Below, one piece after another: positions 1-64,000 of a DNA stretch of 64,000 bases (the stretch's first letter is position 1; each line of letters begins with the position of its first letter). The position numbers and the translations under genes are program-made. Under the pieces are notes generated by a model. It made no database searches. It saw only the letters and a list, made by a program, of their open reading frames with translations, and was not told the DNA's origin. The DNA is from Chloroflexus sp. Y-396-1 (GTDB lineage Bacteria; Chloroflexota; Chloroflexia; Chloroflexales; Chloroflexaceae): positions 248,001 through 312,000 of the forward strand of contig NZ_KI911784.1 of assembly GCF_000516515.1 (NCBI RefSeq), written 5' to 3'.

Positions 1-1480
1 CAGCGGCAATCAACTTCGCCGTTTGCGGGCCACGTGCGGCCAGAGCTGCAATACGACGTTCGTTGTCAGCCCGAATGGTCGGAAGATCAAAGCCTTCGCG
101 CTGCGCCCGTGCAAGCGCTGCTTCAGCTTCTGCGATTGCAGTGGTGGCCGCCGGTATTGTACCTTGCTGTAATGTATCTGCCAGTCGATCCAGCGCTGCT
201 CGCGCTTCATCAAGCGCTCCATGGCATACTTCCATCCGATACCCCTCGGCGGCTAGCGCCTCTGCGGTGCGGCGACCCTGAGGAATAGCGGCCCGTATTG
301 TTGCATACCGGTCGAGAATGTCCATCAGGGTCTGTCCGATTACCGACGCCTCTTGCGCTGCTTGGATCGCCTCAGTAGCCTCTAATCGCTCTAATGCCGC
401 TTCTGCTCGATGGAGAACAGACTGAATCGGCCCGAGCACGGCTGCATGATCGGTTAATTCCTTCCCAAACTGAGGCAAGCGCTCAGAGACGTCGGTCAGG
501 ACTTTTTTTGCGCGTGAGACATCCTCCTGTGCCTGACGCATCAATGCTTCATAATGAGCACGCCGCTGTTCAAGCGCATCAAGGTGACTGGCAACCTCTG
601 CGGCCTTTGCCTGTAGCCGTTCATAAGCGGTTGCTGCTATCTCTACCTGCTGTACCGATGGTTTTGCTTCACGATCCAGTTGCTCACCGATCTCGTCAAA
701 TGTGACTTTCAAGTCAGCAAACGCTTTGCTCGCCACCTCTTGCATCTGCTCTAATTCGGCTACCGCTACTGGTGGATACGAAATACGGTCAAACTTCGCC
801 TTCTCGAGCGAACTATTAAACCGTTGCCCGAGCTGCACGATCAATGTTCCGATCCGTTCACGGGAATCACGCAACCGTCGCTCAGCAGCCCGGCGGGTCT
901 TTTGACGGCGGTGAAGCTGGTAGGCGCCAACACCAGCAGCCGCAGCTCCAGCCAGACCTAACCCACCGATCACGACGGGGGTTAAATCGGTATTGATGGT
1001 AATCCCACCACCTGGACGTGGCGGATTAACAATGGCCGCTTCAATAGCCGTTAACGCACTTGTTACGCCGCGAGTAAAATCGCCCTCTGACAAACCAGGG
1101 TTGAGTTTATCAGTACGGATCAGCTCATAGTTATCGTTAACAGCCAGTGCGTCGCTCCATTCGTCACCGAACCAGATCGCACTATAGCGATCATTCACTG
1201 CGACGTAAATGGCAATCAGCGTCGATCGCACAGCTCCATCACTACGAGCCAGGCCGTCGGCAATGAGCCGTCGTTCAAAATCAGCTTCACCACCGGAATC
1301 AACAACATACACTGCTACTTGTGCTCCACGGCGTAGCAGTGGGTCAGCCGCAGCGCGAATGGCAGGCTGATTCAGACGTCTAGCGGGATCAACGATCACT
1401 AGCTGCCCCTGCGCCCACACTTGCGTCAGGAATACCAGGGCAAGCAGCAACCCGATCCACCAGCGCAATGCGATTCGCAT
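1..1480 (-). CDS. TPM-domain (YgcG-like) exported protein with long coiled-coil tail, partial
   Basis: The gene runs off the window at its 3' end, leaving about 493 residues. The start at 1480 follows a GAGAGGAG ribosome site. Residues 1-23 look like a signal peptide. Residues 25-150 resemble the TPM domain (a Rossmann-like fold found in YgcG and photosystem II repair proteins). A membrane segment lies near residues 165-187, and the rest is a charged, Ala/Glu/Arg-rich helical region likely to form coiled coils. The probable topology is an external TPM domain and a cytoplasmic coiled coil. The TPM assignment is from overall pattern, not from catalytic residues. The molecular role is unknown; a link to membrane protein turnover or envelope maintenance is only inferred from the family. 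Confidence 0.7.
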   Translation of the reverse strand, partial: MRIALRWWIGLLLALVFLTQVWAQGQLVIVDPARRLNQPAIRAAADPLLRRGAQVAVYVVDSGGEADFERRLIADGLARSDGAVRSTLIAIYVAVNDRYSAIWFGDEWSDALAVNDNYELIRTDKLNPGLSEGDFTRGVTSALTAIEAAIVNPPRPGGGITINTDLTPVVIGGLGLAGAAAAGVGAYQLHRRQKTRRAAERRLRDSRERIGTLIVQLGQRFNSSLEKAKFDRISYPPVAVAELEQMQEVASKAFADLKVTFDEIGEQLDREAKPSVQQVEIAATAYERLQAKAAEVASHLDALEQRRAHYEALMRQAQEDVSRAKKVLTDVSERLPQFGKELTDHAAVLGPIQSVLHRAEAALERLEATEAIQAAQEASVIGQTLMDILDRYATIRAAIPQGRRTAEALAAEGYRMEVCHGALDEARAALDRLADTLQQGTIPAATTAIAEAEAALARAQREGFDLPTIRADNERRIAALAARGPQTAKLIAA

Positions 1481-1632
1481 GCCCGATCTCCTCTCTACAG
1501 CACCTTTCGGTTAAGACGTGAGTATTTGGAGGAAAGAAGATGGGGCAGTGAGCGAAGAGACGACTTCACAGCACGATCCATGCTCTCCTCCTTCTCTTTG
1601 TACGCTGAAACAGCGGCTGACGTTGCATAATT

Positions 1633-2583
1633 TCATGGACGTGGAGAACCGCTGCCTGGATTGGGTAGGTCACGGGCATCTGCGGGCGGTGTCAAACGAA
1701 CAGGACGGTTAATATCACTCAACCGGACATCAAGGACAAACGAAAAAGGTTGAGCCTGCCCTTGCGGATCAGTTGCCGTACCATCGAACGTGATTGTCAA
1801 CTGACGCAGATAGCCATCTGCACATACCAGCATGCGAGCAGAGGCTTCGGAAACGGTACTATCAGGCAATTGGGTAGGTAAGCCAACTGCACCTAGACTG
1901 GAAAAGAGAGCGGTCGTAGCGTCACGGTCGCCCAGGTATTCCTGACATTGCACACCATCTTGCTCTACGACTGCACCAGCAGTGAAGCGGCTGAAATCGG
2001 CACCTGAACGGCTAACTGCGCTTAATGTCGTATCAACCTGAGTTGGCGGAGTAGCGATGGCACTCTGCTCTGGAGTTAATCGGTACCAGACATCGTCGGG
2101 TGCACCGAGGAAGGTAAGTGGCCCGCGCACATAACTGACACCACCAACCGTCATAGCCTGTAGGCCACGGGTTACATCGGCGCCGAGAAACGCTGCCAGA
2201 AAACCGCGCAGTGTGAATGAAACATCGGCACCGGCAAACTGCCCATCGAGAGTCAAGAGATCGGTTAGATTATTCCCCAGATTAAAACCTCCAACCAGAC
2301 CACTCCCACGCAATGACAATTGCATCCGGTAGGTATCGATATTTGCCGTCTGCCGAATTGCCGCCGGAATTGCCGTGCCTGCCGGTTCTGCGACCGGTGT
2401 TGGGGTTAGGGTTGGCGTTGGTAATGGCGTTGGAGTTGGTACCGGCGTAGGAGATGGTACCGGTGTCGGAATGGCTGTCGGCGATGGCGTCGGTGTAGCA
2501 GGTGCACCACATCCGATGAGAAGCACTGTTATCAGAAGAAACACAAATAGACGCACAAAACCGTCCTTTCTGCTCAGACGCAT
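1633..2583 (-). CDS. LppX/LprG-like lipoprotein
   Basis: This is a 316-residue secreted lipoprotein. The start at 2583 is chosen because the TATAAT box at 2618-2623 excludes the longer upstream start, and because it gives a clean signal peptide ending in a lipobox (LIGC, Cys25). Residues 28-65 are a Pro/Thr-rich tether. The remaining domain contains alternating beta segments and a Cys pair, and resembles the LppX_LprAFG family of lipid-binding lipoproteins. Members of that family carry lipids in a hydrophobic cavity outside the membrane; binding here is inferred. It is divergent from a small membrane protein at 2764. The family call is by eye from the overall pattern. Confidence 0.6.
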   Translation of the reverse strand: MRLSRKDGFVRLFVFLLITVLLIGCGAPATPTPSPTAIPTPVPSPTPVPTPTPLPTPTLTPTPVAEPAGTAIPAAIRQTANIDTYRMQLSLRGSGLVGGFNLGNNLTDLLTLDGQFAGADVSFTLRGFLAAFLGADVTRGLQAMTVGGVSYVRGPLTFLGAPDDVWYRLTPEQSAIATPPTQVDTTLSAVSRSGADFSRFTAGAVVEQDGVQCQEYLGDRDATTALFSSLGAVGLPTQLPDSTVSEASARMLVCADGYLRQLTITFDGTATDPQGQAQPFSFVLDVRLSDINRPVRLTPPADARDLPNPGSGSPRP

Positions 2584-2617
2584 CGCTGGGAAGGTACACA
2601 GGGCAATGCGCATGCTG

Positions 2618-2647
2618 ATTATAGCAGTGGCTACGCAGAGATCGCAA
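2618..2647 (-). promoter_or_regulatory. sigma70-type promoter of the LppX-like gene
   Basis: On the minus strand, TTGCGA (2642-2647) and TATAAT (2618-2623) are separated by 18 bp. A transcript would start near 2611, about 30 nt before the chosen ATG at 2583. Confidence 0.55.
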
Positions 2648-2701
2648 AGTAGCGGGTACAGAAGGAAAAGGTGAAGCACCCTGCTTCATTCGCGGTAGCA
2701 G

Positions 2702-2730
2702 TTGCGCTCAGCACATAATCGCAGTATGAT
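2702..2730 (+). promoter_or_regulatory. Promoter of the small membrane protein gene
   Basis: TTGCGC (2702-2707) and TATGAT (2725-2730) are separated by 17 bp, about 33 nt before the ATG at 2764. It is divergent from the promoter at 2618-2647. Confidence 0.45.
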
Positions 2731-2763
2731 ATGACAAACGTATGCGCAGACAGGAGGCGAGCG

Positions 2764-2955
2764 ATGGATCTCTGGATTATGATCGGTATCGTCATCTTCG
2801 TCTTTATTGGTCAGGCCATTTTGTGGTCGTGGGTCATTATTCGGCGCAATCAAGTAGCTCCCGACGTTAAAATCTTTAACTGGCGTGAACTGTCACAGGC
2901 ATTCGATCGCTGGCTTGAAGAACGGCAGCGGCGGCGGCAGCGACGTTCATTCTAG
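2764..2955 (+). CDS. Small single-pass membrane protein
   Basis: This is a 63-residue protein with one hydrophobic helix at residues 4-26, followed by a soluble part that ends in a run of Arg and Gln. The ATG at 2764 is preceded by GGAGGCGAGCG, a good ribosome site, so the upstream in-frame codons are not needed. I do not recognise the family. The basic C-terminus suggests a cytoplasmic tail that could touch nucleic acid or the membrane surface, which is inference only. It has its own promoter and a following hairpin at 3017-3048, so it is probably a single-gene transcript. Confidence 0.6.
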   Translation: MDLWIMIGIVIFVFIGQAILWSWVIIRRNQVAPDVKIFNWRELSQAFDRWLEERQRRRQRRSF

Positions 2956-3016
2956 GCCTGAACGTGCGAGGAATGTCTGCATCATCCGGCAATCGTCGGT
3001 GCTCAGGCCTGATCAA

Positions 3017-3048
3017 CCCCTTTCTGCATCATAAAGAACAGAAAGGGG
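3017..3048. terminator. Hairpin between convergent genes
   Basis: A perfect 10-bp inverted repeat (CCCCTTTCTG / CAGAAAGGGG, arms 3017-3026 and 3039-3048) lies between the ends of the genes at 2955 and 3084. There is no strong T run on either side. It could terminate transcription from both directions. Confidence 0.55.
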
Positions 3049-3083
3049 CAATGGTCATTTCGCTACCGTTTATGCTCCAGCTT

Positions 3084-4163
3084 TCAGGCGGCTACCCGAT
3101 CCCGCTTAAGGGCAGAGGCAAGATCGGCGGCAGTAGTTACCTCTGACAAATCAATACCAAGCGCAACAATTGTCTGGGCAACTTCTGGCCGGATACCAAC
3201 CAGTGTAACGGTTGCTCCCAGCAAACGAGTAGCCTGTACCAGTTGCATCAACCCTGAAGCAACCGTCGTATCAACAAAGGGCATCCCGGTAATATCAATC
3301 ACCAGATGACGGGCGTTTGTCCGATCAATTGCCTGTAGCGCAGTAGCCTGAGCCAGGGCCATTCGTTCTGAGTCAAGCTCACCGACCAACGGCATGATCA
3401 ACGTCTCGTGGGTAACAGGCAGCACGGGCATACTTAAACCACGTATCAGCTCACGTTGACGTTCATTCTCACGTAACAACCGTGACTGCTCGGCCATTTG
3501 CCGTTCCACTTCAGCTAGTGCCTGCTGCAAATCAGCCGTTCGCTGGGCAATCCGTTCTTGCAACCCGTTGCGCTCTTGCTCAAGTACGTCGTTCATCTCG
3601 CGCAGTTGAGCAATTGCACCAAAGAGGCGTTCGTGGAAAACCCAGAGTTGGAGCAGCAAAATCGCACTGATACCTGCTACTCCGGTGAATTGAAACGGCA
3701 ACACCAGCGGTTCCGGAATCGGTGGAAAGAACTGCACTTGCGAACCAACAATCATCGTGGCAATGACCGCAATCCACGCTACAATGAGCAACCGCTTTAG
3801 AGTCGCTCCACTTGCGAAGGGAAGCATTGCGACAATTGCAATCATCGGGCCAAATGCCATTAATGGTGCCAGATTAGGCAAAATAATAGCACCCAGGAAA
3901 CCATACAGGGTCAATGCAACAAAAGAGGTTGTTAATGCGATGCGGATCTGACCACTTTTAGCCTGCCCCCATGCCTGTAGCAGACCAACCACCAGCACCC
4001 AATCGAGAATCATGAGCGCGACCAGGGTAGCAATTTGCCAGATCAGCGCAGACACCGTAGCAATGAGGGCTACTACCCCAACAACCCCTGCCATCCATAG
4101 CAGGAATTGGCGGAGCTGGCGACCCTGCTCGAGAGATAGAGTGGCAATTGTTGGCTTATTCAT
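3084..4163 (-). CDS. Membrane-anchored STAS-domain (RsbR-like) signalling protein
   Basis: The protein has 359 residues. Residues 20-180 contain about six hydrophobic segments, residues 185-240 form a Gln/Glu/Arg coiled coil, and residues 245-355 are a STAS domain. In the STAS domain, D290-I-T-G and D298-T299-T300 match the RsbR/RsbS-type phosphoacceptor loop, with T299 directly after the conserved Asp. The GIRPEVAQT segment near 323-331 is also typical. STAS proteins of this kind relay stress signals to partner-switching kinases and anti-sigma factors; no kinase gene is nearby. The ATG follows GAAGGAAA. A paralogue at 25454-26575 has the same layout but lacks the Thr. Confidence 0.8.
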   Translation of the reverse strand: MNKPTIATLSLEQGRQLRQFLLWMAGVVGVVALIATVSALIWQIATLVALMILDWVLVVGLLQAWGQAKSGQIRIALTTSFVALTLYGFLGAIILPNLAPLMAFGPMIAIVAMLPFASGATLKRLLIVAWIAVIATMIVGSQVQFFPPIPEPLVLPFQFTGVAGISAILLLQLWVFHERLFGAIAQLREMNDVLEQERNGLQERIAQRTADLQQALAEVERQMAEQSRLLRENERQRELIRGLSMPVLPVTHETLIMPLVGELDSERMALAQATALQAIDRTNARHLVIDITGMPFVDTTVASGLMQLVQATRLLGATVTLVGIRPEVAQTIVALGIDLSEVTTAADLASALKRDRVAA

Positions 4164-4253
4164 GCCCGATTTTCCTTCATGACACTGCTACGATTATGTT
4201 GACCCTGCTATGCTACCATATTTTAACAAACGTATAACATACAACGTTTCGCC

Positions 4254-4997
4254 CTAATCCATCGTCAGCCCACCATCGACATCGAGCGTTTCGCCAGTAA
4301 TAAATGCAGCTTCTGTTGAGGCTAGAAAAACGACTGCTGCCGCCACTTCAGACGGCACTGCAAACCGACCCAGTGGAATGAGACGCTGCGCCCGATCTCG
4401 TAATTCCGGCGTCATCGCGGTAAGGAGTGGAGTTTCAACCGGGCCAGGACAAACCGTATTGGCAGTAATCCCAAATGGAGCGAGTTCACGAGCCAACGCT
4501 TTGGTCAATCCAATCGCTCCCGCCTTGGCTGCACTGTAGGCTGCACTACCGAGAATACCACCACCACGTTTACCGGCAACCGAAGCAATCGTAATCAGGC
4601 GACCATAACTTGCCGCAATCATAGCCGGTACTGCGGCACGGCATGTGTTATAGATCGCCGTAAGATTGATGTTCAGCACACGGTTCCACTCTTCTGGCGT
4701 CAAATCGAGAAACGGCGCAGTACTGAGCACCGCAGCATTGTTGACTAGAATATCGATCCTGCCCCACCTGGCAATCAAATCCCCGATTGCCGCCGTCACC
4801 TCATGCATGGCAGCAACGTCAACAACCATACTCTGCGCACGCGGGCCAAGCTGAGCCGCCGTTTCGGCCACCGTCGCAGCATCACGATCAAGTAGCGCAA
4901 CCTGCGCCCCATGTTCAATGAGGGCTTCAGCAACAGCACGCCCAATACCACGTCCGGCACCGGTGACAATTGCCGTTCGGCCATGAAGATCAAACAT
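4254..4997 (-). CDS. Short-chain dehydrogenase/reductase (FabG-like)
   Basis: This is a 247-residue classical SDR of normal length. The nucleotide-binding motif TGAGRGIG is at residues 12-19, NNAA at 86-89, and the catalytic set N111, S139, Y154 and K158 is complete. The C-terminus (GETLDVDGG) is typical of 3-oxoacyl-ACP reductases and glucose-dehydrogenase-like SDRs. It would reduce or oxidise a carbonyl/alcohol pair with NAD(P)H in the cytoplasm; the substrate cannot be told from sequence. The start follows AGAGG. It lies downstream of the STAS gene in coordinates but on the same strand with a 90-bp gap, so it could be read separately. Confidence 0.85.
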   Translation of the reverse strand: MFDLHGRTAIVTGAGRGIGRAVAEALIEHGAQVALLDRDAATVAETAAQLGPRAQSMVVDVAAMHEVTAAIGDLIARWGRIDILVNNAAVLSTAPFLDLTPEEWNRVLNINLTAIYNTCRAAVPAMIAASYGRLITIASVAGKRGGGILGSAAYSAAKAGAIGLTKALARELAPFGITANTVCPGPVETPLLTAMTPELRDRAQRLIPLGRFAVPSEVAAAVVFLASTEAAFITGETLDVDGGLTMD

Positions 4998-5047
4998 AGG
5001 AGACCTCTTTTGAACGAGATAGCACCAATAGGAACATGGTACGTCAT

Positions 5048-5472
5048 CGGCTAACTAGGTCAATTTGGTATCACGCTCGTAATTAGAGCAATACGGTAGA
5101 GCGGAAAGAGAAGCTGTCGAAACCCACTGTGGCAAGAGAGTGCTGAGCGTAAAAAACCTGGGCTTTTGATGAGGACTGCCAATGGCATCGCCATATTCCA
5201 TCGCCGACGAGCACGGCGCCGCCAATATCGTTCGTATCGCCACCGTCCGCCCCGCCACCGTCGCCACCGTCTGCACCGCACCTGTACCATCAGCGGCACG
5301 ACACTGCGTGGTCGGTGTGATCCCCATCAATGCCCAAACGGAGCCGCGAACGAGAAATGGCCATCCGCGGCATGACAACGCGACGAAACTCTTACACGAC
5401 AATAACGTAGGTGCGGTTCGTACACTGCACCTACGCGATGGTAACATGCGCACGATATGAGGAGGATAGCAG
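5048..5472. other. Gene-poor spacer with a repeat-like relic
   Basis: No credible gene is seen. The part from about 5360 to 5453 resembles 26830-26925 by eye (shared GCGGCATG, TGCGGTTCG and GCACCT-CGCGAT blocks), which suggests an old intergenic repeat. The hairpin arms AGGTGC/GCACCT at 5409-5432 lie inside it. Confidence 0.4.
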
Positions 5473-5501
5473 TTGCCAGGAACGCACAATCCTGATATAC
5501 T
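5473..5501 (+). promoter_or_regulatory. Promoter of the parB-like gene
   Basis: TTGCCA (5473-5478) and TATACT (5496-5501) are separated by 17 bp. Transcription would start near 5508, about 70 nt before the ATG at 5576. Confidence 0.5.
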
Positions 5502-5575
5502 TGGCACAATTGTTCGGATACTGAGCAATGACCGGTCGTAGCCGGTCGTTGCATTGGCAGAGGGAGAATGCCGAG

Positions 5576-6631
5576 ATGCAGTTACTCTACCTCGATCCGC
5601 GCCAATTAGAGATTGACCCGACCGGTGTCCGTGAAGAACCGGGTGACATAGCCGGATTAGCAGCCACTATTGCTGAATACGGTCTGCTCCAACCCATTGG
5701 CGTGACCCCAGTCGGCAGTGGACGTTATCGAGTTGTCTACGGCGGGCGCCGTCGGGCCGCTGCCATTCAACTCGGATTAAGTAAAGTCCCGTGTATCGTT
5801 CTTGATAATGACGACCCCGATCTACTGTTACGTCAACTTATTGAGAACGTCCAACGTCAGGACCTCAATGACATCGAACAGGCGCGGGCATTTGCGCGTT
5901 TGCGCGAACATATCATCGCCACCCGCGGCAAACTACCTGACAGCGAACTTGATGAAGCTGTTGGTCAGGCAGTTGGTCTCGGAGCACGCACAATTCGGCG
6001 CTACCTTGGCCTACTAGAGCTGCCTGAAGAGGTCCAGCAGATGATTCGCCGTGGCGAGCTAAATGTCACTCAGGCCCAACATCTGCGTCGCATCACCAAC
6101 CCGAAAACGCAGATCGATCTGGCCCGATTCGCGGTGGAAGAGGGTATGTCAGCAGCCGAATTAAGTCGGCTGACAACGTACTTTGCAGCCAACCCTAACC
6201 TGACCCTCGAAGTGGCATTACAGGCGCTCGAGCAGGGTGAGGAACTACGTACCAAAGCAACAACCGCGACCGGTAGCGGCGGCCCCTTGAGCCACACACC
6301 AGGCATTACGGTCGAACTTCCCGATCACGACGATAGCTGGGAAGATGAGACGGATACTAACACTAGCGCATACCTGACGGTAGACGAAGAGACAATTGAG
6401 AATCAACCGAAAAATAAGGTGCGCGTCTTCCGCATTCGTTCACTCGACCAGATGGTTGATGAAAGTGATCGGTTGGCACGTGCCGTGCACGACGGTGATC
6501 TGATCAAGTGGATCGAACGTGACGAAGGGGCAGTCTTTAAAGTACGACTGCTGTTACGTCAACTCGAAAGTTTAACCCGCGCCTTACGGGAGATCGCTCA
6601 ACAGTATAACGTACCGCTAGACGACGAGTGA
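5576..6631 (+). CDS. ParB/RepB/Spo0J-family DNA-binding protein
   Basis: The protein has 351 residues from the ATG at 5576, which follows AGAGGGAGA; an upstream in-frame ATG at 5528 has no such site. Residues 6-110 are a ParB N-terminal domain: EYGLLQPIGV, then YGGRRRAAA, then ENVQRQDLNDIEQA. The canonical GERR motif, which binds CTP in ParB clamps, reads GGRR here. Residues 126-172 form the helix-turn-helix region. The C-terminal third is acidic then helical, a possible dimerisation region. No parA gene and no obvious parS are adjacent, so this may be an orphan ParB-like regulator or nucleoid-occlusion-type protein, not the main segregation ParB. Confidence 0.85.
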   Translation: MQLLYLDPRQLEIDPTGVREEPGDIAGLAATIAEYGLLQPIGVTPVGSGRYRVVYGGRRRAAAIQLGLSKVPCIVLDNDDPDLLLRQLIENVQRQDLNDIEQARAFARLREHIIATRGKLPDSELDEAVGQAVGLGARTIRRYLGLLELPEEVQQMIRRGELNVTQAQHLRRITNPKTQIDLARFAVEEGMSAAELSRLTTYFAANPNLTLEVALQALEQGEELRTKATTATGSGGPLSHTPGITVELPDHDDSWEDETDTNTSAYLTVDEETIENQPKNKVRVFRIRSLDQMVDESDRLARAVHDGDLIKWIERDEGAVFKVRLLLRQLESLTRALREIAQQYNVPLDDE

Positions 6632-6640
6632 GAGGGTAAA

Positions 6641-6745
6641 ATTCATAACCTGTCATAATCCTATTCCGAATCGATTGTTTTGTATCATTTCGACACCCCT
6701 TTACCTGCTGCGTGCATATTCATAACCTGTCATAATCCTATTCCG
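6641..6745. repeat. 28-bp perfect direct repeat, two copies
   Basis: Copies at 6641-6668 and 6718-6745 begin ATTCATAACCTG and are identical over 28 bp, with a 77-bp period. They lie just after the parB-like stop codon. Within each copy CATAACCTGTCATAATCC is itself partly repetitive. Confidence 0.85.
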
Positions 6746-6807
6746 GATACCTCGTTGGCACGTCATAGTCTATGAACCCTGTTCATTGATGCAATACGAT
6801 GTATGAG

Positions 6808-6840
6808 CTGTAGGGGTGTAGTGCCGTTACGCCCCTACAG
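6808..6840. repeat. Hairpin-forming element
   Basis: The arms CTGTAGGGGTG (6808-6818) and CGCCCCTACAG (6830-6840) pair over 11 bp with one G-T wobble. It may act as a terminator after the parB-like gene, or be one copy of a dispersed palindromic element. No T run follows. Confidence 0.5.
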
Positions 6841-7409
6841 ATGATCGCACTGATAGTCGCATGGCCAATGTTTATGATGAACACCTCACCTTGGTTATCG
6901 GCGCATTCTATACCCATCGTACCGTAAGGTAGCTCGCGAAGTTCCTTTGTGTCATTGAAAGATATGGGAATAAGTATCCGATGCCCCAGCTAGTACTATA
7001 CATCGCGTTGTCATACCGCACGTCGACCATTTCCATTAACGATCTCGCAGTGGTAATAGGCGTCCCAATTGGTTATTAGACCAAAAGTACTATTGCGATA
7101 GTATGTAGGAGAATGTATATTAATTGTGGGATTCAAAGTAAATACTACAACACAATACGCCTGCTTAAATGAGTACACTGTTATTTCTGAGAGACGTTAT
7201 CGTGTCTTCTCTCTATCTATCAATAAAAAAGGGATAGTGAAAATGGGGTGTGTTCAAATGCGGTTGTCAAGCATACTCATGCCCCCTTCTGGATTTGCTC
7301 CGCTGGTACTCTCTTAGAGCCTACCCGAATAATCCATCATTACATCACTACAGATAAACCTCGGCGATAAATACAATGCGATTCACGAGATTCACAAGGA
7401 GGGGTGAGA

Positions 7410-10400
7410 ATGCAGTCAGGGTATCGTTTTGCGATCACCCTCGCCATCATTGTGGCGGTCATCGGGGTAGGATTGGGGAACTCGGTCACTACCGGAAGAT
7501 CGATCGTTAGTGAGGGTATCGTTGCAGCCGCACCTGCTGGCGGTATCACGACACAGCAGACGCAGCCGTACCGCGTCTTCCAGTTCGCTATCGGCGCTCA
7601 GGCAACGGTAGGGCAATTCAACAAACCTTCTGATGTAGCAGTGGCGCCCGACGGCGCCATCTATGTGGCGGACAGCGACAGCCACCGCATCCATCGCTTC
7701 AGCGCCACCGGTGAGTTCCTCGGCGGGTGGGGAGTGTATGGCAGCGACAACGGGCAGTTCACAGGTCCTTTCGGCGTGGCAGTGGCGCCTGACGGCACCG
7801 TCTACGTGGCGGATACAGGCAACAGTCGCATTCAGCGCTTTAGCGCCAACGGAACCTTCCTCGGCGCATGGGGAGCGTTTGGCTATAGTGACGGGCAGTT
7901 CTATCAACCTCGCAGCGTGGCAGTGGCGCCTGACGGCACCGTCTACGTGGCGGATACAGGCAATAGTCGCATTCAGCGCTTCAACGCCACTGGCGAATTC
8001 CTCGGTGCGTGGGGATCGTATGGCAGCGGCAACGGACAGTTCATAGGTCCTTTTGGCGTGGCGGTGGCGCCTGACGGCACCGTCTACGTAGTGGATTCAA
8101 ACAACCACCGCATTCAGCGCTTCAGCGCCAGTGGAACCTTCCTTGGCGGGTGGGGATCACGTGGCAGCAGCAGTGGGCAGTTCGAGTATCCCTATGACGT
8201 AGCCGTGGCGCCCGACGGCACGGTTTACGTGGCAGATTATTTGAATAACCGCATCCAGCGCTTCAACGCCAGCGGAACCTTCCTCGGCACGTGGGGAGCG
8301 TTTGGCAGCAGCAATGGGCAATTCAACAGACCGTCTGGCGTGGCGGTGGCACCTAGCGGCACAGTCGCAGTCTACGTTGCAGATAGCGACAATCGCCGCA
8401 TCCAGCGCTTTAGCGCCACCGGTGAGTTCCTCAGTGCGTGGGGAGCACTGGACAGCAGCAACGGGCGTTTCCAAATTCCTTCCAACGTGGCAGTGGCACC
8501 CGACGGCACGGTTTACGTGGCGGATATAAGCAACAACCGCATCCAGCGCTTCAGCGCCACCGGCGAGTTCCTCGGTGCGTGGGAAGTGCCTCGCTATAGT
8601 TATATTCGCGACGTGGCGGTGGCGCCCGATGGCACGGTCTATATTGCAGATAGAGACAACCGTCGTATCCAGCACTTCAGCGCCACCGGAACCTTCCTCG
8701 GCGCATGGGGAGCGTTTGGCAGCAGCGATGGGCAGTTCATTGGTATTTCCAGCGTGGCGGTGGCACCTAACGGCACCGTCTACGTAGCTGATTACTACAG
8801 CAACCGCATCCAGCGCTTCAGTGCTACTGGCGAGTTTCTTGGCAAGTGGGGATCGTTTGGCAGCGGCAACGGGCAATTCATAGATCCTTTTGGCGTGGCG
8901 GTGGCGCCCGACGGCACCGTCTACGTGGCGGATACAAGCAACAACCGCATCCAGCGCTTCAGCGCCACTGGCGAGTTCCTCGGTGCGTGGGGATCGTCTG
9001 GCAGCGGCAACGGGCAGTTCGTCGGTCCTCGCAGCGTGACGGTGGCGCCCGACGGCACCGTCTACGCGACAGATGACAACTACCGCATCCAGCACTTTAG
9101 CGCAACCGGATCCTTTCTCGGCAGGTGGGGATCGTCTGGCAGCGGCGACGGGCAGTTCCGGAGGGCTCCTGCCGACGTGGCAGTGGCACCCGACGGCACG
9201 GTATACGTGGCGGATACAGGTAACAACCGCATCCAGGTGTTCGGAACAGACTACCCGAATGCCTGGCGCGGCGAGTTCTTCGCCAACGACTGGCTCACCG
9301 GGCCGGTGCTGCATGTTGAAAATGTGCCCGACCTGTTCCTGAACCGGTCGTGGGCCGGGCAACCGGCGGCGACCATCCCCGCCGACCATTTCACCAGTCG
9401 CTGGCTGCGCTACGTCAACTTCCCGACTGCCGGACGCTACCGATTCACCATCCGCGCCGACGATGGCGTGCGTTTCTGGGTCGATGACCGGCTGGTGGTC
9501 GAGTCCTGGCAGCCGCAGTCGCCCACCCGCGAGGTGACCGTTGAGCTGTCGGCGGGCTACCATCGGCTGCTGCTCGAACATTGGGATCGGGATGGTGAAG
9601 CGACGCTGGCGCTGGAGTGGGCGAGGGCGGATAATGCGACGCCTACGCCGACGGCCACCCCATCACCGACACTAACCCCATCCCCGACGACGACCCCATC
9701 GCCGACGGCCACCTCATCACCGACGACGACCCCATCGCCGACGGCCACCTCATCACCGACGACGACCCCATCGCCGACGACGACCCCATCCCCAACACCC
9801 ACGCCGCCGATCGACTCTGCCATCGGCGTGGACCTGACAATCGGCCTGTATCGCAATCCGAACAGCCAGGAGCGGGCGATCTACGAGGAGATGATCCGCT
9901 ATCTCGCCGACGCCCTCTTCGAGATGTCGAACGGCGCGCACAAGTTGCGCACGGTGCGTATCTATCCGAATAGTCAATCTCAAAAAGATGTGATCTGGCG
10001 AGAGCGGTGCTGGCCGAGTGCTCACATTTCAGGATACGAGAGAGCGCAATACGGTTTGCGTATCCAGATGTGCGATATCTTCGACTTCGGCTCCGGCAGT
10101 TACAATTACTTGCGGAACCGGCGCACCTGGGAGGAGGCGGGCTATACCATCGCCCACGAAATGGGGCACTACTTCTACTCGTTGTACGATGAATATTGGA
10201 GGCCGGACGAACCGTGTGACCCGACAAGACCTCACCGACCGTGTCGGGATGACATACCGGTATCGCCATCGTTGATGCATAGTATGTGGATGGCCACAAA
10301 CGGTCTGTATGACTGGCTAAACTTCTCGTCGGCAGCGAATTACAGCACAAGAACGGCCCAGTACCGGGTCTATCGGGCAAGCGGCTGGGAAACGCTGATC

Positions 10401-11408
10401 CGCCGACCGGAGCTCGACCCGCGCGATGGCGTGCTGGCGAACTACCCAATCCGGCTCTACCACCCCGAACTGCGGAATGTCGCGCCTGCATCTGGTCAGC
10501 TCCCCCGCATTGATCTGGTCTCTGGGCACCAGGCGCGCAGTATGCTCCAGATTATCTGGGAGCAGCCTGCCGGGGCGTCGCTCGCCAGCGCCGATATTAC
10601 GGCCAGCTTGTTCGCCCTGGAGGGTAACAATGTCACCTACCCGCAACCGGTGCGACTGATTGCAATGTTGCAACGCACCTTGCCGATTGCTGAGGCGACC
10701 GTACAAGGGGAAGTGGTCCTTCCGAATGGTCAGACCCAAACCTTGACCTTCCGCGATGATGGGGTCGCTCCCGATGCACTCGCCGACGATGGACAGTATT
10801 CGGCGCTCTTTGTGCCAACCCAAAATGGCCAGCATCAGTATCGGGTGACATTCACCAACCCCACTCAGGCGGCGGTTGAGGTTTACAATGGCCTGGAACT
10901 CGCGCCGCCGCCACCGGGGTACCAACCGGACGATTCGCTGCTGGCGCCTGTGCCGGTCGTCGAGAACTTCACCGTCAGCGCCCAAACGACGGTCGTGGTC
11001 AGCGGGGTCAGGAGCGACGACCACGGCAACGATCCCGGTACGGCCAGTCTGCTGAATACCGATAACCTTGACCAATGGGGGCACATCGAACAGCCCGGCG
11101 ACCGCGACCTGTTCCGCATCACCGTCTTGCAGGATGCGACGCTTGTGGTGCGCGTGACCGGTCTGGCGGCGGGGATGCAACCGCGCTTGCGCCTGCTCGC
11201 CGGGGACGGAGTCACTCCATTGTCTGCAATTACTCTTTCGGCAAACTATCCTGCGCTCGTATATACAGCGCGAGCGGGAACAACCATTTATGCCGAAATA
11301 AGTCATACTGATCTAACGGCAAGTGGTGGCGTGTATCAAATTAGTGCCGGTTCACCGATTGTGAGTGATGGTCTTAGCCAGGTGTACATACCGACAATTA
11401 TTCGGTAA
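7410..11408 (+). CDS. Secreted NHL-repeat / PA14 / CLCA-type metallopeptidase-like protein
   Basis: This 1332-residue exported protein starts with a signal peptide (residues 1-25). Residues 70-610 are 12 NHL repeats of about 47 residues (VAVAPDGTVYVAD, then NRIQRFSATGEFLG), enough for two six-bladed propellers. Residues 616-742 are a PA14 domain. Residues 744-800 are a Pro/Thr/Ser linker. Next comes a zinc-protease domain with H916-E917-M-G-H920 followed by Y926-D927-E928, the exact spacing of the HExxH...DEY motif in CLCA chloride-channel-regulator proteases. Then follow Ig-like segments with an APDALADDGQYS motif near 1110-1125 and a likely PPC-type C-terminal domain. No transmembrane anchor is seen, so it is secreted or surface-bound. 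Its substrate is unknown. AGGAGG lies 7 nt before the ATG. Confidence 0.85.
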   Translation: MQSGYRFAITLAIIVAVIGVGLGNSVTTGRSIVSEGIVAAAPAGGITTQQTQPYRVFQFAIGAQATVGQFNKPSDVAVAPDGAIYVADSDSHRIHRFSATGEFLGGWGVYGSDNGQFTGPFGVAVAPDGTVYVADTGNSRIQRFSANGTFLGAWGAFGYSDGQFYQPRSVAVAPDGTVYVADTGNSRIQRFNATGEFLGAWGSYGSGNGQFIGPFGVAVAPDGTVYVVDSNNHRIQRFSASGTFLGGWGSRGSSSGQFEYPYDVAVAPDGTVYVADYLNNRIQRFNASGTFLGTWGAFGSSNGQFNRPSGVAVAPSGTVAVYVADSDNRRIQRFSATGEFLSAWGALDSSNGRFQIPSNVAVAPDGTVYVADISNNRIQRFSATGEFLGAWEVPRYSYIRDVAVAPDGTVYIADRDNRRIQHFSATGTFLGAWGAFGSSDGQFIGISSVAVAPNGTVYVADYYSNRIQRFSATGEFLGKWGSFGSGNGQFIDPFGVAVAPDGTVYVADTSNNRIQRFSATGEFLGAWGSSGSGNGQFVGPRSVTVAPDGTVYATDDNYRIQHFSATGSFLGRWGSSGSGDGQFRRAPADVAVAPDGTVYVADTGNNRIQVFGTDYPNAWRGEFFANDWLTGPVLHVENVPDLFLNRSWAGQPAATIPADHFTSRWLRYVNFPTAGRYRFTIRADDGVRFWVDDRLVVESWQPQSPTREVTVELSAGYHRLLLEHWDRDGEATLALEWARADNATPTPTATPSPTLTPSPTTTPSPTATSSPTTTPSPTATSSPTTTPSPTTTPSPTPTPPIDSAIGVDLTIGLYRNPNSQERAIYEEMIRYLADALFEMSNGAHKLRTVRIYPNSQSQKDVIWRERCWPSAHISGYERAQYGLRIQMCDIFDFGSGSYNYLRNRRTWEEAGYTIAHEMGHYFYSLYDEYWRPDEPCDPTRPHRPCRDDIPVSPSLMHSMWMATNGLYDWLNFSSAANYSTRTAQYRVYRASGWETLIRRPELDPRDGVLANYPIRLYHPELRNVAPASGQLPRIDLVSGHQARSMLQIIWEQPAGASLASADITASLFALEGNNVTYPQPVRLIAMLQRTLPIAEATVQGEVVLPNGQTQTLTFRDDGVAPDALADDGQYSALFVPTQNGQHQYRVTFTNPTQAAVEVYNGLELAPPPPGYQPDDSLLAPVPVVENFTVSAQTTVVVSGVRSDDHGNDPGTASLLNTDNLDQWGHIEQPGDRDLFRITVLQDATLVVRVTGLAAGMQPRLRLLAGDGVTPLSAITLSANYPALVYTARAGTTIYAEISHTDLTASGGVYQISAGSPIVSDGLSQVYIPTIIR
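7619..9240 (+). repeat. Tandem DNA repeats encoding 12 NHL blades
   Basis: Units of about 141 bp repeat 12 times, with highly conserved blocks such as GTGGCGCCCGACGGCACC and CGCATCCAGCGCTTCAGC. Unit 7 is shorter by about four residues, unit 6 has a two-residue insertion (SGTVAVYVAD), and unit 11 lacks one residue. The identity suggests recent amplification or homogenisation of blades. Confidence 0.85.
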
Positions 11409-11428
11409 TCTTTTCTGCAACCTTCTAG

Positions 11429-11458
11429 GGGTAAGCAAAGGTCTAACTTTGCTTACCC
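11429..11458 (+). terminator. Hairpin after the NHL/protease gene
   Basis: A perfect 12-bp stem (GGGTAAGCAAAG / CTTTGCTTACCC) with a 6-nt loop lies 20 bp after the stop codon. Only a weak T/A tail follows. Confidence 0.7.
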
Positions 11459-11504
11459 TCGGAAAATTGAGCAAGCATATATCTTTGTCCTCATCTCACT
11501 CTTA

Positions 11505-12040
11505 TTGCTAGACTCTAGCCTATGGTTCAACGTCATGCCAGAATATTTGTCACTCGATGTGGCAGAAGAAGGTGTCCGACCGATGCTGATCATCGAGATC
11601 GTTGAGTCGGAGACATGCGAGAACGATGTGGAACGGAAGGTGGGGCACTACGCACGAGCATGGGTAGCGCAGTACGTGATCGTGGATAATGTGGGGCGGC
11701 AGGGGCAACGGCAGTTACAATTGCTCAATTACCGGCTATTGGGCGATAGGTACTGACTGCAACCTACTGATAACCGAGGCAGGGTATATCTGGAGATTGC
11801 AAGGCGACGGCTCGGGGTCGAAGGTGACCATGTTGTCTGCTACGACGAACATGTGGTAGCACTCGGTGACTACGTGACGGTCGTGCAACAAGTCACAGAA
11901 GCTTCAGCATGGGCACAGCGAGAAGTCGCCACCTGCGTAGAAGCTGAAGCCCAGGCCCGTCGTGAAGCTGCCGCCCGCGCCTGAAGCCGAAGCCCGTCTG
12001 CGCGAATTGGAGGAGGAACTACCACAATTACGCGGCACAA
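11505..12040 (+). pseudogene. Degenerate Uma2/DUF820-family nuclease gene
   Basis: The translated region matches the late part of Uma2-family (PD-(D/E)XK-like) proteins common in Chloroflexota: PMLIIEIVESET, then ENDVERKVGHYARA, then YVIVDN. The reading frame is broken by an in-frame TGA at 11754-11756; beyond it the same frame continues as DNRGRVYLEIARRRLGVEGD and a coiled tail. A second break (frame shift near 11983) displaces the final EAEARLRELEEEL tail. The N-terminal half is missing or deleted just before DVAEEG. It is therefore a remnant and not a working nuclease. Confidence 0.75.
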
Positions 12041-12193
12041 ATAAGATCAACATTCTGCACTTTTAGGACTGTAAGCGTCTTGTACCTGCACAGTACGCGG
12101 GTAATGAACGTTGCAACACAGTAGATGGAGACATCTGCATTCTCAGGAGCTGCTAAGCTCTTTTGATACGAGCGGGTTAGATGCCAGACGTGA

Positions 12194-14035
12194 TCACCAG
12201 GGGAAGAGTATCGGCACAACAATCAGACATATCACCAGTACTAACACCTGTAAAGGAACCCCGGCGCGCACATAGTCGATAAACCGATATGCACCGGGCG
12301 ACAACACCAATGTATTGACCGGTGAAGCAACCGGCGTGGCAAACGCAGTAGAAGCAGCAATTGCGGCTGTGATCAATAATGGCTCTGGCGCTAGACCGAG
12401 TTGCTCGGAAACACCGAGCGCGATCGGCATAATGAGCACTGCTGTAGCAGTATTCGAGATAAACTGGCTTAGCACACTAGTCGCAATAAAGATACCGGCC
12501 AGTATAGCGAGTGGCGAGAAATTTCCTAATGCAGCGACCAACTGTTCAGCTATTAAAGTCGCACCGCCAGTTTTCGTGAGTGCTGTTGCCATTGGCAGCA
12601 TTGCTGCAATGAGCACCAGACTCTCCCAGTTCAAACGTTGGTAGACATCTTTCAGCGAGACACATCCTCCGAGCACCATTGCCACCGCAGCAGTCAACGC
12701 AATCGTCACGATTGGGAACCAGCCGGTTACCATCGTTACCAACATCAAGCTCATGATCGCAATCGCTAACCACGCTCGCCGATTAAACGGTTGGTCACTC
12801 ACCGCCATGTCACGGGGAAAAGCAACAATCACCAGATCACTAAATGTCTGCTGGCTACGAACAATTGCTTCCAATTGTGCCGGAGCACCCGCCACTAACA
12901 GCGTATCACCAAAACGTAAGGGTTCGTGCACCGGATTACCACTGAATGGTTGCCCCAAACGACGTACACCTAACACCGTCACTCCAAAAAGTTGGCGTAA
13001 TTCGGCAGTTGCAATCGTCTGTCCTTCAAACCGTGATCGCGGAGTTAGTGCAACTTCTATCACGTGGAGATCAGGGCCAAACGGTAACTGCGACGACAGT
13101 GACTGAATCACTGCTCGCTCTTGACGACAAAATAATTCCAGCGCTTCTCTCTCACCAACCACATCAAGGAGATCACCCGCTAGAATACGAGTTGCCGCAG
13201 TCACAGCTCTTGGCAAACCGGGTTCCGATCGCGATTCAGGCCAGCGTCGGATACCAACGACAGTAATCCCATAACGGCTGTGAAGTCGAGTTTCAGCCAA
13301 TGTCTGACCAGCTAGCGGTGAGTCAGCCGCCACTCGTACCTGCGCAAGCCCTTTCGTCAGACGATATTCTGCTGCCAATTCAGCTAATGTTGGCGCCCTT
13401 TTATCATCGGTAACAGTGATTGCGCGCACCGGCAAAAGCCAGTGTCGCAATACCACCAGCGTCAGAGTGACCGTTAACAACACGGTCAGACCAACTGGCG
13501 TAAAGCTAAAAAAACCGAGTGGCGGTCTGCCAGCAGCCGCCAGCGCCTCAGCGGCGATCAAATTCGGTGGCGTACCAATTAATGTTAGCATCCCACCAAT
13601 GAGAGCGGCATATGCGAGGGGTAATAGTAAGCGCGAAGGGCTGATCCCGGCCCGCTGCGCCAGACTGACAGCTACCGGCAGCATAATAGCTACCGTGCCA
13701 GTTGAGCTGATAAACGCTGAAAGTACGGCAACCGCAGTCATCAATATCACGAGAATCCGTGGCTCACTTCGCCCGGCAATTTGACCGAGTTTGTTCCCAA
13801 TCCATGCTGCAACACCGGTTTGAAATAGTCCATCGCCCACAATCATCAACGACGCTATTAACACGACCGTCGTGTCACCGAATCCTGCCACTGCTTCGGA
13901 TGGAGTCAGGATGCCGCCAAACATGAGTGCAAGTAAGCCCAGGATTGCAACCAGATCGATCCGAATTCGATCAATAACAAAGAGTACGATCAGACTCAGT
14001 AAGACACAAAGAACAAACACAATTTCGGTCGTCAT
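12194..14035 (-). CDS. SLC13/DASS-family permease with two TrkA-C domains
   Basis: This is a 613-residue inner-membrane transporter. About twelve hydrophobic segments surround a soluble middle part (residues 205-385) with two RCK_C/TrkA-C-like domains, each containing the typical GQT-A-L-x-YG-V-GIRR pattern. The membrane halves carry family motifs such as STGTVAIMLPVA in the first and FISNTATAVLIMPIA in the second, which form the substrate and sodium sites in divalent-anion symporters. The substrate may be sulfate, a dicarboxylate or another anion; sequence alone does not decide. The central domains probably gate the pump by binding a nucleotide, as inferred from the family. It stands alone on the minus strand. 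Confidence 0.85.
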   Translation of the reverse strand: MTTEIVFVLCVLLSLIVLFVIDRIRIDLVAILGLLALMFGGILTPSEAVAGFGDTTVVLIASLMIVGDGLFQTGVAAWIGNKLGQIAGRSEPRILVILMTAVAVLSAFISSTGTVAIMLPVAVSLAQRAGISPSRLLLPLAYAALIGGMLTLIGTPPNLIAAEALAAAGRPPLGFFSFTPVGLTVLLTVTLTLVVLRHWLLPVRAITVTDDKRAPTLAELAAEYRLTKGLAQVRVAADSPLAGQTLAETRLHSRYGITVVGIRRWPESRSEPGLPRAVTAATRILAGDLLDVVGEREALELFCRQERAVIQSLSSQLPFGPDLHVIEVALTPRSRFEGQTIATAELRQLFGVTVLGVRRLGQPFSGNPVHEPLRFGDTLLVAGAPAQLEAIVRSQQTFSDLVIVAFPRDMAVSDQPFNRRAWLAIAIMSLMLVTMVTGWFPIVTIALTAAVAMVLGGCVSLKDVYQRLNWESLVLIAAMLPMATALTKTGGATLIAEQLVAALGNFSPLAILAGIFIATSVLSQFISNTATAVLIMPIALGVSEQLGLAPEPLLITAAIAASTAFATPVASPVNTLVLSPGAYRFIDYVRAGVPLQVLVLVICLIVVPILFPW

Positions 14036-14156
14036 AGAATCCCACTTTTACCCGACTGTCGGTAAAGTCATCTCCATTTCCGCTGTCGGTCAATCGCCAG
14101 CACCCCGGCCATACTGCGCCTTCGTTAGAAATACAGTCCGTTATAGTATCTACGCA

Positions 14157-14855
14157 TCATACTCCACCTGCTCGGATCAAACCGGCCAGATTATTCCGGC
14201 CCTGATCGGCCAGTATTGTGGCCTGCGCAATAAAGAGCTGCGCCGTCGTCACTGCATCGTTAAGCGCATTGTGTTGCGCATACACCGGCAAACCGAGTGC
14301 TGTTGCCAGCGCACGCAGTTCAATTGCCGGATCAGGCATATCGTGCGGCTGTTCACCCGACCAGCGTGCACTCAAGTGCAGGGTTAAAGCCAGCCGGGCC
14401 GTATCCAGAATTGGGCGGCGGAGCCGACCGCCGAATGGCCTTAAGGCGGCATTGATAAAGCGCACGTCAACTTGCGCTACGTGGACCACTAACACGCGCC
14501 CGGCAATCCGCTGTAACAACTCGGCCAACACCTCTGCGGGCGGCGGCGCATGCTGTAGCTCTTCGGGAGTAAGATGATGAATACGAATACTCTCCACACT
14601 TGGTTCACGATCAGCAGGGGGGCGGATCAGGGAATACCACGTCTGCTTTAACAACACGCGACCGTTCTCAACATTCACCGCACCAATCGCGATCAGTGCG
14701 TCATGCCGGGGATCAAGTCCGGTCGTTTCCACATCGATCACCGTGTAAGGCACCTCACGCCACGGCAATTTTGGGTCAGGCTCAGGAAACGCCTGATACG
14801 CACGGACAAAATTAGCGGGCGGAATCCGCTGAAAAAAACGTGACCAAAATGCCAT
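14157..14855 (-). CDS. DEDDh 3'-5' exonuclease (DnaQ/epsilon-like)
   Basis: The protein has 232 residues. The ATG at 14855 follows AGAGG at a good distance; the GTG two codons earlier is less likely. The exonuclease motifs are VIDVETTG (D41, E43), a middle motif with an Asp in HVAQVDVRF, and HNALNDA with the catalytic His and Asp. It would remove 3' nucleotides from DNA or RNA. There is no polymerase domain, so it is either a proofreading subunit paralogue or a standalone nuclease. It lies 8 bp after the DUF294/CBS gene and is probably cotranscribed. This pairing occurs in other bacteria and suggests a shared but unknown nucleotide-signalling job. Confidence 0.85.
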   Translation of the reverse strand: MAFWSRFFQRIPPANFVRAYQAFPEPDPKLPWREVPYTVIDVETTGLDPRHDALIAIGAVNVENGRVLLKQTWYSLIRPPADREPSVESIRIHHLTPEELQHAPPPAEVLAELLQRIAGRVLVVHVAQVDVRFINAALRPFGGRLRRPILDTARLALTLHLSARWSGEQPHDMPDPAIELRALATALGLPVYAQHNALNDAVTTAQLFIAQATILADQGRNNLAGLIRAGGV

Positions 14856-14863
14856 AGACACCT

Positions 14864-16705
14864 CTACGCCAGCCGATCAGTTTGAAACATGAGCGCAACT
14901 CCACGCTGAACAGAGGCAATCGCCTGCAACGACTCTTTCACTTCACGACGTTCACGCGGCCCTAATTGATGAAAGTTGACCAGATTATCTGGTGGTAGAC
15001 CAAGAGCAATCTGTTTTTGCTGATGATGTAAGCGCAGAGTGGAGAGTAATTCAAACGCACTGATCAAATTATCGGCGTCTTCATGGCTAAGAACACCAGC
15101 AGTTTTTGCCGCCCGCAAACGCGCAATCGTGTTTGTCTCGTTACTATGCGCTTCGAGCGCAAAAAGACGCGCCAGATCAACAACCATTGCTGTTCCACGA
15201 AGTTTGAGATCAAGCAGATCGCGCTGTTCACCGCGACGTTCGAGGGCAACCTGACGAAAGAAGGTTAGTGGCGCCAGTTGACGCAACGCCGCACGGGCTA
15301 ATCGCGCCATGAAGATGCGATGTTCAGCCGCATGCTGTGTAATTGTGCGTAACACTGGCTCTGCGGGTAGCTGTCCGTACACCTGCCGGTAGTCAAAAAA
15401 GATGGCAATCCGCAACAGAGCCTCTTCATCAGGAACTTCGATCCAGCGGCGGAAGTAGCGTTGCCAGACCGATAACGGCTGTCGCCACTCAGGATTGGTC
15501 GCCATAATGTTACCAGGACAACGCGGGAAGCCACATTCTACTAGCCAGCCGACCACCAATTCGGCTAGTTTCTCGAAATAAGAGACATCTTCTGATGACG
15601 CCGAATCGTCATACACCAGGGCATTATCTTGGTCGGTGCGGAGGGTCTGTTCATAACGTCCCTCTGAACCAAGCACCAGCCAGGCATAAGGTACTGGTGG
15701 CGGCCCAAGCTGAGCCTCGGCATCGCGCAGCAACCGTTGTAACAAAGCATCGTGAGCAACGGCCACCACACGACCAATATCGCTTACCCGTGCCCCTGCC
15801 GCCATTAACGTACCCACGGCCTCGGCTACCTGATCGGTATATCGACGGAGATCGACCAGTGATGTCGCTCGTTGCAACAGTCGCGGTAAAAACAGTGGGC
15901 TATTGCTCTGTCTACGTAAAATGTCGGTGTGGGTAATCACCCCCACAACCTGATCACCATCAACCAGCGGCAGGTGATGAATCCCACGTTCAAGCATTAG
16001 CAGCAAGCCCTCGAAGGCTAAAGCATCAGCCGAAATTGTGGTTGCTGGCGCACTCATGACTTGTCGTACCGGTGTTGTATCTGGCAACCCTTCGGCTAAC
16101 ACCCGATTACGCAGATCGCGGTCGGTGATAATTCCAATCGGAAGCTGGTCAACAATCAACGACGAAATGCGTTCAGCACGCATCAGTCGGGCAGCATCGC
16201 CAACGGTAGCATCGGCGCTAATCGATACTGGCGGTCGTGCAATCAGATCACGGAGCCGGGTTTGAAACAGCGCCGGATTAGATTCCGCCTGCCGCGACTG
16301 AAGAGCATAACCGAGCCGCTCGATCACAGAAGCAGCAAAAAAAGCGGCAAACTGAGGATGTTCCGCACGCAGACGGTGAAAAACTGCACCGGGCAACAAG
16401 TAGAGCAGCGTATCGGTATGTGCACGCACAGTTACCAGCGGGGGCTGACCGCGGATCAGTGAGGGATGCCCGAATGCCTCACCAGGACCAAGCGTATCAA
16501 CAACTTGATCTTCACCACGTAGTAAATCGACCGAACCTTTACACACAATGTACAAAAACTCAGAAGGCTTCCCTCCACGAGTCAAAATGGTCTGACCGGC
16601 CCGGACAAACTCAATCTGTAATTCGCTGGCAATCTGCGAGACCACCTGATCAGGAAGACGGTCAAAGGGCGGGTAAGAGCGCAAGAAGCGTGCAATTTCA
16701 TCCAT
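14864..16705 (-). CDS. cNMP-binding / CBS-pair / DUF294 nucleotidyltransferase-like protein
   Basis: The protein has 613 residues from the ATG at 16705 (a TTG five codons earlier lacks a ribosome site). Residues 10-120 are a cyclic-nucleotide-binding fold, residues 155-275 a pair of CBS domains, residues 290-425 a DUF294 nucleotidyltransferase-like domain with GSEGR and DQDNA motifs as in GlnD-type enzymes, and the rest is a helical DUF294 C-terminal domain. Such proteins are thought to sense nucleotides and modify or bind a partner. It is cotranscribed with the exonuclease at 14157-14855. The modified target is unknown. Confidence 0.85.
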   Translation of the reverse strand: MDEIARFLRSYPPFDRLPDQVVSQIASELQIEFVRAGQTILTRGGKPSEFLYIVCKGSVDLLRGEDQVVDTLGPGEAFGHPSLIRGQPPLVTVRAHTDTLLYLLPGAVFHRLRAEHPQFAAFFAASVIERLGYALQSRQAESNPALFQTRLRDLIARPPVSISADATVGDAARLMRAERISSLIVDQLPIGIITDRDLRNRVLAEGLPDTTPVRQVMSAPATTISADALAFEGLLLMLERGIHHLPLVDGDQVVGVITHTDILRRQSNSPLFLPRLLQRATSLVDLRRYTDQVAEAVGTLMAAGARVSDIGRVVAVAHDALLQRLLRDAEAQLGPPPVPYAWLVLGSEGRYEQTLRTDQDNALVYDDSASSEDVSYFEKLAELVVGWLVECGFPRCPGNIMATNPEWRQPLSVWQRYFRRWIEVPDEEALLRIAIFFDYRQVYGQLPAEPVLRTITQHAAEHRIFMARLARAALRQLAPLTFFRQVALERRGEQRDLLDLKLRGTAMVVDLARLFALEAHSNETNTIARLRAAKTAGVLSHEDADNLISAFELLSTLRLHHQQKQIALGLPPDNLVNFHQLGPRERREVKESLQAIASVQRGVALMFQTDRLA

Positions 16706-17101
16706 TGAGTAAACCTGCAATCAGTATCAAATCCAACTGCTATCTGTTCGCAACTGACCGACACACAAATCTGATGATCCGCTAGTGGAGCACACGAATC
16801 ATCTACGAGATAGCATCGCATCGTTGCGAGCACCATTGTACCGCAGGATTGGTGAGCTGAAATCTGATCGTATAACGACAGATGATATACACGACCCCAC
16901 GACGATGAAATGTGCCGCAGAGGGATAGGTAGGATCGGCTATCTTGACACCCTTGCTGGCAATTCGTGGCAGTCTCTCCGAAGCAAAGGACTAACATTTT
17001 TCAGAGTACAGGCCCATGAGCGCACCAGAATCGGGTGCCAGTCGGTTTCGTATGCAAAAAACGCTATAACAGTCTCCGAGCGGCCGTGTCTGAAAACAGC
17101 A
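16706..17101. other. Non-coding spacer
   Basis: No gene is credible here. Several short open frames in all frames lack ribosome sites and family resemblance. It would contain the upstream region of the minus-strand gene at 16705; I see no clear -35/-10 pair. Confidence 0.4.
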
Positions 17102-17127
17102 AAGGCATCTCCCTAGGGAGATGCCTT
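17102..17127 (-). terminator. Rho-independent terminator of spoVS
   Basis: A perfect 26-bp palindrome (half AAGGCATCTCCCT) lies 28 bp after the spoVS stop. On the minus strand it is followed by TTTGCTGTTTTC. Confidence 0.8.
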
Positions 17128-17155
17128 ACAAGCAACGACGGAGCCACACAGGAGA

Positions 17156-17488
17156 CTACCGGCGTTCGATGAGGAGACGAATAGCGGTGCGCTCTTCGTC
17201 GTCAATTGACACATCGATAAATGACGGAATACAGACGATATCGATCCCCTCCTCACTCAGATATGCGCGAGCGATAGCAACAGCTTTAATAGCCTGATTC
17301 GTCGCGCCAGCGCCAATCGACTGCACTTCGGCCGAACCATTCTCGCGCATAACACCGGCAATCGCGCCGGCAACGGCACTCGGCCGCGAGCGGGTCGAGA
17401 CCTTCAGGACCTCGGCACTGCGCTGCTGACGAGCGGGGGCGGCGCTACCTTCGCCGACAGCCCGCTCTAGCGGCTGGGCGTTGCTCAT
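17156..17488 (-). CDS. spoVS: Stage V sporulation protein S (SpoVS)
   Basis: The protein has 110 residues from the ATG at 17488, which follows AGGAGG at the ideal distance. The C-terminal 86 residues match SpoVS: EVLKVSTRSRPSAVAGAIAG, GAGATNQAIKAVAIARAYL, then DEERTAIRLLIERR. SpoVS is an Alba-like nucleic-acid-binding protein needed for cortex and coat steps in Bacillus spores, but it is widespread in non-spore-formers. An upstream in-frame ATG at 17557 also has an AGGAGG, so a 133-residue form with extra N-terminus is possible. It follows rny on the same strand, as in many genomes, which supports an RNA-related role here. Confidence 0.93.
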   Translation of the reverse strand: MSNAQPLERAVGEGSAAPARQQRSAEVLKVSTRSRPSAVAGAIAGVMRENGSAEVQSIGAGATNQAIKAVAIARAYLSEEGIDIVCIPSFIDVSIDDEERTAIRLLIERR

Positions 17489-17617
17489 AGCTTCCTCCTG
17501 TTGGTGACGTATAGATAGACGACGACTCGTATCATCGGGCGGAGTTGCCAGGTTCATACCGGCGCAGCCTCCTTGTGTACAAGAACCCTATAAGCCGATG
17601 ACCGAAAGCGTGCTCTT

Positions 17618-17645
17618 ATTGTACCACACGCTATCGTGATTTGCA
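17618..17645 (-). promoter_or_regulatory. Possible spoVS promoter
   Basis: TGCAAA (17640-17645) and TACAAT (17618-17623) are separated by 16 bp on the minus strand, downstream of rny. This would give spoVS its own transcript. The -35 match is poor. Confidence 0.3.
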
Positions 17646-17680
17646 GGCCAAATGATTACCAATTTGGAAATCATCTGGCC
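17646..17680 (-). terminator. Hairpin after rny
   Basis: Arms GGCCAAATGATT (17646-17657) and AATCATCTGGCC (17669-17680) pair over 12 bp with one mismatch, just after the rny stop at 17688. No T run follows, so it may only partly terminate or may stabilise the 3' end. Confidence 0.5.
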
Positions 17681-17687
17681 CAATCTA

Positions 17688-19220
17688 TTACCGTGCGTAA
17701 TCAACGGCACGGGTTTCGCGGATAATCGTAACCTTGATCTGACCAGGATACTGTAAGCTTTCCTCGATCTTCCTGGCAATGTTGCGAGCCAGATGAATAC
17801 TGGCCAGATCATCTATCTGATCTGGCTGTACCATCACCCGCACTTCACGACCAGCTTGGACCGCAAATGCGCGCTGGACACCAGGGAACGACGTTGCGAC
17901 AGTTTCAAGCGCTTCTAATCGCTTGATATAGAGGTCAAGCGTCTCACGACGAGCACCCGGACGGGCGCCAGAAATTGCGTCCGCAGCGATCACCAGAAAT
18001 GCTTCAACCGTCTGTGGTTCTTCATCGTAGTGATGCGCCGCAATGGCATGAACGATAGCCGCCGAGCGACCGAGTCGACGAGCAATTTCAGCGCCGATTA
18101 GGGCATGTGGCCCTTGTACCTCGTGATCAACTGCTTTACCAATATCGTGGAGTAAGGCAGCCGTCTTGGCAACATTGATATTGGCACCTAATTCGGCAGC
18201 CATATGGGCTGCAAGCAAAGCACATTCGAGCGAATGTTGCAAGACATTTTGTCCGTAGCTAGTACGATATTTCAAACGACCGAGCAGCTTAATAAGGTCA
18301 GGGTGTAAACCCTGTACGTTCGCTTCGTAGGCTACACGCTCACCCTCTTCGCGCATAATCTGCTCGATCTCGAGTTGTGTCTTGTGTACCACCTCCTCAA
18401 TACGTGATGGATGGATACGACCATCCTTTAATAACTTCAATAGTGCCACCCGGGCCACTTCCCGACGTACCGGATCGTGACACGAGAGTGTCACTGCTTC
18501 AGGGGTATCATCAACAATAATATCAACACCGGTGATCTGCTCAAAAGCACGAATATTGCGCCCTTCACGGCCAATGATGCGCCCTTTCAGTTCTTCACTC
18601 GGCAGATTCACCGTTGAGACGGTCATTTCTGCAACGTAATCGCTCGCACAGCGTTGAATTGCCAGTCCGATGATTTTTCGGGCAATCTTATCAGCCTCTT
18701 CTTTTGTTTGCTGTTCGAGTTCACGGATGCGCCGAGCGGCATCTTCGCGTGTTTCGCGCTCAACTTCGGCTAGGATGATCGAACGAGCTTCCTCACGCGA
18801 TAGTTGCGAGATTCGTTCCAGTTCCTGCGCTTGCTGACGCCGTAGCCGTTCAGCTTCCTGCGTCAATTGTTCAATCTGTCGCTCACGCTGCTGGATTAAC
18901 CGCTCACGACGCTCGATCCCTTCCAATTTCCGATCGATATTTTCCTCTTTACGTTGCAGACGTTCTTCCTGTTTTTGCAAGCTCTGTCGCGACTCACGCA
19001 ATTCAGCTTCAGCTTCATTTCTGATGCGTAATGCTTCATCTTTGGCTTGCAGGAGAATTTCTTTTTGCTGCGAGCGTGCCTCTTCGATCAGCAGGCGAGC
19101 TTCTGCAGCTTTACGTTGGACCAGTGAGCTTACCCCATTGTTCGCCCACCAGATGCCTATGCCTGCACCGCCGACCAGCCCTACCAGTAGGGCGATGACG
19201 GCCCAGAGTAACTCTGTCAC
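17688..19220 (-). CDS. rny: Ribonuclease Y
   Basis: The protein has 510 residues, normal for the family. Residues 4-24 are a membrane anchor, residues 30-195 a long coiled coil, residues 208-275 a KH RNA-binding domain with [12 protein letters not shown] at 213-224, and residues 320-440 an HD domain with H358-D359. RNase Y is a membrane-bound endoribonuclease that starts mRNA decay in bacteria lacking RNase E. The start is GTG at 19220, after AGGAGG. spoVS lies directly downstream on the same strand. All key residues are present. Confidence 0.96.
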
Positions 19221-19580
19221 GGTAGCCTCCTATGTAGTTGTTAATGTGCACGACGTCGGAGTTAATATATGACCGACGATATGCAGATAAATATTGTAAC
19301 AATGGATGATTGTTTATCCATTCAGGTAATCATCATCATACTGATCGATGTACCACATGTCAAGACTCTTGCCAATAGTGAATAAGATCACATACAGGAA
19401 ACTTTTATCCTCTCTCACTTTCTCCCCAAACCCCTTCCTATCCCCGTTTAGGAGAGGAAGGGGAGACCGGACAGCCAATTACTGAAAAGAGGATGTTCGG
19501 AGCGGAGATGCTCTCAGTGAAGGGTACCTCCTCTATCTTAATCGTATGGTATCATGCTGATAACCATTCTCCTGGAGGTC
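19221..19580. other. Intergenic region between rny and DUF4058 genes
   Basis: No gene is seen. A C/G-rich hairpin (CCCCTTCCT 19431-19439 with AGGAAGGGG 19455-19463) lies midway. The region must carry divergent promoters for rny and the first DUF4058 gene, but no clear consensus pair was found. Confidence 0.4.
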
Positions 19581-20369
19581 ATGATGGAACTACCCTTCCC
19601 TGGTATGGATCCCTACCTCGAACTACCTGCACTGTGGCCTGATGTGCACGCAGCATTGATTGCTGCAATGCGCGATGCCCTTCAGGAACAGCTCGGACCA
19701 AACTATGTTGCACTCATCACCCCCTACATTGCCCTCGAAAGTATCGAAATTGCGCCCACCCGCCAGGTGTTCGTGCCCGATGTCGGCGTGTTTCGCGACG
19801 AGCCTACCGATACCGGCACACCAACCGCTACAATCACCCCGGCCCCACTCACCATTCCGGTCTCGATCACCGTGCCTACCCGGTATGCCCGGATTGAAAT
19901 CCGCTCGGTGCTTCAGCAAACCCTGATTACCGCCATTGAATTGCTCTCCCCCGCCAACAAACGACCCGGTCCTGACGGGGCTGATGCCTACGAAAAGAAG
20001 CGGCAGGAACTTTTCACCAGCAATGTCCACCTGTTGGAAATTGACCTCTTGCGCGCCGGGGTTCGCCCTCAGCTTGCCCGTCCCCTCCCCCCTGCGGCCT
20101 ACTACGCCTTCCTCAGCCGTGCCTATCGCCGCCCCCTGGTCGAGGTCTGGCCGATTGCCCTTAGTGACCCATTGCCGGTCTTGCCGGTACCACTCGTTTA
20201 TCCTGACCCAGATGTCGCCCTTGACCTCGGTACAATCCTGCGCCAGGTCTATCGGCGCGCCCATTACGAGCGCGTGATCGACTACCGCGCCGATCCTCCT
20301 CCGCCTCCCCTTTCACCAGACGAAATGGCCTGGCTTGACCAGCAACTTCGCACACAGGGACTGCGGTGA
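19581..20369 (+). CDS. DUF4058-family protein, copy 1
   Basis: This protein of about 262 residues starts at ATG 19581 (or the next codon, 19584), after GGAGG. It opens with the family signature FPGMDPYLE and has a central IELLSPANKRPGPDGADAY segment and a Pro-rich C-terminal RADPPPPPLSPDE. DUF4058 proteins are common in Chloroflexota and cyanobacteria; some authors note a resemblance to PD-(D/E)XK nucleases, which I cannot confirm from motifs here. The function is unknown. A nearly identical copy follows at 20491, about 120 bp after this stop. Confidence 0.85.
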   Translation: MMELPFPGMDPYLELPALWPDVHAALIAAMRDALQEQLGPNYVALITPYIALESIEIAPTRQVFVPDVGVFRDEPTDTGTPTATITPAPLTIPVSITVPTRYARIEIRSVLQQTLITAIELLSPANKRPGPDGADAYEKKRQELFTSNVHLLEIDLLRAGVRPQLARPLPPAAYYAFLSRAYRRPLVEVWPIALSDPLPVLPVPLVYPDPDVALDLGTILRQVYRRAHYERVIDYRADPPPPPLSPDEMAWLDQQLRTQGLR

Positions 20370-21276
20370 GGAGAGATTTATCTTCAATAACGCATAATTA
20401 TGTCACATAATCAAGATCAGAGGCAGAGCAAATGTCATGCAGTTTGTACGATAGGGAGACTCTCACGCTTATACCATAACGGAGGCGATTGTGGAACTAC
20501 CCTTCCCTGGTATGGATCCCTACCTCGAACTACCTGCACTGTGGCCTGATGTGCACGCACGCATCATCAGTGCAATGTGTGATGCTATCCAGGAACAGCT
20601 CGGACCAAACTATGTTGCACTCATCACCCCCTACATCGCCCTCGAAAGTATCGAAATTGCCCCCACCCGCCAGGTGTTCGTGCCCGATGTCGGCGTGTTT
20701 CGCGACGAGCCTACCGGTACCGGCACACCAACCGCTACGATCACCCCGGCCCCACTCACCATTCCGGTCTCGATCACCGTGCCTACCCGGTATGCCCGGA
20801 TTGAAATCCGCTCGGTGCTTCAGCAAACCCTGATTACCGCCATTGAATTGCTCTCCCCCGCCAACAAACGCCCCGGCCCTGACGGGGCTGATGCCTACGA
20901 AAAGAAGCGGCAGGAACTCTTCACCAGCAATGTCCACCTGTTGGAAATCGACCTCTTGCGCGCCGGGGTTCGCCCTCAGCTTGCCCGTCCCCTCCCCCCT
21001 GCGGCCTACTACGCCTTCCTCAGCCGCGCCTATCGCCGTCCTCTGGTCGAGGTCTGGCCGATTGCCCTTAGTGACCCATTGCCGGTCTTGCCGGTACCAC
21101 TCGTTTATCCTGACCCAGATGTCGCCCTTGACCTCGGTACAATCCTGCGCCAGGTCTATCGGCGCGCCCATTACGAGCGCGTGATCGACTACCGCGCCGA
21201 TCCTCCTCCGCCTCCCCTTTCACCAGACGAAATGGCCTGGCTTGACCAGCAACTTCGCACACAGGGACTGCGGTGA
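19584..21276 (+). repeat. Tandem duplication of a DUF4058 gene (907-bp offset)
   Basis: The two coding regions, offset by 907 bp, differ at only six residues as read by eye. Five of the six are in residues 24-33; the sixth is one Asp/Gly change near residue 76. Silent differences are few. The duplicated unit is the gene; the spacer between the copies is unique. Confidence 0.9.
20491..21276 (+). CDS. DUF4058-family protein, copy 2
   Basis: This 261-residue protein starts at GTG 20491, after GGAGG. It matches copy 1 except for a patch reading ARIISAMCDAIQ where copy 1 reads AALIAAMRDALQ, and a TGTG/TDTG change. Everything from residue 80 to the end is identical. The clustered differences suggest gene conversion from a third family member, or diversifying change in one helix. 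The function is unknown. It is translated from its own ribosome site and may share the copy 1 promoter or have its own. Confidence 0.85.
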   Translation: MELPFPGMDPYLELPALWPDVHARIISAMCDAIQEQLGPNYVALITPYIALESIEIAPTRQVFVPDVGVFRDEPTGTGTPTATITPAPLTIPVSITVPTRYARIEIRSVLQQTLITAIELLSPANKRPGPDGADAYEKKRQELFTSNVHLLEIDLLRAGVRPQLARPLPPAAYYAFLSRAYRRPLVEVWPIALSDPLPVLPVPLVYPDPDVALDLGTILRQVYRRAHYERVIDYRADPPPPPLSPDEMAWLDQQLRTQGLR

Positions 21277-21453
21277 GGAGGATAGGAGTTTTTAAAATTC
21301 TTTCCCCACCCGATAATGGTGAGGTAACAGAGCCGGGAGAGCGGTGAGCAAGAAAGGCAGATTCTCAACCCACCTTCACTTTTTGGGGAATGAAGGAAAG
21401 GCATACTCCGCAGCACGGACACCGAAAACGTTGAAAAGCCTAAGATGTTCCGG

Positions 21454-21482
21454 TTGAACACCCTTCTACCATCTGCTATAAT
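21454..21482 (+). promoter_or_regulatory. Promoter of the two-domain lipoprotein gene
   Basis: TTGAAC (21454-21459) and TATAAT (21477-21482) are separated by 17 bp. The start point near 21489 is about 70 nt before the ATG at 21561. Confidence 0.6.
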
Positions 21483-21560
21483 CCTCAGCAGGACTGGCAG
21501 TTAACTCGGTATGCCCTGTATGCAAAGCGTTGTATTCTGCCATAAGGAGAGGATTTTCGC

Positions 21561-22388
21561 ATGTTGCGCGCATCCTGGCGAGCCACGCTGCTCCTGACGA
21601 TATTAACGTTCAGCCTGCTGGTATTGGCTACTTGCACCAATCGTAGTTCTGCTTTTACGACACCATTGTACGTTCAACAACTAACGACATCGCCAAGCGA
21701 CTATGCAGGCCGTGACGTAACTGTTGACGGTGCGTATGTCTGGCGACCAGGAAACCCTTCGCTATCGGTATTGGCCGTGGGTGTCAGTACACTCGATAAC
21801 GGTCTTGATGCTCAACCGATTGGTGAGCCAATCTGGCTAGAAGGATTTCCCGCCGAAGTAACCGAACACTTGCATCGGCCGGGTGATTCGGTGTATGGAT
21901 TTGTTCGGGTACGTGGTCGATTTGAGGCAAACGGTAACTATGGGCCAGGCGGAGCTTACCGCTACCTGCTCACGGTCAGTAGCGCTGAACCTATCGAGCG
22001 AATCCGACGGGTCGAACAACGGCTTACCGACCGACCACTCGGCCCAGATAAAGTCTCGTTCTTTGAGCTGCTCCGTAACCCAGAACAGTATCAGGGGCAA
22101 CGTATTACGACTCAGGCCTATTACTTTTGGAACTCGGTGATTTACGTATTGGCCGAAGGTATTTCAACCGAAGAAGACGGTTCTAGCCCGCAACCGATTG
22201 GTGGGGCGATCTGGGTCGAGCAATTTCCACCTGAGCAATCGGCGGCCTTGACCATCGGGCCAAATCATAGCTTTGTTTGGGGGCTCGTTGAAGTAACCGG
22301 CACATTCCAGACCGGCGGAGGATTCGGGCGCGACGGTGCATACAAGAGTATTTTCTTCGTCGAATCGGCCCGCCCTGTACAACCATAG
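21561..22388 (+). CDS. Exported two-domain protein (possible lipoprotein)
   Basis: This 275-residue protein has an N-terminal signal sequence ending in LATC (Cys25), a possible but imperfect lipobox. The rest is two similar halves (about residues 37-146 and 163-275). Each reads as a domain with G-R-x-V/I-T, an aromatic-rich Y-W/F segment, a VLA-GVST/GIST strand, PQPIG or AQPIG, and a conserved F-V/I-WG/R-GRF or GTF end. The repeat pattern suggests an internally duplicated OB-like or beta-sandwich domain, which is inference. I do not recognise a named family. It stands before rimI but has its own promoter. The ATG follows AAGGAGAGG. Confidence 0.6.
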   Translation: MLRASWRATLLLTILTFSLLVLATCTNRSSAFTTPLYVQQLTTSPSDYAGRDVTVDGAYVWRPGNPSLSVLAVGVSTLDNGLDAQPIGEPIWLEGFPAEVTEHLHRPGDSVYGFVRVRGRFEANGNYGPGGAYRYLLTVSSAEPIERIRRVEQRLTDRPLGPDKVSFFELLRNPEQYQGQRITTQAYYFWNSVIYVLAEGISTEEDGSSPQPIGGAIWVEQFPPEQSAALTIGPNHSFVWGLVEVTGTFQTGGGFGRDGAYKSIFFVESARPVQP

Positions 22389-22460
22389 CATTGGTTAGCG
22401 GAATTTGTGCAGGAACATTGTTGAACCAGGCCACGCACCGGCTTATCAAAGGAGAAACCG

Positions 22461-23153
22461 GTGCGTTATTCACGCAACGGGGCAAAGAAAGTGTATTATT
22501 TCGTCGAGCCAATGCGTGAAGAGGATATTCCGTTTGTCCAGGAGATCGAGCGGCAAAGTCAGATGACACCCTGGTCGGCGCTGACGTATCGGCGCGAGAT
22601 TCGCAATCGCCAGGCGTGTCGGTATGTTGTCGCTCGTGCCGAGTCGCAACCACCTAACGGGAGATCGCCTCACACTGAATATCCACTGCTGATCCGCATG
22701 CTCCAACGCATCGGGCTTATTCTACCCACGTTGCATCCCGCAACCCCCATCGTTGGCTACGGCGGTATCTGGCTTAACGAAACTAGCGGCCATATTACCA
22801 CCATCGCCGTTGCACCAGCGCATCGTCGACGCGGGGTTGGGGAACTTATTCTCAACGCGCTGATTGACGGGGCTTACGAACTACACGCCGAATATCTCTC
22901 GCTTGAAGTGCGGGTCAGTAACCTGACAGCACAGCGTCTCTACCTCAAGTATGGCTTTCGTCCGGTTGGTCAGCGCGCCAACTACTATACCGACAATCAA
23001 GAAGATGCGCTAGTGATGTGGACGGACCCCATCAATACAACGACGTACAAAGATCGCCTGCGTGAATTACGGCAACAATTGTACGAGCGCTTACGCCAAC
23101 AAGCGAATCAAGTCACTGCGGAAAGCCCAAGGAGTGGCCCAATCGTTGGATAG
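22461..23153 (+). CDS. rimI: RimI-like protein N-acetyltransferase (GNAT)
   Basis: The protein has 230 residues. The start is GTG 22461, after AAAGGAG. Residues 100-190 carry the GNAT acetyl-CoA-binding segment HITTIAVAPAHRRRGVG and the RimI-typical LEVRVSNLTAQRLYLKYGF and YYTDNQEDAL. An insertion of about 35 residues separates the first strand from the catalytic core, unlike E. coli RimI, which is about 150 residues. The C-terminus is extended by a helix. RimI-type enzymes acetylate ribosomal protein N-termini or other targets. The last 46 bp overlap the convergent radical SAM gene. Confidence 0.8.
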   Translation: MRYSRNGAKKVYYFVEPMREEDIPFVQEIERQSQMTPWSALTYRREIRNRQACRYVVARAESQPPNGRSPHTEYPLLIRMLQRIGLILPTLHPATPIVGYGGIWLNETSGHITTIAVAPAHRRRGVGELILNALIDGAYELHAEYLSLEVRVSNLTAQRLYLKYGFRPVGQRANYYTDNQEDALVMWTDPINTTTYKDRLRELRQQLYERLRQQANQVTAESPRSGPIVG

Positions 23154-24172
23154 AGAGGACTTTGCCGGAGATCACTTGCTTTGAACCGGCCACGAAAGAC
23201 TGCATCGGCTAGTTCACGATGGAGTGTAGCCAAATGCTCTCGCCCTTGCACCCGATCACGAAATGCGGCATGGCGTAACAACAGAGCTACCTCATTACGC
23301 GGCGAGAGTTTACCGGCGAAAAGGCGATGCGGAGCACGGGGCGCCAATCCCAGCTCGTCACACCGTTGCAACAACTCACGATCACGCTCTTGCCGGTAGA
23401 TGAGATTCACCGTCGCCTGATCGCGATAAACGTCTCGATAGTACCGCGGTGGATACGACCCCAATTGACTAAGCAGGACGCTGATCCGATGTCGATGCCG
23501 TTCATTGGGGATGTGCAGATAATCCCAAATGACGAAATCTACGCCGACTTCCGCGCAGGCATGCAACACCCGACGCAGATTGAGATTAGTGTCGTTCACA
23601 TAGGGTATTATTGGCACCAATGCGACCCCAACCGGCACCCCTGACCGTTTCAGCTCGGCGATCATTTCAAGCCGCAATTGCGGTGACGGCGACCGTCCTT
23701 CTAGGCGCGTTGCCAGATGCTGATCGAGCGTGAGGAGAGTCGTCACCACAATCGCCAGACTATGCTCATTCATCCGCTGAAGCAAAGAGCGATCTTCTAA
23801 TACCAGCGGACTTTTGGTCATAATCAGACATGGTTGACGGTGATCGGCCAAGACCTGAAGCACCTGCCGGGTAATCCGATATTCCTGCTCAGCCGGTTGA
23901 TACGGATCGCTCAGCGCACTAATTGCGATCAGATCACCACGATCAATCGTTGGTAACACATTGTCCAGCCGTTGGGGCAGATCAACCGGAATTACAATCG
24001 TCTCATTCAAGGGTCGTTCGTTGAACACCCAGCTATCGCAGTAAGGACAACCCAACTCACAGCCAGTATAGATGCTCATCGTGTAAGCCGAGAGAAAATA
24101 CTCGTTGATGAGCGGTCGACGGGCACTCAGCGGTGGTATATCAGGTGCAAGTTCACGTTGATAGTAGGCCAT
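23108..24172 (-). CDS. Radical SAM protein (SPL/Rv2578c-like)
   Basis: The protein has 354 residues. The iron-sulfur motif C38-x3-C42-x2-C45 appears as YTGCELGCPYCDSW. It resembles the spore-photoproduct-lyase-like/Rv2578c branch of radical SAM proteins, which also carry the SALSDPYQPAEQEYR segment (near 96-110) and a VPIIPYVND segment. Members bind a 4Fe-4S cluster and S-adenosylmethionine; the reaction of this branch is mostly unknown. It is probably cotranscribed with the inositol monophosphatase 8 bp upstream. Its 3' end overlaps the convergent rimI end by 46 bp. Confidence 0.85.
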   Translation of the reverse strand: MAYYQRELAPDIPPLSARRPLINEYFLSAYTMSIYTGCELGCPYCDSWVFNERPLNETIVIPVDLPQRLDNVLPTIDRGDLIAISALSDPYQPAEQEYRITRQVLQVLADHRQPCLIMTKSPLVLEDRSLLQRMNEHSLAIVVTTLLTLDQHLATRLEGRSPSPQLRLEMIAELKRSGVPVGVALVPIIPYVNDTNLNLRRVLHACAEVGVDFVIWDYLHIPNERHRHRISVLLSQLGSYPPRYYRDVYRDQATVNLIYRQERDRELLQRCDELGLAPRAPHRLFAGKLSPRNEVALLLRHAAFRDRVQGREHLATLHRELADAVFRGRFKASDLRQSPLYPTIGPLLGLSAVT

Positions 24173-24180
24173 AATTCCAG

Positions 24181-24993
24181 TTACGATTTCGCTAAACGTT
24201 GCCGCCGGACGGCAGCCAGTGCCGCCAACAACTCGGCGTGAATCAGACCATTCGTAGCAACAATGCGATCACCATCAAGTGGATGCCAAAACCCACCCTG
24301 CCAATCAGTAACTGTCGCGCCAGCTTCTAGCGCGATCAACCCACCAGCGGCGACATCCCACGGCTTGAGACCTAACTCCCAGTGACCATCGGTGCGACCA
24401 GCAGCAACCGCACAGAGATCAAGTGCCGCCGAACCAGGCCGGCGAATATCTTGCACGAGCATTGCCAGATACGTCAACTCGGCGAGATTGTTATCAGGCT
24501 GCTCAAAGCGGTCGTATGGCAAACCACTGCTCAACAAACTACGCGCCAGAGAAGTTGTCTGCGAAACCCGCAACCAGCGACCGTTAAGAAATGCCCCCCG
24601 ACCACGCTCGGCGTAAAACAGCTCATTGCGCATCGGATCGTAGACCACTCCAAGGAATGGCTGACGATCTACGAGCAACGCAATTGACACACAAAAGATG
24701 GGCAAGCCATGCAGAAAATTGAGCGTCCCATCGAGTGGATCAATCAGCCAGGTATATGACGACGACGTATTTGCGCCACTTCCCTCTTCCGCAATGATCG
24801 CATGATCAGGGTAGCGTGATCGGATCGCCCTAACAATCAACTCCTCACTCGCCCGATCCACCTCAGTTACCACATCGGCGTACTGTTTCGGTTCATACCT
24901 CACATCACGCTCAGCCCCAGCCCGAATCAGGGCGCCAGCGCGATAGGCCAACTCGATGGCAAAATCAAGCATAGTTGATACTGGTTCAATCAT
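24181..24993 (-). CDS. suhB: Inositol monophosphatase family protein
   Basis: The protein has 270 residues, the usual family length. Metal-binding residues are E69/E70 (IIAEEGSG), D85 and D88 (WLIDPLDGTLNF), and the second Asp motif WDVAAG near residue 215. It hydrolyses inositol-1-phosphate or a related sugar phosphate with magnesium. In bacteria the physiological substrate is often uncertain. The ATG at 24993 follows GGAAGAGAG. The downstream radical SAM gene follows after 8 bp, so the two form an operon. Confidence 0.88.
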   Translation of the reverse strand: MIEPVSTMLDFAIELAYRAGALIRAGAERDVRYEPKQYADVVTEVDRASEELIVRAIRSRYPDHAIIAEEGSGANTSSSYTWLIDPLDGTLNFLHGLPIFCVSIALLVDRQPFLGVVYDPMRNELFYAERGRGAFLNGRWLRVSQTTSLARSLLSSGLPYDRFEQPDNNLAELTYLAMLVQDIRRPGSAALDLCAVAAGRTDGHWELGLKPWDVAAGGLIALEAGATVTDWQGGFWHPLDGDRIVATNGLIHAELLAALAAVRRQRLAKS

Positions 24994-25453
24994 TGTTGTA
25001 TCTCTCTTCCGATGCTGAACCTATCAGCATAGCTCAGGATCGATATGACTAATGTGACAGCGTAGCAATTCCACTTCCTCATTGTATCAGAAGACCGGTA
25101 TGATCGAAACTCTCATCCCTTATGTGAACTAGGCGCAGCCAGGATTTCTCCCCATCCCACTCTCTTTCTCAACCGCGGTATTCGGAATGAGGACCAAATC
25201 TGCCCAGCTTTATAGAACTCATTGCCCAACTACACATGCATATCTGAGCTACTGTGATTATCTTCACTCTACCACAGCCGGATGTGAGCCAGCGGCCCGT
25301 GTAGCCCCAGGCGCATATAGAAAATGTATCCAATGCGATTAATACAAGGGCACGCAAAAGATTCTTTGGAAGCAACGTTAATACAATCTGTGAGGAAAGA
25401 TTCGGTTATAATAAGGTAGCCTCTACGCCGACTCTGTTATACACAACCGACGT
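24994..25453. other. Non-coding spacer with a -10 box for the STAS paralogue
   Basis: No gene is seen. A TATAAT at 25407-25412 lies about 42 bp before the ATG at 25454; the -35 is poor (nearest TACAAT at 25382-25387, spacing 19). No ribosome site stands before the ATG. Confidence 0.4.
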
Positions 25454-26575
25454 ATGAACACCCTGCAATACAACGACATTCATGGTAAACAGCAGATTCA
25501 TCAACTGCTCGTTTGGGCGGTTCTGACGGCAATTCCGGCAATTATTGGTCAAGCAGTCGTCGCTACTATTTTCTCACTCGTACCTCTCTACATTACAACA
25601 GCCGGTTCTATTATTCTGTTAGCCCTAGAATTATGGGCAATGAGGCTCAACCATCGCGGAAATGTTATTGGTGCAGTTATCTTGTTCTGTGTCACCATTG
25701 GCTTGTATGGAATTTTGCTTGTGATCGTATTGCCAGAATCACTTCCTGCAGTAACCCTGGCCTCAGTCATAACGACATCTATTGTCCTCCCCTATCTGGA
25801 ACAAAAATGGTTGTTGTTCTGGAATATCAGTACCGTCATCCTGGCTACGACAATAGCAATGCTCGGCCTTTACCTCCGAATTATTGAACCTATCGATACC
25901 GAGGCTATCAAACCCATCATTGTCCTCTTTGTTGCCCTGGCAACAGCTATTGCACTTCTACTCCTCTGGCAAAACCAAGCCCGTCTCACCAGGGCTTTAC
26001 AGCAAAGTCAGCAAACCAACAAAGAACTTCAGGCATTGCAAGCCTCACTGGAATCGCAAATTGCAGAACGTACTCGAGTCTTGCAAGAAATGCTCCAAAC
26101 GTTAGAAAAACAGGCTACAGAAGAAAGGCAGCTACGTGAAACCCTGTTGCAGCAGCAAGAGGTTATTTTGGGGTTAAGTGTTCCGATTATACCGGTGATA
26201 GATCAGGTGCTGGTCATACCTCTGATCGGATTAATCGATGAGCATCGCCTGCAACAAATTCAGCAACGAGCACTTCAGGCGATCAACCAATTCAATGCTC
26301 ACACGCTAATCCTTGACGTCACCGGCGTACCGGCTATCGATAAGCAAGTTGCAACGAAGCTCATCCAGATCGCACAAGCGATTCGTCTCCTTGGCGCCAG
26401 AACCTTCCTAGTCGGTATTCATCCTGAAGTAGCCCACTCAATAGTACGAGCGGGGATTGAATTGCATCACATTCAACCGTTTGCCCGTTTGCAAGATGCT
26501 CTGGCCGGAATTGTGAAGTACATAAATGCATATCACGCCCAAGAGAAACCGGGGTACCGGGATGATGATAAATAA
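25454..26575 (+). CDS. Membrane-anchored STAS-domain protein lacking the usual phosphoacceptor
   Basis: The protein has 373 residues and the same plan as the gene at 3084-4163: about six membrane segments (residues 18-175), a Gln-rich coiled coil (180-240) and a STAS domain (245-360). The STAS loop reads DVTGVPAIDK, so K297 replaces the Thr that follows the Asp in the paralogue. In the second conserved segment Ser (S329, GIHPEVAHS) replaces Thr. It may be a constitutively active or unphosphorylatable partner, or may bind a non-phosphate signal. There is no clear ribosome site before the ATG, so the exact start is uncertain. Confidence 0.7.
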   Translation: MNTLQYNDIHGKQQIHQLLVWAVLTAIPAIIGQAVVATIFSLVPLYITTAGSIILLALELWAMRLNHRGNVIGAVILFCVTIGLYGILLVIVLPESLPAVTLASVITTSIVLPYLEQKWLLFWNISTVILATTIAMLGLYLRIIEPIDTEAIKPIIVLFVALATAIALLLLWQNQARLTRALQQSQQTNKELQALQASLESQIAERTRVLQEMLQTLEKQATEERQLRETLLQQQEVILGLSVPIIPVIDQVLVIPLIGLIDEHRLQQIQQRALQAINQFNAHTLILDVTGVPAIDKQVATKLIQIAQAIRLLGARTFLVGIHPEVAHSIVRAGIELHHIQPFARLQDALAGIVKYINAYHAQEKPGYRDDDK

Positions 26576-27474
26576 TTCCGCGCAGGATGATCGTCAGCAA
26601 AAGACATCTGGCGAGAACGAACGACAAACTGTCTCAGAGCGTAATCAAAAACTCATTGCCACTGCCACGTGACGTACCGGCATTCAAATACAGCTCGTAT
26701 GATCGATCCGAATCTCGCATGGATTGATACGATAGTAGATGGACTCGACACCACTGTGCCTTGACGAATAGGCCAGAACCAACATGATGCGCTCGTCGCC
26801 TAAACATGATTTCACACCAGAAATAACCATCTGCGGCATGGTAATGTGACCAACCGCTATCGGATGATGACAGAGATGCGGTTCGCGAACCGCACCTCCG
26901 CGATAGTCACCCTGTATACAGGACGAGCCTAATCAGAAGTCCAGGTGTTTGATCAGGTTCTCAATTGTCATAGTAAAACCCTATACACCTAGGCAATTTG
27001 CCCTAACCCTGCGCGCAGACAGAGATCTGTCCAGGCGGCCTCTGCTCGCCTGAGACCTACAGCACCCCTCATTCCTAAAGTCATGCTCATAAGGTCTCAT
27101 AAAGACAACCCGAATATCCGATATGTAGACCGAAACTGAAACGGCAACGTGCGGGCATCCCCGAATGAAGCATAAAGCCATGATCCTGGGATCGAGTGGG
27201 ATCGATCTGATACCAGCGTAATCCCTCACCGACCAGAGACGACCGACCGGTTGCCCTTATCAGCAATGACGAGTCGAATGGTCTGTCACATTCATTATGT
27301 CAAAACTCGTTAGGAAGATGAAGGCCATAAGCTTCACCGCTCTTGGCAAGAGATTTTAGATAGGCGCCTACTACATCAGACGTAACGGTTCTCCTGCAAC
27401 GAACCGCTAGAAGGTTGATCCAGTCGCAGATGGCAGAATCTCCTGACGTTGAAACAGATCTCCTTCAAAGAGTC
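26576..27474. other. Long spacer, gene-free, with a repeat-like relic
   Basis: About 900 bp without a credible gene. Around 26893-26912 a perfect palindrome (TGCGGTTCGCGAACCGCA) sits in a segment that resembles 5360-5453 at about two-thirds of positions by eye. The rest looks like decayed sequence with short open frames in several frames. Confidence 0.45.
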
Positions 27475-27503
27475 TTGACAGCAGCAACTGAGTATTTTAT
27501 AAT
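27475..27503 (+). promoter_or_regulatory. Consensus sigma70 promoter of the tetR-ABC operon
   Basis: Exact TTGACA (27475-27480) and exact TATAAT (27498-27503) are separated by exactly 17 bp. It is the best -35/-10 pair I found. The likely start point lies inside the operator that follows. Confidence 0.85.
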
Positions 27504-27535
27504 ATGACCACTTGGTCATATGACCGCTCGGTCAT
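27504..27535. promoter_or_regulatory. Double TetR-type operator
   Basis: Two abutting 16-bp palindromes (ATGACCActTGGTCAT at 27504-27519 and ATGACCGctCGGTCAT at 27520-27535) begin directly after the -10 box and would cover the start point. This is the expected place for a self-repressing TetR regulator. The tetR gene lies about 250 bp further on. Confidence 0.85.
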
Positions 27536-27785
27536 TTCATCAGAAAGACACGGTGATGGATACAACCACTATCATTAGCCTCTTCCTCAACCCTTCACGG
27601 TCTGGACTGCCTGTACTTCAGTCTCGGCAAACCACCGGCAATCTGGAAACGTAGCAGAAGACGGGGTATTGTCTAGATTCTCAGCAATCAGGGTACAGCA
27701 GACCTGATGAGCGACTTGGGGACATTCATACTGATTGCCAGAATATTCTTTGTCGTCCTCTAGACTATTATTACCAGCCACACCT

Positions 27786-28436
27786 ATGCCAACCGAAACC
27801 TTTTTCAACCTTCCTGAGGAGAAGCGCACCCGTTTGATCGACGTTCTGCTCGACGAGTTTGCTGAAAACGACTACGACAGCGTCTCGATTAATCGGATCG
27901 CCGAGCGAGCCGGTATTGCGAAGGGCAGTTTTTATCAGTATTTTGCCGACAAGAAAGACTGCTATCTCTACTTGATACAGCTTGGTATTGAACAGAAAAC
28001 AGCTTTTCTGAGGCAAACCCCACCCTCTCCAGACACTGATATATTCACCTACCTGCGCTGGCTACTTGATGTCGGTGTTCAATTTCAGTTTCACAATCCA
28101 CGATTGGCCCAGATCGCCTATAGAGCTATTTATGACGATGTGCCACTACCAACCGAGACAATGCAAGTGATTCGACAAGGCAGTTATGCCTATTTTAAGC
28201 AACTTATTGCACAGGGCATTGCTGAGGGTTCAATTAATCCTGCGATCGATAGTGAGACTGCTGCTTTTATGTTGAATGTCGTCTTCACCGAGTTGGGGAA
28301 ATATCTGATCGAGCGATTTACGGTTGATCCAGCAAGTCTATTCCAAGAAGGTGCAACGGTATTGCTACAACCCGACCTGCGTCGTGTTATCGAACAGGTG
28401 ATCGACATCCTGGAGCGCGGGATGCGCAATCGCTAG
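27786..28436 (+). CDS. TetR-family transcriptional regulator
   Basis: The protein has 216 residues from the ATG at 27786; the upstream TTG codon is less likely. The N-terminal helix-turn-helix (SINRIAERAGIAKGSFYQYF, near residues 33-52) is typical. The C-terminal domain is helical and should bind a ligand and form dimers. It begins an operon with an ABC exporter. The promoter and double operator at 27475-27535 fit autorepression, but the spacing of about 250 nt between promoter and ATG is long, and no clear ribosome site precedes the ATG. The ligand is unknown; the exporter suggests a drug or lipophilic compound. Confidence 0.88.
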   Translation: MPTETFFNLPEEKRTRLIDVLLDEFAENDYDSVSINRIAERAGIAKGSFYQYFADKKDCYLYLIQLGIEQKTAFLRQTPPSPDTDIFTYLRWLLDVGVQFQFHNPRLAQIAYRAIYDDVPLPTETMQVIRQGSYAYFKQLIAQGIAEGSINPAIDSETAAFMLNVVFTELGKYLIERFTVDPASLFQEGATVLLQPDLRRVIEQVIDILERGMRNR

Positions 28437-28473
28437 ATTGTTTTCCCCCTAATATGCCTAGAGGAACGGCTTT

Positions 28474-29355
28474 ATGATAACTGTTCAGAACCTCTCCTTT
28501 ACCTATCCCGGTACCAGAATACCGACACTTCGTGCACTCTCGTTTGCAGTGCAACCTGGCGAAATCTTTGGCTTTCTCGGCCCAAGTGGCGCCGGTAAAT
28601 CAACTACGCAGAAGATTTTGATCCGCCTGCTCCGTGGTTTCACCGGTTCCATTGAAATCCTCGGCCGCGATCTACGCCAGTGGGACGATTCATTCTACGA
28701 GCAGGTCGGTGTGTGCTTTGAGCTACCTAACCACTACGGCAAATTAACGGCTATCGAAAACTTGCGCTACTTTTCCCGCCTGTACTCAGGACCGACACTA
28801 GCCCCTGAGACAGTGCTCGAAATGGTAGGCCTGATCGATGACAGGTACCTACCGGTCTCACAATACTCCAAGGGCATGAAAATTCGGCTTAATCTAGCAC
28901 GTGCACTCCTTCATCAACCGCAACTACTCTTCCTTGATGAACCTACTGCTGGTTTAGACCCGGTCAATGCCCGACGAGTTAAAGACTTGATTAAAGCCCA
29001 GAAAGATGCTGGACGCACAATCTTTCTTACCACCCATGACATGACTATTGCCGAAGAGCTATGCGACCGGGTAGCATTTATTATCGACGGACAAATAGCA
29101 CTGATCGATACACCGCGTGCGCTAAAGTTACACTATGGTAAAAAGGTGGTACGGGTTGAATATCTGGATAACAATCGCCTCGTCACACGTGAATTTGCTC
29201 TCGATGGCCTGGCCGATAATCCACATTTTTACGATACGCTTCGCCACTCTGTTCAGACCATCCACACGCAAGAGTCTAGCCTTGAACAGATCTTCATCCA
29301 AGTAACGGGGCGAAGGCTTGATTCCTGTGAAGAGCCAGCCTTATCCCTCCACTAG
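28474..29355 (+). CDS. ABC transporter ATP-binding protein
   Basis: The protein has 293 residues. Walker A is GPSGAGKST (36-44); the ABC signature is a variant, YSKGMK, before IRLNLARAL; Walker B is LLFLDEPTAGLD. The switch His (TTHD) is present. The C-terminal extension of about 70 residues is typical of drug-export subfamilies. It powers export by the two permeases that follow. The gene is 37 bp after tetR. It resembles antibiotic exporters such as the mycobacterial fluoroquinolone system Rv2686c-Rv2688c, by general pattern only. Confidence 0.88.
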   Translation: MITVQNLSFTYPGTRIPTLRALSFAVQPGEIFGFLGPSGAGKSTTQKILIRLLRGFTGSIEILGRDLRQWDDSFYEQVGVCFELPNHYGKLTAIENLRYFSRLYSGPTLAPETVLEMVGLIDDRYLPVSQYSKGMKIRLNLARALLHQPQLLFLDEPTAGLDPVNARRVKDLIKAQKDAGRTIFLTTHDMTIAEELCDRVAFIIDGQIALIDTPRALKLHYGKKVVRVEYLDNNRLVTREFALDGLADNPHFYDTLRHSVQTIHTQESSLEQIFIQVTGRRLDSCEEPALSLH

Positions 29356-29367
29356 ATAGCAAGTGAG

Positions 29368-30096
29368 ATGATGATGAAACGTCTCTTTCATACCATCTAT
29401 TGGGACATCGTGCGACAGTATCGCAATGGCTTCTACTTGGTTACAGCATTGATCGTGGTCCTGTTAGTCATCTTGTTGCACCAACTCAGTGGCGTAGACT
29501 GGAGTCTTTGGTGGCCCGTTATTTTGCTGGAAACCCTTGTCATAAATAGTTTTTTCTTCATAGCGGGCATCGTTTTACTTGAAAAAGGAGAGGGTGTTTT
29601 GGAAGCGCAGGTTGTTACCCCACTACGTGATTGGGAATACCTGCTGGCAAAGGTCATCAGCCTCTATATCCTTTCGGTTCTCGAATCGTTAGCACTCGTG
29701 TTGCTCATCGGTGGCCCAAACTTCAACTGGTTTTGGATGTTAGTTGGCATTGGCTGCTTTGTCGCACTCTACACACTCTACGGTTTTTTCGTGGCAGCCC
29801 GCTACGATTCGATCTCTGAATTCATTCTTCCTTCAGCATTATGGACTATAGGATTCTCAATTCCGCTGTTACCTTATTTCGATCTCTGGCAACACTGGAT
29901 TCTCTACCTGCATCCACTTCAAGCTCCGTTGGTATTGGTACAGGCCGCCTATAACCCATTACCAGTATGGGCGTTATGGTACGGTGTGCTCTACAGCCTA
30001 TTGTGGATCGGTGTCGGATGGATTAGCGGACGGCGAACTTTCTATCGCTTTGTGATAACCAAAGAGGGGACTCGCCGGCGGAGAATATCGTCATAG
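29368..30096 (+). CDS. ABC transporter permease 1
   Basis: This 242-residue protein has about six membrane segments and short loops, the size of ABC-2-type export permeases. It starts with ATG-ATG-ATG at 29368, 12 bp after the ATPase. No motif identifies the substrate. It should form a heterodimer with the protein at 30111. The C-terminus is basic. The exact start among the three ATGs is not settled. Confidence 0.78.
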   Translation: MMMKRLFHTIYWDIVRQYRNGFYLVTALIVVLLVILLHQLSGVDWSLWWPVILLETLVINSFFFIAGIVLLEKGEGVLEAQVVTPLRDWEYLLAKVISLYILSVLESLALVLLIGGPNFNWFWMLVGIGCFVALYTLYGFFVAARYDSISEFILPSALWTIGFSIPLLPYFDLWQHWILYLHPLQAPLVLVQAAYNPLPVWALWYGVLYSLLWIGVGWISGRRTFYRFVITKEGTRRRRISS

Positions 30097-30110
30097 ATAG
30101 CGAGGTTCAT

Positions 30111-30854
30111 ATGAATATGCGACGAACACTTTATGCGCTTGGCCCTATTGATCTACGTAGTGTTTGGCGCGACAGCATGCTTTCATGGATGATATTCTTG
30201 CCCTTGTTAGGAGCACTCATCCTGCGCGTCGGCTTACCAATACTCACTGTACGTGTTCGAGAACGATATGGGTTCGATCTCGAACCATTCTATCCGGTAT
30301 TCCTCAGCTACTTTTTCGTGGTGATGACACCAGCGATTTTTGGTATTGTGATCGGTTTTCTATTACTTGATGAAAAAGACGATCAAACTCTTAAGGCATT
30401 GCAGATTACCCCATTACCGCTGAGAAACTATCTGGTTTATCGGATTGCTTTGCCAGTACTGTTAACAATCGGAATGATGTTCACTGTGTTTCCATTATCG
30501 GGCCTCGACGACTTATCGCCGCTAGCTACGTTGTTGGTTGCAACGACTGCTGCACCCATTGCTCCTGCCCTTACCCTCTTCATGGCAACCCTGGCCCAAA
30601 ACAAAGTACAGGGATTCGCCCTTATGAAACTTATCGGTGTTGTCCTGATTATGCCGGTTTTTGCCTTTATTGGTATTGAACACTGGGAAGAACTCTTCAT
30701 GATTATTCCTACTTACTGGCCTATGAAGATGTACCTTCTGCTCACTGTCGAACCATCAGCAGCGGTCTGGCCTTATTTTCTTGTCGCCATCATCTACCCG
30801 ACAGTGATTATCTGGGTCTTAGTACGACGCTTCAACCAGGTAATGGTAGAATAG
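30111..30854 (+). CDS. ABC transporter permease 2
   Basis: This 247-residue protein has about six membrane segments and the ABC-2-like pattern DEKDDQTLKALQITPLPLRNYL between helices 2 and 3. The ATG follows CGAGG. It lies 14 bp after permease 1 and is the last gene of the tetR operon. The downstream glycosyltransferase is 59 bp away and may or may not be cotranscribed. The substrate is unknown. Confidence 0.78.
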   Translation: MNMRRTLYALGPIDLRSVWRDSMLSWMIFLPLLGALILRVGLPILTVRVRERYGFDLEPFYPVFLSYFFVVMTPAIFGIVIGFLLLDEKDDQTLKALQITPLPLRNYLVYRIALPVLLTIGMMFTVFPLSGLDDLSPLATLLVATTAAPIAPALTLFMATLAQNKVQGFALMKLIGVVLIMPVFAFIGIEHWEELFMIIPTYWPMKMYLLLTVEPSAAVWPYFLVAIIYPTVIIWVLVRRFNQVMVE

Positions 30855-30913
30855 GCCCAGAAGCAATTCGATCATCACCTGCGCAGAAGAGGTGAATTAA
30901 TCCACTTAACCGT

Positions 30914-31879
30914 ATGAACACCATTGGCGTTGTTGTCGTCTCGTATAATACTGCTTCCCTCCTGCGCCGCTGCCTGGCGTCGCTCGCTTCCTGTCGCCTA
31001 CCGTTGCAGATCGTTGTCGTGGATAACGGGTCTCTCGATGACAGCGTCGCGCTGGTTCAGCGTGAATTTCCACACGTCATGTTACGCGAACGGCCAGAAA
31101 ATCCCGGTTACGCTGCTGCCTGTAATGAAGGGATCGCCTGGCTGAGCAACAACTGTGATGCGATCCTGGTCCTCAACCCTGACACTGAAGTTCTGCCCGG
31201 TGCAATTGAGACGATGGCCGATTTTTTGGCCATTCACCCCCGTGTTGGTCTGGTTGGGCCACGTCTGCTCAACCCGGACGGTAGCTTACAACGGGCAGCA
31301 TTTCGCTTTCCTGACCTGATCACGACCGCACTTGATCTCTTTCCGCCAGGTGAAGTCTTACCCGGCCGTCTGTACGATTCGTGGTGGCATGGTCGTTATC
31401 CATACGAACTCGGCAATGAAGCATTTCCAATCGATTACCCGCTGGGCGCATGCATGCTGGTGCGCACAAGTACGATCGCCGAAGTGGGTGGGATGGACGA
31501 AGACTACTTTATGTACTGCGAAGAGATTGATTGGTGTCGCCGAATCAAACAGGCAGGATGGGCGATCTGGCACGTCCCGACTGCGCAGGTTATTCACGTC
31601 GGTGGTGCAGCGACCGGCCAATTCCGCTGGCGTATGCAGGTAGCGCTCTGGCAGGCCCGCCAACGGTATATGCGTAAGTTTGCTTCACCGACCGTTCAGC
31701 GTCTCTTCCGTGTCCTTCTTGTCATCGGAATGCTGCGGCTCATCGGCAAAACTTGGTACACCTACCTGACCGGTCAGATCGACCGCGATGTCCTGCGCGG
31801 CCAACTCCTTGCCTACGGTACTATTCTGCAAAAGACCCATAATTACTCGCCAATACCGGTTGCGAAGGTAACACGCTAA
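30914..31879 (+). CDS. Family 2 glycosyltransferase (rhamnosyltransferase-like)
   Basis: The protein has 321 residues. The N-terminal GT-A fold has VVVVSYN at residues 6-12, VVDNGS, and the metal-binding LNPDTE segment near residue 84. Later come the acceptor motif MDEDYFMYCEEIDWCRRIKQAGW and a helical C-terminal tail. Such enzymes add rhamnose or related sugars from nucleotide donors to lipid or surface glycans. The gene is the same strand as the exporter and could share its transcript. The acceptor is unknown. Confidence 0.88.
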   Translation: MNTIGVVVVSYNTASLLRRCLASLASCRLPLQIVVVDNGSLDDSVALVQREFPHVMLRERPENPGYAAACNEGIAWLSNNCDAILVLNPDTEVLPGAIETMADFLAIHPRVGLVGPRLLNPDGSLQRAAFRFPDLITTALDLFPPGEVLPGRLYDSWWHGRYPYELGNEAFPIDYPLGACMLVRTSTIAEVGGMDEDYFMYCEEIDWCRRIKQAGWAIWHVPTAQVIHVGGAATGQFRWRMQVALWQARQRYMRKFASPTVQRLFRVLLVIGMLRLIGKTWYTYLTGQIDRDVLRGQLLAYGTILQKTHNYSPIPVAKVTR

Positions 31880-32195
31880 TGCTATAGTACCAAACAAGAG
31901 AAGTGTTGTCTGGCGGGACAACGCAACTCTTCAGATAAGATTGTATTTTCATTTCGCGACTCAAGCCTATTACGGTGAGGTTGGCTCGCGTGACGATACT
32001 GGCGCATTGCTCCGCACCTGATGATAATTCTGACGCAACGCAGGGATAGGGCTGATACCACGCGAACAACAAATGGTGGGTATCGCCCGGAAGCGTTGCC
32101 AATACATCAATAAGCTGAACGAAAGCGTGAGCTGGCGTCGATATGTGCTCCGCGAACCTTCCTCCTGATGTACGACAGGAGCAGACAAGACAACG
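31880..32195. other. Non-coding spacer
   Basis: About 316 bp without a gene. Short inverted arms (GTTGTC at 31904-31909 and GACAAC at 31916-31921) lie about 25 bp after the glycosyltransferase stop and may form a weak terminator. No clear promoter is seen before the NYN gene. Confidence 0.35.
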
Positions 32196-34007
32196 ATGTA
32201 CGACCAAAAGCGACCAGATGTCGCGGTCTTTATCGACTTCGAGAACATTTATGTCAGCGTGCGTGACAAACTCAACGCAACGCCCAATTTTGAAGCGATT
32301 ATGGACCGCTGCAACGACCTCGGCCGCGTGGTGATCTCACGCGCCTATGCCGATTGGTACCGTTACCCACGCATTACCAGTGCCCTTTACGCCAACGCTA
32401 TCGAACCTATCTACGTCGCTACCTACTACTACGACAAGGATGCCGGTCGCACCGGACGCGCCATCAAGAATAGCGTCGATATGAACCTCTGTATCGACGC
32501 TATGAAAACGCTCTATACCAATCCAAACGTCTCGCGGTTTGTTTTGGTGACCGGCGACCGCGATTTCATTCCGCTTGTCCATAGTATTCGCCAGCACGGG
32601 AAAGAAGTCTTCATCATCGGGATCGGTGGCGCCGCCAGCACACACCTGGCCCAAAGCGCCGACGAGTTCCTCTTTTACGAACAATTGATCGGTCGTCATC
32701 CCAACGCCAGTGCCGCTGCTACGGCAATTGCGAATCGGGCAACTGAAATCAACCGCACCCCCGAAACGGTAGAAGTTAGCCCACCGCTGTCAGCAGTAGC
32801 CGCCCCCCCACCTTCGCCATCTGAACCGGATGTCTACGATGTGCTGGTACAGGCTATTCACCTAGCCCGCAAGCGTGGCTACGTGACAACGCTCGGCTCT
32901 TTAAAGATGCTGATGAAAGAACTGATGGGCGGCGATTTCAAAGAAAATCGCTACCGCGACCTGAATGGACGACCATTCTCAAAGTTCAAAGATTTGGTCA
33001 TCGATGCCGAGCAGCGCGGGAAAGTACAAATCTTTACCAAAGGTTCGGTCAATGAGGTCTTTCTGCCAGGCGAAGACCCGATGAAGCTCTCACGTTTTGC
33101 CCCATTGCTGACCGAGGAATTACCACCAGAGCCGGTGGTGATCGACCCGCCTATTGGCAGTAATGGCAGTTTGCAGATCGCCGAGATCAGCTCGATCGTC
33201 CTTGAAGAGCCAAAAGCAGTAGAACCACCAGCAGCGACAACTCCAGCCACTTCTGGCAGTCGCCGTCGGCGCCGTCGTTCACGCCGTAGCGGACGGAATC
33301 GCGAAGAGACCAGCGCGCTGGCCGTTGAGACAGCCTCCGATCTTGACGAGTTGCCAGAGTTGGAACCGGAATACAGCCCACCGCAGATCGAGGAACTGGT
33401 GCAAGCAGGCGAAACAACTGCTATACCGCCGGTCGAACTTGCCCTAGAACCAACACCGGTAGCGGTTGAATTCGAGCCAGTACCCGAACCGACACCTGTC
33501 GTAGCTGAAGCTGCTCTAACAGAAGCCGCAAGCGAAACGCCGGCAAAAGCGAGTCGTAGCCGCCGACGATCGCGCAAGACGAAGAGCGAAGCGGTAGCCG
33601 ACACCGCAGCACCTCAGATTGAAGCGGTGGGTGAGCAGCCCACACCAGTACCAGCCATCGCCGACGAGGTCAGTACCGAACCTGTCAGCGAGACACCCGC
33701 CGCTATCGCTGATGCCGGATCTGCCCCAACTAACACGGCTACAGATGAGGCGGACAGCCAGGTTGATCTCAACTTTGAGTTCAGTGACGTAGAATGGGAA
33801 CTCTTCCGCACGACAGTGCGCGAATTGGGAAAACCAGCAACGTTCCAGCAACTCTTGAGCGCGTTGCAGACTGCTCGCAAACAGCACGGTTTGCCGCGTA
33901 CTACCGAAGAGAATCGCACGATGCTCAAGCAAGCCATTCACCATGGCATGCTTGAGCGCATCACCAGGAATCGCCGCGTTTATTACACGTTGAAGGCCGA
34001 TGAGTAG
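32196..34007 (+). CDS. NYN (PIN-like) / LOTUS-domain protein with Arg-rich and winged-helix regions
   Basis: The protein has 603 residues. Residues 1-165 form a NYN/LabA-type PIN-like nuclease domain: VAVFIDFENIY (D14 region), SVDMNLCIDAM and VTGDRDFIPLV supply the conserved Asp cluster. Residues 208-300 match the OST-HTH/LOTUS fold. Residues 335-540 are low-complexity, Pro/Ala/Glu-rich with two Arg/Ser blocks (RRRRRRSRRSGR and SRSRRRSRKTK). The end (about 525-603) looks like another winged-helix domain. NYN-LOTUS proteins act on RNA in other organisms; an RNase or RNA-binding role is inferred. The ATG has only a distant AGGAG. The trpF gene overlaps its end by 8 bp. Confidence 0.85.
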   Translation: MYDQKRPDVAVFIDFENIYVSVRDKLNATPNFEAIMDRCNDLGRVVISRAYADWYRYPRITSALYANAIEPIYVATYYYDKDAGRTGRAIKNSVDMNLCIDAMKTLYTNPNVSRFVLVTGDRDFIPLVHSIRQHGKEVFIIGIGGAASTHLAQSADEFLFYEQLIGRHPNASAAATAIANRATEINRTPETVEVSPPLSAVAAPPPSPSEPDVYDVLVQAIHLARKRGYVTTLGSLKMLMKELMGGDFKENRYRDLNGRPFSKFKDLVIDAEQRGKVQIFTKGSVNEVFLPGEDPMKLSRFAPLLTEELPPEPVVIDPPIGSNGSLQIAEISSIVLEEPKAVEPPAATTPATSGSRRRRRRSRRSGRNREETSALAVETASDLDELPELEPEYSPPQIEELVQAGETTAIPPVELALEPTPVAVEFEPVPEPTPVVAEAALTEAASETPAKASRSRRRSRKTKSEAVADTAAPQIEAVGEQPTPVPAIADEVSTEPVSETPAAIADAGSAPTNTATDEADSQVDLNFEFSDVEWELFRTTVRELGKPATFQQLLSALQTARKQHGLPRTTEENRTMLKQAIHHGMLERITRNRRVYYTLKADE

Positions 34008-34653
34008 GTTGGTCAAAATCTGTGGCCTGCGAACGGTCGATCTGGCGCTGGTAGCCGCCACTGCTGGCGCCGATTTGATCGGCCTGGTATTCGCCCCCAG
34101 CCGCCGCCAAGTCAGTATTGCCGAGGCACAGCACATTGCAGCCGCAGTTCGGGCCTTACCACCGCCCCGACCTCTCATCGTGGGGTTGTTTGTCAATGCA
34201 CCAGCAGCCGACGTAGCCGAAATCACGGCAATCGTCGGCCTAGAAGCAATTCAGCTCAGCGGCGATGAACCACCAGACTACCCCATTCCGAAAGGACTAC
34301 CTTTGCTCAGGGCTATCCGTATGACCAGTACGCCCCACGAAGAGGCCTGGCTGGCCCGTATTGCCGCCGCTCCATCGGTTGATAGTGGACTGCCACCAAT
34401 GTTGGCCCTGGTCGATGCCCATGTTGCCGGTGCGTATGGAGGAACCGGTACTCAGGCCGATTGGAGTCGTGCGGCACGTATTGCCCGTCAGGTGCCTACC
34501 ATACTGGCCGGCGGATTAACGCCGGAAAATGTCGCAGCGGCCATCGCACAGGTTCAGCCGCTCGGTGTCGATGTCAGTAGCGGCGTCGAGCGCGATGGCC
34601 AAAAAGATCCGGCACTAATCACAGCATTCATTGAAGCAGCACGACGTGGATAA
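34000..34653 (+). CDS. trpF: Phosphoribosylanthranilate isomerase
   Basis: The protein has 217 residues, normal for TrpF, a TIM barrel. The motifs KICGL (catalytic Cys), ALVDAH (catalytic Asp), GGTG and LAGGL, and the C-terminal phosphate-binding DVSSGVE are all present. It converts N-(5-phosphoribosyl)-anthranilate to the ribulose isomer in tryptophan synthesis. Its ATG lies inside the last codons of the NYN gene (overlap 34000-34007), so translation may be coupled. No other trp gene is in this window. Confidence 0.95.
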   Translation: MSRLVKICGLRTVDLALVAATAGADLIGLVFAPSRRQVSIAEAQHIAAAVRALPPPRPLIVGLFVNAPAADVAEITAIVGLEAIQLSGDEPPDYPIPKGLPLLRAIRMTSTPHEEAWLARIAAAPSVDSGLPPMLALVDAHVAGAYGGTGTQADWSRAARIARQVPTILAGGLTPENVAAAIAQVQPLGVDVSSGVERDGQKDPALITAFIEAARRG

Positions 34654-34930
34654 CGGTTTGGCGTGTGGCCGTAAACCCATGATTCAGTTACCGTTGAGCT
34701 CTTCCCCATCAACAACGGTGATAGTGAAGAGAAGAGAGGAAATAAGGAAACGAGAGGACTGTACTCCCAACCTACCTCAATCTCTCCCCTCCGCCGGCTT
34801 TGAAACCAAACCCTACCGATGCAGTGACGAATAAATCGGTGAGACTCGTTATTCCCCCAGCGTCAGCACCAATGACCAGAAACGAGATGAGGGAGGCGTG
34901 GAGTCAGGAAATTGCCGGAAAAGTCAATCA

Positions 34931-35290
34931 CTATTCACCAACTGCTGACATCACATGATCGCAAACCACAAAGCGACCAGACGATACGGTAAGCGCAACA
35001 ACATCGATCCGCCAAAGAGTCGTAGGTGGGAGCTGATGATCCAGCAGGTACTGATAAGCCAAAGCGATCAAGCGTTGCTGTTTTGGGGCGGTAATCGTCT
35101 CGAGAGCGTAATGATCCCGGCGTGTACGTACCTCAACGAACACGATCTGATCACCATCGCGAACAACTAGATCGATCTCACCGTAGCGACATCGCCAGTT
35201 TCGCGTCACGATTGTGTAACCACACTGCTCCAGATAGGTTGTGGCTGCTTGTTCGCCGCGATCACCCAACCGGCGCTTAGGTGTAGGCAT
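34931..35290 (-). CDS. YraN/UPF0102-family endonuclease-like protein
   Basis: The protein has 119 residues from the ATG at 35290, chosen because [16 protein letters not shown] is the typical family start. The conserved nuclease-like elements are [41 protein letters not shown] (a PD-(D/E)XK-like core with D, E and R). The family is thought to process recombination or repair DNA; direct function is not proven. The start lies inside the end of the HNH gene (14-bp overlap), so the two are translationally coupled. Confidence 0.88.
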
Positions 35291-35783
35291 ACTTACGCCA
35301 AACATCGTTCCGCTCAAGCTCACCGAGGAGGGCAAACGCGAGATACTGCGGCTGGCGTGGTGTCGAGAGCAACACCATATTCGCCTGTTCAGGAGTACGG
35401 CCACCCTTACGATGGTTACAATCGCGACACGCAGTAACCACATTCTCCCAAGTCGTCTGCCCACCCTGTGAGCGAGGAATCACGTGATCCATCGTGAGAT
35501 TGGCGCGCCCTGGTTGTTGACCACAGTACTGACACGTCTCGCGATCACGGGCAAACACCGCACGCCGTGAACACGGAAGCCGGAGCTGGCGTGGAATCCG
35601 GATGTAGCGCACCAGTCGAATCACCAACGGTACGTGATAGATCACCGACTGTGCACGTAACTGCTGCATAGCAGCTTCAACCAACTCAGCTTTCTCTTGT
35701 AAGAGGAGAACGAGTGCACGGCGAACCGAAATCAATTGTAACGGCTCGTAGCTTGCGTTGAGAACAAGGACTCGCTGCGCCAA
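35277..35783 (-). CDS. HNH endonuclease
   Basis: The protein has 168 residues. The start is TTG at 35783, preceded by GGGGGTG; no ATG is nearby. It opens with [16 protein letters not shown], typical of this HNH subfamily, then has zinc-binding CQYCG, the [10 protein letters not shown] catalytic His, and [10 protein letters not shown]. This widespread type is usually chromosomal and is not a phage terminase HNH. It may cut DNA in repair; the role is uncertain. The yraN-like gene overlaps its end by 14 bp. Confidence 0.88.
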
Positions 35784-36105
35784 TTGACACCCCCCTTAAC
35801 AATGAACCGATGTTATCACCGTAACAAAGGCTCTTGCCCGGGGGCGTCATGGCCCCGCGCTAGAGCGGCTTCTTGCGGTTCGCGGAGGATACAGCCCTTA
35901 TCGCACACAATACCGCACTGTCGCCACTCATGCTGCGTCGATCACGTTGACGACCAGCATGGTAGCACGCAATTTGTCCAAGATGTCCTGGACAGTATTG
36001 GTTACGGTACTGCAACGGCGAATACGGCATGAAATTCGACCTTTTTTGATAGAGTCTGACAAGCCGCTATAAAGGTAACATGAGATTCGGGTTTTTGTCA
36101 ACCTA
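35784..36105. other. Non-coding spacer
   Basis: No gene is supported. A short GGGG/CCCC hairpin lies near 35839-35857. Promoters for the HNH gene (minus) should be here; none stands out. Confidence 0.35.
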
Positions 36106-37782
36106 TCAGCGATCAATTTTGTCGACTTCGCTCAATATCAGACCATCGATCAATTGTTCCACGGGAGCCAGATCGTCGGTAAACGGGCGGAACTGCGCCA
36201 TTGCCGGCGTAAACTCGCGCAACGGGCCGTAGCGACCTTCATACAACGACCAGTACATTACTAATTGCAGTGCCGGCACATCCTCGATTCTAGCTGCATT
36301 TTCAATAAAATTAACGACACCATCACCCACTGGTTGATTTACTCCGATCAAGATCGCATTATTAAAGCGCGTATCAATAATATACACCTGTGGAAACACC
36401 GTGATCATTGTAGAGGCTAACGCATTGACCAGCCGATCATCACCGCTTGCCGGTCGGCCAGCATTTACCACTGCAACACCACGGGGCGTCAGCTTCGCTT
36501 TAACCTCACGAAAAAATTCAACCGTTGTTAAGTGAAAGGGAATATACGGCTGATGATAGGCATCCATACCGATCACATCATATTGTCGGTTCGTTGTCGC
36601 TAACCAATACCGCGCATCTTCGTTGTAGGTCGTGAAGTAGGGCGCCTGCGGAGTACCGTCGGCCATATCGAAGTAACGACGGCCAACATCACTGATCTTG
36701 GGATCAATTTCTACCGCGTCAATCACCGTATCAGGCCCGTAAATTGCCAGAAACTGCTGGGCAACGCTACCGGCTGCCGCACCGAGCAACGCCAGTGAAC
36801 GAATATCGTCTGGCCGGGTGTTGGGATAGAGGTAGGGTGCAACGCTGAAGTAATCCCATGGGCCGCCGTCGGTGAGGAGATCAAGCGGATCACCGGTTTC
36901 ACGGTATTTAAGGCGATAAATGGAATGGAACGCCAACCCTTCATTAAGAATGAGCACTCGTCGCCGATCAACCACACCGTTGTTATAGAGCACCTCTTGT
37001 TCGGCAACTTGAATGTAGTTGTAGCCCGACTCGAATTCCGCAATCAATCGACAGTTGCGACAATCGGCAGCTTTGATTGTTCCAGTATTGAGTTGATATG
37101 CCCCCGCCAGGAGGATAACGGTGAGCACGAACAGCAATTGGCGAGGATCACGCAAGCCAATCAGACTGAGTATTACCAGAAACGCAGCGAAGAGAAAGAG
37201 CGTACTGCTGACCCCAATGGTGGGAATCAGAACCAGTACGGTCAGAAAGGTACCGACGATAGAGCCAATCGTTGAGAGCGCCGAAATCGTACCGGCAGTA
37301 CGCCCGGCGTGCTCAACATCGGTCGCCTGTCGCAATTGCAGCCGGATCGCAAACGGACCAACCATTGCCATCAGGGTTACCGGTACTGCGAAGAGCAGAA
37401 TCACCCCAATTAGCGCAGCCAAAAAACCACCGGCGGCCACGCTCCGCAGCGCTCCCTGGGCAAAGCTGAGGATAGGACGGGCGATAAAGGGGATTACCGC
37501 ACAACTGAGACCAGCCCAACCGATGAGCTGAAATAACAACCGCCAGTCTGGCCGGCGGTCGGCCAGAGTACCACCCAAATGATAGCCTACTGCCAGATAG
37601 ACCAGGGTCATCCCAATCACAACCGCCCAGATCGGCTGGGAGGTGCCAAAAAAGGGTGCCAGCATGCGCGGCATCACCATTTCAATGCCAAGAGTGCCGA
37701 TCCCGGCCAGAAAGACTACCGTTAGGAGGAGGCGATCATTAACCCTGGTCTGTTCGCTCAATGATAGCGTTTCCTGAGCCAT
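36106..37782 (-). CDS. Spermidine-synthase-like protein fused to a membrane domain
   Basis: The protein has 558 residues from the ATG at 37782; a longer start at 37827 cannot be excluded. Residues 10-245 contain about eight hydrophobic segments (MFS-like, with GIEMVMPRMLAPFFG early). The C-terminal part is a spermidine synthase/methyltransferase fold: SLALLGAAAGSVAQQFL for cofactor binding, then VIDAVEIDPKISDVGRRYF and YDVIGMDAYHQPYIP. Such fused proteins are common in bacteria and their substrate is usually unproven. Typical polyamine-binding residues are not all evident. It stands alone on the minus strand. Confidence 0.83.
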   Translation of the reverse strand: MAQETLSLSEQTRVNDRLLLTVVFLAGIGTLGIEMVMPRMLAPFFGTSQPIWAVVIGMTLVYLAVGYHLGGTLADRRPDWRLLFQLIGWAGLSCAVIPFIARPILSFAQGALRSVAAGGFLAALIGVILLFAVPVTLMAMVGPFAIRLQLRQATDVEHAGRTAGTISALSTIGSIVGTFLTVLVLIPTIGVSSTLFLFAAFLVILSLIGLRDPRQLLFVLTVILLAGAYQLNTGTIKAADCRNCRLIAEFESGYNYIQVAEQEVLYNNGVVDRRRVLILNEGLAFHSIYRLKYRETGDPLDLLTDGGPWDYFSVAPYLYPNTRPDDIRSLALLGAAAGSVAQQFLAIYGPDTVIDAVEIDPKISDVGRRYFDMADGTPQAPYFTTYNEDARYWLATTNRQYDVIGMDAYHQPYIPFHLTTVEFFREVKAKLTPRGVAVVNAGRPASGDDRLVNALASTMITVFPQVYIIDTRFNNAILIGVNQPVGDGVVNFIENAARIEDVPALQLVMYWSLYEGRYGPLREFTPAMAQFRPFTDDLAPVEQLIDGLILSEVDKIDR

Positions 37783-37975
37783 GCACCGTATCCATTTATC
37801 CGCTTGCGAGGCGTCTATCCCACACACTGCGCCAATACCGAACGCACCAATTGCTTAGGTCTGACGTCACCTAACACGATCTGATGATGCAGTCTTGATC
37901 CCACTGAAGGATGTAAGTGAGTATGGAATACCGACGATGACCACATGCGAGATTTGAGGCGAATGAGCTGTCATC

Positions 37976-38233
37976 TCACCGGATCGCACTGATAATCAAT
38001 CGTTCGAGAAGCTGCAAGAGCAGCATCGCCACAATTGGTGAAAAGTCAAACATTCCTATATTAGGCATAATACTTCGAATAGGCCCCAAAATTGGCTCGG
38101 TAATTTCGTGCAAAACACGAGTCACAGGAAAGTTACCCTGCGGATCGATCCATGAGGCGAGCACACGCCCCAGGATCGCATAAAATAAGACCGTAAAGAG
38201 AATGCTAACGAAGCTGATTAAAAAACCCGACAT
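37976..38233 (-). CDS. YggT-family membrane protein
   Basis: The protein has 85 residues. The ATG at 38233 follows GGGAGG and a single base separates it from the hisD stop. Two membrane helices flank the conserved segment RVLASWIDPQGNFPVTRVLHEITEPILGPIR, the YggT signature. Function in other bacteria is linked to envelope stability, osmotic response or cell division. It is the second gene of the hisD operon. Confidence 0.88.
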   Translation of the reverse strand: MSGFLISFVSILFTVLFYAILGRVLASWIDPQGNFPVTRVLHEITEPILGPIRSIMPNIGMFDFSPIVAMLLLQLLERLIISAIR

Positions 38234-38234
38234 T

Positions 38235-39542
38235 TTACTCCCTCCCATCGGTATCTGATGCCTCAAAACGCGCCCGCACTGCTGCGGCATGGGCAAACAG
38301 CCCCTCGGCTTCAGCAAGCCGTATCGCTGCTGGACCGACTCGGTTGAGACCAGAGCGATTCAATCCGACTAGTGAGATCACTTTCCGAAAACTATCAACA
38401 TTGACCGGCGAAGCATAACGAGCGGTTCCCTCAGTTGGCATAATGTGTGACGGGCCAGCTACATAATCACCGAGAACCTCAAACGACTCTTCACCGAGAA
38501 AGACGCCACCGGCATTGCGTACAAGACCAACATACGACCATGGATCGGCAATCAATAGGCAGAGGTGCTCAGGAGCGTAGTCGTTCGCCAATTCAAATGC
38601 CGTCACTAGATCGGGCACTACCACAATACCACCGCGGCGCGTTACTGCATCACGGGCAGCCTGTGCATTCATCGGCGGGAGTGTTGTGAGTTGTCGTTCA
38701 ACTTCTCGCTGAACCTGTTGTGCTAATTGTGGATCGGTCGTCAATAAAATCGCGCTGGCCTCGACATGCTCGGCCTGGGCCAGAAGATCGGCAGCAACTG
38801 ACCTGGGGTTTGCCGTATGATCGGCAATAATAAGCGTCTCGGTTGGCCCGGGTAAACTTACGACGCCGACCGTACCGTAGACCAACCGCATCGCCTGGAT
38901 AACGTAACGATTCCCTGGCCCGGCCACAGCTTCGACCCGTGGCACGCTAGTCGTACCGTATGCCAGCGCAGCAATAGCCTGTGCTCCACCGATGGCAAAC
39001 AAGCGGTCAACACCAGCCAGATGAGCAGCCGCCAACACAATCGCCGCTGGCTCACCAGTTGTCCGTTGCGGCGGTGAGCAAACGACAATCTCATGGACAC
39101 CGGCAACCCTGGCCGGTACAGCCGCATGGATCAGCGACGACGGCAATGGGGCAGCACCACCAGGCACATAAATCCCAACCCGATCAAGTGGCCGCACTAA
39201 CTGGCCTATTGCCCCTTCGACGTTAAACTCAACCCAAGAGTTGCGCAGTTGCCGTTCGTGAAAGCGGCGAATTTCACCAATGGCCAACAAAAGCGCATGA
39301 CGTAGGGCTGGATCAAGATCAGCCGCTGCCGCTGCCCAGCGCTCACGTGGAATTTCGAATGTCTCGCACGCTACTCCGTCAAAGCGTAACGTGTACTCGC
39401 GCAATGCCGCATCACCACGCTGTCGAACCGCTGCAATGATCTCAGCGACTACAGATGTTGTGTCCGTATCATCATCAAGCGACTTACGACAAAGTATCCC
39501 GGCACGGGCGGCATCAAGATCGTTAATGATAGGAATTGTCAT
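38235..39542 (-). CDS. hisD: Histidinol dehydrogenase
   Basis: The protein has 435 residues, normal for HisD. Typical segments are RVGIYVPGGAAPLPSSLIH, the NAD-binding part near AIGGAQAIAALAYGT, AGPGNRYV, the catalytic EH in QAEHVEASAILLT, and YAPEHLCL, plus GPSHIMPTEGTARYASP. It makes the last two steps of histidine synthesis with a zinc ion and NAD. The other his genes are elsewhere. The downstream yggT gene is only one base away. The ATG at 39542 is preceded by a poor ribosome site. Confidence 0.96.
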   Translation of the reverse strand: MTIPIINDLDAARAGILCRKSLDDDTDTTSVVAEIIAAVRQRGDAALREYTLRFDGVACETFEIPRERWAAAAADLDPALRHALLLAIGEIRRFHERQLRNSWVEFNVEGAIGQLVRPLDRVGIYVPGGAAPLPSSLIHAAVPARVAGVHEIVVCSPPQRTTGEPAAIVLAAAHLAGVDRLFAIGGAQAIAALAYGTTSVPRVEAVAGPGNRYVIQAMRLVYGTVGVVSLPGPTETLIIADHTANPRSVAADLLAQAEHVEASAILLTTDPQLAQQVQREVERQLTTLPPMNAQAARDAVTRRGGIVVVPDLVTAFELANDYAPEHLCLLIADPWSYVGLVRNAGGVFLGEESFEVLGDYVAGPSHIMPTEGTARYASPVNVDSFRKVISLVGLNRSGLNRVGPAAIRLAEAEGLFAHAAAVRARFEASDTDGRE

Positions 39543-39623
39543 CGCTGATCACTCGCAAACTAAAAGCCGAAACCTGGCAACCAACCTCTGCGGCTGCTAT
39601 ATCATTGTACCGTACCCGGCTAA

Positions 39624-40826
39624 CTACGGTCGCGCTGCCAGTGTCACCGTCACTTCAAGCTGCTCACTACCACGTTGAACCGTCAGTACGACCTGATCAC
39701 CAACCTTCAATAAGTCAATCATACCGACCAATTGATCGCTTGAGAAGATCGGTGACCCGTTACAAGCGATGATAATATCACCTCCGATTCGCACCGGCAA
39801 ACCACGATAGGTTGCGCTGGTTGACCCACCCCGTAGACCGGCTGCGGCTGCCGGACTCCCTTCCTGAACTGTGCCAACGAGGACACCCCGATTGATAGCA
39901 AGCCCAAACCGATTCGCAAACAAGGTGTCAACCGTCGTCATGCTGATTCCCAGCCACGGATGATCGTAACGTCCTTGCTTGATTAACGCTGGTACCACCC
40001 GAGCCACGGTTTGCGCCGGAACGGCATAGCCAACCCCTTCAAAATCACGTCCGCCGAGACTAACCGCAATCGCTGTATTGACCCCAATCACTTCACCACG
40101 CAGATTGAGGAGCGGGCCGCCCGAATTACCCGGATTAATTGCAGCATCGGTCTGAATAACGTTCGGAATACTGAAGCTACCAACACTGCGCGCCGGCCCA
40201 CGCAATGTACGCCCCAATCCGCTGATCACGCCAACCGTAAGCGTATTTCGTTCGCCAAAGGGGCTGCCGATAGCTACTGCGGTCTGCCCTACCTGTAACT
40301 CTTCACTGTTCCCTAACGGTAACGGGCGCACTCCTGCTGGCAGACTGTTCACCTTGATGACGGCAAGATCACTATCGGGATCGCTTCCTACCAGATCGGC
40401 AATAACAGTCGCTCCGTTTGCGAAACGTACCTGTATCTGAAGTGCACCCGCGATCACGTGGTGATTCGTCACGATATGCCCCTGATCATCGTACAGAAAA
40501 CCCGAACCCTGGCCACTTGGGCCATCGGGAGTAATTGGTGGATGACCAGGAGGAAGACTAGCACTCTGATCAACCACTACATCCAGGCTGACGACGGCCG
40601 GATTGACACGCCGGTAGAGATCAACCAACCGTCGCTCAGACTCACTTAGTTCAGTTTCCACCACAATCGAAGTATTTCCAACCTCTATCGGCAGCAGCGG
40701 AGCATCGGTTGGCCGAACCGGTGGCGACGTCGGAGTCGGCGCTTCATTACTGGTGACTACCGTCAGATTGGCACGTGCACAACCGGTGAAGACAAAAAGG
40801 AGCAATATAAGGAGAAACCGGCGCAT
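39624..40826 (-). CDS. HtrA/DegP-like serine protease lipoprotein with PDZ domain
   Basis: The protein has 400 residues. A short signal ends in the lipobox FTGC (Cys16), so it is membrane-tethered outside the cell membrane. Residues 21-60 are a Pro/Thr linker. The protease has H123 (VTNHHVI), D153 (DSDLAVI) and S235 (NPGNSGGPLL). Residues 295-395 are a PDZ domain. HtrA-type proteases degrade misfolded envelope proteins. The ATG at 40826 is preceded by GGAG. The lipid anchor in place of the usual membrane helix is notable. Confidence 0.93.
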   Translation of the reverse strand: MRRFLLILLLFVFTGCARANLTVVTSNEAPTPTSPPVRPTDAPLLPIEVGNTSIVVETELSESERRLVDLYRRVNPAVVSLDVVVDQSASLPPGHPPITPDGPSGQGSGFLYDDQGHIVTNHHVIAGALQIQVRFANGATVIADLVGSDPDSDLAVIKVNSLPAGVRPLPLGNSEELQVGQTAVAIGSPFGERNTLTVGVISGLGRTLRGPARSVGSFSIPNVIQTDAAINPGNSGGPLLNLRGEVIGVNTAIAVSLGGRDFEGVGYAVPAQTVARVVPALIKQGRYDHPWLGISMTTVDTLFANRFGLAINRGVLVGTVQEGSPAAAAGLRGGSTSATYRGLPVRIGGDIIIACNGSPIFSSDQLVGMIDLLKVGDQVVLTVQRGSEQLEVTVTLAARP

Positions 40827-41371
40827 AGTGTCATCTCCGTCATGTTAAATAGCACAATGGTACGTTTGCAGGTTACACTGTTCATCATACCAGAGAAGAG
40901 AGGTGAAGGCTAAGAGAAGTCATTTCCAAACAAGGCGTGGCAGAGTTCTCAGCTTCAGGTCACTTGCGCTGATTAGACACAATGCACCAGCAGAGTGACA
41001 CCGAGAACTGTACGTAGCCGCTCCCGATAACTCGTGACTCACGCAATCACCTGGATACGCGACTGGAAGGCATCGCCTCTGCGGGGATCGTGGGAGCACA
41101 AACCCCTAGCCCGTGAAATCCCCCTACTGTGCACTAAAGGGCATAATCGGCGCACCAACGAGAGTCTGCGCGCCACTGCGTGCGCTGCGGACGGGTGGGG
41201 AACCAACCTCGATTCTTTTGCTCTTTCTTCATTGCCACTGTTGGAGAGGAAAAGGACGTTAAAAGCCGCAGCCGCCCTTGACCCCTTCTCCTCTTCATCG
41301 TGAAAGAGAGGAGCCAGTGCAAGCGACCGTCCGGAAGGAACGATGCAGACAGCATCTGACGCAGTGTTTTA
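40827..41371. other. Non-coding spacer
   Basis: About 545 bp without a gene. A hairpin with arms CTCCTCT (41288-41294) and AGAGGAG (41307-41313) lies near the end of the minus-strand gene at 41372 and may help terminate it. No clear promoter was found for the HtrA gene. Confidence 0.4.
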
Positions 41372-41941
41372 CTACCCCTGGCTAACCGCTCCTTGTTGAG
41401 GAGAGGACGGCCATAACCCAGGCCAGATCGAAGCAAAGAAAAGGCCAGCGGCAAAACCGGCTTGCACACCGTTGATCAGCAAAAGCCAAAGGGGTGCAAA
41501 CCACCAGCCGCTATAATGTCCAATAATTTCAAGCGGCCAGAGCAAAAATGGTAGTGCTGCCAATACCAGACGCCGTGGCCAGACTAACGACCGATACCAA
41601 CGCAACAACGAAGGCGCCCGCTCGCCGATCATCAGCCGGGCCAACCAGAGACCGATAGTAGCCCCCCAACAGCGAGCACACACCGCCATCGGCCAGCCCA
41701 ACAACCATAACGAACGTTCTGGAGTTGGACAGATATACGTTGCCAGCAGATCACGGGCGAAGGTACCAGTCTCACTCACGAGGGGTAAACCGGTTGCGCG
41801 CAAGAGCGGTGAAGCTATCGGTCCCAAAAAGAGAATCCAGAGTATCAGATCGTACACGCGGGGTGACCAGGAACGTTGCGAGTGTGGCGTTGGTAGAGCG
41901 TATACAGTCATAGCGCTGTCCATTTCACGGTAGTGATCCAT
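41372..41941 (-). CDS. DUF2085-family membrane protein
   Basis: The protein has 189 residues. The signature ICPTPERSLWLLGWPMAVCARCWG (near 71-94) places it in DUF2085: the usual CHQxPxRS ... CxRCxG motif, here with ICP in place of the first CH. About four to five hydrophobic segments follow. The family has no known function; the Cys pairs may bind a metal or form a disulfide. There are three possible in-frame ATGs (41941, 41923, 41911), none with a clear ribosome site, so the start is uncertain. Confidence 0.75.
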   Translation of the reverse strand: MDHYREMDSAMTVYALPTPHSQRSWSPRVYDLILWILFLGPIASPLLRATGLPLVSETGTFARDLLATYICPTPERSLWLLGWPMAVCARCWGATIGLWLARLMIGERAPSLLRWYRSLVWPRRLVLAALPFLLWPLEIIGHYSGWWFAPLWLLLINGVQAGFAAGLFFASIWPGLWPSSPQQGAVSQG

Positions 41942-42007
41942 CGGTGTGCCATAACTTCATTGTACCAGAGATCATTGATATGCAACACACCCGTGAAATG
42001 AGACAGT

Positions 42008-43021
42008 TCAACGCGAACGAGACAACGTCTTCGACAGGCACCGCACATCCCACCAGATACGCGGCAGACGAGCAATCTTCTCGCGTAGCGGGAGATACGC
42101 ACGTCGGGTATACGTGTCGTAGCGATTTTGCTCTATTTTATCGAGGATACCGCGGTAGACACGTGCGGCGGCCGCGACCGCCAGACGCACCTCTGGAGGC
42201 AACAACGCAATCCCGGGCCAGCTCTCGTCGTACAACTGATGAGCACGTGCCACTTGGAACTTCATCAAAGCAATAAACCGCTCATCGTACACGCGAGCCA
42301 GAATATCATCAGCAGTCAGACCAAAGCGTGCCAGCTCATCTTCGGGCAAATATACCCGTTGGCGTTCTGCATCCTCGCCGATGTCGCGCAAAATATTGGT
42401 AAGCTGCAACGCAACACCGAGCTTGATTGCATAAGGTTGCGCACCAGGTGCTGCACCGGTAATGCCAATCACCAGTAAGCCCACCACCGACGCAACACGA
42501 TAGCAATAGAGCCAGAGATCGGCAAACGTGGCATAGCGCGAAATCGTGAGATCCATTGCGACCCCTGCCAACAATTCGTCGATCAGACTCGGCGAAAGGT
42601 TATACCGTTGGCAGGTATCGGCCCAGGCCAACAATACTGGATGTGAGGTATCAAACCGTGGCCGACGTGCAATCCGAATCCATTCGGCCAACGCTCGCGC
42701 CGGATCAGACTCAGCCATGTCAACAGTATCGTCGGTAGTGCGACAAAAGGCGTACAATGCCCGCACAGCACGACGCTGCGCCAGCGGCAGAAATTGGGTA
42801 CTGAAAAAGAAACTCTTTGAATGACGACGAATGATTTGATCACATATCGCGTAAGCCTCGGCTAACGTTCGCGTTGGCGGTGGTGGCAGTTCATCGGTAT
42901 GCGATGAGACAGGAAGATCGCTGAGATGAAGGAGTTGGGCAAGCTGCTCATCGGCTGGCAGCGCCTGACTTACCGGCAAGCCATTTCCTCGCGTAAAGAT
43001 CGAGAGCGAATTCAGCGACAC
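42008..43021 (-). CDS. crtB: Phytoene synthase
   Basis: The protein has 337 residues. The start is GTG at 43021, directly after AGGAGTGCA. It is in the squalene/phytoene synthase family, with D97-D98-T-V-D101 as the first Asp-rich motif and LTNILRDIGED as the second. The first 50 residues are an unusual Pro/Ala/Leu-rich extension before AYAICDQIIRRHSKSF. It joins two geranylgeranyl diphosphates to make phytoene, the first committed carotenoid step. A squalene-synthase-type reaction cannot be fully excluded. The upstream carH-like gene is on the same strand, 126 bp away, which fits light-regulated carotenoid synthesis. Confidence 0.88.
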   Translation of the reverse strand: MSLNSLSIFTRGNGLPVSQALPADEQLAQLLHLSDLPVSSHTDELPPPPTRTLAEAYAICDQIIRRHSKSFFFSTQFLPLAQRRAVRALYAFCRTTDDTVDMAESDPARALAEWIRIARRPRFDTSHPVLLAWADTCQRYNLSPSLIDELLAGVAMDLTISRYATFADLWLYCYRVASVVGLLVIGITGAAPGAQPYAIKLGVALQLTNILRDIGEDAERQRVYLPEDELARFGLTADDILARVYDERFIALMKFQVARAHQLYDESWPGIALLPPEVRLAVAAAARVYRGILDKIEQNRYDTYTRRAYLPLREKIARLPRIWWDVRCLSKTLSRSR

Positions 43022-43057
43022 ACTGCACTCCTTTTGTCACATATCACGCTTATTTGT

Positions 43058-43086
43058 AATATACGCAATATTGGGTCTACCGGCAA
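43058..43086 (-). promoter_or_regulatory. Possible crtB promoter
   Basis: TTGCCG (43081-43086) and TATATT (43058-43063) are separated by 17 bp on the minus strand, about 37 nt before the GTG at 43021. The 12-bp inverted repeat at 43095-43131 lies just upstream. Confidence 0.5.
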
Positions 43087-43094
43087 GTTCAAAT

Positions 43095-43131
43095 CACACA
43101 TTATCGACCGTTGTAAGGACGATAATGTGTG
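43095..43131. promoter_or_regulatory. 12-bp perfect inverted repeat between carH and crtB
   Basis: Arms CACACATTATCG (43095-43106) and CGATAATGTGTG (43120-43131) are perfect over 12 bp with a 13-nt loop. It may end the carH transcript or be an operator upstream of the crtB promoter. There is no T run. Confidence 0.6.
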
Positions 43132-43147
43132 CAGTTCACCTTAACCA

Positions 43148-44095
43148 TTAGCGACTGCGACTCAGGAGTGACGCAACGTTTTCGACTGCTTCTTGGGCAT
43201 CACGACCTAGAAATGTTCCCGGCATCTTATGCGTCAAGATTGGATTTAGATTGAATGCGCGGCCGCCATAACCGAAGAGTGGCGTAGGCGGTGGCAATTG
43301 CTGAATTGCTCGCCCGATTTCGAGCAACTGGGTAGCAGTTTCGGTTGTAGAAGCAGACAAACACACTAAATCAGGCTGAATGTGGCGCACCGCATCAAGC
43401 AGGTCCTTCACCGGCACTTCTGGCCCAAGATAGATCACCTGCCAGCCGTGACGAACAAAAAAGACAGACAACATCAGAGCGCCCAAGTCGTGTTGTTCAC
43501 TCGGTGCGCAGCCAACCAGAATTAATCCACGTCCTTCCGTAACATTGTAGGTATTGAAGAGACTCGACAATTTACGCCGAATGAACTGCGTTGCAAAATG
43601 TTCTGCTGTCACCGAAATTCGCCCGGCGTGCCACTGCTCGCCGATTTCAACCATCGCTGGCTGGATTAACTTCAAAAAGACATCTTCCAGCGGGTAAAGC
43701 GCAAATGCTTCACCCAGGATCTGCTCGGCGCGGGTTGCATCAAAATCGGTTAACGCAGTGATAAGCCGAGTCTGCATCCGTTCCCACGTATGTGGCTCGG
43801 TATCGACCGCGGTGTTTAGCCACGAAAGACCGGTGTCACTACCCTCCATCATCAGGGCAATGGCTTGACTGATAGTCAGACCCTCGGCTGTACGATCACG
43901 CAGCCAGCGAATGGTCGCAATATCGCGCTCTGAGTAGAGGCGATGACCACCTTCCGTTCGTTGAGGGCGAGGTACACCGTAACGACGTTCCCAAGCCCGG
44001 AAGGTGTCTGCTGGCACACCCGTCTCCTGTGCGACAGCCTTAGTGTTGTATCGTGGCTTGTCTGAAAATTGGGAGAGAAAATGATGCGGCGCCAT
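43148..44095 (-). CDS. CarH/LitR-type MerR regulator with B12-binding photosensor domain
   Basis: The protein has 315 residues from the ATG at 44095 (a TTG at 44134 is less likely). Residues 14-84 are a MerR helix-turn-helix (RYNTKAVAQETG, then FRAWERRYG). The C-terminal half is a cobalamin-binding domain: W155-x9-E165-H166, the signature of CarH-type adenosylcobalamin photoreceptors, and E200-Q-H202-D-L-G with the cobalt-binding His at 202. CarH proteins tetramerise in the dark on DNA and fall off when light cleaves the cofactor. A light-derepressed role for crtB is inferred from this and from the gene's position just upstream. Its own promoter carries 11-bp repeats. Confidence 0.93.
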   Translation of the reverse strand: MAPHHFLSQFSDKPRYNTKAVAQETGVPADTFRAWERRYGVPRPQRTEGGHRLYSERDIATIRWLRDRTAEGLTISQAIALMMEGSDTGLSWLNTAVDTEPHTWERMQTRLITALTDFDATRAEQILGEAFALYPLEDVFLKLIQPAMVEIGEQWHAGRISVTAEHFATQFIRRKLSSLFNTYNVTEGRGLILVGCAPSEQHDLGALMLSVFFVRHGWQVIYLGPEVPVKDLLDAVRHIQPDLVCLSASTTETATQLLEIGRAIQQLPPPTPLFGYGGRAFNLNPILTHKMPGTFLGRDAQEAVENVASLLSRSR

Positions 44096-44246
44096 AGTTC
44101 CGCGACCCTTCCCGGTGCTCACAAGGTGAGACAATTGTCTACGAGAGTTTACACCTTAGCTCTTCTGTACCAGCATTCACGAAGACCTTAGCAGTGATCG
44201 CAACCTTGTAACGACCGACCGTGAAGCGTGGTACAATGTCATCAAT

Positions 44247-44275
44247 ATTTTATCACGCTGCACAATCGCTGTCAA
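44247..44275 (-). promoter_or_regulatory. Near-consensus promoter of the carH-like gene
   Basis: On the minus strand, TTGACA (44270-44275) and TAAAAT (44247-44252) are separated by exactly 17 bp. The transcript would start near 44240, giving a leader of about 145 nt. Confidence 0.8.
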
Positions 44276-44287
44276 TAAATTGCACAA
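44259..44287 (-). promoter_or_regulatory. Three tandem 11-bp repeats (candidate CarH operator)
   Basis: Minus-strand heptamers TTGTGCA (44281-44287), ATTGACA (44270-44276) and TTGTGCA (44259-44265) start exactly 11 bp apart. The middle one contains the -35 TTGACA. Three head-to-tail 11-bp repeats are the arrangement used by CarH tetramers in Thermus, so autoregulation is likely. Confidence 0.65.
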
Positions 44288-44329
44288 TTACACTTAATCT
44301 TTGTTGCATTTAATCAAAGCTTCACACGT

Positions 44330-45304
44330 ATGCGAGCACTTATTACCGGAATTAACGGCTTTGTTGGGGGTCATCTGGCCGAACATTTGCTCGCCGATGG
44401 ACGTTGGGAAGTGTGGGGACTATCACGCTCACCACACTTAACTCTGCCACATCTGATCGGCAAGGTAGAGCTTGTCCAGGCCGATCTAGCAGATGCTGAA
44501 GCAACCATGCGTGCACTGGTACGGGTACGCCCCAATGTTATCTTTCACCTTGCCGGTCAGCCATTTGTTCCTGAGTCGTTTCGTGACCCGGCCGGAACGC
44601 TGGCTGCCAATACCCTGGGAGCATTGCACATTTTTCTTACTCTGATCGAATACCGTATGGCGACGCGCGTGCTAGTGATCGGTACAAATGAGGAATACGG
44701 CAAGATTGATCCTGACGATTTGCCGATTGATGAAGATACCCCCCTACGGCCAACGAGCCCGTATGGGGTCAGTAAAGCAGCTCAGAGCCTTCTCGCCTTG
44801 CAATACTACTACAGTCACGGGCTTGATCTGGTGCGTGTCCGTCCCTTTACGCACATTGGCCCCCGCCAGAACGAACGATTTGTCACCGCTGCCTTCGCCC
44901 GCCAGATCGCACGCATCGAGTTAGGGTTACAACCACCTGTCGTGCAGGTAGGGAATCTGTCTGCCCAGCGTGATTTTACCGATGTACGAGATGTGGTAGC
45001 CGCCTATGCCTTACTGGCCGAACATGGTGAAAGTGGGATGGTATACAACGTCGGCTCCGGGCGTGCGGTGATGATTCGTGAAGTGCTCGATATGCTGCTG
45101 GCAGAATGTACTGTTCCGGTCGAGGTGCGATTGAACCCGGAACTGATGCGCCCCATTGATGTTCCGCTCGTCGTCTGTGATGCGTCTCGGCTGCGTATGC
45201 GCACTGGCTGGCAACCACACTACACGTTGGCCGAAACCCTGCACGATATTCTAACCTATTGGCGTGAGCGGGTACGCGCTGAAGTAACAGCTACCACCGG
45301 CTAA
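44330..45304 (+). CDS. NAD-dependent epimerase/dehydratase (GDP-sugar type)
   Basis: The protein has 324 residues. The Rossmann motif GINGFVGGHL starts at residue 7. GTNEEYGK near 116-122 and the YGVSK catalytic Tyr/Lys near 143-147 point to the extended SDR group that includes GDP-mannose 4,6-dehydratase and GDP-4-keto-6-deoxymannose reductase; the exact reaction is not certain. It would supply a deoxysugar nucleotide for surface glycans. The gene is divergent from carH. The next gene is a sugar-nucleotide pyrophosphorylase on the same strand, which supports a joint role. Confidence 0.87.
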   Translation: MRALITGINGFVGGHLAEHLLADGRWEVWGLSRSPHLTLPHLIGKVELVQADLADAEATMRALVRVRPNVIFHLAGQPFVPESFRDPAGTLAANTLGALHIFLTLIEYRMATRVLVIGTNEEYGKIDPDDLPIDEDTPLRPTSPYGVSKAAQSLLALQYYYSHGLDLVRVRPFTHIGPRQNERFVTAAFARQIARIELGLQPPVVQVGNLSAQRDFTDVRDVVAAYALLAEHGESGMVYNVGSGRAVMIREVLDMLLAECTVPVEVRLNPELMRPIDVPLVVCDASRLRMRTGWQPHYTLAETLHDILTYWRERVRAEVTATTG

Positions 45305-45422
45305 GAAAATCGTCACCAATGTACCATCTTTTGTAAACTGTTTGTGTTCTGTTCACGTTATACTACGCTCATCATCGAACGGTGGAGAGCCATTTGTAAT
45401 CCTAGCACGAGCAGAGTAGTCT

Positions 45423-46535
45423 ATGAAAGCAGTCATTCTTGTTGGCGGTCAGGGTTCGCGATTACGTCCACTCACCTGCCGCACACCCAAACCAATGCTA
45501 CCGCTAGTTAATCAGCCGTTTATCGAGTGGATGTTGTTACGTTTGCGCGATTACGGTATCCGTGAGGTCATCCTCGCTGTACAGTATCTGGCCGATCGCT
45601 TCCGAGCTGCGCTTGGCGATGGTTCACGGCTAGGCATGAATCTACATATCGTCGAGGAACCGGAACCACGCGGTACCGCAGGCGCCGTCAAGCACGTTGA
45701 ACATCTGTTGGAAGGCACAACCTTTGTTTTTAACGGCGACGTGATGACCGACCTTGATCTGCAAGCAATGCTCGATTTCCACCGCGAACGCGGCAGTAAG
45801 GTGACCATTTCGCTTACCCCTGTTGACGACCCTACCCAATTTGGGCTGGTTGAAACCGACCGTGATGGTCGTGTCCGCCGTTTTCTCGAAAAGCCACGAG
45901 CCGAAGACATTACCACGAATCTGATTAATGCCGGGACGTACCTGATCGAGCCGGAGATATTCCGCTATGTACCGCCAAACGAATTCTACATGTTCGAGCG
46001 TGGCCTCTTCCCGGTGGTATTACAGACTGGCGATCCGATGTATGGTTTTCCCTCACGGGCTTACTGGACCGACATTGGTAAACCGCAGACCTATCTCGAT
46101 GTTCATCACGACATTTTGATTGGGAAAGTGCAATATCACTTCCGTGGTCAACAAATTGGCGAACGGATCTGGGTGGAAGGCGAAGCCGAGATCCACTCCA
46201 GTGCCCATATCGTTGGACCGGTTGTGATTGGTCACGGCACGCGCATTGGGCGGGGGAGTCGCATCGTCGGGCCAACCGTCATTGGTTCCCACTGCACAAT
46301 TGGTCCTGAATGTCAGATCGAAGGCGTTGTCATGTGGGATGGAAATATCATCGAAGAGGGGACAATCTTGCGCAACTGTGTGCTGGGGTATAGTAATCAT
46401 ATCGGTGAACGTACTCACATCAGTGATGGTGCGATTATTAGCGACGAGTGCCGGATCGGGCAGGAAAATCGCCTTGAACGTGGCATTCGGATCTGGCCAG
46501 GCACGACTCTCAATGATCGGGCGATTTCCTTCTAA
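45423..46535 (+). CDS. NDP-sugar pyrophosphorylase with left-handed beta-helix domain
   Basis: The protein has 370 residues. GGQGSRLRPLTCRTPKPMLPL at the N-terminus is the nucleotide-binding and catalytic signature. FNGDVMTDLD and KPR follow. The last 110 residues form hexapeptide repeats (VVIGHGTRIGRGSRIVGPTVIG). It resembles mannose-1-phosphate guanylyltransferase or glucose-1-phosphate uridylyltransferase; the donor base is not decided by sequence. It fits with the epimerase gene upstream (119 bp gap). The product is probably a GDP-sugar for glycan synthesis. Confidence 0.88.
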   Translation: MKAVILVGGQGSRLRPLTCRTPKPMLPLVNQPFIEWMLLRLRDYGIREVILAVQYLADRFRAALGDGSRLGMNLHIVEEPEPRGTAGAVKHVEHLLEGTTFVFNGDVMTDLDLQAMLDFHRERGSKVTISLTPVDDPTQFGLVETDRDGRVRRFLEKPRAEDITTNLINAGTYLIEPEIFRYVPPNEFYMFERGLFPVVLQTGDPMYGFPSRAYWTDIGKPQTYLDVHHDILIGKVQYHFRGQQIGERIWVEGEAEIHSSAHIVGPVVIGHGTRIGRGSRIVGPTVIGSHCTIGPECQIEGVVMWDGNIIEEGTILRNCVLGYSNHIGERTHISDGAIISDECRIGQENRLERGIRIWPGTTLNDRAISF

Positions 46536-46537
46536 TG

Positions 46538-46960
46538 CTATTTCTCAGCCAGTAAATCACGGATTTCGATGAGTAGACGCTCTGTCAGAGTGGGTTCAGT
46601 TGGCGCAGGTGATGCCTGCGCCTCAATTGAGCGTACCTGTATTGTCCTTATGAAGCGCACGATCAGGAATAGAATAAACGCAATCAGGAAAAAGTTGATA
46701 ACAGCCGTTAAGAACGCGCCATATGCCAACACCGGCCCACTCGCCCGCGCTTCGACCAGGGTTGTTGCCACCTGTCCGCCGAGAGGGATAAAATAGTTAC
46801 TGAAATCCGCTTGCCCGCCAAAAAGCAGCCCGAGAATTGGATTAATAATATCGTTTACTAACGAATTAACAATTGCCGTGAACGAAGCGCCAATAATCAC
46901 TCCAATTGCCAGATCAACAACGTTTCCCCGCATGATGAACTCACGAAACTCTTTAAGCAT
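46538..46960 (-). CDS. mscL: Large-conductance mechanosensitive channel
   Basis: The protein has 140 residues, normal for MscL. The N-terminal amphipathic helix and first membrane helix (MLKEFREFIMRGNVVDLAIGVIIGASFTAIVNSLVNDIINPILG) are typical, as are the second helix and the acidic/basic C-terminal helix. It opens at high membrane tension to release solutes. GGAGGAG precedes the ATG at 46960. The gene ends two bases from the end of the convergent pyrophosphorylase gene. Confidence 0.96.
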   Translation of the reverse strand: MLKEFREFIMRGNVVDLAIGVIIGASFTAIVNSLVNDIINPILGLLFGGQADFSNYFIPLGGQVATTLVEARASGPVLAYGAFLTAVINFFLIAFILFLIVRFIRTIQVRSIEAQASPAPTEPTLTERLLIEIRDLLAEK

Positions 46961-47955
46961 ACGCTCCTCCTGATAGGTTGCACTCCATACTTATTCTATA
47001 GCCAATTCAAGGCAGGGTTTTCGTTGTTTGGGTTGTTTGGCATGATGAGGGCTTTGCAATGTTTTCATCTACTCAACAGAGATTCCGTGAGGATTGAGGG
47101 GAGAGGAGGGATGAAAGGGATGGAGTGATTCCCAAGGCATAAGGAGACGTGCAGCATCCCGTTCCACAATGATTGCCGGCCCAGGACCTTCGTTGGTACG
47201 CCGATCATGCCCATCTCTGCGTTGGGAGGGGCAGGTGCCACACGTGCCCCCGATGGTGCGTACTCGTGCGCCAGCCAATGCTTTCCCATCACCCACTACA
47301 CATCGCGGGCCGGCGGCCCACGTACTCAGGTGACGGTGTGAGTCGGGAGTCATCGGCAGTCGCTCTGTCGTTGCATCGTCCGATCATCGAAGGTGACCCA
47401 CAACTGAGAACTCTGAAAAGCTCTAGGCATGATAGGTGATCCTTCCCTTGCGAATGAACGGAACGATACAAGCAATGTCGTGCAGATGTACAAAATGGCC
47501 CCCGACCCACGCGGATGACCTGCCGCTGGCTTACCTCTTGCAGGACGTGCTGGAAATTATCGTTCGTCGCATCAGCACGTCATTGGAATCGAGTTGGAAA
47601 CCCGCCCCGACCAGATGGAGTGACAAGCATCATCGATGAGACGACCGTCGGAACGAGATGCTGCCCAACGCCGCACGTATTGCGAACAGGTTGGGAACCC
47701 ATCGCTACCGGTGCGATGAGCAGCAATCCGTTATTGAAGATGATTACTTTGTACTACATTCAGGCTTAGTCGAAACCATAATAAACACAGAAAACCTATT
47801 TGATTTCAAAACTAAAAGTTGAACAATCGAAAATTGATTATTAGTCTAAAAATCTTCACGCAAGGTTATGAGGTATAGGACTCTACCTCGACGAATTTGT
47901 GATAACGTGTACATAGAACTATGATCGGCAAGAAGTTGTTGGAAAAGAGTCTGCT
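46961..47955. other. Gene-poor, decayed stretch
   Basis: About 1 kb without a supportable gene. Short open frames on both strands overlap and have no family resemblance. The part at 47140-47200 shares short motifs (GGAGACG-GC and CGTTCC) with 56160-56190, suggesting old dispersed repeats. I can say no more. Confidence 0.4.
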
Positions 47956-48285
47956 ATGGCACGTCCAAAACGACCGCCTCATCCAATGATTGCCCGTGCT
48001 CGTGCGCATCTACGATCAATTGCACCCGACTTGCAATTTGCACCGTTAATCTTGCGCACACTCGATGGGCCACCAGGCAGTCCACGCTACGCTGTTTCCG
48101 TAGCGCGCTGCCAAAATGTCGGGGAATGCCCTTATGAAATGGCAGACCCTTCGGTCTGTACCGTGCCAAGCTGTGATCTACGTCGTTCACTTCGCCTGTT
48201 GCTCAACGCCGATGGCAGCCTGGCGCAAGTAATCGAAGGGCACCGACGCTGGAATCCACGGCCACCTGATGATGTCACGCCCTGA
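47956..48285 (+). CDS. Small Cys-containing protein of unknown function
   Basis: The protein has 109 residues. The ATG at 47956 follows GGAAAAGAG. The centre holds four Cys: CQNVGEC, then CTVPSC (near residues 52-72), a pattern that could bind a metal or form disulfides, followed by RRSLRLLLN. The N-terminus is basic (RPKRPP, RARAHLR). I do not recognise the family. It is 24 bp before uspA on the same strand, so the two are probably cotranscribed; a stress role is inferred from that alone. Confidence 0.65.
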   Translation: MARPKRPPHPMIARARAHLRSIAPDLQFAPLILRTLDGPPGSPRYAVSVARCQNVGECPYEMADPSVCTVPSCDLRRSLRLLLNADGSLAQVIEGHRRWNPRPPDDVTP

Positions 48286-48309
48286 CAGGTAAGCAACAAG
48301 GAGGTTGCT

Positions 48310-48771
48310 ATGTACCGCCACATTCTCGTTCCACTCGATGGTTCGGCCCTCGCCGAGCAAGTTTTGCCTCACGTCCATGCACTGGCCGCTAATGAAGGCA
48401 CGGTCAAAATCACGCTGTTGCGTGCCGTACCACCGATCTTCACAACTACCGTCGATTACAGTGGGTTATTGGCTGCGACGACCGAAGCGCTAAATACGAT
48501 GGAACAGGAGGCACTCGAATATCTCCAACACATTGCGAAACAGTTTCAAAGTGAGGGGTATCAGGTACATACCGAGGTTAGCGCCCTCCCGCCGGCTGAG
48601 GCAATTATTGAGTACGCCGAGAATCATGATGTTGATCTCATCGTGATTGCCACCCACGGTCGGAGCGGGATCAGTCGCTGGGTGTTCGGCAGCGTCACGC
48701 AAAAAGTTGTGCAGGCAGCGCCTACACCAGTATTGGTGATTCGACCAAAAGAACTGAAACAATGGGATTAG
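48310..48771 (+). CDS. Universal stress protein (UspA family)
   Basis: The protein has 153 residues. The N-terminal ILVPLDGS and the C-terminal THGRSGISRWVFGSVTQKV are typical. The ATP-binding pattern reads x-2-G117-x9-G127-S128, with Ala in place of the first Gly. Such proteins bind ATP or AMP and form dimers under stress; the exact role is unknown. The ATG follows AAGGAGG. The small Cys protein lies directly upstream. Confidence 0.9.
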   Translation: MYRHILVPLDGSALAEQVLPHVHALAANEGTVKITLLRAVPPIFTTTVDYSGLLAATTEALNTMEQEALEYLQHIAKQFQSEGYQVHTEVSALPPAEAIIEYAENHDVDLIVIATHGRSGISRWVFGSVTQKVVQAAPTPVLVIRPKELKQWD

Positions 48772-48908
48772 AGGGGTTCGCTCAACGGATGTAATACAAT
48801 TAGACTACAGATTCAGTTCCGTTCTCATCCGGCAACAGAGCAGCACAGGCTGCTATACGTTCGGGACGACCTTATCGAACTGAACACGTTGCCGGTGATC
48901 AAAATGGG

Positions 48909-48933
48909 AGAGGTGGGCAGCAAACCCACCTCT
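48909..48933 (-). terminator. Terminator of tRNA-Lys
   Basis: On the minus strand, arms AGAGGTGGG / CCCACCTCT (9 bp perfect, 7-nt loop) lie 17 bp after the tRNA end and are followed by CCCATTTTGAT. Confidence 0.7.
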
Positions 48934-48949
48934 ACGTACTATATTTCTC

Positions 48950-49024
48950 TGGTGAGCCGGGTGGGGATCGAACCCACGACCCTCTGATTAAAAGTCAGGT
49001 GCTCTACCTCTGAGCTACCGGCCC
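48950..49024 (-). tRNA. tRNA-Lys (anticodon TTT)
   Basis: Read on the minus strand, the sequence folds into a full cloverleaf. The 7-bp acceptor stem (GGGCCGG with CCGGCTC, one G-T pair), D arm (GTAGCTCAGAGGTAGAGC), anticodon loop CTTTTAA and T arm (GGGTTCGATCCC) are all present. The 3' CCA is encoded. The anticodon TTT reads Lys codons. Confidence 0.97.
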
Positions 49025-49139
49025 GCCAAGGAGTAGTATAGCCGAGTCTGGCTCAGGCGTCAAATGAATGCCAGCGCATCGTGTCGAAGTGATGATGAAG
49101 TGTTTGAAAGAATCTGAAACACCCCAGCACGACTCGGCG

Positions 49140-49877
49140 TTACGCATTCTCTATGCGGTGAAATGCCTCGGCTAGAGGCAAGCCAAACTCCCGCCCACGT
49201 TCAGCCGCCCACTGTCGTACCATCTCAGCCAGTTGAGTTTGATCAGTTCCTAACTGGGAAACGTGGCAACGCAGTGCTGCCAGCTTCTGTTCGATAGTAG
49301 CACTAATGTCTACTGCGAAATTCAATACCGGGGCGCCAGTAACAAAGACTTCACGAACTTTACTCGGTGGATAGCCTTCGGCCAGTAATTCGGGAAAATC
49401 CCAACTGTTCTGCGCCGCCGGGTACACTGCTGCCAAGGTTGCGTTGGCTGCTGCGAGGTGATCGGGATGGAAACGCGGAATTGAATACTGCGGTGTCCAT
49501 ACCCGATCTGGAGACTGACAAACGACACGCTGGGCGCGAATCCGTCGAATCTGGCGCACAATGTCACGGCGCAGTTCGAGTGTTGGCTGTAACATGCCAT
49601 CTGGGTAATCGAGGAAGATAACCTCTTTCAAACCGAGAATCCGAGCTGCGGCCTGCTGTTCCGCTTTACGAATGTCGCTAATCCGACGCCGCGCTGCCGG
49701 ACCAACATCGGTAGCATCATCAGGCCCACCACCACTGCCATCGGTACAGATCACCAGCGTAATTTCCCATCCTTCGGCAGCCCAGGCCGCAAGTGTCCCA
49801 CCACAACTGAATTCAGCATCATCAGGGTGAGCAACAACGACCAGTGCAGTACGCAGTTCAACGGGTGCATGTTGCAT
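49140..49877 (-). CDS. PIG-L/LmbE-family deacetylase
   Basis: The protein has 245 residues. AHPDD at residues 16-20 and the later HPDH (near 137-140) give the zinc-binding set His, Asp, His of GlcNAc-type deacetylases such as MshB and BshB. It would remove an acetyl group from a sugar conjugate in the cytoplasm; the substrate may be a thiol precursor or a glycolipid. The ATG at 49877 has no strong ribosome site. Its neighbour at 49966, on the same strand, is a 2Fe-2S protein. Confidence 0.9.
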   Translation of the reverse strand: MQHAPVELRTALVVVAHPDDAEFSCGGTLAAWAAEGWEITLVICTDGSGGGPDDATDVGPAARRRISDIRKAEQQAAARILGLKEVIFLDYPDGMLQPTLELRRDIVRQIRRIRAQRVVCQSPDRVWTPQYSIPRFHPDHLAAANATLAAVYPAAQNSWDFPELLAEGYPPSKVREVFVTGAPVLNFAVDISATIEQKLAALRCHVSQLGTDQTQLAEMVRQWAAERGREFGLPLAEAFHRIENA

Positions 49878-49965
49878 GGTTGCTCCTTAAGACGTTGTCA
49901 TACTGTGAGGTAGCATACCATAATTTCTCTTTCCAGTGTTGCCGCTCACACCTGCGTGAACCGTA

Positions 49966-50577
49966 CTACTCACTCACCCGCCGCACCTCAGCCGCTGCTG
50001 CTCGCACACGCGCTAGCGCATCGCTTGGTGGCGCTGGCGCCGGTGAGTTTAGCGTCTGCTCAAATACCTTGCCAAAATCGGTGAGCCATTGACTGAAACG
50101 ATCCATCGATTGCCACGGATTGATGATCCGCCCTATCCCAATGGTTGTAATTGCATTGAGCATGTTCCACGGGTAGCCAACCAGTTGGTCAACACTTTGC
50201 CGAGTAACATTGCTCACCAACGCGCCAACATTAGCGACAACTGTTGTTCCGGCCGGCGGATTGATCACGGCAAATGCCTGCCGTCGTAATTCTTCGGCGT
50301 TGGTGATGACGGTGATCGGATCTCTGCCGCGTACCGAGGCTTGACAGCCGAGTCGCCATCCGGCCTGTAAGTTTTCATCGCTTAGCCAGATTTTTTCGCG
50401 GTCGTTGGGTGGACTAAGCGACTCAGCTCCGGCCAGCACGCGCACTTTGCAGGTCTGACAAAAGCCGGTACCATCACAAACAAAACCGATATGCGCACCA
50501 TTCCGTCGCGCAACATCCAGAATTCGCTCACCAGGACGGGCAGTCATCTCGACATCGTTGATAATTACTGATGTCAT
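49966..50577 (-). CDS. 2Fe-2S ferredoxin-domain protein, chlorosome-envelope-like
   Basis: The protein has 203 residues from the ATG at 50577, after AAGGAGA. The cluster motif is C34-x5-C40-x2-C43-x34-C78, as in plant-type ferredoxins. Residues 100-203 are a helical Ala/Val-rich extension (VVANVGALVSNV, TTIGIGRIINPWQSMDRFSQW). This layout, ferredoxin then amphipathic domain, is that of CsmI/J/X of green sulfur bacteria and CsmY of Chloroflexus, chlorosome envelope proteins that hold a redox cluster. I did not compare the sequences, so this identity is an inference. The alternative is an ordinary ferredoxin with a membrane-associated tail. Confidence 0.65.
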   Translation of the reverse strand: MTSVIINDVEMTARPGERILDVARRNGAHIGFVCDGTGFCQTCKVRVLAGAESLSPPNDREKIWLSDENLQAGWRLGCQASVRGRDPITVITNAEELRRQAFAVINPPAGTTVVANVGALVSNVTRQSVDQLVGYPWNMLNAITTIGIGRIINPWQSMDRFSQWLTDFGKVFEQTLNSPAPAPPSDALARVRAAAAEVRRVSE

Positions 50578-50757
50578 ACCATTCTCCTTCATAGGGAAAG
50601 CGTGTTCATTCTTATTGTAACGCGGTTTTGCTAAATAGTGGTATGATTACAATAGAGAGTAAATAAGAAACAATGCTTAGCCGCGTCGCACAACGATGTA
50701 GGATTCAGCACAATTTTTACCCGTTCTTCTGTGCTGGGCTGCCTGCTGCTATTGCCA

Positions 50758-51654
50758 ATGTCATTCTACGCTGTATTACAACACGATACACCAGTGTTTA
50801 CACCCCCAGATACATCGTCGGCGCTGGCCGATCTGACCTGGCTCAATGCTGCCGACATGCTACGAGGTTTTGGGATCAATCGTCCACCCTGGCTATACGG
50901 CCTGGCAACTATCCTGGCGCGCCCGGCAGCACGTCGTTTTGCCCGCCAGCTACTGACATTCGATGCTTTGGTTGGTACCTCTGGATTACCCACCGCTAGC
51001 GCTTGGATTTGTTCACATTTCGCTCCCGGACTAGAGGTTCTTGGGCCGTCCCCACCGACCACAGGCCCACTACTAGTTGTTGCCAACCATCCCGGATTGC
51101 TTGATGCTGCGGCACTGCTAACTGCGCTTAATCGCAGCGATCTCAAAGTGATTGCAATTGCTCGACCACTACTGCGCGCACTTCCTCACACGAGTGCTGC
51201 TATCATTCCGGTCGGTACCACAGCGCAGCACCGTATGAACGCTGTGCGTCACGCTATGCGCCACCTACAGCAGGGAGGAGCCATTCTGACCTTTCCGGCC
51301 GGACGCATCGAACCCGATCCGGCACACGACCCAACTGCGATAGCCAGCGTATCGGCATGGTCTGCCAGTCTTGATCTCTTTGGGCGAATTGCAACCGGTT
51401 TACCGGTGGTGACTGCCATTGTCAGTCATGTACAGGCCCTGGCTGCGCTACACCATCCGCTTACCCGTCTGCGTCGCGATCCTGCCGACCGCCAGTGGCT
51501 GGCTGCGATTCTCCAGGTGTTGTGGCCACACCTGGCAACGACACCGGTGCAGATTCGATTTAGTCCACTACTTCATGCCGATCATAATCTGCGAACAAAA
51601 GTACAGTTCTGGGCAAAAACCTTTATACAGCATGCCCACACGAAGCGTTTGTAA
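50758..51654 (+). CDS. 1-acyl-sn-glycerol-3-phosphate acyltransferase-like (PlsC family)
   Basis: The protein has about 298 residues. VANHPGLLDA is the NHx4D motif (near residue 107-112) and LTFPAGRIEPDP is the second acceptor motif. Such enzymes add an acyl chain to a lysophospholipid or other acceptor at the membrane. The start is uncertain: ATG 50758 and GTG 50731 are both possible and neither has a clear ribosome site. The MFS gene follows after 9 bp. Confidence 0.8.
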   Translation: MSFYAVLQHDTPVFTPPDTSSALADLTWLNAADMLRGFGINRPPWLYGLATILARPAARRFARQLLTFDALVGTSGLPTASAWICSHFAPGLEVLGPSPPTTGPLLVVANHPGLLDAAALLTALNRSDLKVIAIARPLLRALPHTSAAIIPVGTTAQHRMNAVRHAMRHLQQGGAILTFPAGRIEPDPAHDPTAIASVSAWSASLDLFGRIATGLPVVTAIVSHVQALAALHHPLTRLRRDPADRQWLAAILQVLWPHLATTPVQIRFSPLLHADHNLRTKVQFWAKTFIQHAHTKRL

Positions 51655-51663
51655 AGGAGTCTC

Positions 51664-52875
51664 GTGAACCGCCATCATGCAATTGTCGCCAGCTCGGTAC
51701 TGGTTGATATGATGGGTTACGGCCTGATTATGCCGTTATTGCCCTTCATCGTTAGGAGCTGGTCAAGCGATGCTTTCATTGTTGGGTTACTCGGCTCATT
51801 GTATGCTGCAACCCAACTACTAGTTGCGCCCGTCTTGGGTAGTCTTTCTGACCGCATTGGTCGGCGTCCGGTGCTACTGCTGTGTCTCTTTGGTTCAGCG
51901 CTAGCCTATCTGAGCATAGCGCTCGCCAACTCAATCACCTTGCTCGCAGCCGCCATCGCTTTAGGCGGGGCTGCCGGTTCAAGCATGCCGGTAGCCCAAG
52001 CTTACATCGCCGACACCACCACACCACAACACCGCACTCGTGGTTTAGGGCTACTAGGTGCAGCCTTCGGCTTAGGACTAATCGGCGGAGCAGCGATGGG
52101 AGGATTCCTCGGTCAGTATGGATTAGCGATACCACCGGCTCTGGCGGCTGCAATTGCGCTAGGCAATGCACTGTACGCAACCATTGCCTTGCCTGAATCG
52201 CTCCCATCACACCATCGTCACCCTTCGACATACCGATTGCGGCTTTTGGCACCTGTGTATACCGCCATGCAGATACCAACAGTACGGCCCCTGCTCTTTG
52301 CGGTTGTGCTGCTTAACATCGCGTTTGCCGGTTTGCAGAGCAATGTTGCTCTCTTCACAATGACCCGCTTTGGGTGGGGTCCAACCCAAAATGCTCTGCT
52401 TTTTGTGTTCGTTGGTATATGGGCCGCGATCACGCAAGCCGGACTGCTCAAAATCCTGCATCCTCTGCTCGGTGACACGCGCCTAGCCGGTGGTGGTATG
52501 GGCTTCATGGCCCTGGCGTTTCTGCTGGTTGGTATGGTCAAACAGAGCGACTGGCTCCTCTTCCCACTGGCCGCAATGCTGGCAATCGGGATGGGGCTTG
52601 CGGTACCGACGCTGACCAGTATCATCTCACAGCGCGCCGGGAACGGTCGCCAGGGAGCTGTTCTTGGCGGTATGCAGGCGCTTATTAGCCTGGCGCTCAT
52701 CGTCGGGCCACTCAGCTTTGGTTTTCTCTTTGACCGCTTTGGCCCCGACACACCCTACCTCGTCGGTGGTACGCTACTCACCGGTGCATGGCTGGTTGTG
52801 GTATGGACGTTTCTCCAACCGATACCTACTCTCCTGCCGGTTGCTTCTTGTCCTATAGAAGACTCAGAGGCTTAG
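51664..52875 (+). CDS. MFS transporter (TetA-like drug exporter)
   Basis: The protein has 403 residues and about 12 membrane segments. MFS motif A appears as LGSLSDRIGRRPVLL near 60-75, and the drug-antiporter motif C as LGAAFGLGLIGGAAMGG. It would pump a small molecule out by proton exchange. The GTG start at 51664 follows AAAGGAG. It sits between plsC and ribA on one strand, with gaps of 9 and 2 bp, so the three are likely one transcript. Confidence 0.87.
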   Translation: MNRHHAIVASSVLVDMMGYGLIMPLLPFIVRSWSSDAFIVGLLGSLYAATQLLVAPVLGSLSDRIGRRPVLLLCLFGSALAYLSIALANSITLLAAAIALGGAAGSSMPVAQAYIADTTTPQHRTRGLGLLGAAFGLGLIGGAAMGGFLGQYGLAIPPALAAAIALGNALYATIALPESLPSHHRHPSTYRLRLLAPVYTAMQIPTVRPLLFAVVLLNIAFAGLQSNVALFTMTRFGWGPTQNALLFVFVGIWAAITQAGLLKILHPLLGDTRLAGGGMGFMALAFLLVGMVKQSDWLLFPLAAMLAIGMGLAVPTLTSIISQRAGNGRQGAVLGGMQALISLALIVGPLSFGFLFDRFGPDTPYLVGGTLLTGAWLVVVWTFLQPIPTLLPVASCPIEDSEA

Positions 52876-52877
52876 CT

Positions 52878-53486
52878 ATGACGACACTTACGCCGGTTAC
52901 TCGTGCAGCAATGGCAGATTTGCCAACCAGATTTGGTCATTTTCAGATCGCAGTCTACCTCGATTCTGAACAAAAAGAACAGGTTGCCCTGTTCTGCGGC
53001 CAAATTGACAACTCAGAACCGGTCCTCACTCGCCTTCACTCCGAGTGCCTCACCGGCGACATCTTTGGCTCACACCGCTGCGATTGTGGCGAGCAACTAG
53101 CTGCCGCACTGACTGCCATTCAGCAAGAAGGACGCGGCGTATTACTGTATCTCAGGCAAGAGGGACGTGGGATCGGGTTGGTGAACAAAATTCGCGCTTA
53201 CGCGCTCCAGCAACAAGGACTTGATACAGTTGATGCCAATCGCGCCCTCGGTTTTCCCGATGATATGCGCGACTACAGCATCGCTGCCACTATCCTGCGT
53301 GATCTCGGCATCACCAGCGTGCGTCTGCTTACCAATAATCCTGCCAAAATGACCAGTCTCGAACAACATGGGATTCAGGTGCTTGAACGAGTACCGCTAC
53401 AGGTTCCGGCAACGACCTATAGCGCTAGCTACCTGCTCACCAAGCAGCTTCGTATGGGGCATTTGCTCGACAGTCGGTTGTTGTAG
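52878..53486 (+). CDS. ribA: GTP cyclohydrolase II
   Basis: The protein has 202 residues from the ATG at 52878, two bases after the MFS stop and after AGAGG. It contains only the cyclohydrolase II domain, not the fused RibBA form. The zinc Cys are C57, C68 and C70 (CLTGDIFGSHRCDCG), followed by LRQEGRGIGL and the substrate residues near DANRALGF. It converts GTP to the first pyrimidine of riboflavin synthesis. No other rib gene lies nearby. Confidence 0.95.
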   Translation: MTTLTPVTRAAMADLPTRFGHFQIAVYLDSEQKEQVALFCGQIDNSEPVLTRLHSECLTGDIFGSHRCDCGEQLAAALTAIQQEGRGVLLYLRQEGRGIGLVNKIRAYALQQQGLDTVDANRALGFPDDMRDYSIAATILRDLGITSVRLLTNNPAKMTSLEQHGIQVLERVPLQVPATTYSASYLLTKQLRMGHLLDSRLL

Positions 53487-53547
53487 GAAAGAAGTGTGAC
53501 GGTAGGCAGTGTATCACTTGCGGCGTGAATGGATTGAGAAGCCGCCC

Positions 53548-54324
53548 CTATTGCTCAACCATTCGTTGACGAAGTGCTTCAAACAAAATAATACTTCCGG
53601 CCACGCCAGCGTTAAGTGATTCAATCGAGCCGACCATTGGAATGGCAATCAAGTACTGGGCAAGAGCACGAGCGGACGAACTCAAACCATGCGCCTCATT
53701 CCCGATAATTAGCGCTGCGGGCTGACGCCAATCTACCGCATAGTAAGGGTGTTTACCCGCACTATCAGCAGCGTAGACGGTCAACGAACTCAGCTCGGCA
53801 CTCACCATTTCCCACGACCATATTCGCAGGGGCAACAGAAAGTGTGCACCCATTGCTGCACGTGCCACTTTTGGATTGAAGGGATCGACAGTCCCAGGAG
53901 CACACATAACGAGGCCAACACCGGCAGCGGCAGCCGAACGGAGAAGAGTTCCCACATTGCCAGGGTCTTGGATAGCATCTAAAACAAGGCGCAGACCGGG
54001 TCGCGGTGACAATTCAGGCCAGCGCACAGCCGCCACAACTCCCTGGGGCTGTTCAGTATCGGCGGCGGCAGCAACAGCGGCAGGAGTTGCCGGATAGCAG
54101 TTTGGTAACTGACGCAGACGATTCAAAAGCACCGTACCGGCAGGAGTGGATGACAGTTGTTCAGGAGCGTACAGCGCAAGACGCAACTCAGCGCCGGCTG
54201 ACAGCGCATCGCTGACGAGACGAACCCCTTCGATAACAAAACTCCGCTCGTGTCGCCGATGACGTGCCGATTCGGCGAGCGAGCGGAGCCACTTCACATG
54301 CTGGTTTGCAGAACTGGAGATCAC
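53548..54324 (-). CDS. TrmH/SpoU-family RNA 2'-O-methyltransferase
   Basis: The protein has 258 residues. The start is GTG at 54324. Residues 1-95 form an L30-like substrate domain; the SPOUT fold has DAIQDPGNVGTLLRSA (motif 1), IGNEAHGLS (motif 2) and SLNAGVAGSIILFE (motif 3). It uses S-adenosylmethionine to methylate a ribose in rRNA or tRNA. The specific site cannot be told. It is the last gene after infC-rpmI-rplT, 23 bp after rplT, and is likely cotranscribed. Confidence 0.9.
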   Translation of the reverse strand: MISSSANQHVKWLRSLAESARHRRHERSFVIEGVRLVSDALSAGAELRLALYAPEQLSSTPAGTVLLNRLRQLPNCYPATPAAVAAAADTEQPQGVVAAVRWPELSPRPGLRLVLDAIQDPGNVGTLLRSAAAAGVGLVMCAPGTVDPFNPKVARAAMGAHFLLPLRIWSWEMVSAELSSLTVYAADSAGKHPYYAVDWRQPAALIIGNEAHGLSSSARALAQYLIAIPMVGSIESLNAGVAGSIILFEALRQRMVEQ

Positions 54325-54347
54325 TCTGGCAGGGAACGGTGATCGGT

Positions 54348-54707
54348 TTACGCCACAGCAGCCGATTGCGCCTGGGCAACGATCCGGGCAAAGGCTTGCG
54401 GATCGCGTACTGCAAGATCGGCCAACATCTTGCGGTCAATCATAATGTTCGCCTTCTTCAGGCTATTCATCAGGCGGCTATAAGTTGTACCGTGAAGGCG
54501 GGCTGCCGCGTTGATACGAATAATCCACAGACGGCGAAAATCACGCTTGCGTCGGCGGCGGTCACGATACGCATCGGCAAGCGCGTGCATCACCGCCTCG
54601 TGCGCCACCTTGTAATGGCGACTGCGCGCACCGCGATACCCTTTGGCCTGAGCTAACAGTTTTTTGTGGCGTTTACGCACCATTATGCCACGCTTGACAC
54701 GAGTCAT
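54348..54707 (-). CDS. rplT: 50S ribosomal protein L20
   Basis: The protein has 119 residues, as usual. The start [30 protein letters not shown] and the segment [26 protein letters not shown] are diagnostic. L20 binds 23S rRNA early in assembly and represses its operon in other bacteria. AAAGGAG precedes the ATG. The gap of 125 bp after rpmI could hold a regulatory structure, but I did not identify one. Confidence 0.98.
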
Positions 54708-54832
54708 GATTTTTCTCCTTTGACGGATAGGTCAGGGGGTGGCAAACCAAACCCTGAACTTCACCCGCGATCAACTAAAGATATTCCTGCGCGAATCATG
54801 ATGACCTGACAAACAGCACTTCCGTGCCGATC

Positions 54833-55039
54833 CTACTCTAACCCGTAAGGCAGTGCTCTCTGCAACAAGCGACGGTTAGCGGGAGAAATCGGATGCCCTT
54901 TTCCCCAGGCACGTTGTGAACGACTGGGACGGTTACGCTTGTTTCCACGCACACCACGCTGTTGAAGAAATTTGCCCGACGCCGTTATCTTAAAGCGCTT
55001 TTTCGCACCTTTGTGCGTCTTCATTTTCATCTTAGGCAT
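54833..55039 (-). CDS. rpmI: 50S ribosomal protein L35
   Basis: The protein has 68 residues. MKMKTHKGAKKRFKITASGKF and the ANRRLLQRALPY end are typical of L35. GAGGAG precedes the ATG. It lies between infC and rplT, the standard order. Confidence 0.97.
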   Translation of the reverse strand: MPKMKMKTHKGAKKRFKITASGKFLQQRGVRGNKRNRPSRSQRAWGKGHPISPANRRLLQRALPYGLE

Positions 55040-55095
55040 TGAATAACTCCTCTAGTTGCCACCGGATGGCGCAACGCCGACCGGTATCGCATCGG

Positions 55096-55872
55096 TTATC
55101 GTCGTCTTCGGCGTCCCCGCTCTGCTTTCTCTTCCTCGTCGAAATCATCTTCCTCGTCGTCGTAGTCCTCGTCGAAGAAATCTTCTTCTGCGTCAGTATC
55201 CTCGATTTCTTCGCTGCTGTCCTCAACGAGTTCTTCTTCCTCAACCACTTCTTCTTCCGCTGCCGGTGCTGCCGCAGCCGAAGCAGGTTTCGTGCTAGCT
55301 GCCCCGCTCTGTGCAGTGCGCTGAGCGGCTGCCTTTTGCGCCTGTTGGGCTGCTTTTAGCACTTTTGCAGTTGGCGCCAGCAACATGGATAAGACGCGGC
55401 CCTCCATGAGCGGTTTCTGTTCGACGACGGCAATATCACTCAACTGCTCTGCAATCTGATCGAGCATCTGCCGCCCGATTTCGGGGTGAGCCATCTCACG
55501 ACCACGAAAACGCAGGTTGAATTTTACCTTGTCGCCGGCCAATAAAAAGCGCCGCGCCTGATTCGCTTTTACTGCAACATCGTGATCGTCAGTCTTTGGC
55601 ATGAGCCGAATTTGTTTGAGTTCCGACTGTTTTTGATTACGACGCGCTTCACGCTCTTTCTTGCTCTGCTCGTAGCGAAACTTGCCATAATCAAGCAGGC
55701 GGCATACAGGTGGAACTGCATTCGGCGCAACTTCAACGAGATCGTACCCGCGTTCTTCGGCCATCGCCAGTGCCTCGCGAAGCGGAACAATCCCTACCTG
55801 CGTGCCATTCTCGTCAATGAGACGCACTTCACGAGCACGAATACGATTATTGATGCGAAACCGGTCTCTAAT
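55096..55872 (-). CDS. infC: Translation initiation factor IF-3 with AUU start and long acidic tail
   Basis: The protein has 258 residues if it starts at ATT 55870-55872, which lies 7 nt after AAGGAG. No in-frame ATG, GTG or TTG exists between the upstream TGA and the conserved RINNRIRAREVRLIDENG. The next GTG (55827) would delete that conserved start. Residues 1-170 are a normal IF-3. The remaining 85 residues are unusual: an Ala/Thr/Gln linker, then a very acidic run (EEEVVEEEELVED, then FFDEDYDDEEDD) ending in RGRRRRR. IF-3 keeps ribosomal subunits apart and checks start codons. An AUU start allows feedback by IF-3 itself, as in E. coli. Confidence 0.95.
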   Translation of the reverse strand: MRDRFRINNRIRAREVRLIDENGTQVGIVPLREALAMAEERGYDLVEVAPNAVPPVCRLLDYGKFRYEQSKKEREARRNQKQSELKQIRLMPKTDDHDVAVKANQARRFLLAGDKVKFNLRFRGREMAHPEIGRQMLDQIAEQLSDIAVVEQKPLMEGRVLSMLLAPTAKVLKAAQQAQKAAAQRTAQSGAASTKPASAAAAPAAEEEVVEEEELVEDSSEEIEDTDAEEDFFDEDYDDEEDDFDEEEKAERGRRRRR

Positions 55873-56465
55873 AGCGCGACTCCTTCGTCTTGCAAGGGGT
55901 GACAGGAGAGATAAGCAGAACAGTATGATCGCTCGCCGTCACCACAACCTGACTTCCCGACTTTTTGACAACAAGATAACATCGCCCCAGAGCGATGCTA
56001 CGTCAATACGGCATTATACCAGTCTGCACGGGGTTCGTCAAACGTTGCTGGTGGGGAAACAGGGTTTTTCAAAGTTTTCACCGTGCTCGGTAGCGGTCAT
56101 GTGAGGAGCGGAATGAACATTGAGCGCAATGGAGCGATGCCCAACTCCTCTACAGCGTATGCGGAGACGCATGCTTCTCGTTCCGACTATGAGCTACTCG
56201 CTGTTTGTCTCACCGATGACGACCGTCCCTGCCGCCATACGTGAACGCACATTATCGGCGAGTGACCAGGAGTATGACCGGAGACCACCGTCGGCGCGGG
56301 CATCAGCGCGCCTTTACACCCGCTGCGGACATTCTTCTCACGCCTCACATCTCCCCTCTCTCCTCACGTCTGCTGGGTCGGGTGAGCACGTTGAAAAGTC
56401 CGAGGGAAATACGCGATGGCTTGCAGGCAATACGCGGTCATGGTATCATTACGTACATAGTAAAT
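55873..56465. other. Intergenic region between infC and the thi riboswitch
   Basis: No gene is supported. Several short frames overlap. The promoter of the thi operon must lie before the riboswitch; I did not find a clear consensus. Part of 56100-56300 resembles the gene-poor stretch near 47140. Confidence 0.4.
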
Positions 56466-56575
56466 CTATGCCAGGGGAGCCTGGGTGAACCGGGCTGAGA
56501 GGGTGTCTTCGGCGTTACGCCACCGACACCGACCCTCTGAACCTGATCTGGGTTATGCCAGCGGAGGGAGGAGCA
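56466..56575 (+). promoter_or_regulatory. TPP riboswitch (THI element)
   Basis: The sequence holds the conserved blocks in order: GGGGAGCC, then GGCTGAGAGGGTG, a variable stem (GTCTTCGGCG region), ACCCTCTGAACCTGATCTGGGTTATGCCAGCGGAGGGAG. These match the TPP aptamer core (CUGAGA, ACCUGAUC and AUGCCAGCG). A terminator and thiM follow directly, so thiamine pyrophosphate should turn the operon off. Confidence 0.97.
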
Positions 56576-56609
56576 AACGTTGCAGATGTATGATCTGCAA
56601 TTAGTGTAT

Positions 56610-56638
56610 CCGTCCTGCGGTGGCAGGACGGTTTTTTT
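56610..56638 (+). terminator. Rho-independent terminator of the TPP riboswitch
   Basis: The arms CCGTCCTGC (56610-56618) and GCAGGACGG (56623-56631) give a 9-bp stem, followed by seven T. It is 35 bp after the aptamer. A second hairpin (TTGCAGAT 56580-56587 / ATCTGCAA 56593-56600) sits between and may take part in the switch. Confidence 0.93.
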
Positions 56639-56684
56639 GTCCCTTCACTCGTTGCCGTCCGTCTGCTGGCGCAAGGAGGTATGT

Positions 56685-57494
56685 ATGACTCTCAATGAAC
56701 GGATCGCCGCGTTACATGAACGGGTACGCCAGCAGCGCCCCCTCATTCACCACATCACGAATTTTGTGGTGATGAACGACACTGCGAATGTAACCCTCCA
56801 TATCGGCGGGTTGCCGGTGATGGCGCATGATCGGGAAGAGGTTGCCGAGATGGTAACGGCTGCCGGAGCGCTCGTGCTCAACGTGGGTACGTTGTCGCCC
56901 GATTGGATCGAGGCAATGCTGATCGCAGGTCGGCGTGCCAACGAGTTGGGCATTCCGATTGTACTCGATCCGGTTGGGGCCGGCGCCACTACGTTGCGCA
57001 CAACGAGTAATCGCCGCTTACTCGAAGAGCTACGGATTGCGATTGTGCGTGGCAATTCAGGTGAGATTGGTGCATTAGCCGGTATGGGTGGCGTGATGAA
57101 GGGAGTTGAAGCCGTTGTTGAGGCCGATGATCCACTCGCCGCAGCCCAGGCGTTGGCCCGCCAGTATCAGACTGTAGTAGCGGTAACCGGTCGTCGTGAC
57201 ATCGTTACCGATGGCACACGAGTGTTTATGGTCGATAATGGTCACGAATGGCTTAAAACACTTACCGGCACCGGCTGTTCTGCGACAACGGTGATTGCCG
57301 CATTTGCCGCAGTCGAACGCGATTATCCACTGGCCGCAGCAGCCGCACTCGCCTGTTTTGGGTTGGCAGCCGAAATCGCGGCTCCAGCCGCTCGCGGGCC
57401 AGCTAGCTTCAAAGTGGCGTTCTACGATGCGATATACCATCTTTCAGCCGACCAGATTCGGGCCGGTGTCCGGGTGACGCTGGGAACAGAGTGA
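56685..57494 (+). CDS. thiM: Hydroxyethylthiazole kinase
   Basis: The protein has 269 residues from the ATG at 56685, 5 nt after AGGAGG. PLIHHITNFVVMNDTAN, the VLDPVGAGAT segment, and the ATP-binding TGTGCSATT with the catalytic Cys/Asp region are typical of ThiM. It phosphorylates the thiazole alcohol for salvage. It is the first gene after the TPP riboswitch and is followed by thiE and thiD. Confidence 0.96.
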   Translation: MTLNERIAALHERVRQQRPLIHHITNFVVMNDTANVTLHIGGLPVMAHDREEVAEMVTAAGALVLNVGTLSPDWIEAMLIAGRRANELGIPIVLDPVGAGATTLRTTSNRRLLEELRIAIVRGNSGEIGALAGMGGVMKGVEAVVEADDPLAAAQALARQYQTVVAVTGRRDIVTDGTRVFMVDNGHEWLKTLTGTGCSATTVIAAFAAVERDYPLAAAAALACFGLAAEIAAPAARGPASFKVAFYDAIYHLSADQIRAGVRVTLGTE

Positions 57495-57506
57495 GTTTGT
57501 AGTGTC

Positions 57507-57567
57507 CTGAACCAATCGAGCGCGAGTCTGAACAAGACTCCTTTAGCCGGGGATGTGAATGGTTCAG
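57507..57567 (+). other. Structured spacer between thiM and thiE
   Basis: An 8-bp inverted repeat (CTGAACCA 57507-57514 / TGGTTCAG 57560-57567) encloses a smaller perfect stem (GAGTCT / AGACTC). It may stabilise the mRNA or alter downstream expression. Confidence 0.5.
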
Positions 57568-57592
57568 ACACAGCCGTGGAAAGGATGTGGTG

Positions 57593-58243
57593 ATGAGCAC
57601 GGCAAAGACGATTGACTGGCGGCTCTACGTGATAACCGATGCTGGCCTGGCCCGTGGTCGTTCACATCGGGAGGTGATTGAGGCAGCGATCCGCGGTGGC
57701 GCGACTGTCGTGCAGTATCGGGCGAAACATGTCTCCTCTAGGCAGATGGTCGCCGAGGCGCAAGAACTGCGTGAACTGACCCGTCGTACCGGCGTACCCT
57801 TCATTGTCAATGATCGGGTAGATGTGGCACTCGCGGTTGATGCTGATGGCGTACATATTGGTCAGGATGATATGCCGGTGGCGCTTGCCCGCAAACTGAT
57901 CGGCGACCGGTTATTAGGGGTTTCGGCGCATAGCCTGAGCGAAGCGGTACAGGCAGTGCAAGATGGCGCCGATTACCTCGGTGTCGGACCGGTCTTTGCG
58001 ACCCCGACAAAGCCTGATGCTGCTCCACCAATAGGTATTGATGGCCTGACAGCCATTCGGCGACAGATAGCAATCCCTATCGTCGCCATTGGTGGCATCA
58101 ATCAGGCAAATGCTGCTGAGGTCATACGCACGGGTGTCAATGGTATTGCGGTGGTTTCGGCAGTGGTGGCGGCAGCAGATGTTACTGCTGCTGCCCGCCA
58201 ACTGGTTTCGATTGTATCAGCAGTTCAGGAGCAGGCGTTATGA
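57593..58243 (+). CDS. thiE: Thiamine-phosphate synthase
   Basis: The protein has 216 residues from the ATG at 57593, after [56 protein letters not shown] and AIGGI are diagnostic. It joins HMP-PP with thiazole phosphate to make thiamine phosphate. The last four bases overlap the thiD start (ATGA). Confidence 0.97.
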
Positions 58244-59043
58244 CGTTACCGCGTTGTTTGACCATTGCCGGTTCCGATTCGGGCGGTGGAGCCGGTATCC
58301 AGGCCGATCTGAAGGCGTTTGCCGCCCTGGGTGTGTACGGAATGAGCGCGTTGACAGCCGTTACTGCCCAAAATACGGTTGGTGTCCAAGGAGTGATTGA
58401 ACTGCCGGCGGCGTTTGTTGGTCAGCAGATCGACTCAGTAGTAACCGACATCGGTGTTGACGCTGTGAAAACCGGGATGTTGGCCAACGCCGACATTATT
58501 GCCGTTGTCGCTGAAAAGGCCCGTGCTTACCACTGGCCGCATCTAGTTGTCGATCCGGTCATGATGGCGAAGAGTGGTGATCCCTTGTTGCGGCCGGAGG
58601 CTCAACATGCTTTGATCTCGTTCTTGTTCCCACTGGCAACGATAGTAACGCCAAATATCCCAGAGGCGCGTGCCCTAACCGGACTTGCGATCACGACAGT
58701 GACGGAGATGGAACAGGCAGCACAGATGATTCATGCGATGGGGCCGCGTTGGGTACTGGTGAAAGGTGGTCATCTACAAGGTGATAGTGTCGATGTACTC
58801 TTCGACGGCGCACAATATCAGTACTTCACCGCGCCACGGATCGAAACCAGGCATACGCACGGCACTGGCTGTACATTCGCTTCAGCCATCGCCGCCGGTC
58901 TGGCGAAAGGGCTAAGCGTGCCTGAAGCAGTTCAACAGGCAAAGGACTATATTACCACTGCGCTGCGCCATGCGCCTGGTTTAGGAAACGGACACGGCCC
59001 GGTACACCACTTTGCGGCCTGGTACGGCGTTAGTGAAGCGTAA
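58240..59043 (+). CDS. thiD: Hydroxymethylpyrimidine/phosphomethylpyrimidine kinase
   Basis: The protein has 267 residues. [19 protein letters not shown] at the start, [10 protein letters not shown], and the C-terminal [16 protein letters not shown] are diagnostic. It phosphorylates HMP twice. The ATG overlaps the thiE stop by ATGA, so translation is coupled. No thiC or thiG is here; the operon as seen is a salvage set. Confidence 0.97.
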
Positions 59044-59049
59044 AAGGAT

Positions 59050-59093
59050 CGCGTTCCAGGTATACTTACCAGAAGGTAAACACCTGGAACGCG
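59050..59093. terminator. Large hairpin between thiD and phasin gene
   Basis: A perfect 12-bp outer stem (CGCGTTCCAGGT 59050-59061 / ACCTGGAACGCG 59082-59093) with an inner TTACC/GGTAA stem lies between the convergent genes, 6 bp after the thiD stop. It probably ends both transcripts. Confidence 0.75.
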
Positions 59094-59130
59094 AGCGGAG
59101 AATACACAGGGCGCGTTAAGAAGCACACCC

Positions 59131-59679
59131 TTACTTCTTTTCAACCGTGCTGTTGACCACACCCATCAACACCTTGCCGAGTTCGGCCTGGGCCTCGATC
59201 ACTCGATGCATCGCCTCTTGCCAGCTCTGCATAACCTTCTGCATCTGAGTCGTATCCCAACCACGAGCTATGGTCGTCGGATCCGACTTCTTAAGCATCT
59301 CGAACCATCCCTCAATAAACCGGCTCTGGCTCTCGGTAAAGTTGCGCGTCATCTCCAGCACTTGTCGGCTCCATTCCACCAGCGAGGTTGGGGTCATCGG
59401 ATTGAGACCGGGGATGGTCGGTACACCTGGCACAGAGGGTATCGTCGGCATATTGACACTATTCGCCGCCACTGCCTCGGCCCACATTCGGGTTAGCTCA
59501 ACCTGTGCCTCAAGGGTCTGCTTCACCGTTCCGCGCCAGCTATCTACCGCCTTCTGCCATGCCTCCGGACTCTGCGGAGATGCCATGTATTGCATCGAGG
59601 CCATCCAGCTTTCCCACACCTTCTGCTGCGTGCCCGTCCACATCTTGATCATGTCGTTTACTTGCTTCGACCAGTCCAT
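59131..59679 (-). CDS. Phasin-like granule-associated protein
   Basis: The protein has 182 residues from the ATG at 59679, after GGAGG. It has two similar helical halves, rich in Trp, Met and Gln: W-S-K-Q-V-N-D-M-I-K-M-W near the start and W-S-R-Q-V-L-E-M-T near residue 106. Each half ends with the motif EAQ-E/A-L (TVKQTLEAQVELTRMW and HRVIEAQAELGKVL). The two are joined by a Pro-rich spacer. Such amphipathic helices coat polyhydroxyalkanoate granules in phasins. The phasin identity is inferred from pattern; no PHA enzyme is in this window. Confidence 0.65.
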   Translation of the reverse strand: MDWSKQVNDMIKMWTGTQQKVWESWMASMQYMASPQSPEAWQKAVDSWRGTVKQTLEAQVELTRMWAEAVAANSVNMPTIPSVPGVPTIPGLNPMTPTSLVEWSRQVLEMTRNFTESQSRFIEGWFEMLKKSDPTTIARGWDTTQMQKVMQSWQEAMHRVIEAQAELGKVLMGVVNSTVEKK

Positions 59680-59930
59680 TGGATCCTCCATTCAGCGTTA
59701 TGCGCTGTCTTCCCATTGTTGCACCGCACATCTCATGCGGGTCTGTTGTCAGGGTAGAATAGTAGGTTACAATGGAGTTACTAATGCGTTTCATTGCAAC
59801 CATTTGACAGAAGGGACGCAAATCTCTACCATACTGTCAAGTGTTACTGTTTCATCAATGGTTCATGCTGCCGTTTTTGATTCCCGGTAGCGCTCCGGCC
59901 ATACACCATGAGACACCAGGGAGGTCAATG

Positions 59931-60872
59931 ATGACCACAATGGAGATTGCCACACTTCCCACCTTCGTGCATATTCGTGAAGTGGGGCCGCGTGATGGGT
60001 TGCAGAATGAGCCGGTCATTCTCAGTACCACCCAGAAGATAAAACTGATCGAGCTGCTCGCTACTACCGGGCTACGGGCAATTGAAGTGGGAGCTTTTGT
60101 GCGGCCTCAGAATGTTCCCCAGATGGCCGATACCGAAGCTGTATTTGCCGGCATCGAACGCCGACCAGGGGTGGTGTACAGTGCGATTGCACCGAACGTT
60201 GTCGGGGCGCGACGGGCAATTGCCGCTGGCGCAGATGTCGTTCAGGTATTTCTTAGCGCCAGCGAGAGCCATAATCGAAGCAATGTGAACATGAGTATCG
60301 AACAGTCGCTGACACAGGTGGCCGAGATGGCAACATTAGTCCACGCTGCCGGTAAGCCGTTCGATGCCGTTCTGTCGGTGGCGTTTGGCTGTCCATTTGA
60401 AGGCGATGTACCTATCGAGCGAGTCATGGATCTGTGTCAGCGGTTGCTCGATCTGGGAGCCGAGCAGTTAACGTTGGGCGACACCACCGGAATGGCCCAT
60501 CCGCTCCTGGTACAGGCAGTGGTGCGCGCCTTTCGCGAACGTTTTCCACGCCAGCCGTTACGTCTACATCTGCACAGTGCTCGTGGCGCCGGACTGGCTA
60601 ATCTGCTGGCCGCATTACAACTAGGTGTAGATATGTTCGATTCGAGCATCGGCGGCATTGGTGGTTGTCCGTTTGCCCCTGGCGCACCCGGCAATCTTTG
60701 TACGGAAGACGTGACGCATTTGCTTCACGAGATGGGGATTGCGACCGGGCTGAATTTACCGGCCCTGATGGCAACAGCCCGTGAACTTGAACGAATGTTA
60801 GGGCACGAAGTACCAGGTCAGACCATCAAAGCCGGTATCTGCAAGCACTTGCGAGATCGAGGTGAAGGATAG
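59931..60872 (+). CDS. HMG-CoA lyase-family enzyme (possible citramalyl-CoA lyase)
   Basis: The protein has 313 residues. The ATG at 59931 is chosen because GGGAGG is 6 nt upstream; ATG 59928 is closer. REVGPRDGLQNE near residue 17 holds the catalytic Arg/Asp pair of the HMG-CoA lyase family. The active-site Cys is in GGCPFAPGAPGN. The metal-binding HxH is HLHSARG, where most HMG-CoA lyases read HxHDTRG. It would cleave HMG-CoA or a similar acyl-CoA. In Chloroflexus a lyase of this family was described as R-citramalyl-CoA lyase; this may be that gene, which sequence alone cannot settle. Confidence 0.87.
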   Translation: MTTMEIATLPTFVHIREVGPRDGLQNEPVILSTTQKIKLIELLATTGLRAIEVGAFVRPQNVPQMADTEAVFAGIERRPGVVYSAIAPNVVGARRAIAAGADVVQVFLSASESHNRSNVNMSIEQSLTQVAEMATLVHAAGKPFDAVLSVAFGCPFEGDVPIERVMDLCQRLLDLGAEQLTLGDTTGMAHPLLVQAVVRAFRERFPRQPLRLHLHSARGAGLANLLAALQLGVDMFDSSIGGIGGCPFAPGAPGNLCTEDVTHLLHEMGIATGLNLPALMATARELERMLGHEVPGQTIKAGICKHLRDRGEG

Positions 60873-60912
60873 GTGCTAGAGGAGATGATACGTCATTCCA
60901 GAGGTGAACGAC

Positions 60913-61704
60913 GTGGATCCGCGTGATCGGGTGGTCATTATCACCGGCGCTTCGAGCGGGATTGGTGCTGCGACTGCACGTTGCTTCGCATCAGCCGGTG
61001 CGTATCTGGTGCTGGCGGCTCGTTCGCACGAGGCGTTAGAGCAGGTAGCAGCCGGTTTGCCACGAGCAATAGCTGTGCCAACTGATGTCGCTGATCCGGG
61101 AGCCTGTGTCAATCTGGTCGAACGCGCTGTTGAAGCGTTTGGAAGAGTTGACATTTTGATCAATAATGCTGGTATCGGATTGACCGGCCCAATCACTCAT
61201 CTGGCTCGCGCCGATCTCGAGCGGGTGCTGGCAGTTGATCTGCTGGGGCCGATCTGGTTAATTCAGGCCACAGTACCGCTGATGCGTGCTGCCGGTCGTG
61301 GTCAGATTATTAACGTTTCTTCAGTACTGGCAGCACAGCCATTACCTTTTCTAGGCGGCTACGCAGCCGCCAAAGCTGCGCTTGAACAGATCAGTAATGC
61401 CTTACGGATCGAACTATACTGGAGCGGTATTGCGGTTACAATAGTACGTCCCGGTACTACCCGCACTGAGTTTAATCAGCGAAGGCTAGGACATGGCCGT
61501 GAACGAAGACGAATTGCACCGCCTGGAGTACCACCAGAAGCAGTGGCGCGCACCATTCTCCGTGCTGCCCGCACTGAGCCACGAATGGCCTATGTGAGCT
61601 GGAGTGATCGCCTGGCATTGTGGATTAGTCGGATGGTTCCGGGCTTGATCGATTCCATACTAGCCCGTGCGTTTGTTTGGGAAGAGCATTCGGTTCAGCA
61701 TTAA
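60913..61704 (+). CDS. Short-chain dehydrogenase/reductase
   Basis: The protein has 263 residues from GTG 60913 (8 nt after AGAGG); a GTG at 60904 is also possible. TGASSGIG and NNAG are present; the catalytic Ser lies in INVSSVLAAQ and the Tyr/Lys pair in GGYAAAKAAL. The C-terminal 70 residues (EFNQRRLG, RMAYVSWSDR) resemble the SDR group seen with membrane-lipid or sterol-like substrates. The substrate is unknown. It follows the lyase by 40 bp and precedes a tricorn-like gene by 21 bp on the same strand. Confidence 0.85.
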   Translation: MDPRDRVVIITGASSGIGAATARCFASAGAYLVLAARSHEALEQVAAGLPRAIAVPTDVADPGACVNLVERAVEAFGRVDILINNAGIGLTGPITHLARADLERVLAVDLLGPIWLIQATVPLMRAAGRGQIINVSSVLAAQPLPFLGGYAAAKAALEQISNALRIELYWSGIAVTIVRPGTTRTEFNQRRLGHGRERRRIAPPGVPPEAVARTILRAARTEPRMAYVSWSDRLALWISRMVPGLIDSILARAFVWEEHSVQH

Positions 61705-61725
61705 GGGTATTTCGAGGAAATAACC

Positions 61726-64000
61726 GTGAATACACCGTCTGCGTTGTTGCGCCAACCGGCTCTCGATCCTGATGGTCAACAGCTCGCCTTCATCACCGCT
61801 GGAGATGTCTGGCTGGTCTCAATCGAAGGTGGGATTGCTGAACGTCTGACCGCCCATCCAGCACGTCATTATCAGCCGCGCTTCAGTCCCGATGGACAGC
61901 GTCTGCTGTTTGGGGCAGGACGTGATGGCGCTGGCGATCTCTATGTTCTTAATCTGGCAGGTGGCGCACCGCAACAACTCACCTTCCAGGATGAACCGTG
62001 CTACCCACAGGACTGGGCAAGTGACGGTGAAGCAGTGTATTTCACCAGTGATATTGAACAGATGGGGTATGGCATCTACCGTGTTGGTATATCCGGTGGG
62101 ACACCAGCGCCAATCTATCTTGAACCATATGAACAGCTCGATCAGGTTGCTGTCGCTCCAGATGGGCAGCGACTGGCATTTGTAAACGTGCGTGAACGCT
62201 GGTGGCGACGCGGTCCCCATCCCTTTTCGCCCAATGAAGTCTGGCTAGGCCCAGCCTATCCCGACTATCGAGCGCTCTGTCAGTATGCGGGTCCTAACGG
62301 TCATAGGTTGCGCTATGCAGGCAAACTAGGGTGGCCACTGTGGGCACCGGATGGACAGGGATTGTATATTGTCTGCGATTATGACGGGCACGAGAATCTC
62401 TGGTATCTTCCCTTTGGCGAAGGTGAGCCACGTCAGATTACCTGCTTTCGTGAAGGCAGATTGTTTTTTCCAACAATCGCCCGCCGGAACGGTACCATTG
62501 TCTGCGAACGAGGTGACGGGCAATTGTGGCGTATTGATCCGTTGAGCGGTGAAGCAGCGCCTATTCCTATCCGGGTACGGATCGATAGCAAACGTACTCC
62601 GGTGCGGATCGAACGCTGGACGAGTGGCTTCAGCGAGGTTCATCTCAGCCCTGATGGTAAGAAGCTGGCTTTTGTCGCCCGTGGTGATGTTTTTGCCGAT
62701 TTTGCCGATAAGGAGACGGATCGCGATCTGCGGCAGGGGCCGGCTTTTCGCATTACCAACACGCCAGCCCGCGAGTGGAGTGTTGCTTGGACACCCGATT
62801 CGCAGCGCTTGATCTACCTCTCCGACCGTCACGGTGAAGTTGAACTGTTCTGCTACAATTTCAGCAGTGGTCAGGAACGGCAACTTACCCACGATGGTCG
62901 GCCGAAAATGTTACCACGAATTGCCCCTGATGGGAAGACCATTGCATACATCCGTGATCAGATGGTCATTGAGACAATCGATATTGAAGGAGAGTCACCA
63001 CGTGAAGTATGCCGAGCAAGGTTTGCTGTGGCTGCCGATCTCTGTTGGTCCCCCGATTCACGCTACCTGGCCTTCATCGCACAAGATGGTCGACTCTTCA
63101 GCAATGTTTATGTAGTGTCGGCAAGTGGTGGTGAGCCACGTCAGATCACCTTTCTCAGTAACCTGGAAGGAGGGAATCTGTGTTGGGCGCCAGATGGTAG
63201 CTTCATCATCTTCACTACCGAACAGTATCGTTTAGAAGCTCAGATCGCTCGTGTCGATCTCCGTCCTCCACAACCGGTTTTTCGCGAAACGGCTTTTGAA
63301 CAGTTGTTTGTGAAAAAGGAGGAGCAACCGGCCAAAACCGATGATCAATCTGCCACCAATGCCAGAGCACTCGAACCGCCAAACACATCTATCGTCTTTG
63401 AAGGGATTGATCGTCGTCTGCGCCTGCTCACACCACCACAAATGAACGCGATGGCGGGAGCCATCAGTCCCGATGGGAAAGACCTGTTATTTCTGGCGTC
63501 AGTAGCCGGCAAGGTCGATGTCTGGACCCTCCCCCTCGATGAGCCACGAGCCAATCAGCCGCCACGCCAGTTGACTGCCAGCGACACGCGCAAGGGATTT
63601 CTACAGTTTGCCCCTGATGGTCGGAGTTTTTACTATCTTGAAGACGGGCAGGTGGTGGTGCGTCGCTTCCCTGGCGGGAATGAACCAAACCGGCTCTCAT
63701 TACGGGCCGAAGTAGAGGTTGATTTTCACCGCGAAAAAGAACAAATCTTTATTGAGGCCTGGCGCGAACTCCGCGACAGCTTCTACGATCCAACCTTCCG
63801 TGGTCAAGACTGGCAGGCAGTTCGTGACCGCTTTGCCCCCCTGATCAGCACGGTACAAACGACCGAAGAGCTTCATACGCTGATTAACCTGATGGTTGGC
63901 GAACTACGGACGTCACACCTAGGTAGTGGCTTTTATAGTGGTGAGAGTGATGACGGCTTTATCGGTATTCTCTTTGCCACCGAACCACTGCTACGTGAAG
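61726..64000 (+). CDS. Tricorn-protease-like protein (S41 family), partial
   Basis: The gene runs off the window, leaving about 758 residues. The GTG at 61726 follows GAGGAA. Residues 1-660 consist of PD40/WD40-like repeats (FSPDGQRLLF, SPDGKKLAFVARGD), as in the beta-propellers of tricorn protease. Residues 665-758 look like the C1 helical domain before the PDZ and S41 catalytic parts (EAWRELRDSFYDPTFRGQDW and TTEELHTLINLMVGELRTSHL). No signal peptide is seen, so it is probably cytoplasmic and acts on peptides downstream of the proteasome or other proteases. The catalytic Ser lies outside the window. Confidence 0.87.
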   Translation, partial: MNTPSALLRQPALDPDGQQLAFITAGDVWLVSIEGGIAERLTAHPARHYQPRFSPDGQRLLFGAGRDGAGDLYVLNLAGGAPQQLTFQDEPCYPQDWASDGEAVYFTSDIEQMGYGIYRVGISGGTPAPIYLEPYEQLDQVAVAPDGQRLAFVNVRERWWRRGPHPFSPNEVWLGPAYPDYRALCQYAGPNGHRLRYAGKLGWPLWAPDGQGLYIVCDYDGHENLWYLPFGEGEPRQITCFREGRLFFPTIARRNGTIVCERGDGQLWRIDPLSGEAAPIPIRVRIDSKRTPVRIERWTSGFSEVHLSPDGKKLAFVARGDVFADFADKETDRDLRQGPAFRITNTPAREWSVAWTPDSQRLIYLSDRHGEVELFCYNFSSGQERQLTHDGRPKMLPRIAPDGKTIAYIRDQMVIETIDIEGESPREVCRARFAVAADLCWSPDSRYLAFIAQDGRLFSNVYVVSASGGEPRQITFLSNLEGGNLCWAPDGSFIIFTTEQYRLEAQIARVDLRPPQPVFRETAFEQLFVKKEEQPAKTDDQSATNARALEPPNTSIVFEGIDRRLRLLTPPQMNAMAGAISPDGKDLLFLASVAGKVDVWTLPLDEPRANQPPRQLTASDTRKGFLQFAPDGRSFYYLEDGQVVVRRFPGGNEPNRLSLRAEVEVDFHREKEQIFIEAWRELRDSFYDPTFRGQDWQAVRDRFAPLISTVQTTEELHTLINLMVGELRTSHLGSGFYSGESDDGFIGILFATEPLLRE

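Follow-up and report, generated by a model that had tools for sequence, protein, structure and literature searches.

Passages of two papers (PMC9304148, PMC8156234) describe the operators of characterised CarH proteins, which repress from direct repeats, as tandem 11-bp units of the form nnnnTnnACAn or nAnnTnnACAn, and operators with one or two direct repeats plus pseudo-repeats are also reported (PMC9304148). In Thermus, three DNA-binding domains of CarH sit on three units, one of which includes the -35 element; in Bacillus megaterium and the Myxococcales, tandem TnnACA units likewise lie over a housekeeping promoter, mostly as four or five units and often with pseudo-repeats, and some operators of Sorangiineae and Nannocystineae have three or four units (passages of PMC9304148 and PMC8156234). 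The protein itself is defined, in a passage of PMC8156234, by the Wx9EH motif, which caps the adenosyl group, and by the B12 motif ExHx2Gx41SxV/Tx22-27GG. For Chloroflexus, whose photosynthesis genes are scattered, the abstract of PMC9316378 calls the regulation unclear, and passages of this paper name CrtB as one of the proteins that do not follow the general growth-phase rise; they report no light test. A search of the open-licence literature, by title or start of the abstract, found no treatment of CarH or LitR in Chloroflexus or Chloroflexota among the matches listed, and such a search does not prove the novelty of a Chloroflexus CarH system. In PMC3870299 the apparent CarH matches are the string 'Ca_RhaEW', PMC7242693 mentions CarH once, and the passage found in PMC8004040 is a literature reference.

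The window studied here, the whole stretch of 64,000 nucleotides that was analysed, comes from Chloroflexus sp. Y-396-1, the genome of which is a single contig of 4.89 Mb. Upstream of a carH gene it contains a 44-bp segment that reads, on the minus strand, TAATTGTGCAA-TTTATTGACAG-CGATTGTGCAG-CG-TGATAAAAT (Table 1). Direct reading bears out the initial annotation in that the 7-mers TTGTGCA (starting at 44287), ATTGACA (44276) and TTGTGCA (44265) are spaced by exactly 11 bp, the tandem register of CarH operators. The annotation had also placed the -35 box of a near-consensus promoter in the middle unit, and an independent promoter search returned the same elements: TTGACA from 44275, a spacer of 17 bp and TAAAAT ending at 44247, with TG before the -10 box and 11 of 12 consensus matches. 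By consensus match, the overlap with the -35 and/or -10 element that marks a CarH operator is found for this predicted promoter. The annotation further counted a single difference in the middle unit, as expected for a -35 box under two constraints. This was wrong as stated: TTGTGCA and ATTGACA differ at four of seven positions. What the three units have in common is T-n-n-R-C-A (T at 44286, 44275 and 44264), with R being A in the middle unit and G in the outer ones. It is the middle unit that fits the published nnnnTnnACAn, and the outer units (TnnGCA) that deviate, being pseudo-repeats by the definition in a passage of PMC9304148. Since the operators described there include pseudo-repeats, such deviating units would be tolerated.

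Table 1. Features of the carH locus (positions in the window)
Feature	Position	Strand	Remark
Operator unit 1, TAATTGTGCAA	44280..44290	-	Core TGTGCA 44286-44281; read directly
Operator unit 2, TTTATTGACAG	44269..44279	-	Core TTGACA 44275-44270, equal to the -35 box
Operator unit 3, CGATTGTGCAG	44258..44268	-	Core TGTGCA 44264-44259; within the promoter spacer
Extended -10 box, TGATAAAAT	44247..44255	-	17 bp from the -35 box
carH, 315 aa	43148..44095	-	ORF; ATG at 44095
Phytoene synthase gene (crtB-type, SQS_PSY)	42008..43021	-	Pfam; next gene, same direction as carH
GDP-mannose 4,6-dehydratase-like gene, divergent	44330..45304	+	ORF, Pfam; start 40 bp from the array

The layout is that of Thermus thermophilus HB8 (carH-crtB region, pTT27), where GAGATGTACAA-AAGCTTGACAA-AACCTATACAT stands just before carH: both loci have three 11-bp units in tandem, with TTGACA in the central unit, and a CarH gene beside that of phytoene synthase. 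The two loci differ in the outer units, which in Thermus are TGTACA and TATACA (full TnnACA) whereas both are TGTGCA in the window, and in the phytoene synthase gene, which is divergent from carH in Thermus and downstream in the same direction here. In contrast to the four or five units usual in Bacillus megaterium and the Myxococcales, the window has three. A fourth unit was considered and rejected, for the neighbouring 11-mers in the window fail TnnRCA; of the four letters of the core, the upstream one has just the T and the A.

With at most three mismatches, the strict pattern TGTGCA-N5-TTGACA-N5-TGTGCA occurs once in the window, at the site itself and with no mismatch, and on average 0.06 times in a shuffled window (six of 100 shuffles have one). 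Three TnnRCA units at 11-bp spacing also occur once (shuffle mean 0.05; one occurrence in five of 100 shuffles). Because both patterns were derived from the site itself, these local odds alone are modest, and the case against chance lies in the conservation of the array in relatives rather than in them. Between window positions 40000 and 48000, no Rfam family reached its gathering score.

The carH product carries Pfam MerR_1, B12-binding_2 and B12-binding above the cut-off, with the MerR winged-helix domain at the N-terminus and the B12-binding domains at the C-terminus, and its best match among solved structures is T. thermophilus CarH (5c8d, E=2.2e-35). Among named records, the nearest carH genes belong to Chloroflexus, at 93-95% identity (e.g., C. 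islandicus, 93%). Within its own genome it is the only protein matched across both CarH domains, the other three matches being partial (23-32%). The Wx9EH motif is present, its three named residues aligning with Thermus positions 131 (W), 141 (E) and 142 (H); the equivalents of Thermus Trp131, His132, Glu141, His142 and His177 are kept in 36/36 rows of the family-1 orthologues introduced below, the window protein included, and in 23/23 rows of family f4. Counted by eye, the stretch that corresponds to the B12 motif reads EQHDLG, 41 residues, S-A-S, 27 residues and GG; the axial (lower-ligand) His is present, and the one mismatch is an S where V/T is expected. At the positions of Thermus R176 and D201, which we take to form the salt bridge of the head-to-tail dimer, the window protein has Q and E, and its oligomer may therefore differ. 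Some CarH proteins, such as that of Cystobacter, are dimers according to a passage of PMC9304148.

The ATG start of carH is favoured over a longer and less likely start at TTG 44134, because an invariant GGGAAGGG block precedes the ATG in all eight Chloroflexus-genus genomes. The carH leader is long (window 44093-44246, minus strand). Shortly after the -10 box it contains ACATTGTACCACGC, invariant in the same eight genomes, and it also contains CGTGGTAC, a distant partial complement of ACATTGTACCACGC, which could indicate a hairpin or a second binding site. A candidate hairpin of 10 pairs between ACATTGTACCACG and CGTGGTAC has, across the eight Chloroflexus-genus rows, five invariant pairs and four that are broken in one or two rows; since no pair shows a compensatory change, its conservation as a hairpin is unproven.

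At 20 of the 22 named Chloroflexales loci, the flank examined contains a crtB gene downstream of carH and in the same orientation, and in the window crtB is presumably co-transcribed with carH. The gap between the two genes contains a weak promoter-like site (window 43058-43086, minus strand, 9/12 matches), and crtB may therefore also own a promoter. On the other side, the GDP-mannose dehydratase-like gene is found upstream and on the opposite strand at 19 of the 22 loci, about 1 kb away at one of them; between the array and this gene in the window, no promoter-like site was found on the + strand.

Of the 82 genomes of the order, 79 gave a match at the threshold used, some by a B12 domain alone. 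Upstream regions were compared for 36 orthologues of family 1 (f1), 23 of f4, five of f3 and seven of f2, and for 17 paralogues. Left aside were genomes in which no full-length orthologue was found (e.g., G003, G004, G019 and G039), the orthologue L059, for which upstream sequence was lacking, and the f4 genomes G072 and G080; the 22 named loci, which largely duplicate records of the genome set, were kept out of the counts. Promoters were anchored on the -35 and -10 boxes alone and the positions 11 bp to either side were then inspected, so that the repeats play no part in the choice of site. The conservation in relatives that had been set beforehand as a check was found. In f1, TnnRCA occupies the unit 1 position in 36/36 promoters and the unit 3 position in 35/36; both sides are occupied in 35/36, with TGTGCA exactly in all 35, and the single exception is L080. 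The background rate of TnnRCA is 1.4% (364 of 25,329 positions). In an alignment of the f1 rows by their best match to the array, all 12 outer-unit positions are invariant in 35/35, as is the extended -10 box (TG-n-TA-n-n-n-T), and mean information over these 35 rows is 1.61 bits across the 28-bp array versus 0.13 upstream and 0.23 downstream. The flanks of the array are not conserved in f1. The outer TGTGCA units are thus fixed in the family though they are pseudo-repeats, and the Chloroflexaceae-type operator therefore looks like a local dialect.

Outside f1 the array is less regular. TnnRCA is present on both sides in 7/23 f4 promoters, nine of the other 16 having TGTGCA and then TGTGCG, and in 1/5 of f3 and 0/7 of f2. 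The CarH wing of f2 is changed as well, with His42 replaced by Gln in 6/7 and Leu44 by Ala or Ser in 7/7, a combination expected if CarH reads the array; the loss in f2 may be a single evolutionary event at most. In the Herpetosiphon-like f2, no array scoring at least 10.5 was found in 8.9-11 kb at four carH loci, and at three f2 sites that were read, a convincing gene stands behind none. The promoter described here was not found before the second, paralogous CarH (0/17 paralogues). Upstream of the second CarH of f4 (L096-L100), at a distance of some 350 bp, there is a separate run of about four 11-bp units. Arg or Gln replaces the capping His142 in 12 of the 17 paralogues, and some of them may therefore be B12-independent.

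We consider it highly probable that the 44-bp segment serves as operator and promoter for a carH-crtB transcription unit under autoregulation, repressed in the dark by CarH loaded with adenosylcobalamin (AdoCbl) and released in the light. This reading is built on the repeats and their register, the promoter match, the conservation, the protein family with its key residues, and the gene order; the binding of CarH, its oligomeric state, the repression and its release by light, and the co-transcription of the two genes would be as in the characterised homologues. Because relatives keep the repeats, the array itself is very probably the CarH site for dark repression, and the initial proposal of a CarH operator is supported, at the level of sequence comparison, by this conservation, by the CarH signature residues and by the three-unit layout of T. 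thermophilus over the -35 box. Without light, CarH carrying AdoCbl, and probably tetrameric, would engage the three 11-bp units with three of its DNA-binding domains; with the -35 box covered as one unit, RNA polymerase would be excluded from an otherwise strong extended -10 promoter. In the light, the Co-C bond of AdoCbl would be broken, CarH would come apart and leave the DNA, and carH and the phytoene synthase gene would be transcribed. As carH would repress its own promoter, the level of CarH could reset after dark. If this is true, an anoxygenic phototroph also senses light by vitamin B12, with an operator preserved across the family.

The array is not restricted to carH. With at most two mismatches, the strict pattern has five sites in the own genome versus none for the reversed-pattern control, and 148 versus one in the 82 genomes, where about 49 are carH promoters. 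The looser pattern, with TnnRCA outside and without mismatch, gives 94 matches in the 82 genomes at 11-bp spacing (control 4), 11 at 10 bp (control 2) and 15 at 12 bp (control 10); judged by their coordinates, 37 of these 94 precede carH or its paralogue and 57 remain. Loosened patterns are weak in the own genome, where the looser pattern gives 2 matches versus 1 in the control when exact and 12 versus 6 in the reversed control with one mismatch, and the strict pattern with three mismatches gives 11 versus 3; the own-genome evidence is clean only for the strict pattern at two mismatches or fewer. Since the looser own-genome patterns stand out so poorly, single sites away from carH rest on their recurrence before the same gene.

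The loci of 116 non-carH sites (84 + 32) were read, 114 of them with an ORF; 12 of the 99 strict non-carH sites were left out. At 77 of the 116, the ORF belongs to one of seven BLAST-linked groups, each common to at least four loci: MFS exporter (27), TetR (14), MarR (9), polyprenyl synthase (8), sigma-70 (8), [2Fe-2S]-ferredoxin-like (7) and 6-pyruvoyl-tetrahydropterin synthase (PTPS, 4), the identities being taken from Pfam for one representative of each group. GTP cyclohydrolase I (folE) occurs twice among the loci read, and a site without mismatch in G015, one of the 12 left out, is equal in sequence to both folE sites. In the eight Chloroflexus-genus genomes, the array precedes carH in eight, sigma-70 in eight, MFS in eight, the ferredoxin-like gene in seven and TetR in six.

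These sites bring up the question of whether the array belongs to a general regulator, for example a small MerR-like protein without a B12 domain, with CarH merely encoded downstream. The many non-carotenoid genes behind the array would fit such a reader, and the genome has five MerR_1 matches, of which one is CarH and the other four include proteins of 208 and 60 aa. By reading, however, two of these four are short HTH proteins, one is of resolvase type and one is a classical MerR of 137 aa; moreover, the layout equals that of the T. thermophilus carH promoter, the array is lost in f2, whose CarH wing has changed, and prenyl synthase, FolE and PTPS are targets that fit a light regulon. We therefore regard another reader as unlikely. 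Far less probable still is that no repressor is involved and that ordinary constraints of transcription alone preserve the repeats as parts of promoter and spacer: near-consensus promoter elements are indeed seen in the middle unit and the -10 box, but the 12 outer TGTGCA positions do not vary in the aligned family-1 promoters, and the excess of matches in the 82 genomes is found at 11 bp and not at 10 or 12 bp. To our knowledge, no promoter element demands TGTGCA 11 bp to each side of a -35 box. Classical MerR operators are inverted repeats in a promoter spacer of 19-20 bp. Activation from a palindrome in so overlong a spacer is scarcely credible here despite the MerR-type DNA-binding domain of the protein, as the spacer is 17 bp and the repeats are direct, the kind of site from which the CarH proteins characterised so far act as repressors (passages of PMC9304148 and PMC8156234).

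With CarH as the probable reader at its own promoter, the recurrence of the array suggests a wider CarH light regulon in Chloroflexales, in which CarH would also read the sites away from carH. The chances seem to us about even that CarH in this order is the head of a light regulon and not a local carotenoid switch, so that the array over the -35 box would control an exporter, regulators of the TetR, MarR and sigma-70 types, prenyl synthase and pterin genes, and a B12 photoreceptor would direct a sigma-factor cascade in a photosynthetic phylum. The repeated operator provides a concrete list of candidates for light regulation in Chloroflexus. In the own genome, an operator-like triple at G000:C1:4680880-4680907 (L118) precedes the gene of a 366-aa sigma-70 factor; this genome has five such genes that include region 3, this one among them, and orthologous sites are present in 8/8 Chloroflexus-genus genomes. 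Other triples stand before an MFS exporter gene (G000:C1 2035324, L117) and before a TetR gene followed by a HlyD-like ORF (G000:C1 791843, L119), both recurring in other genera, and before the gene of a small [2Fe-2S]-ferredoxin-like protein (G000:C1 2309937, L120). By reading, the promoters are TTGACA-17-TATAAT for MFS, TTGACA-17-TATATT for TetR and TTGACA-17-GAAAAT for sigma; at the ferredoxin-like site of this genome, a good -10 box was not found by reading.

Pterin genes are plausible members of a light regulon, because the light-induced targets of class II LitR (PplR/PmlR) in Pseudomonas include folE, along with an operon containing an SDR gene, in a passage of PMC9758184. Similarly, the array is present in some Chloroflexales at folE, at PTPS and, by reading, at one SDR gene. 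According to the same passage, the Pseudomonas proteins are controlled by a LOV photoreceptor (PMC9758184), whereas the Chloroflexus protein keeps the B12-capping residues. The SDR case is a site in G017 (L196) that precedes a short-chain dehydrogenase gene; inspection by eye shows a resemblance of this gene to the one immediately upstream of the L118 sigma gene.
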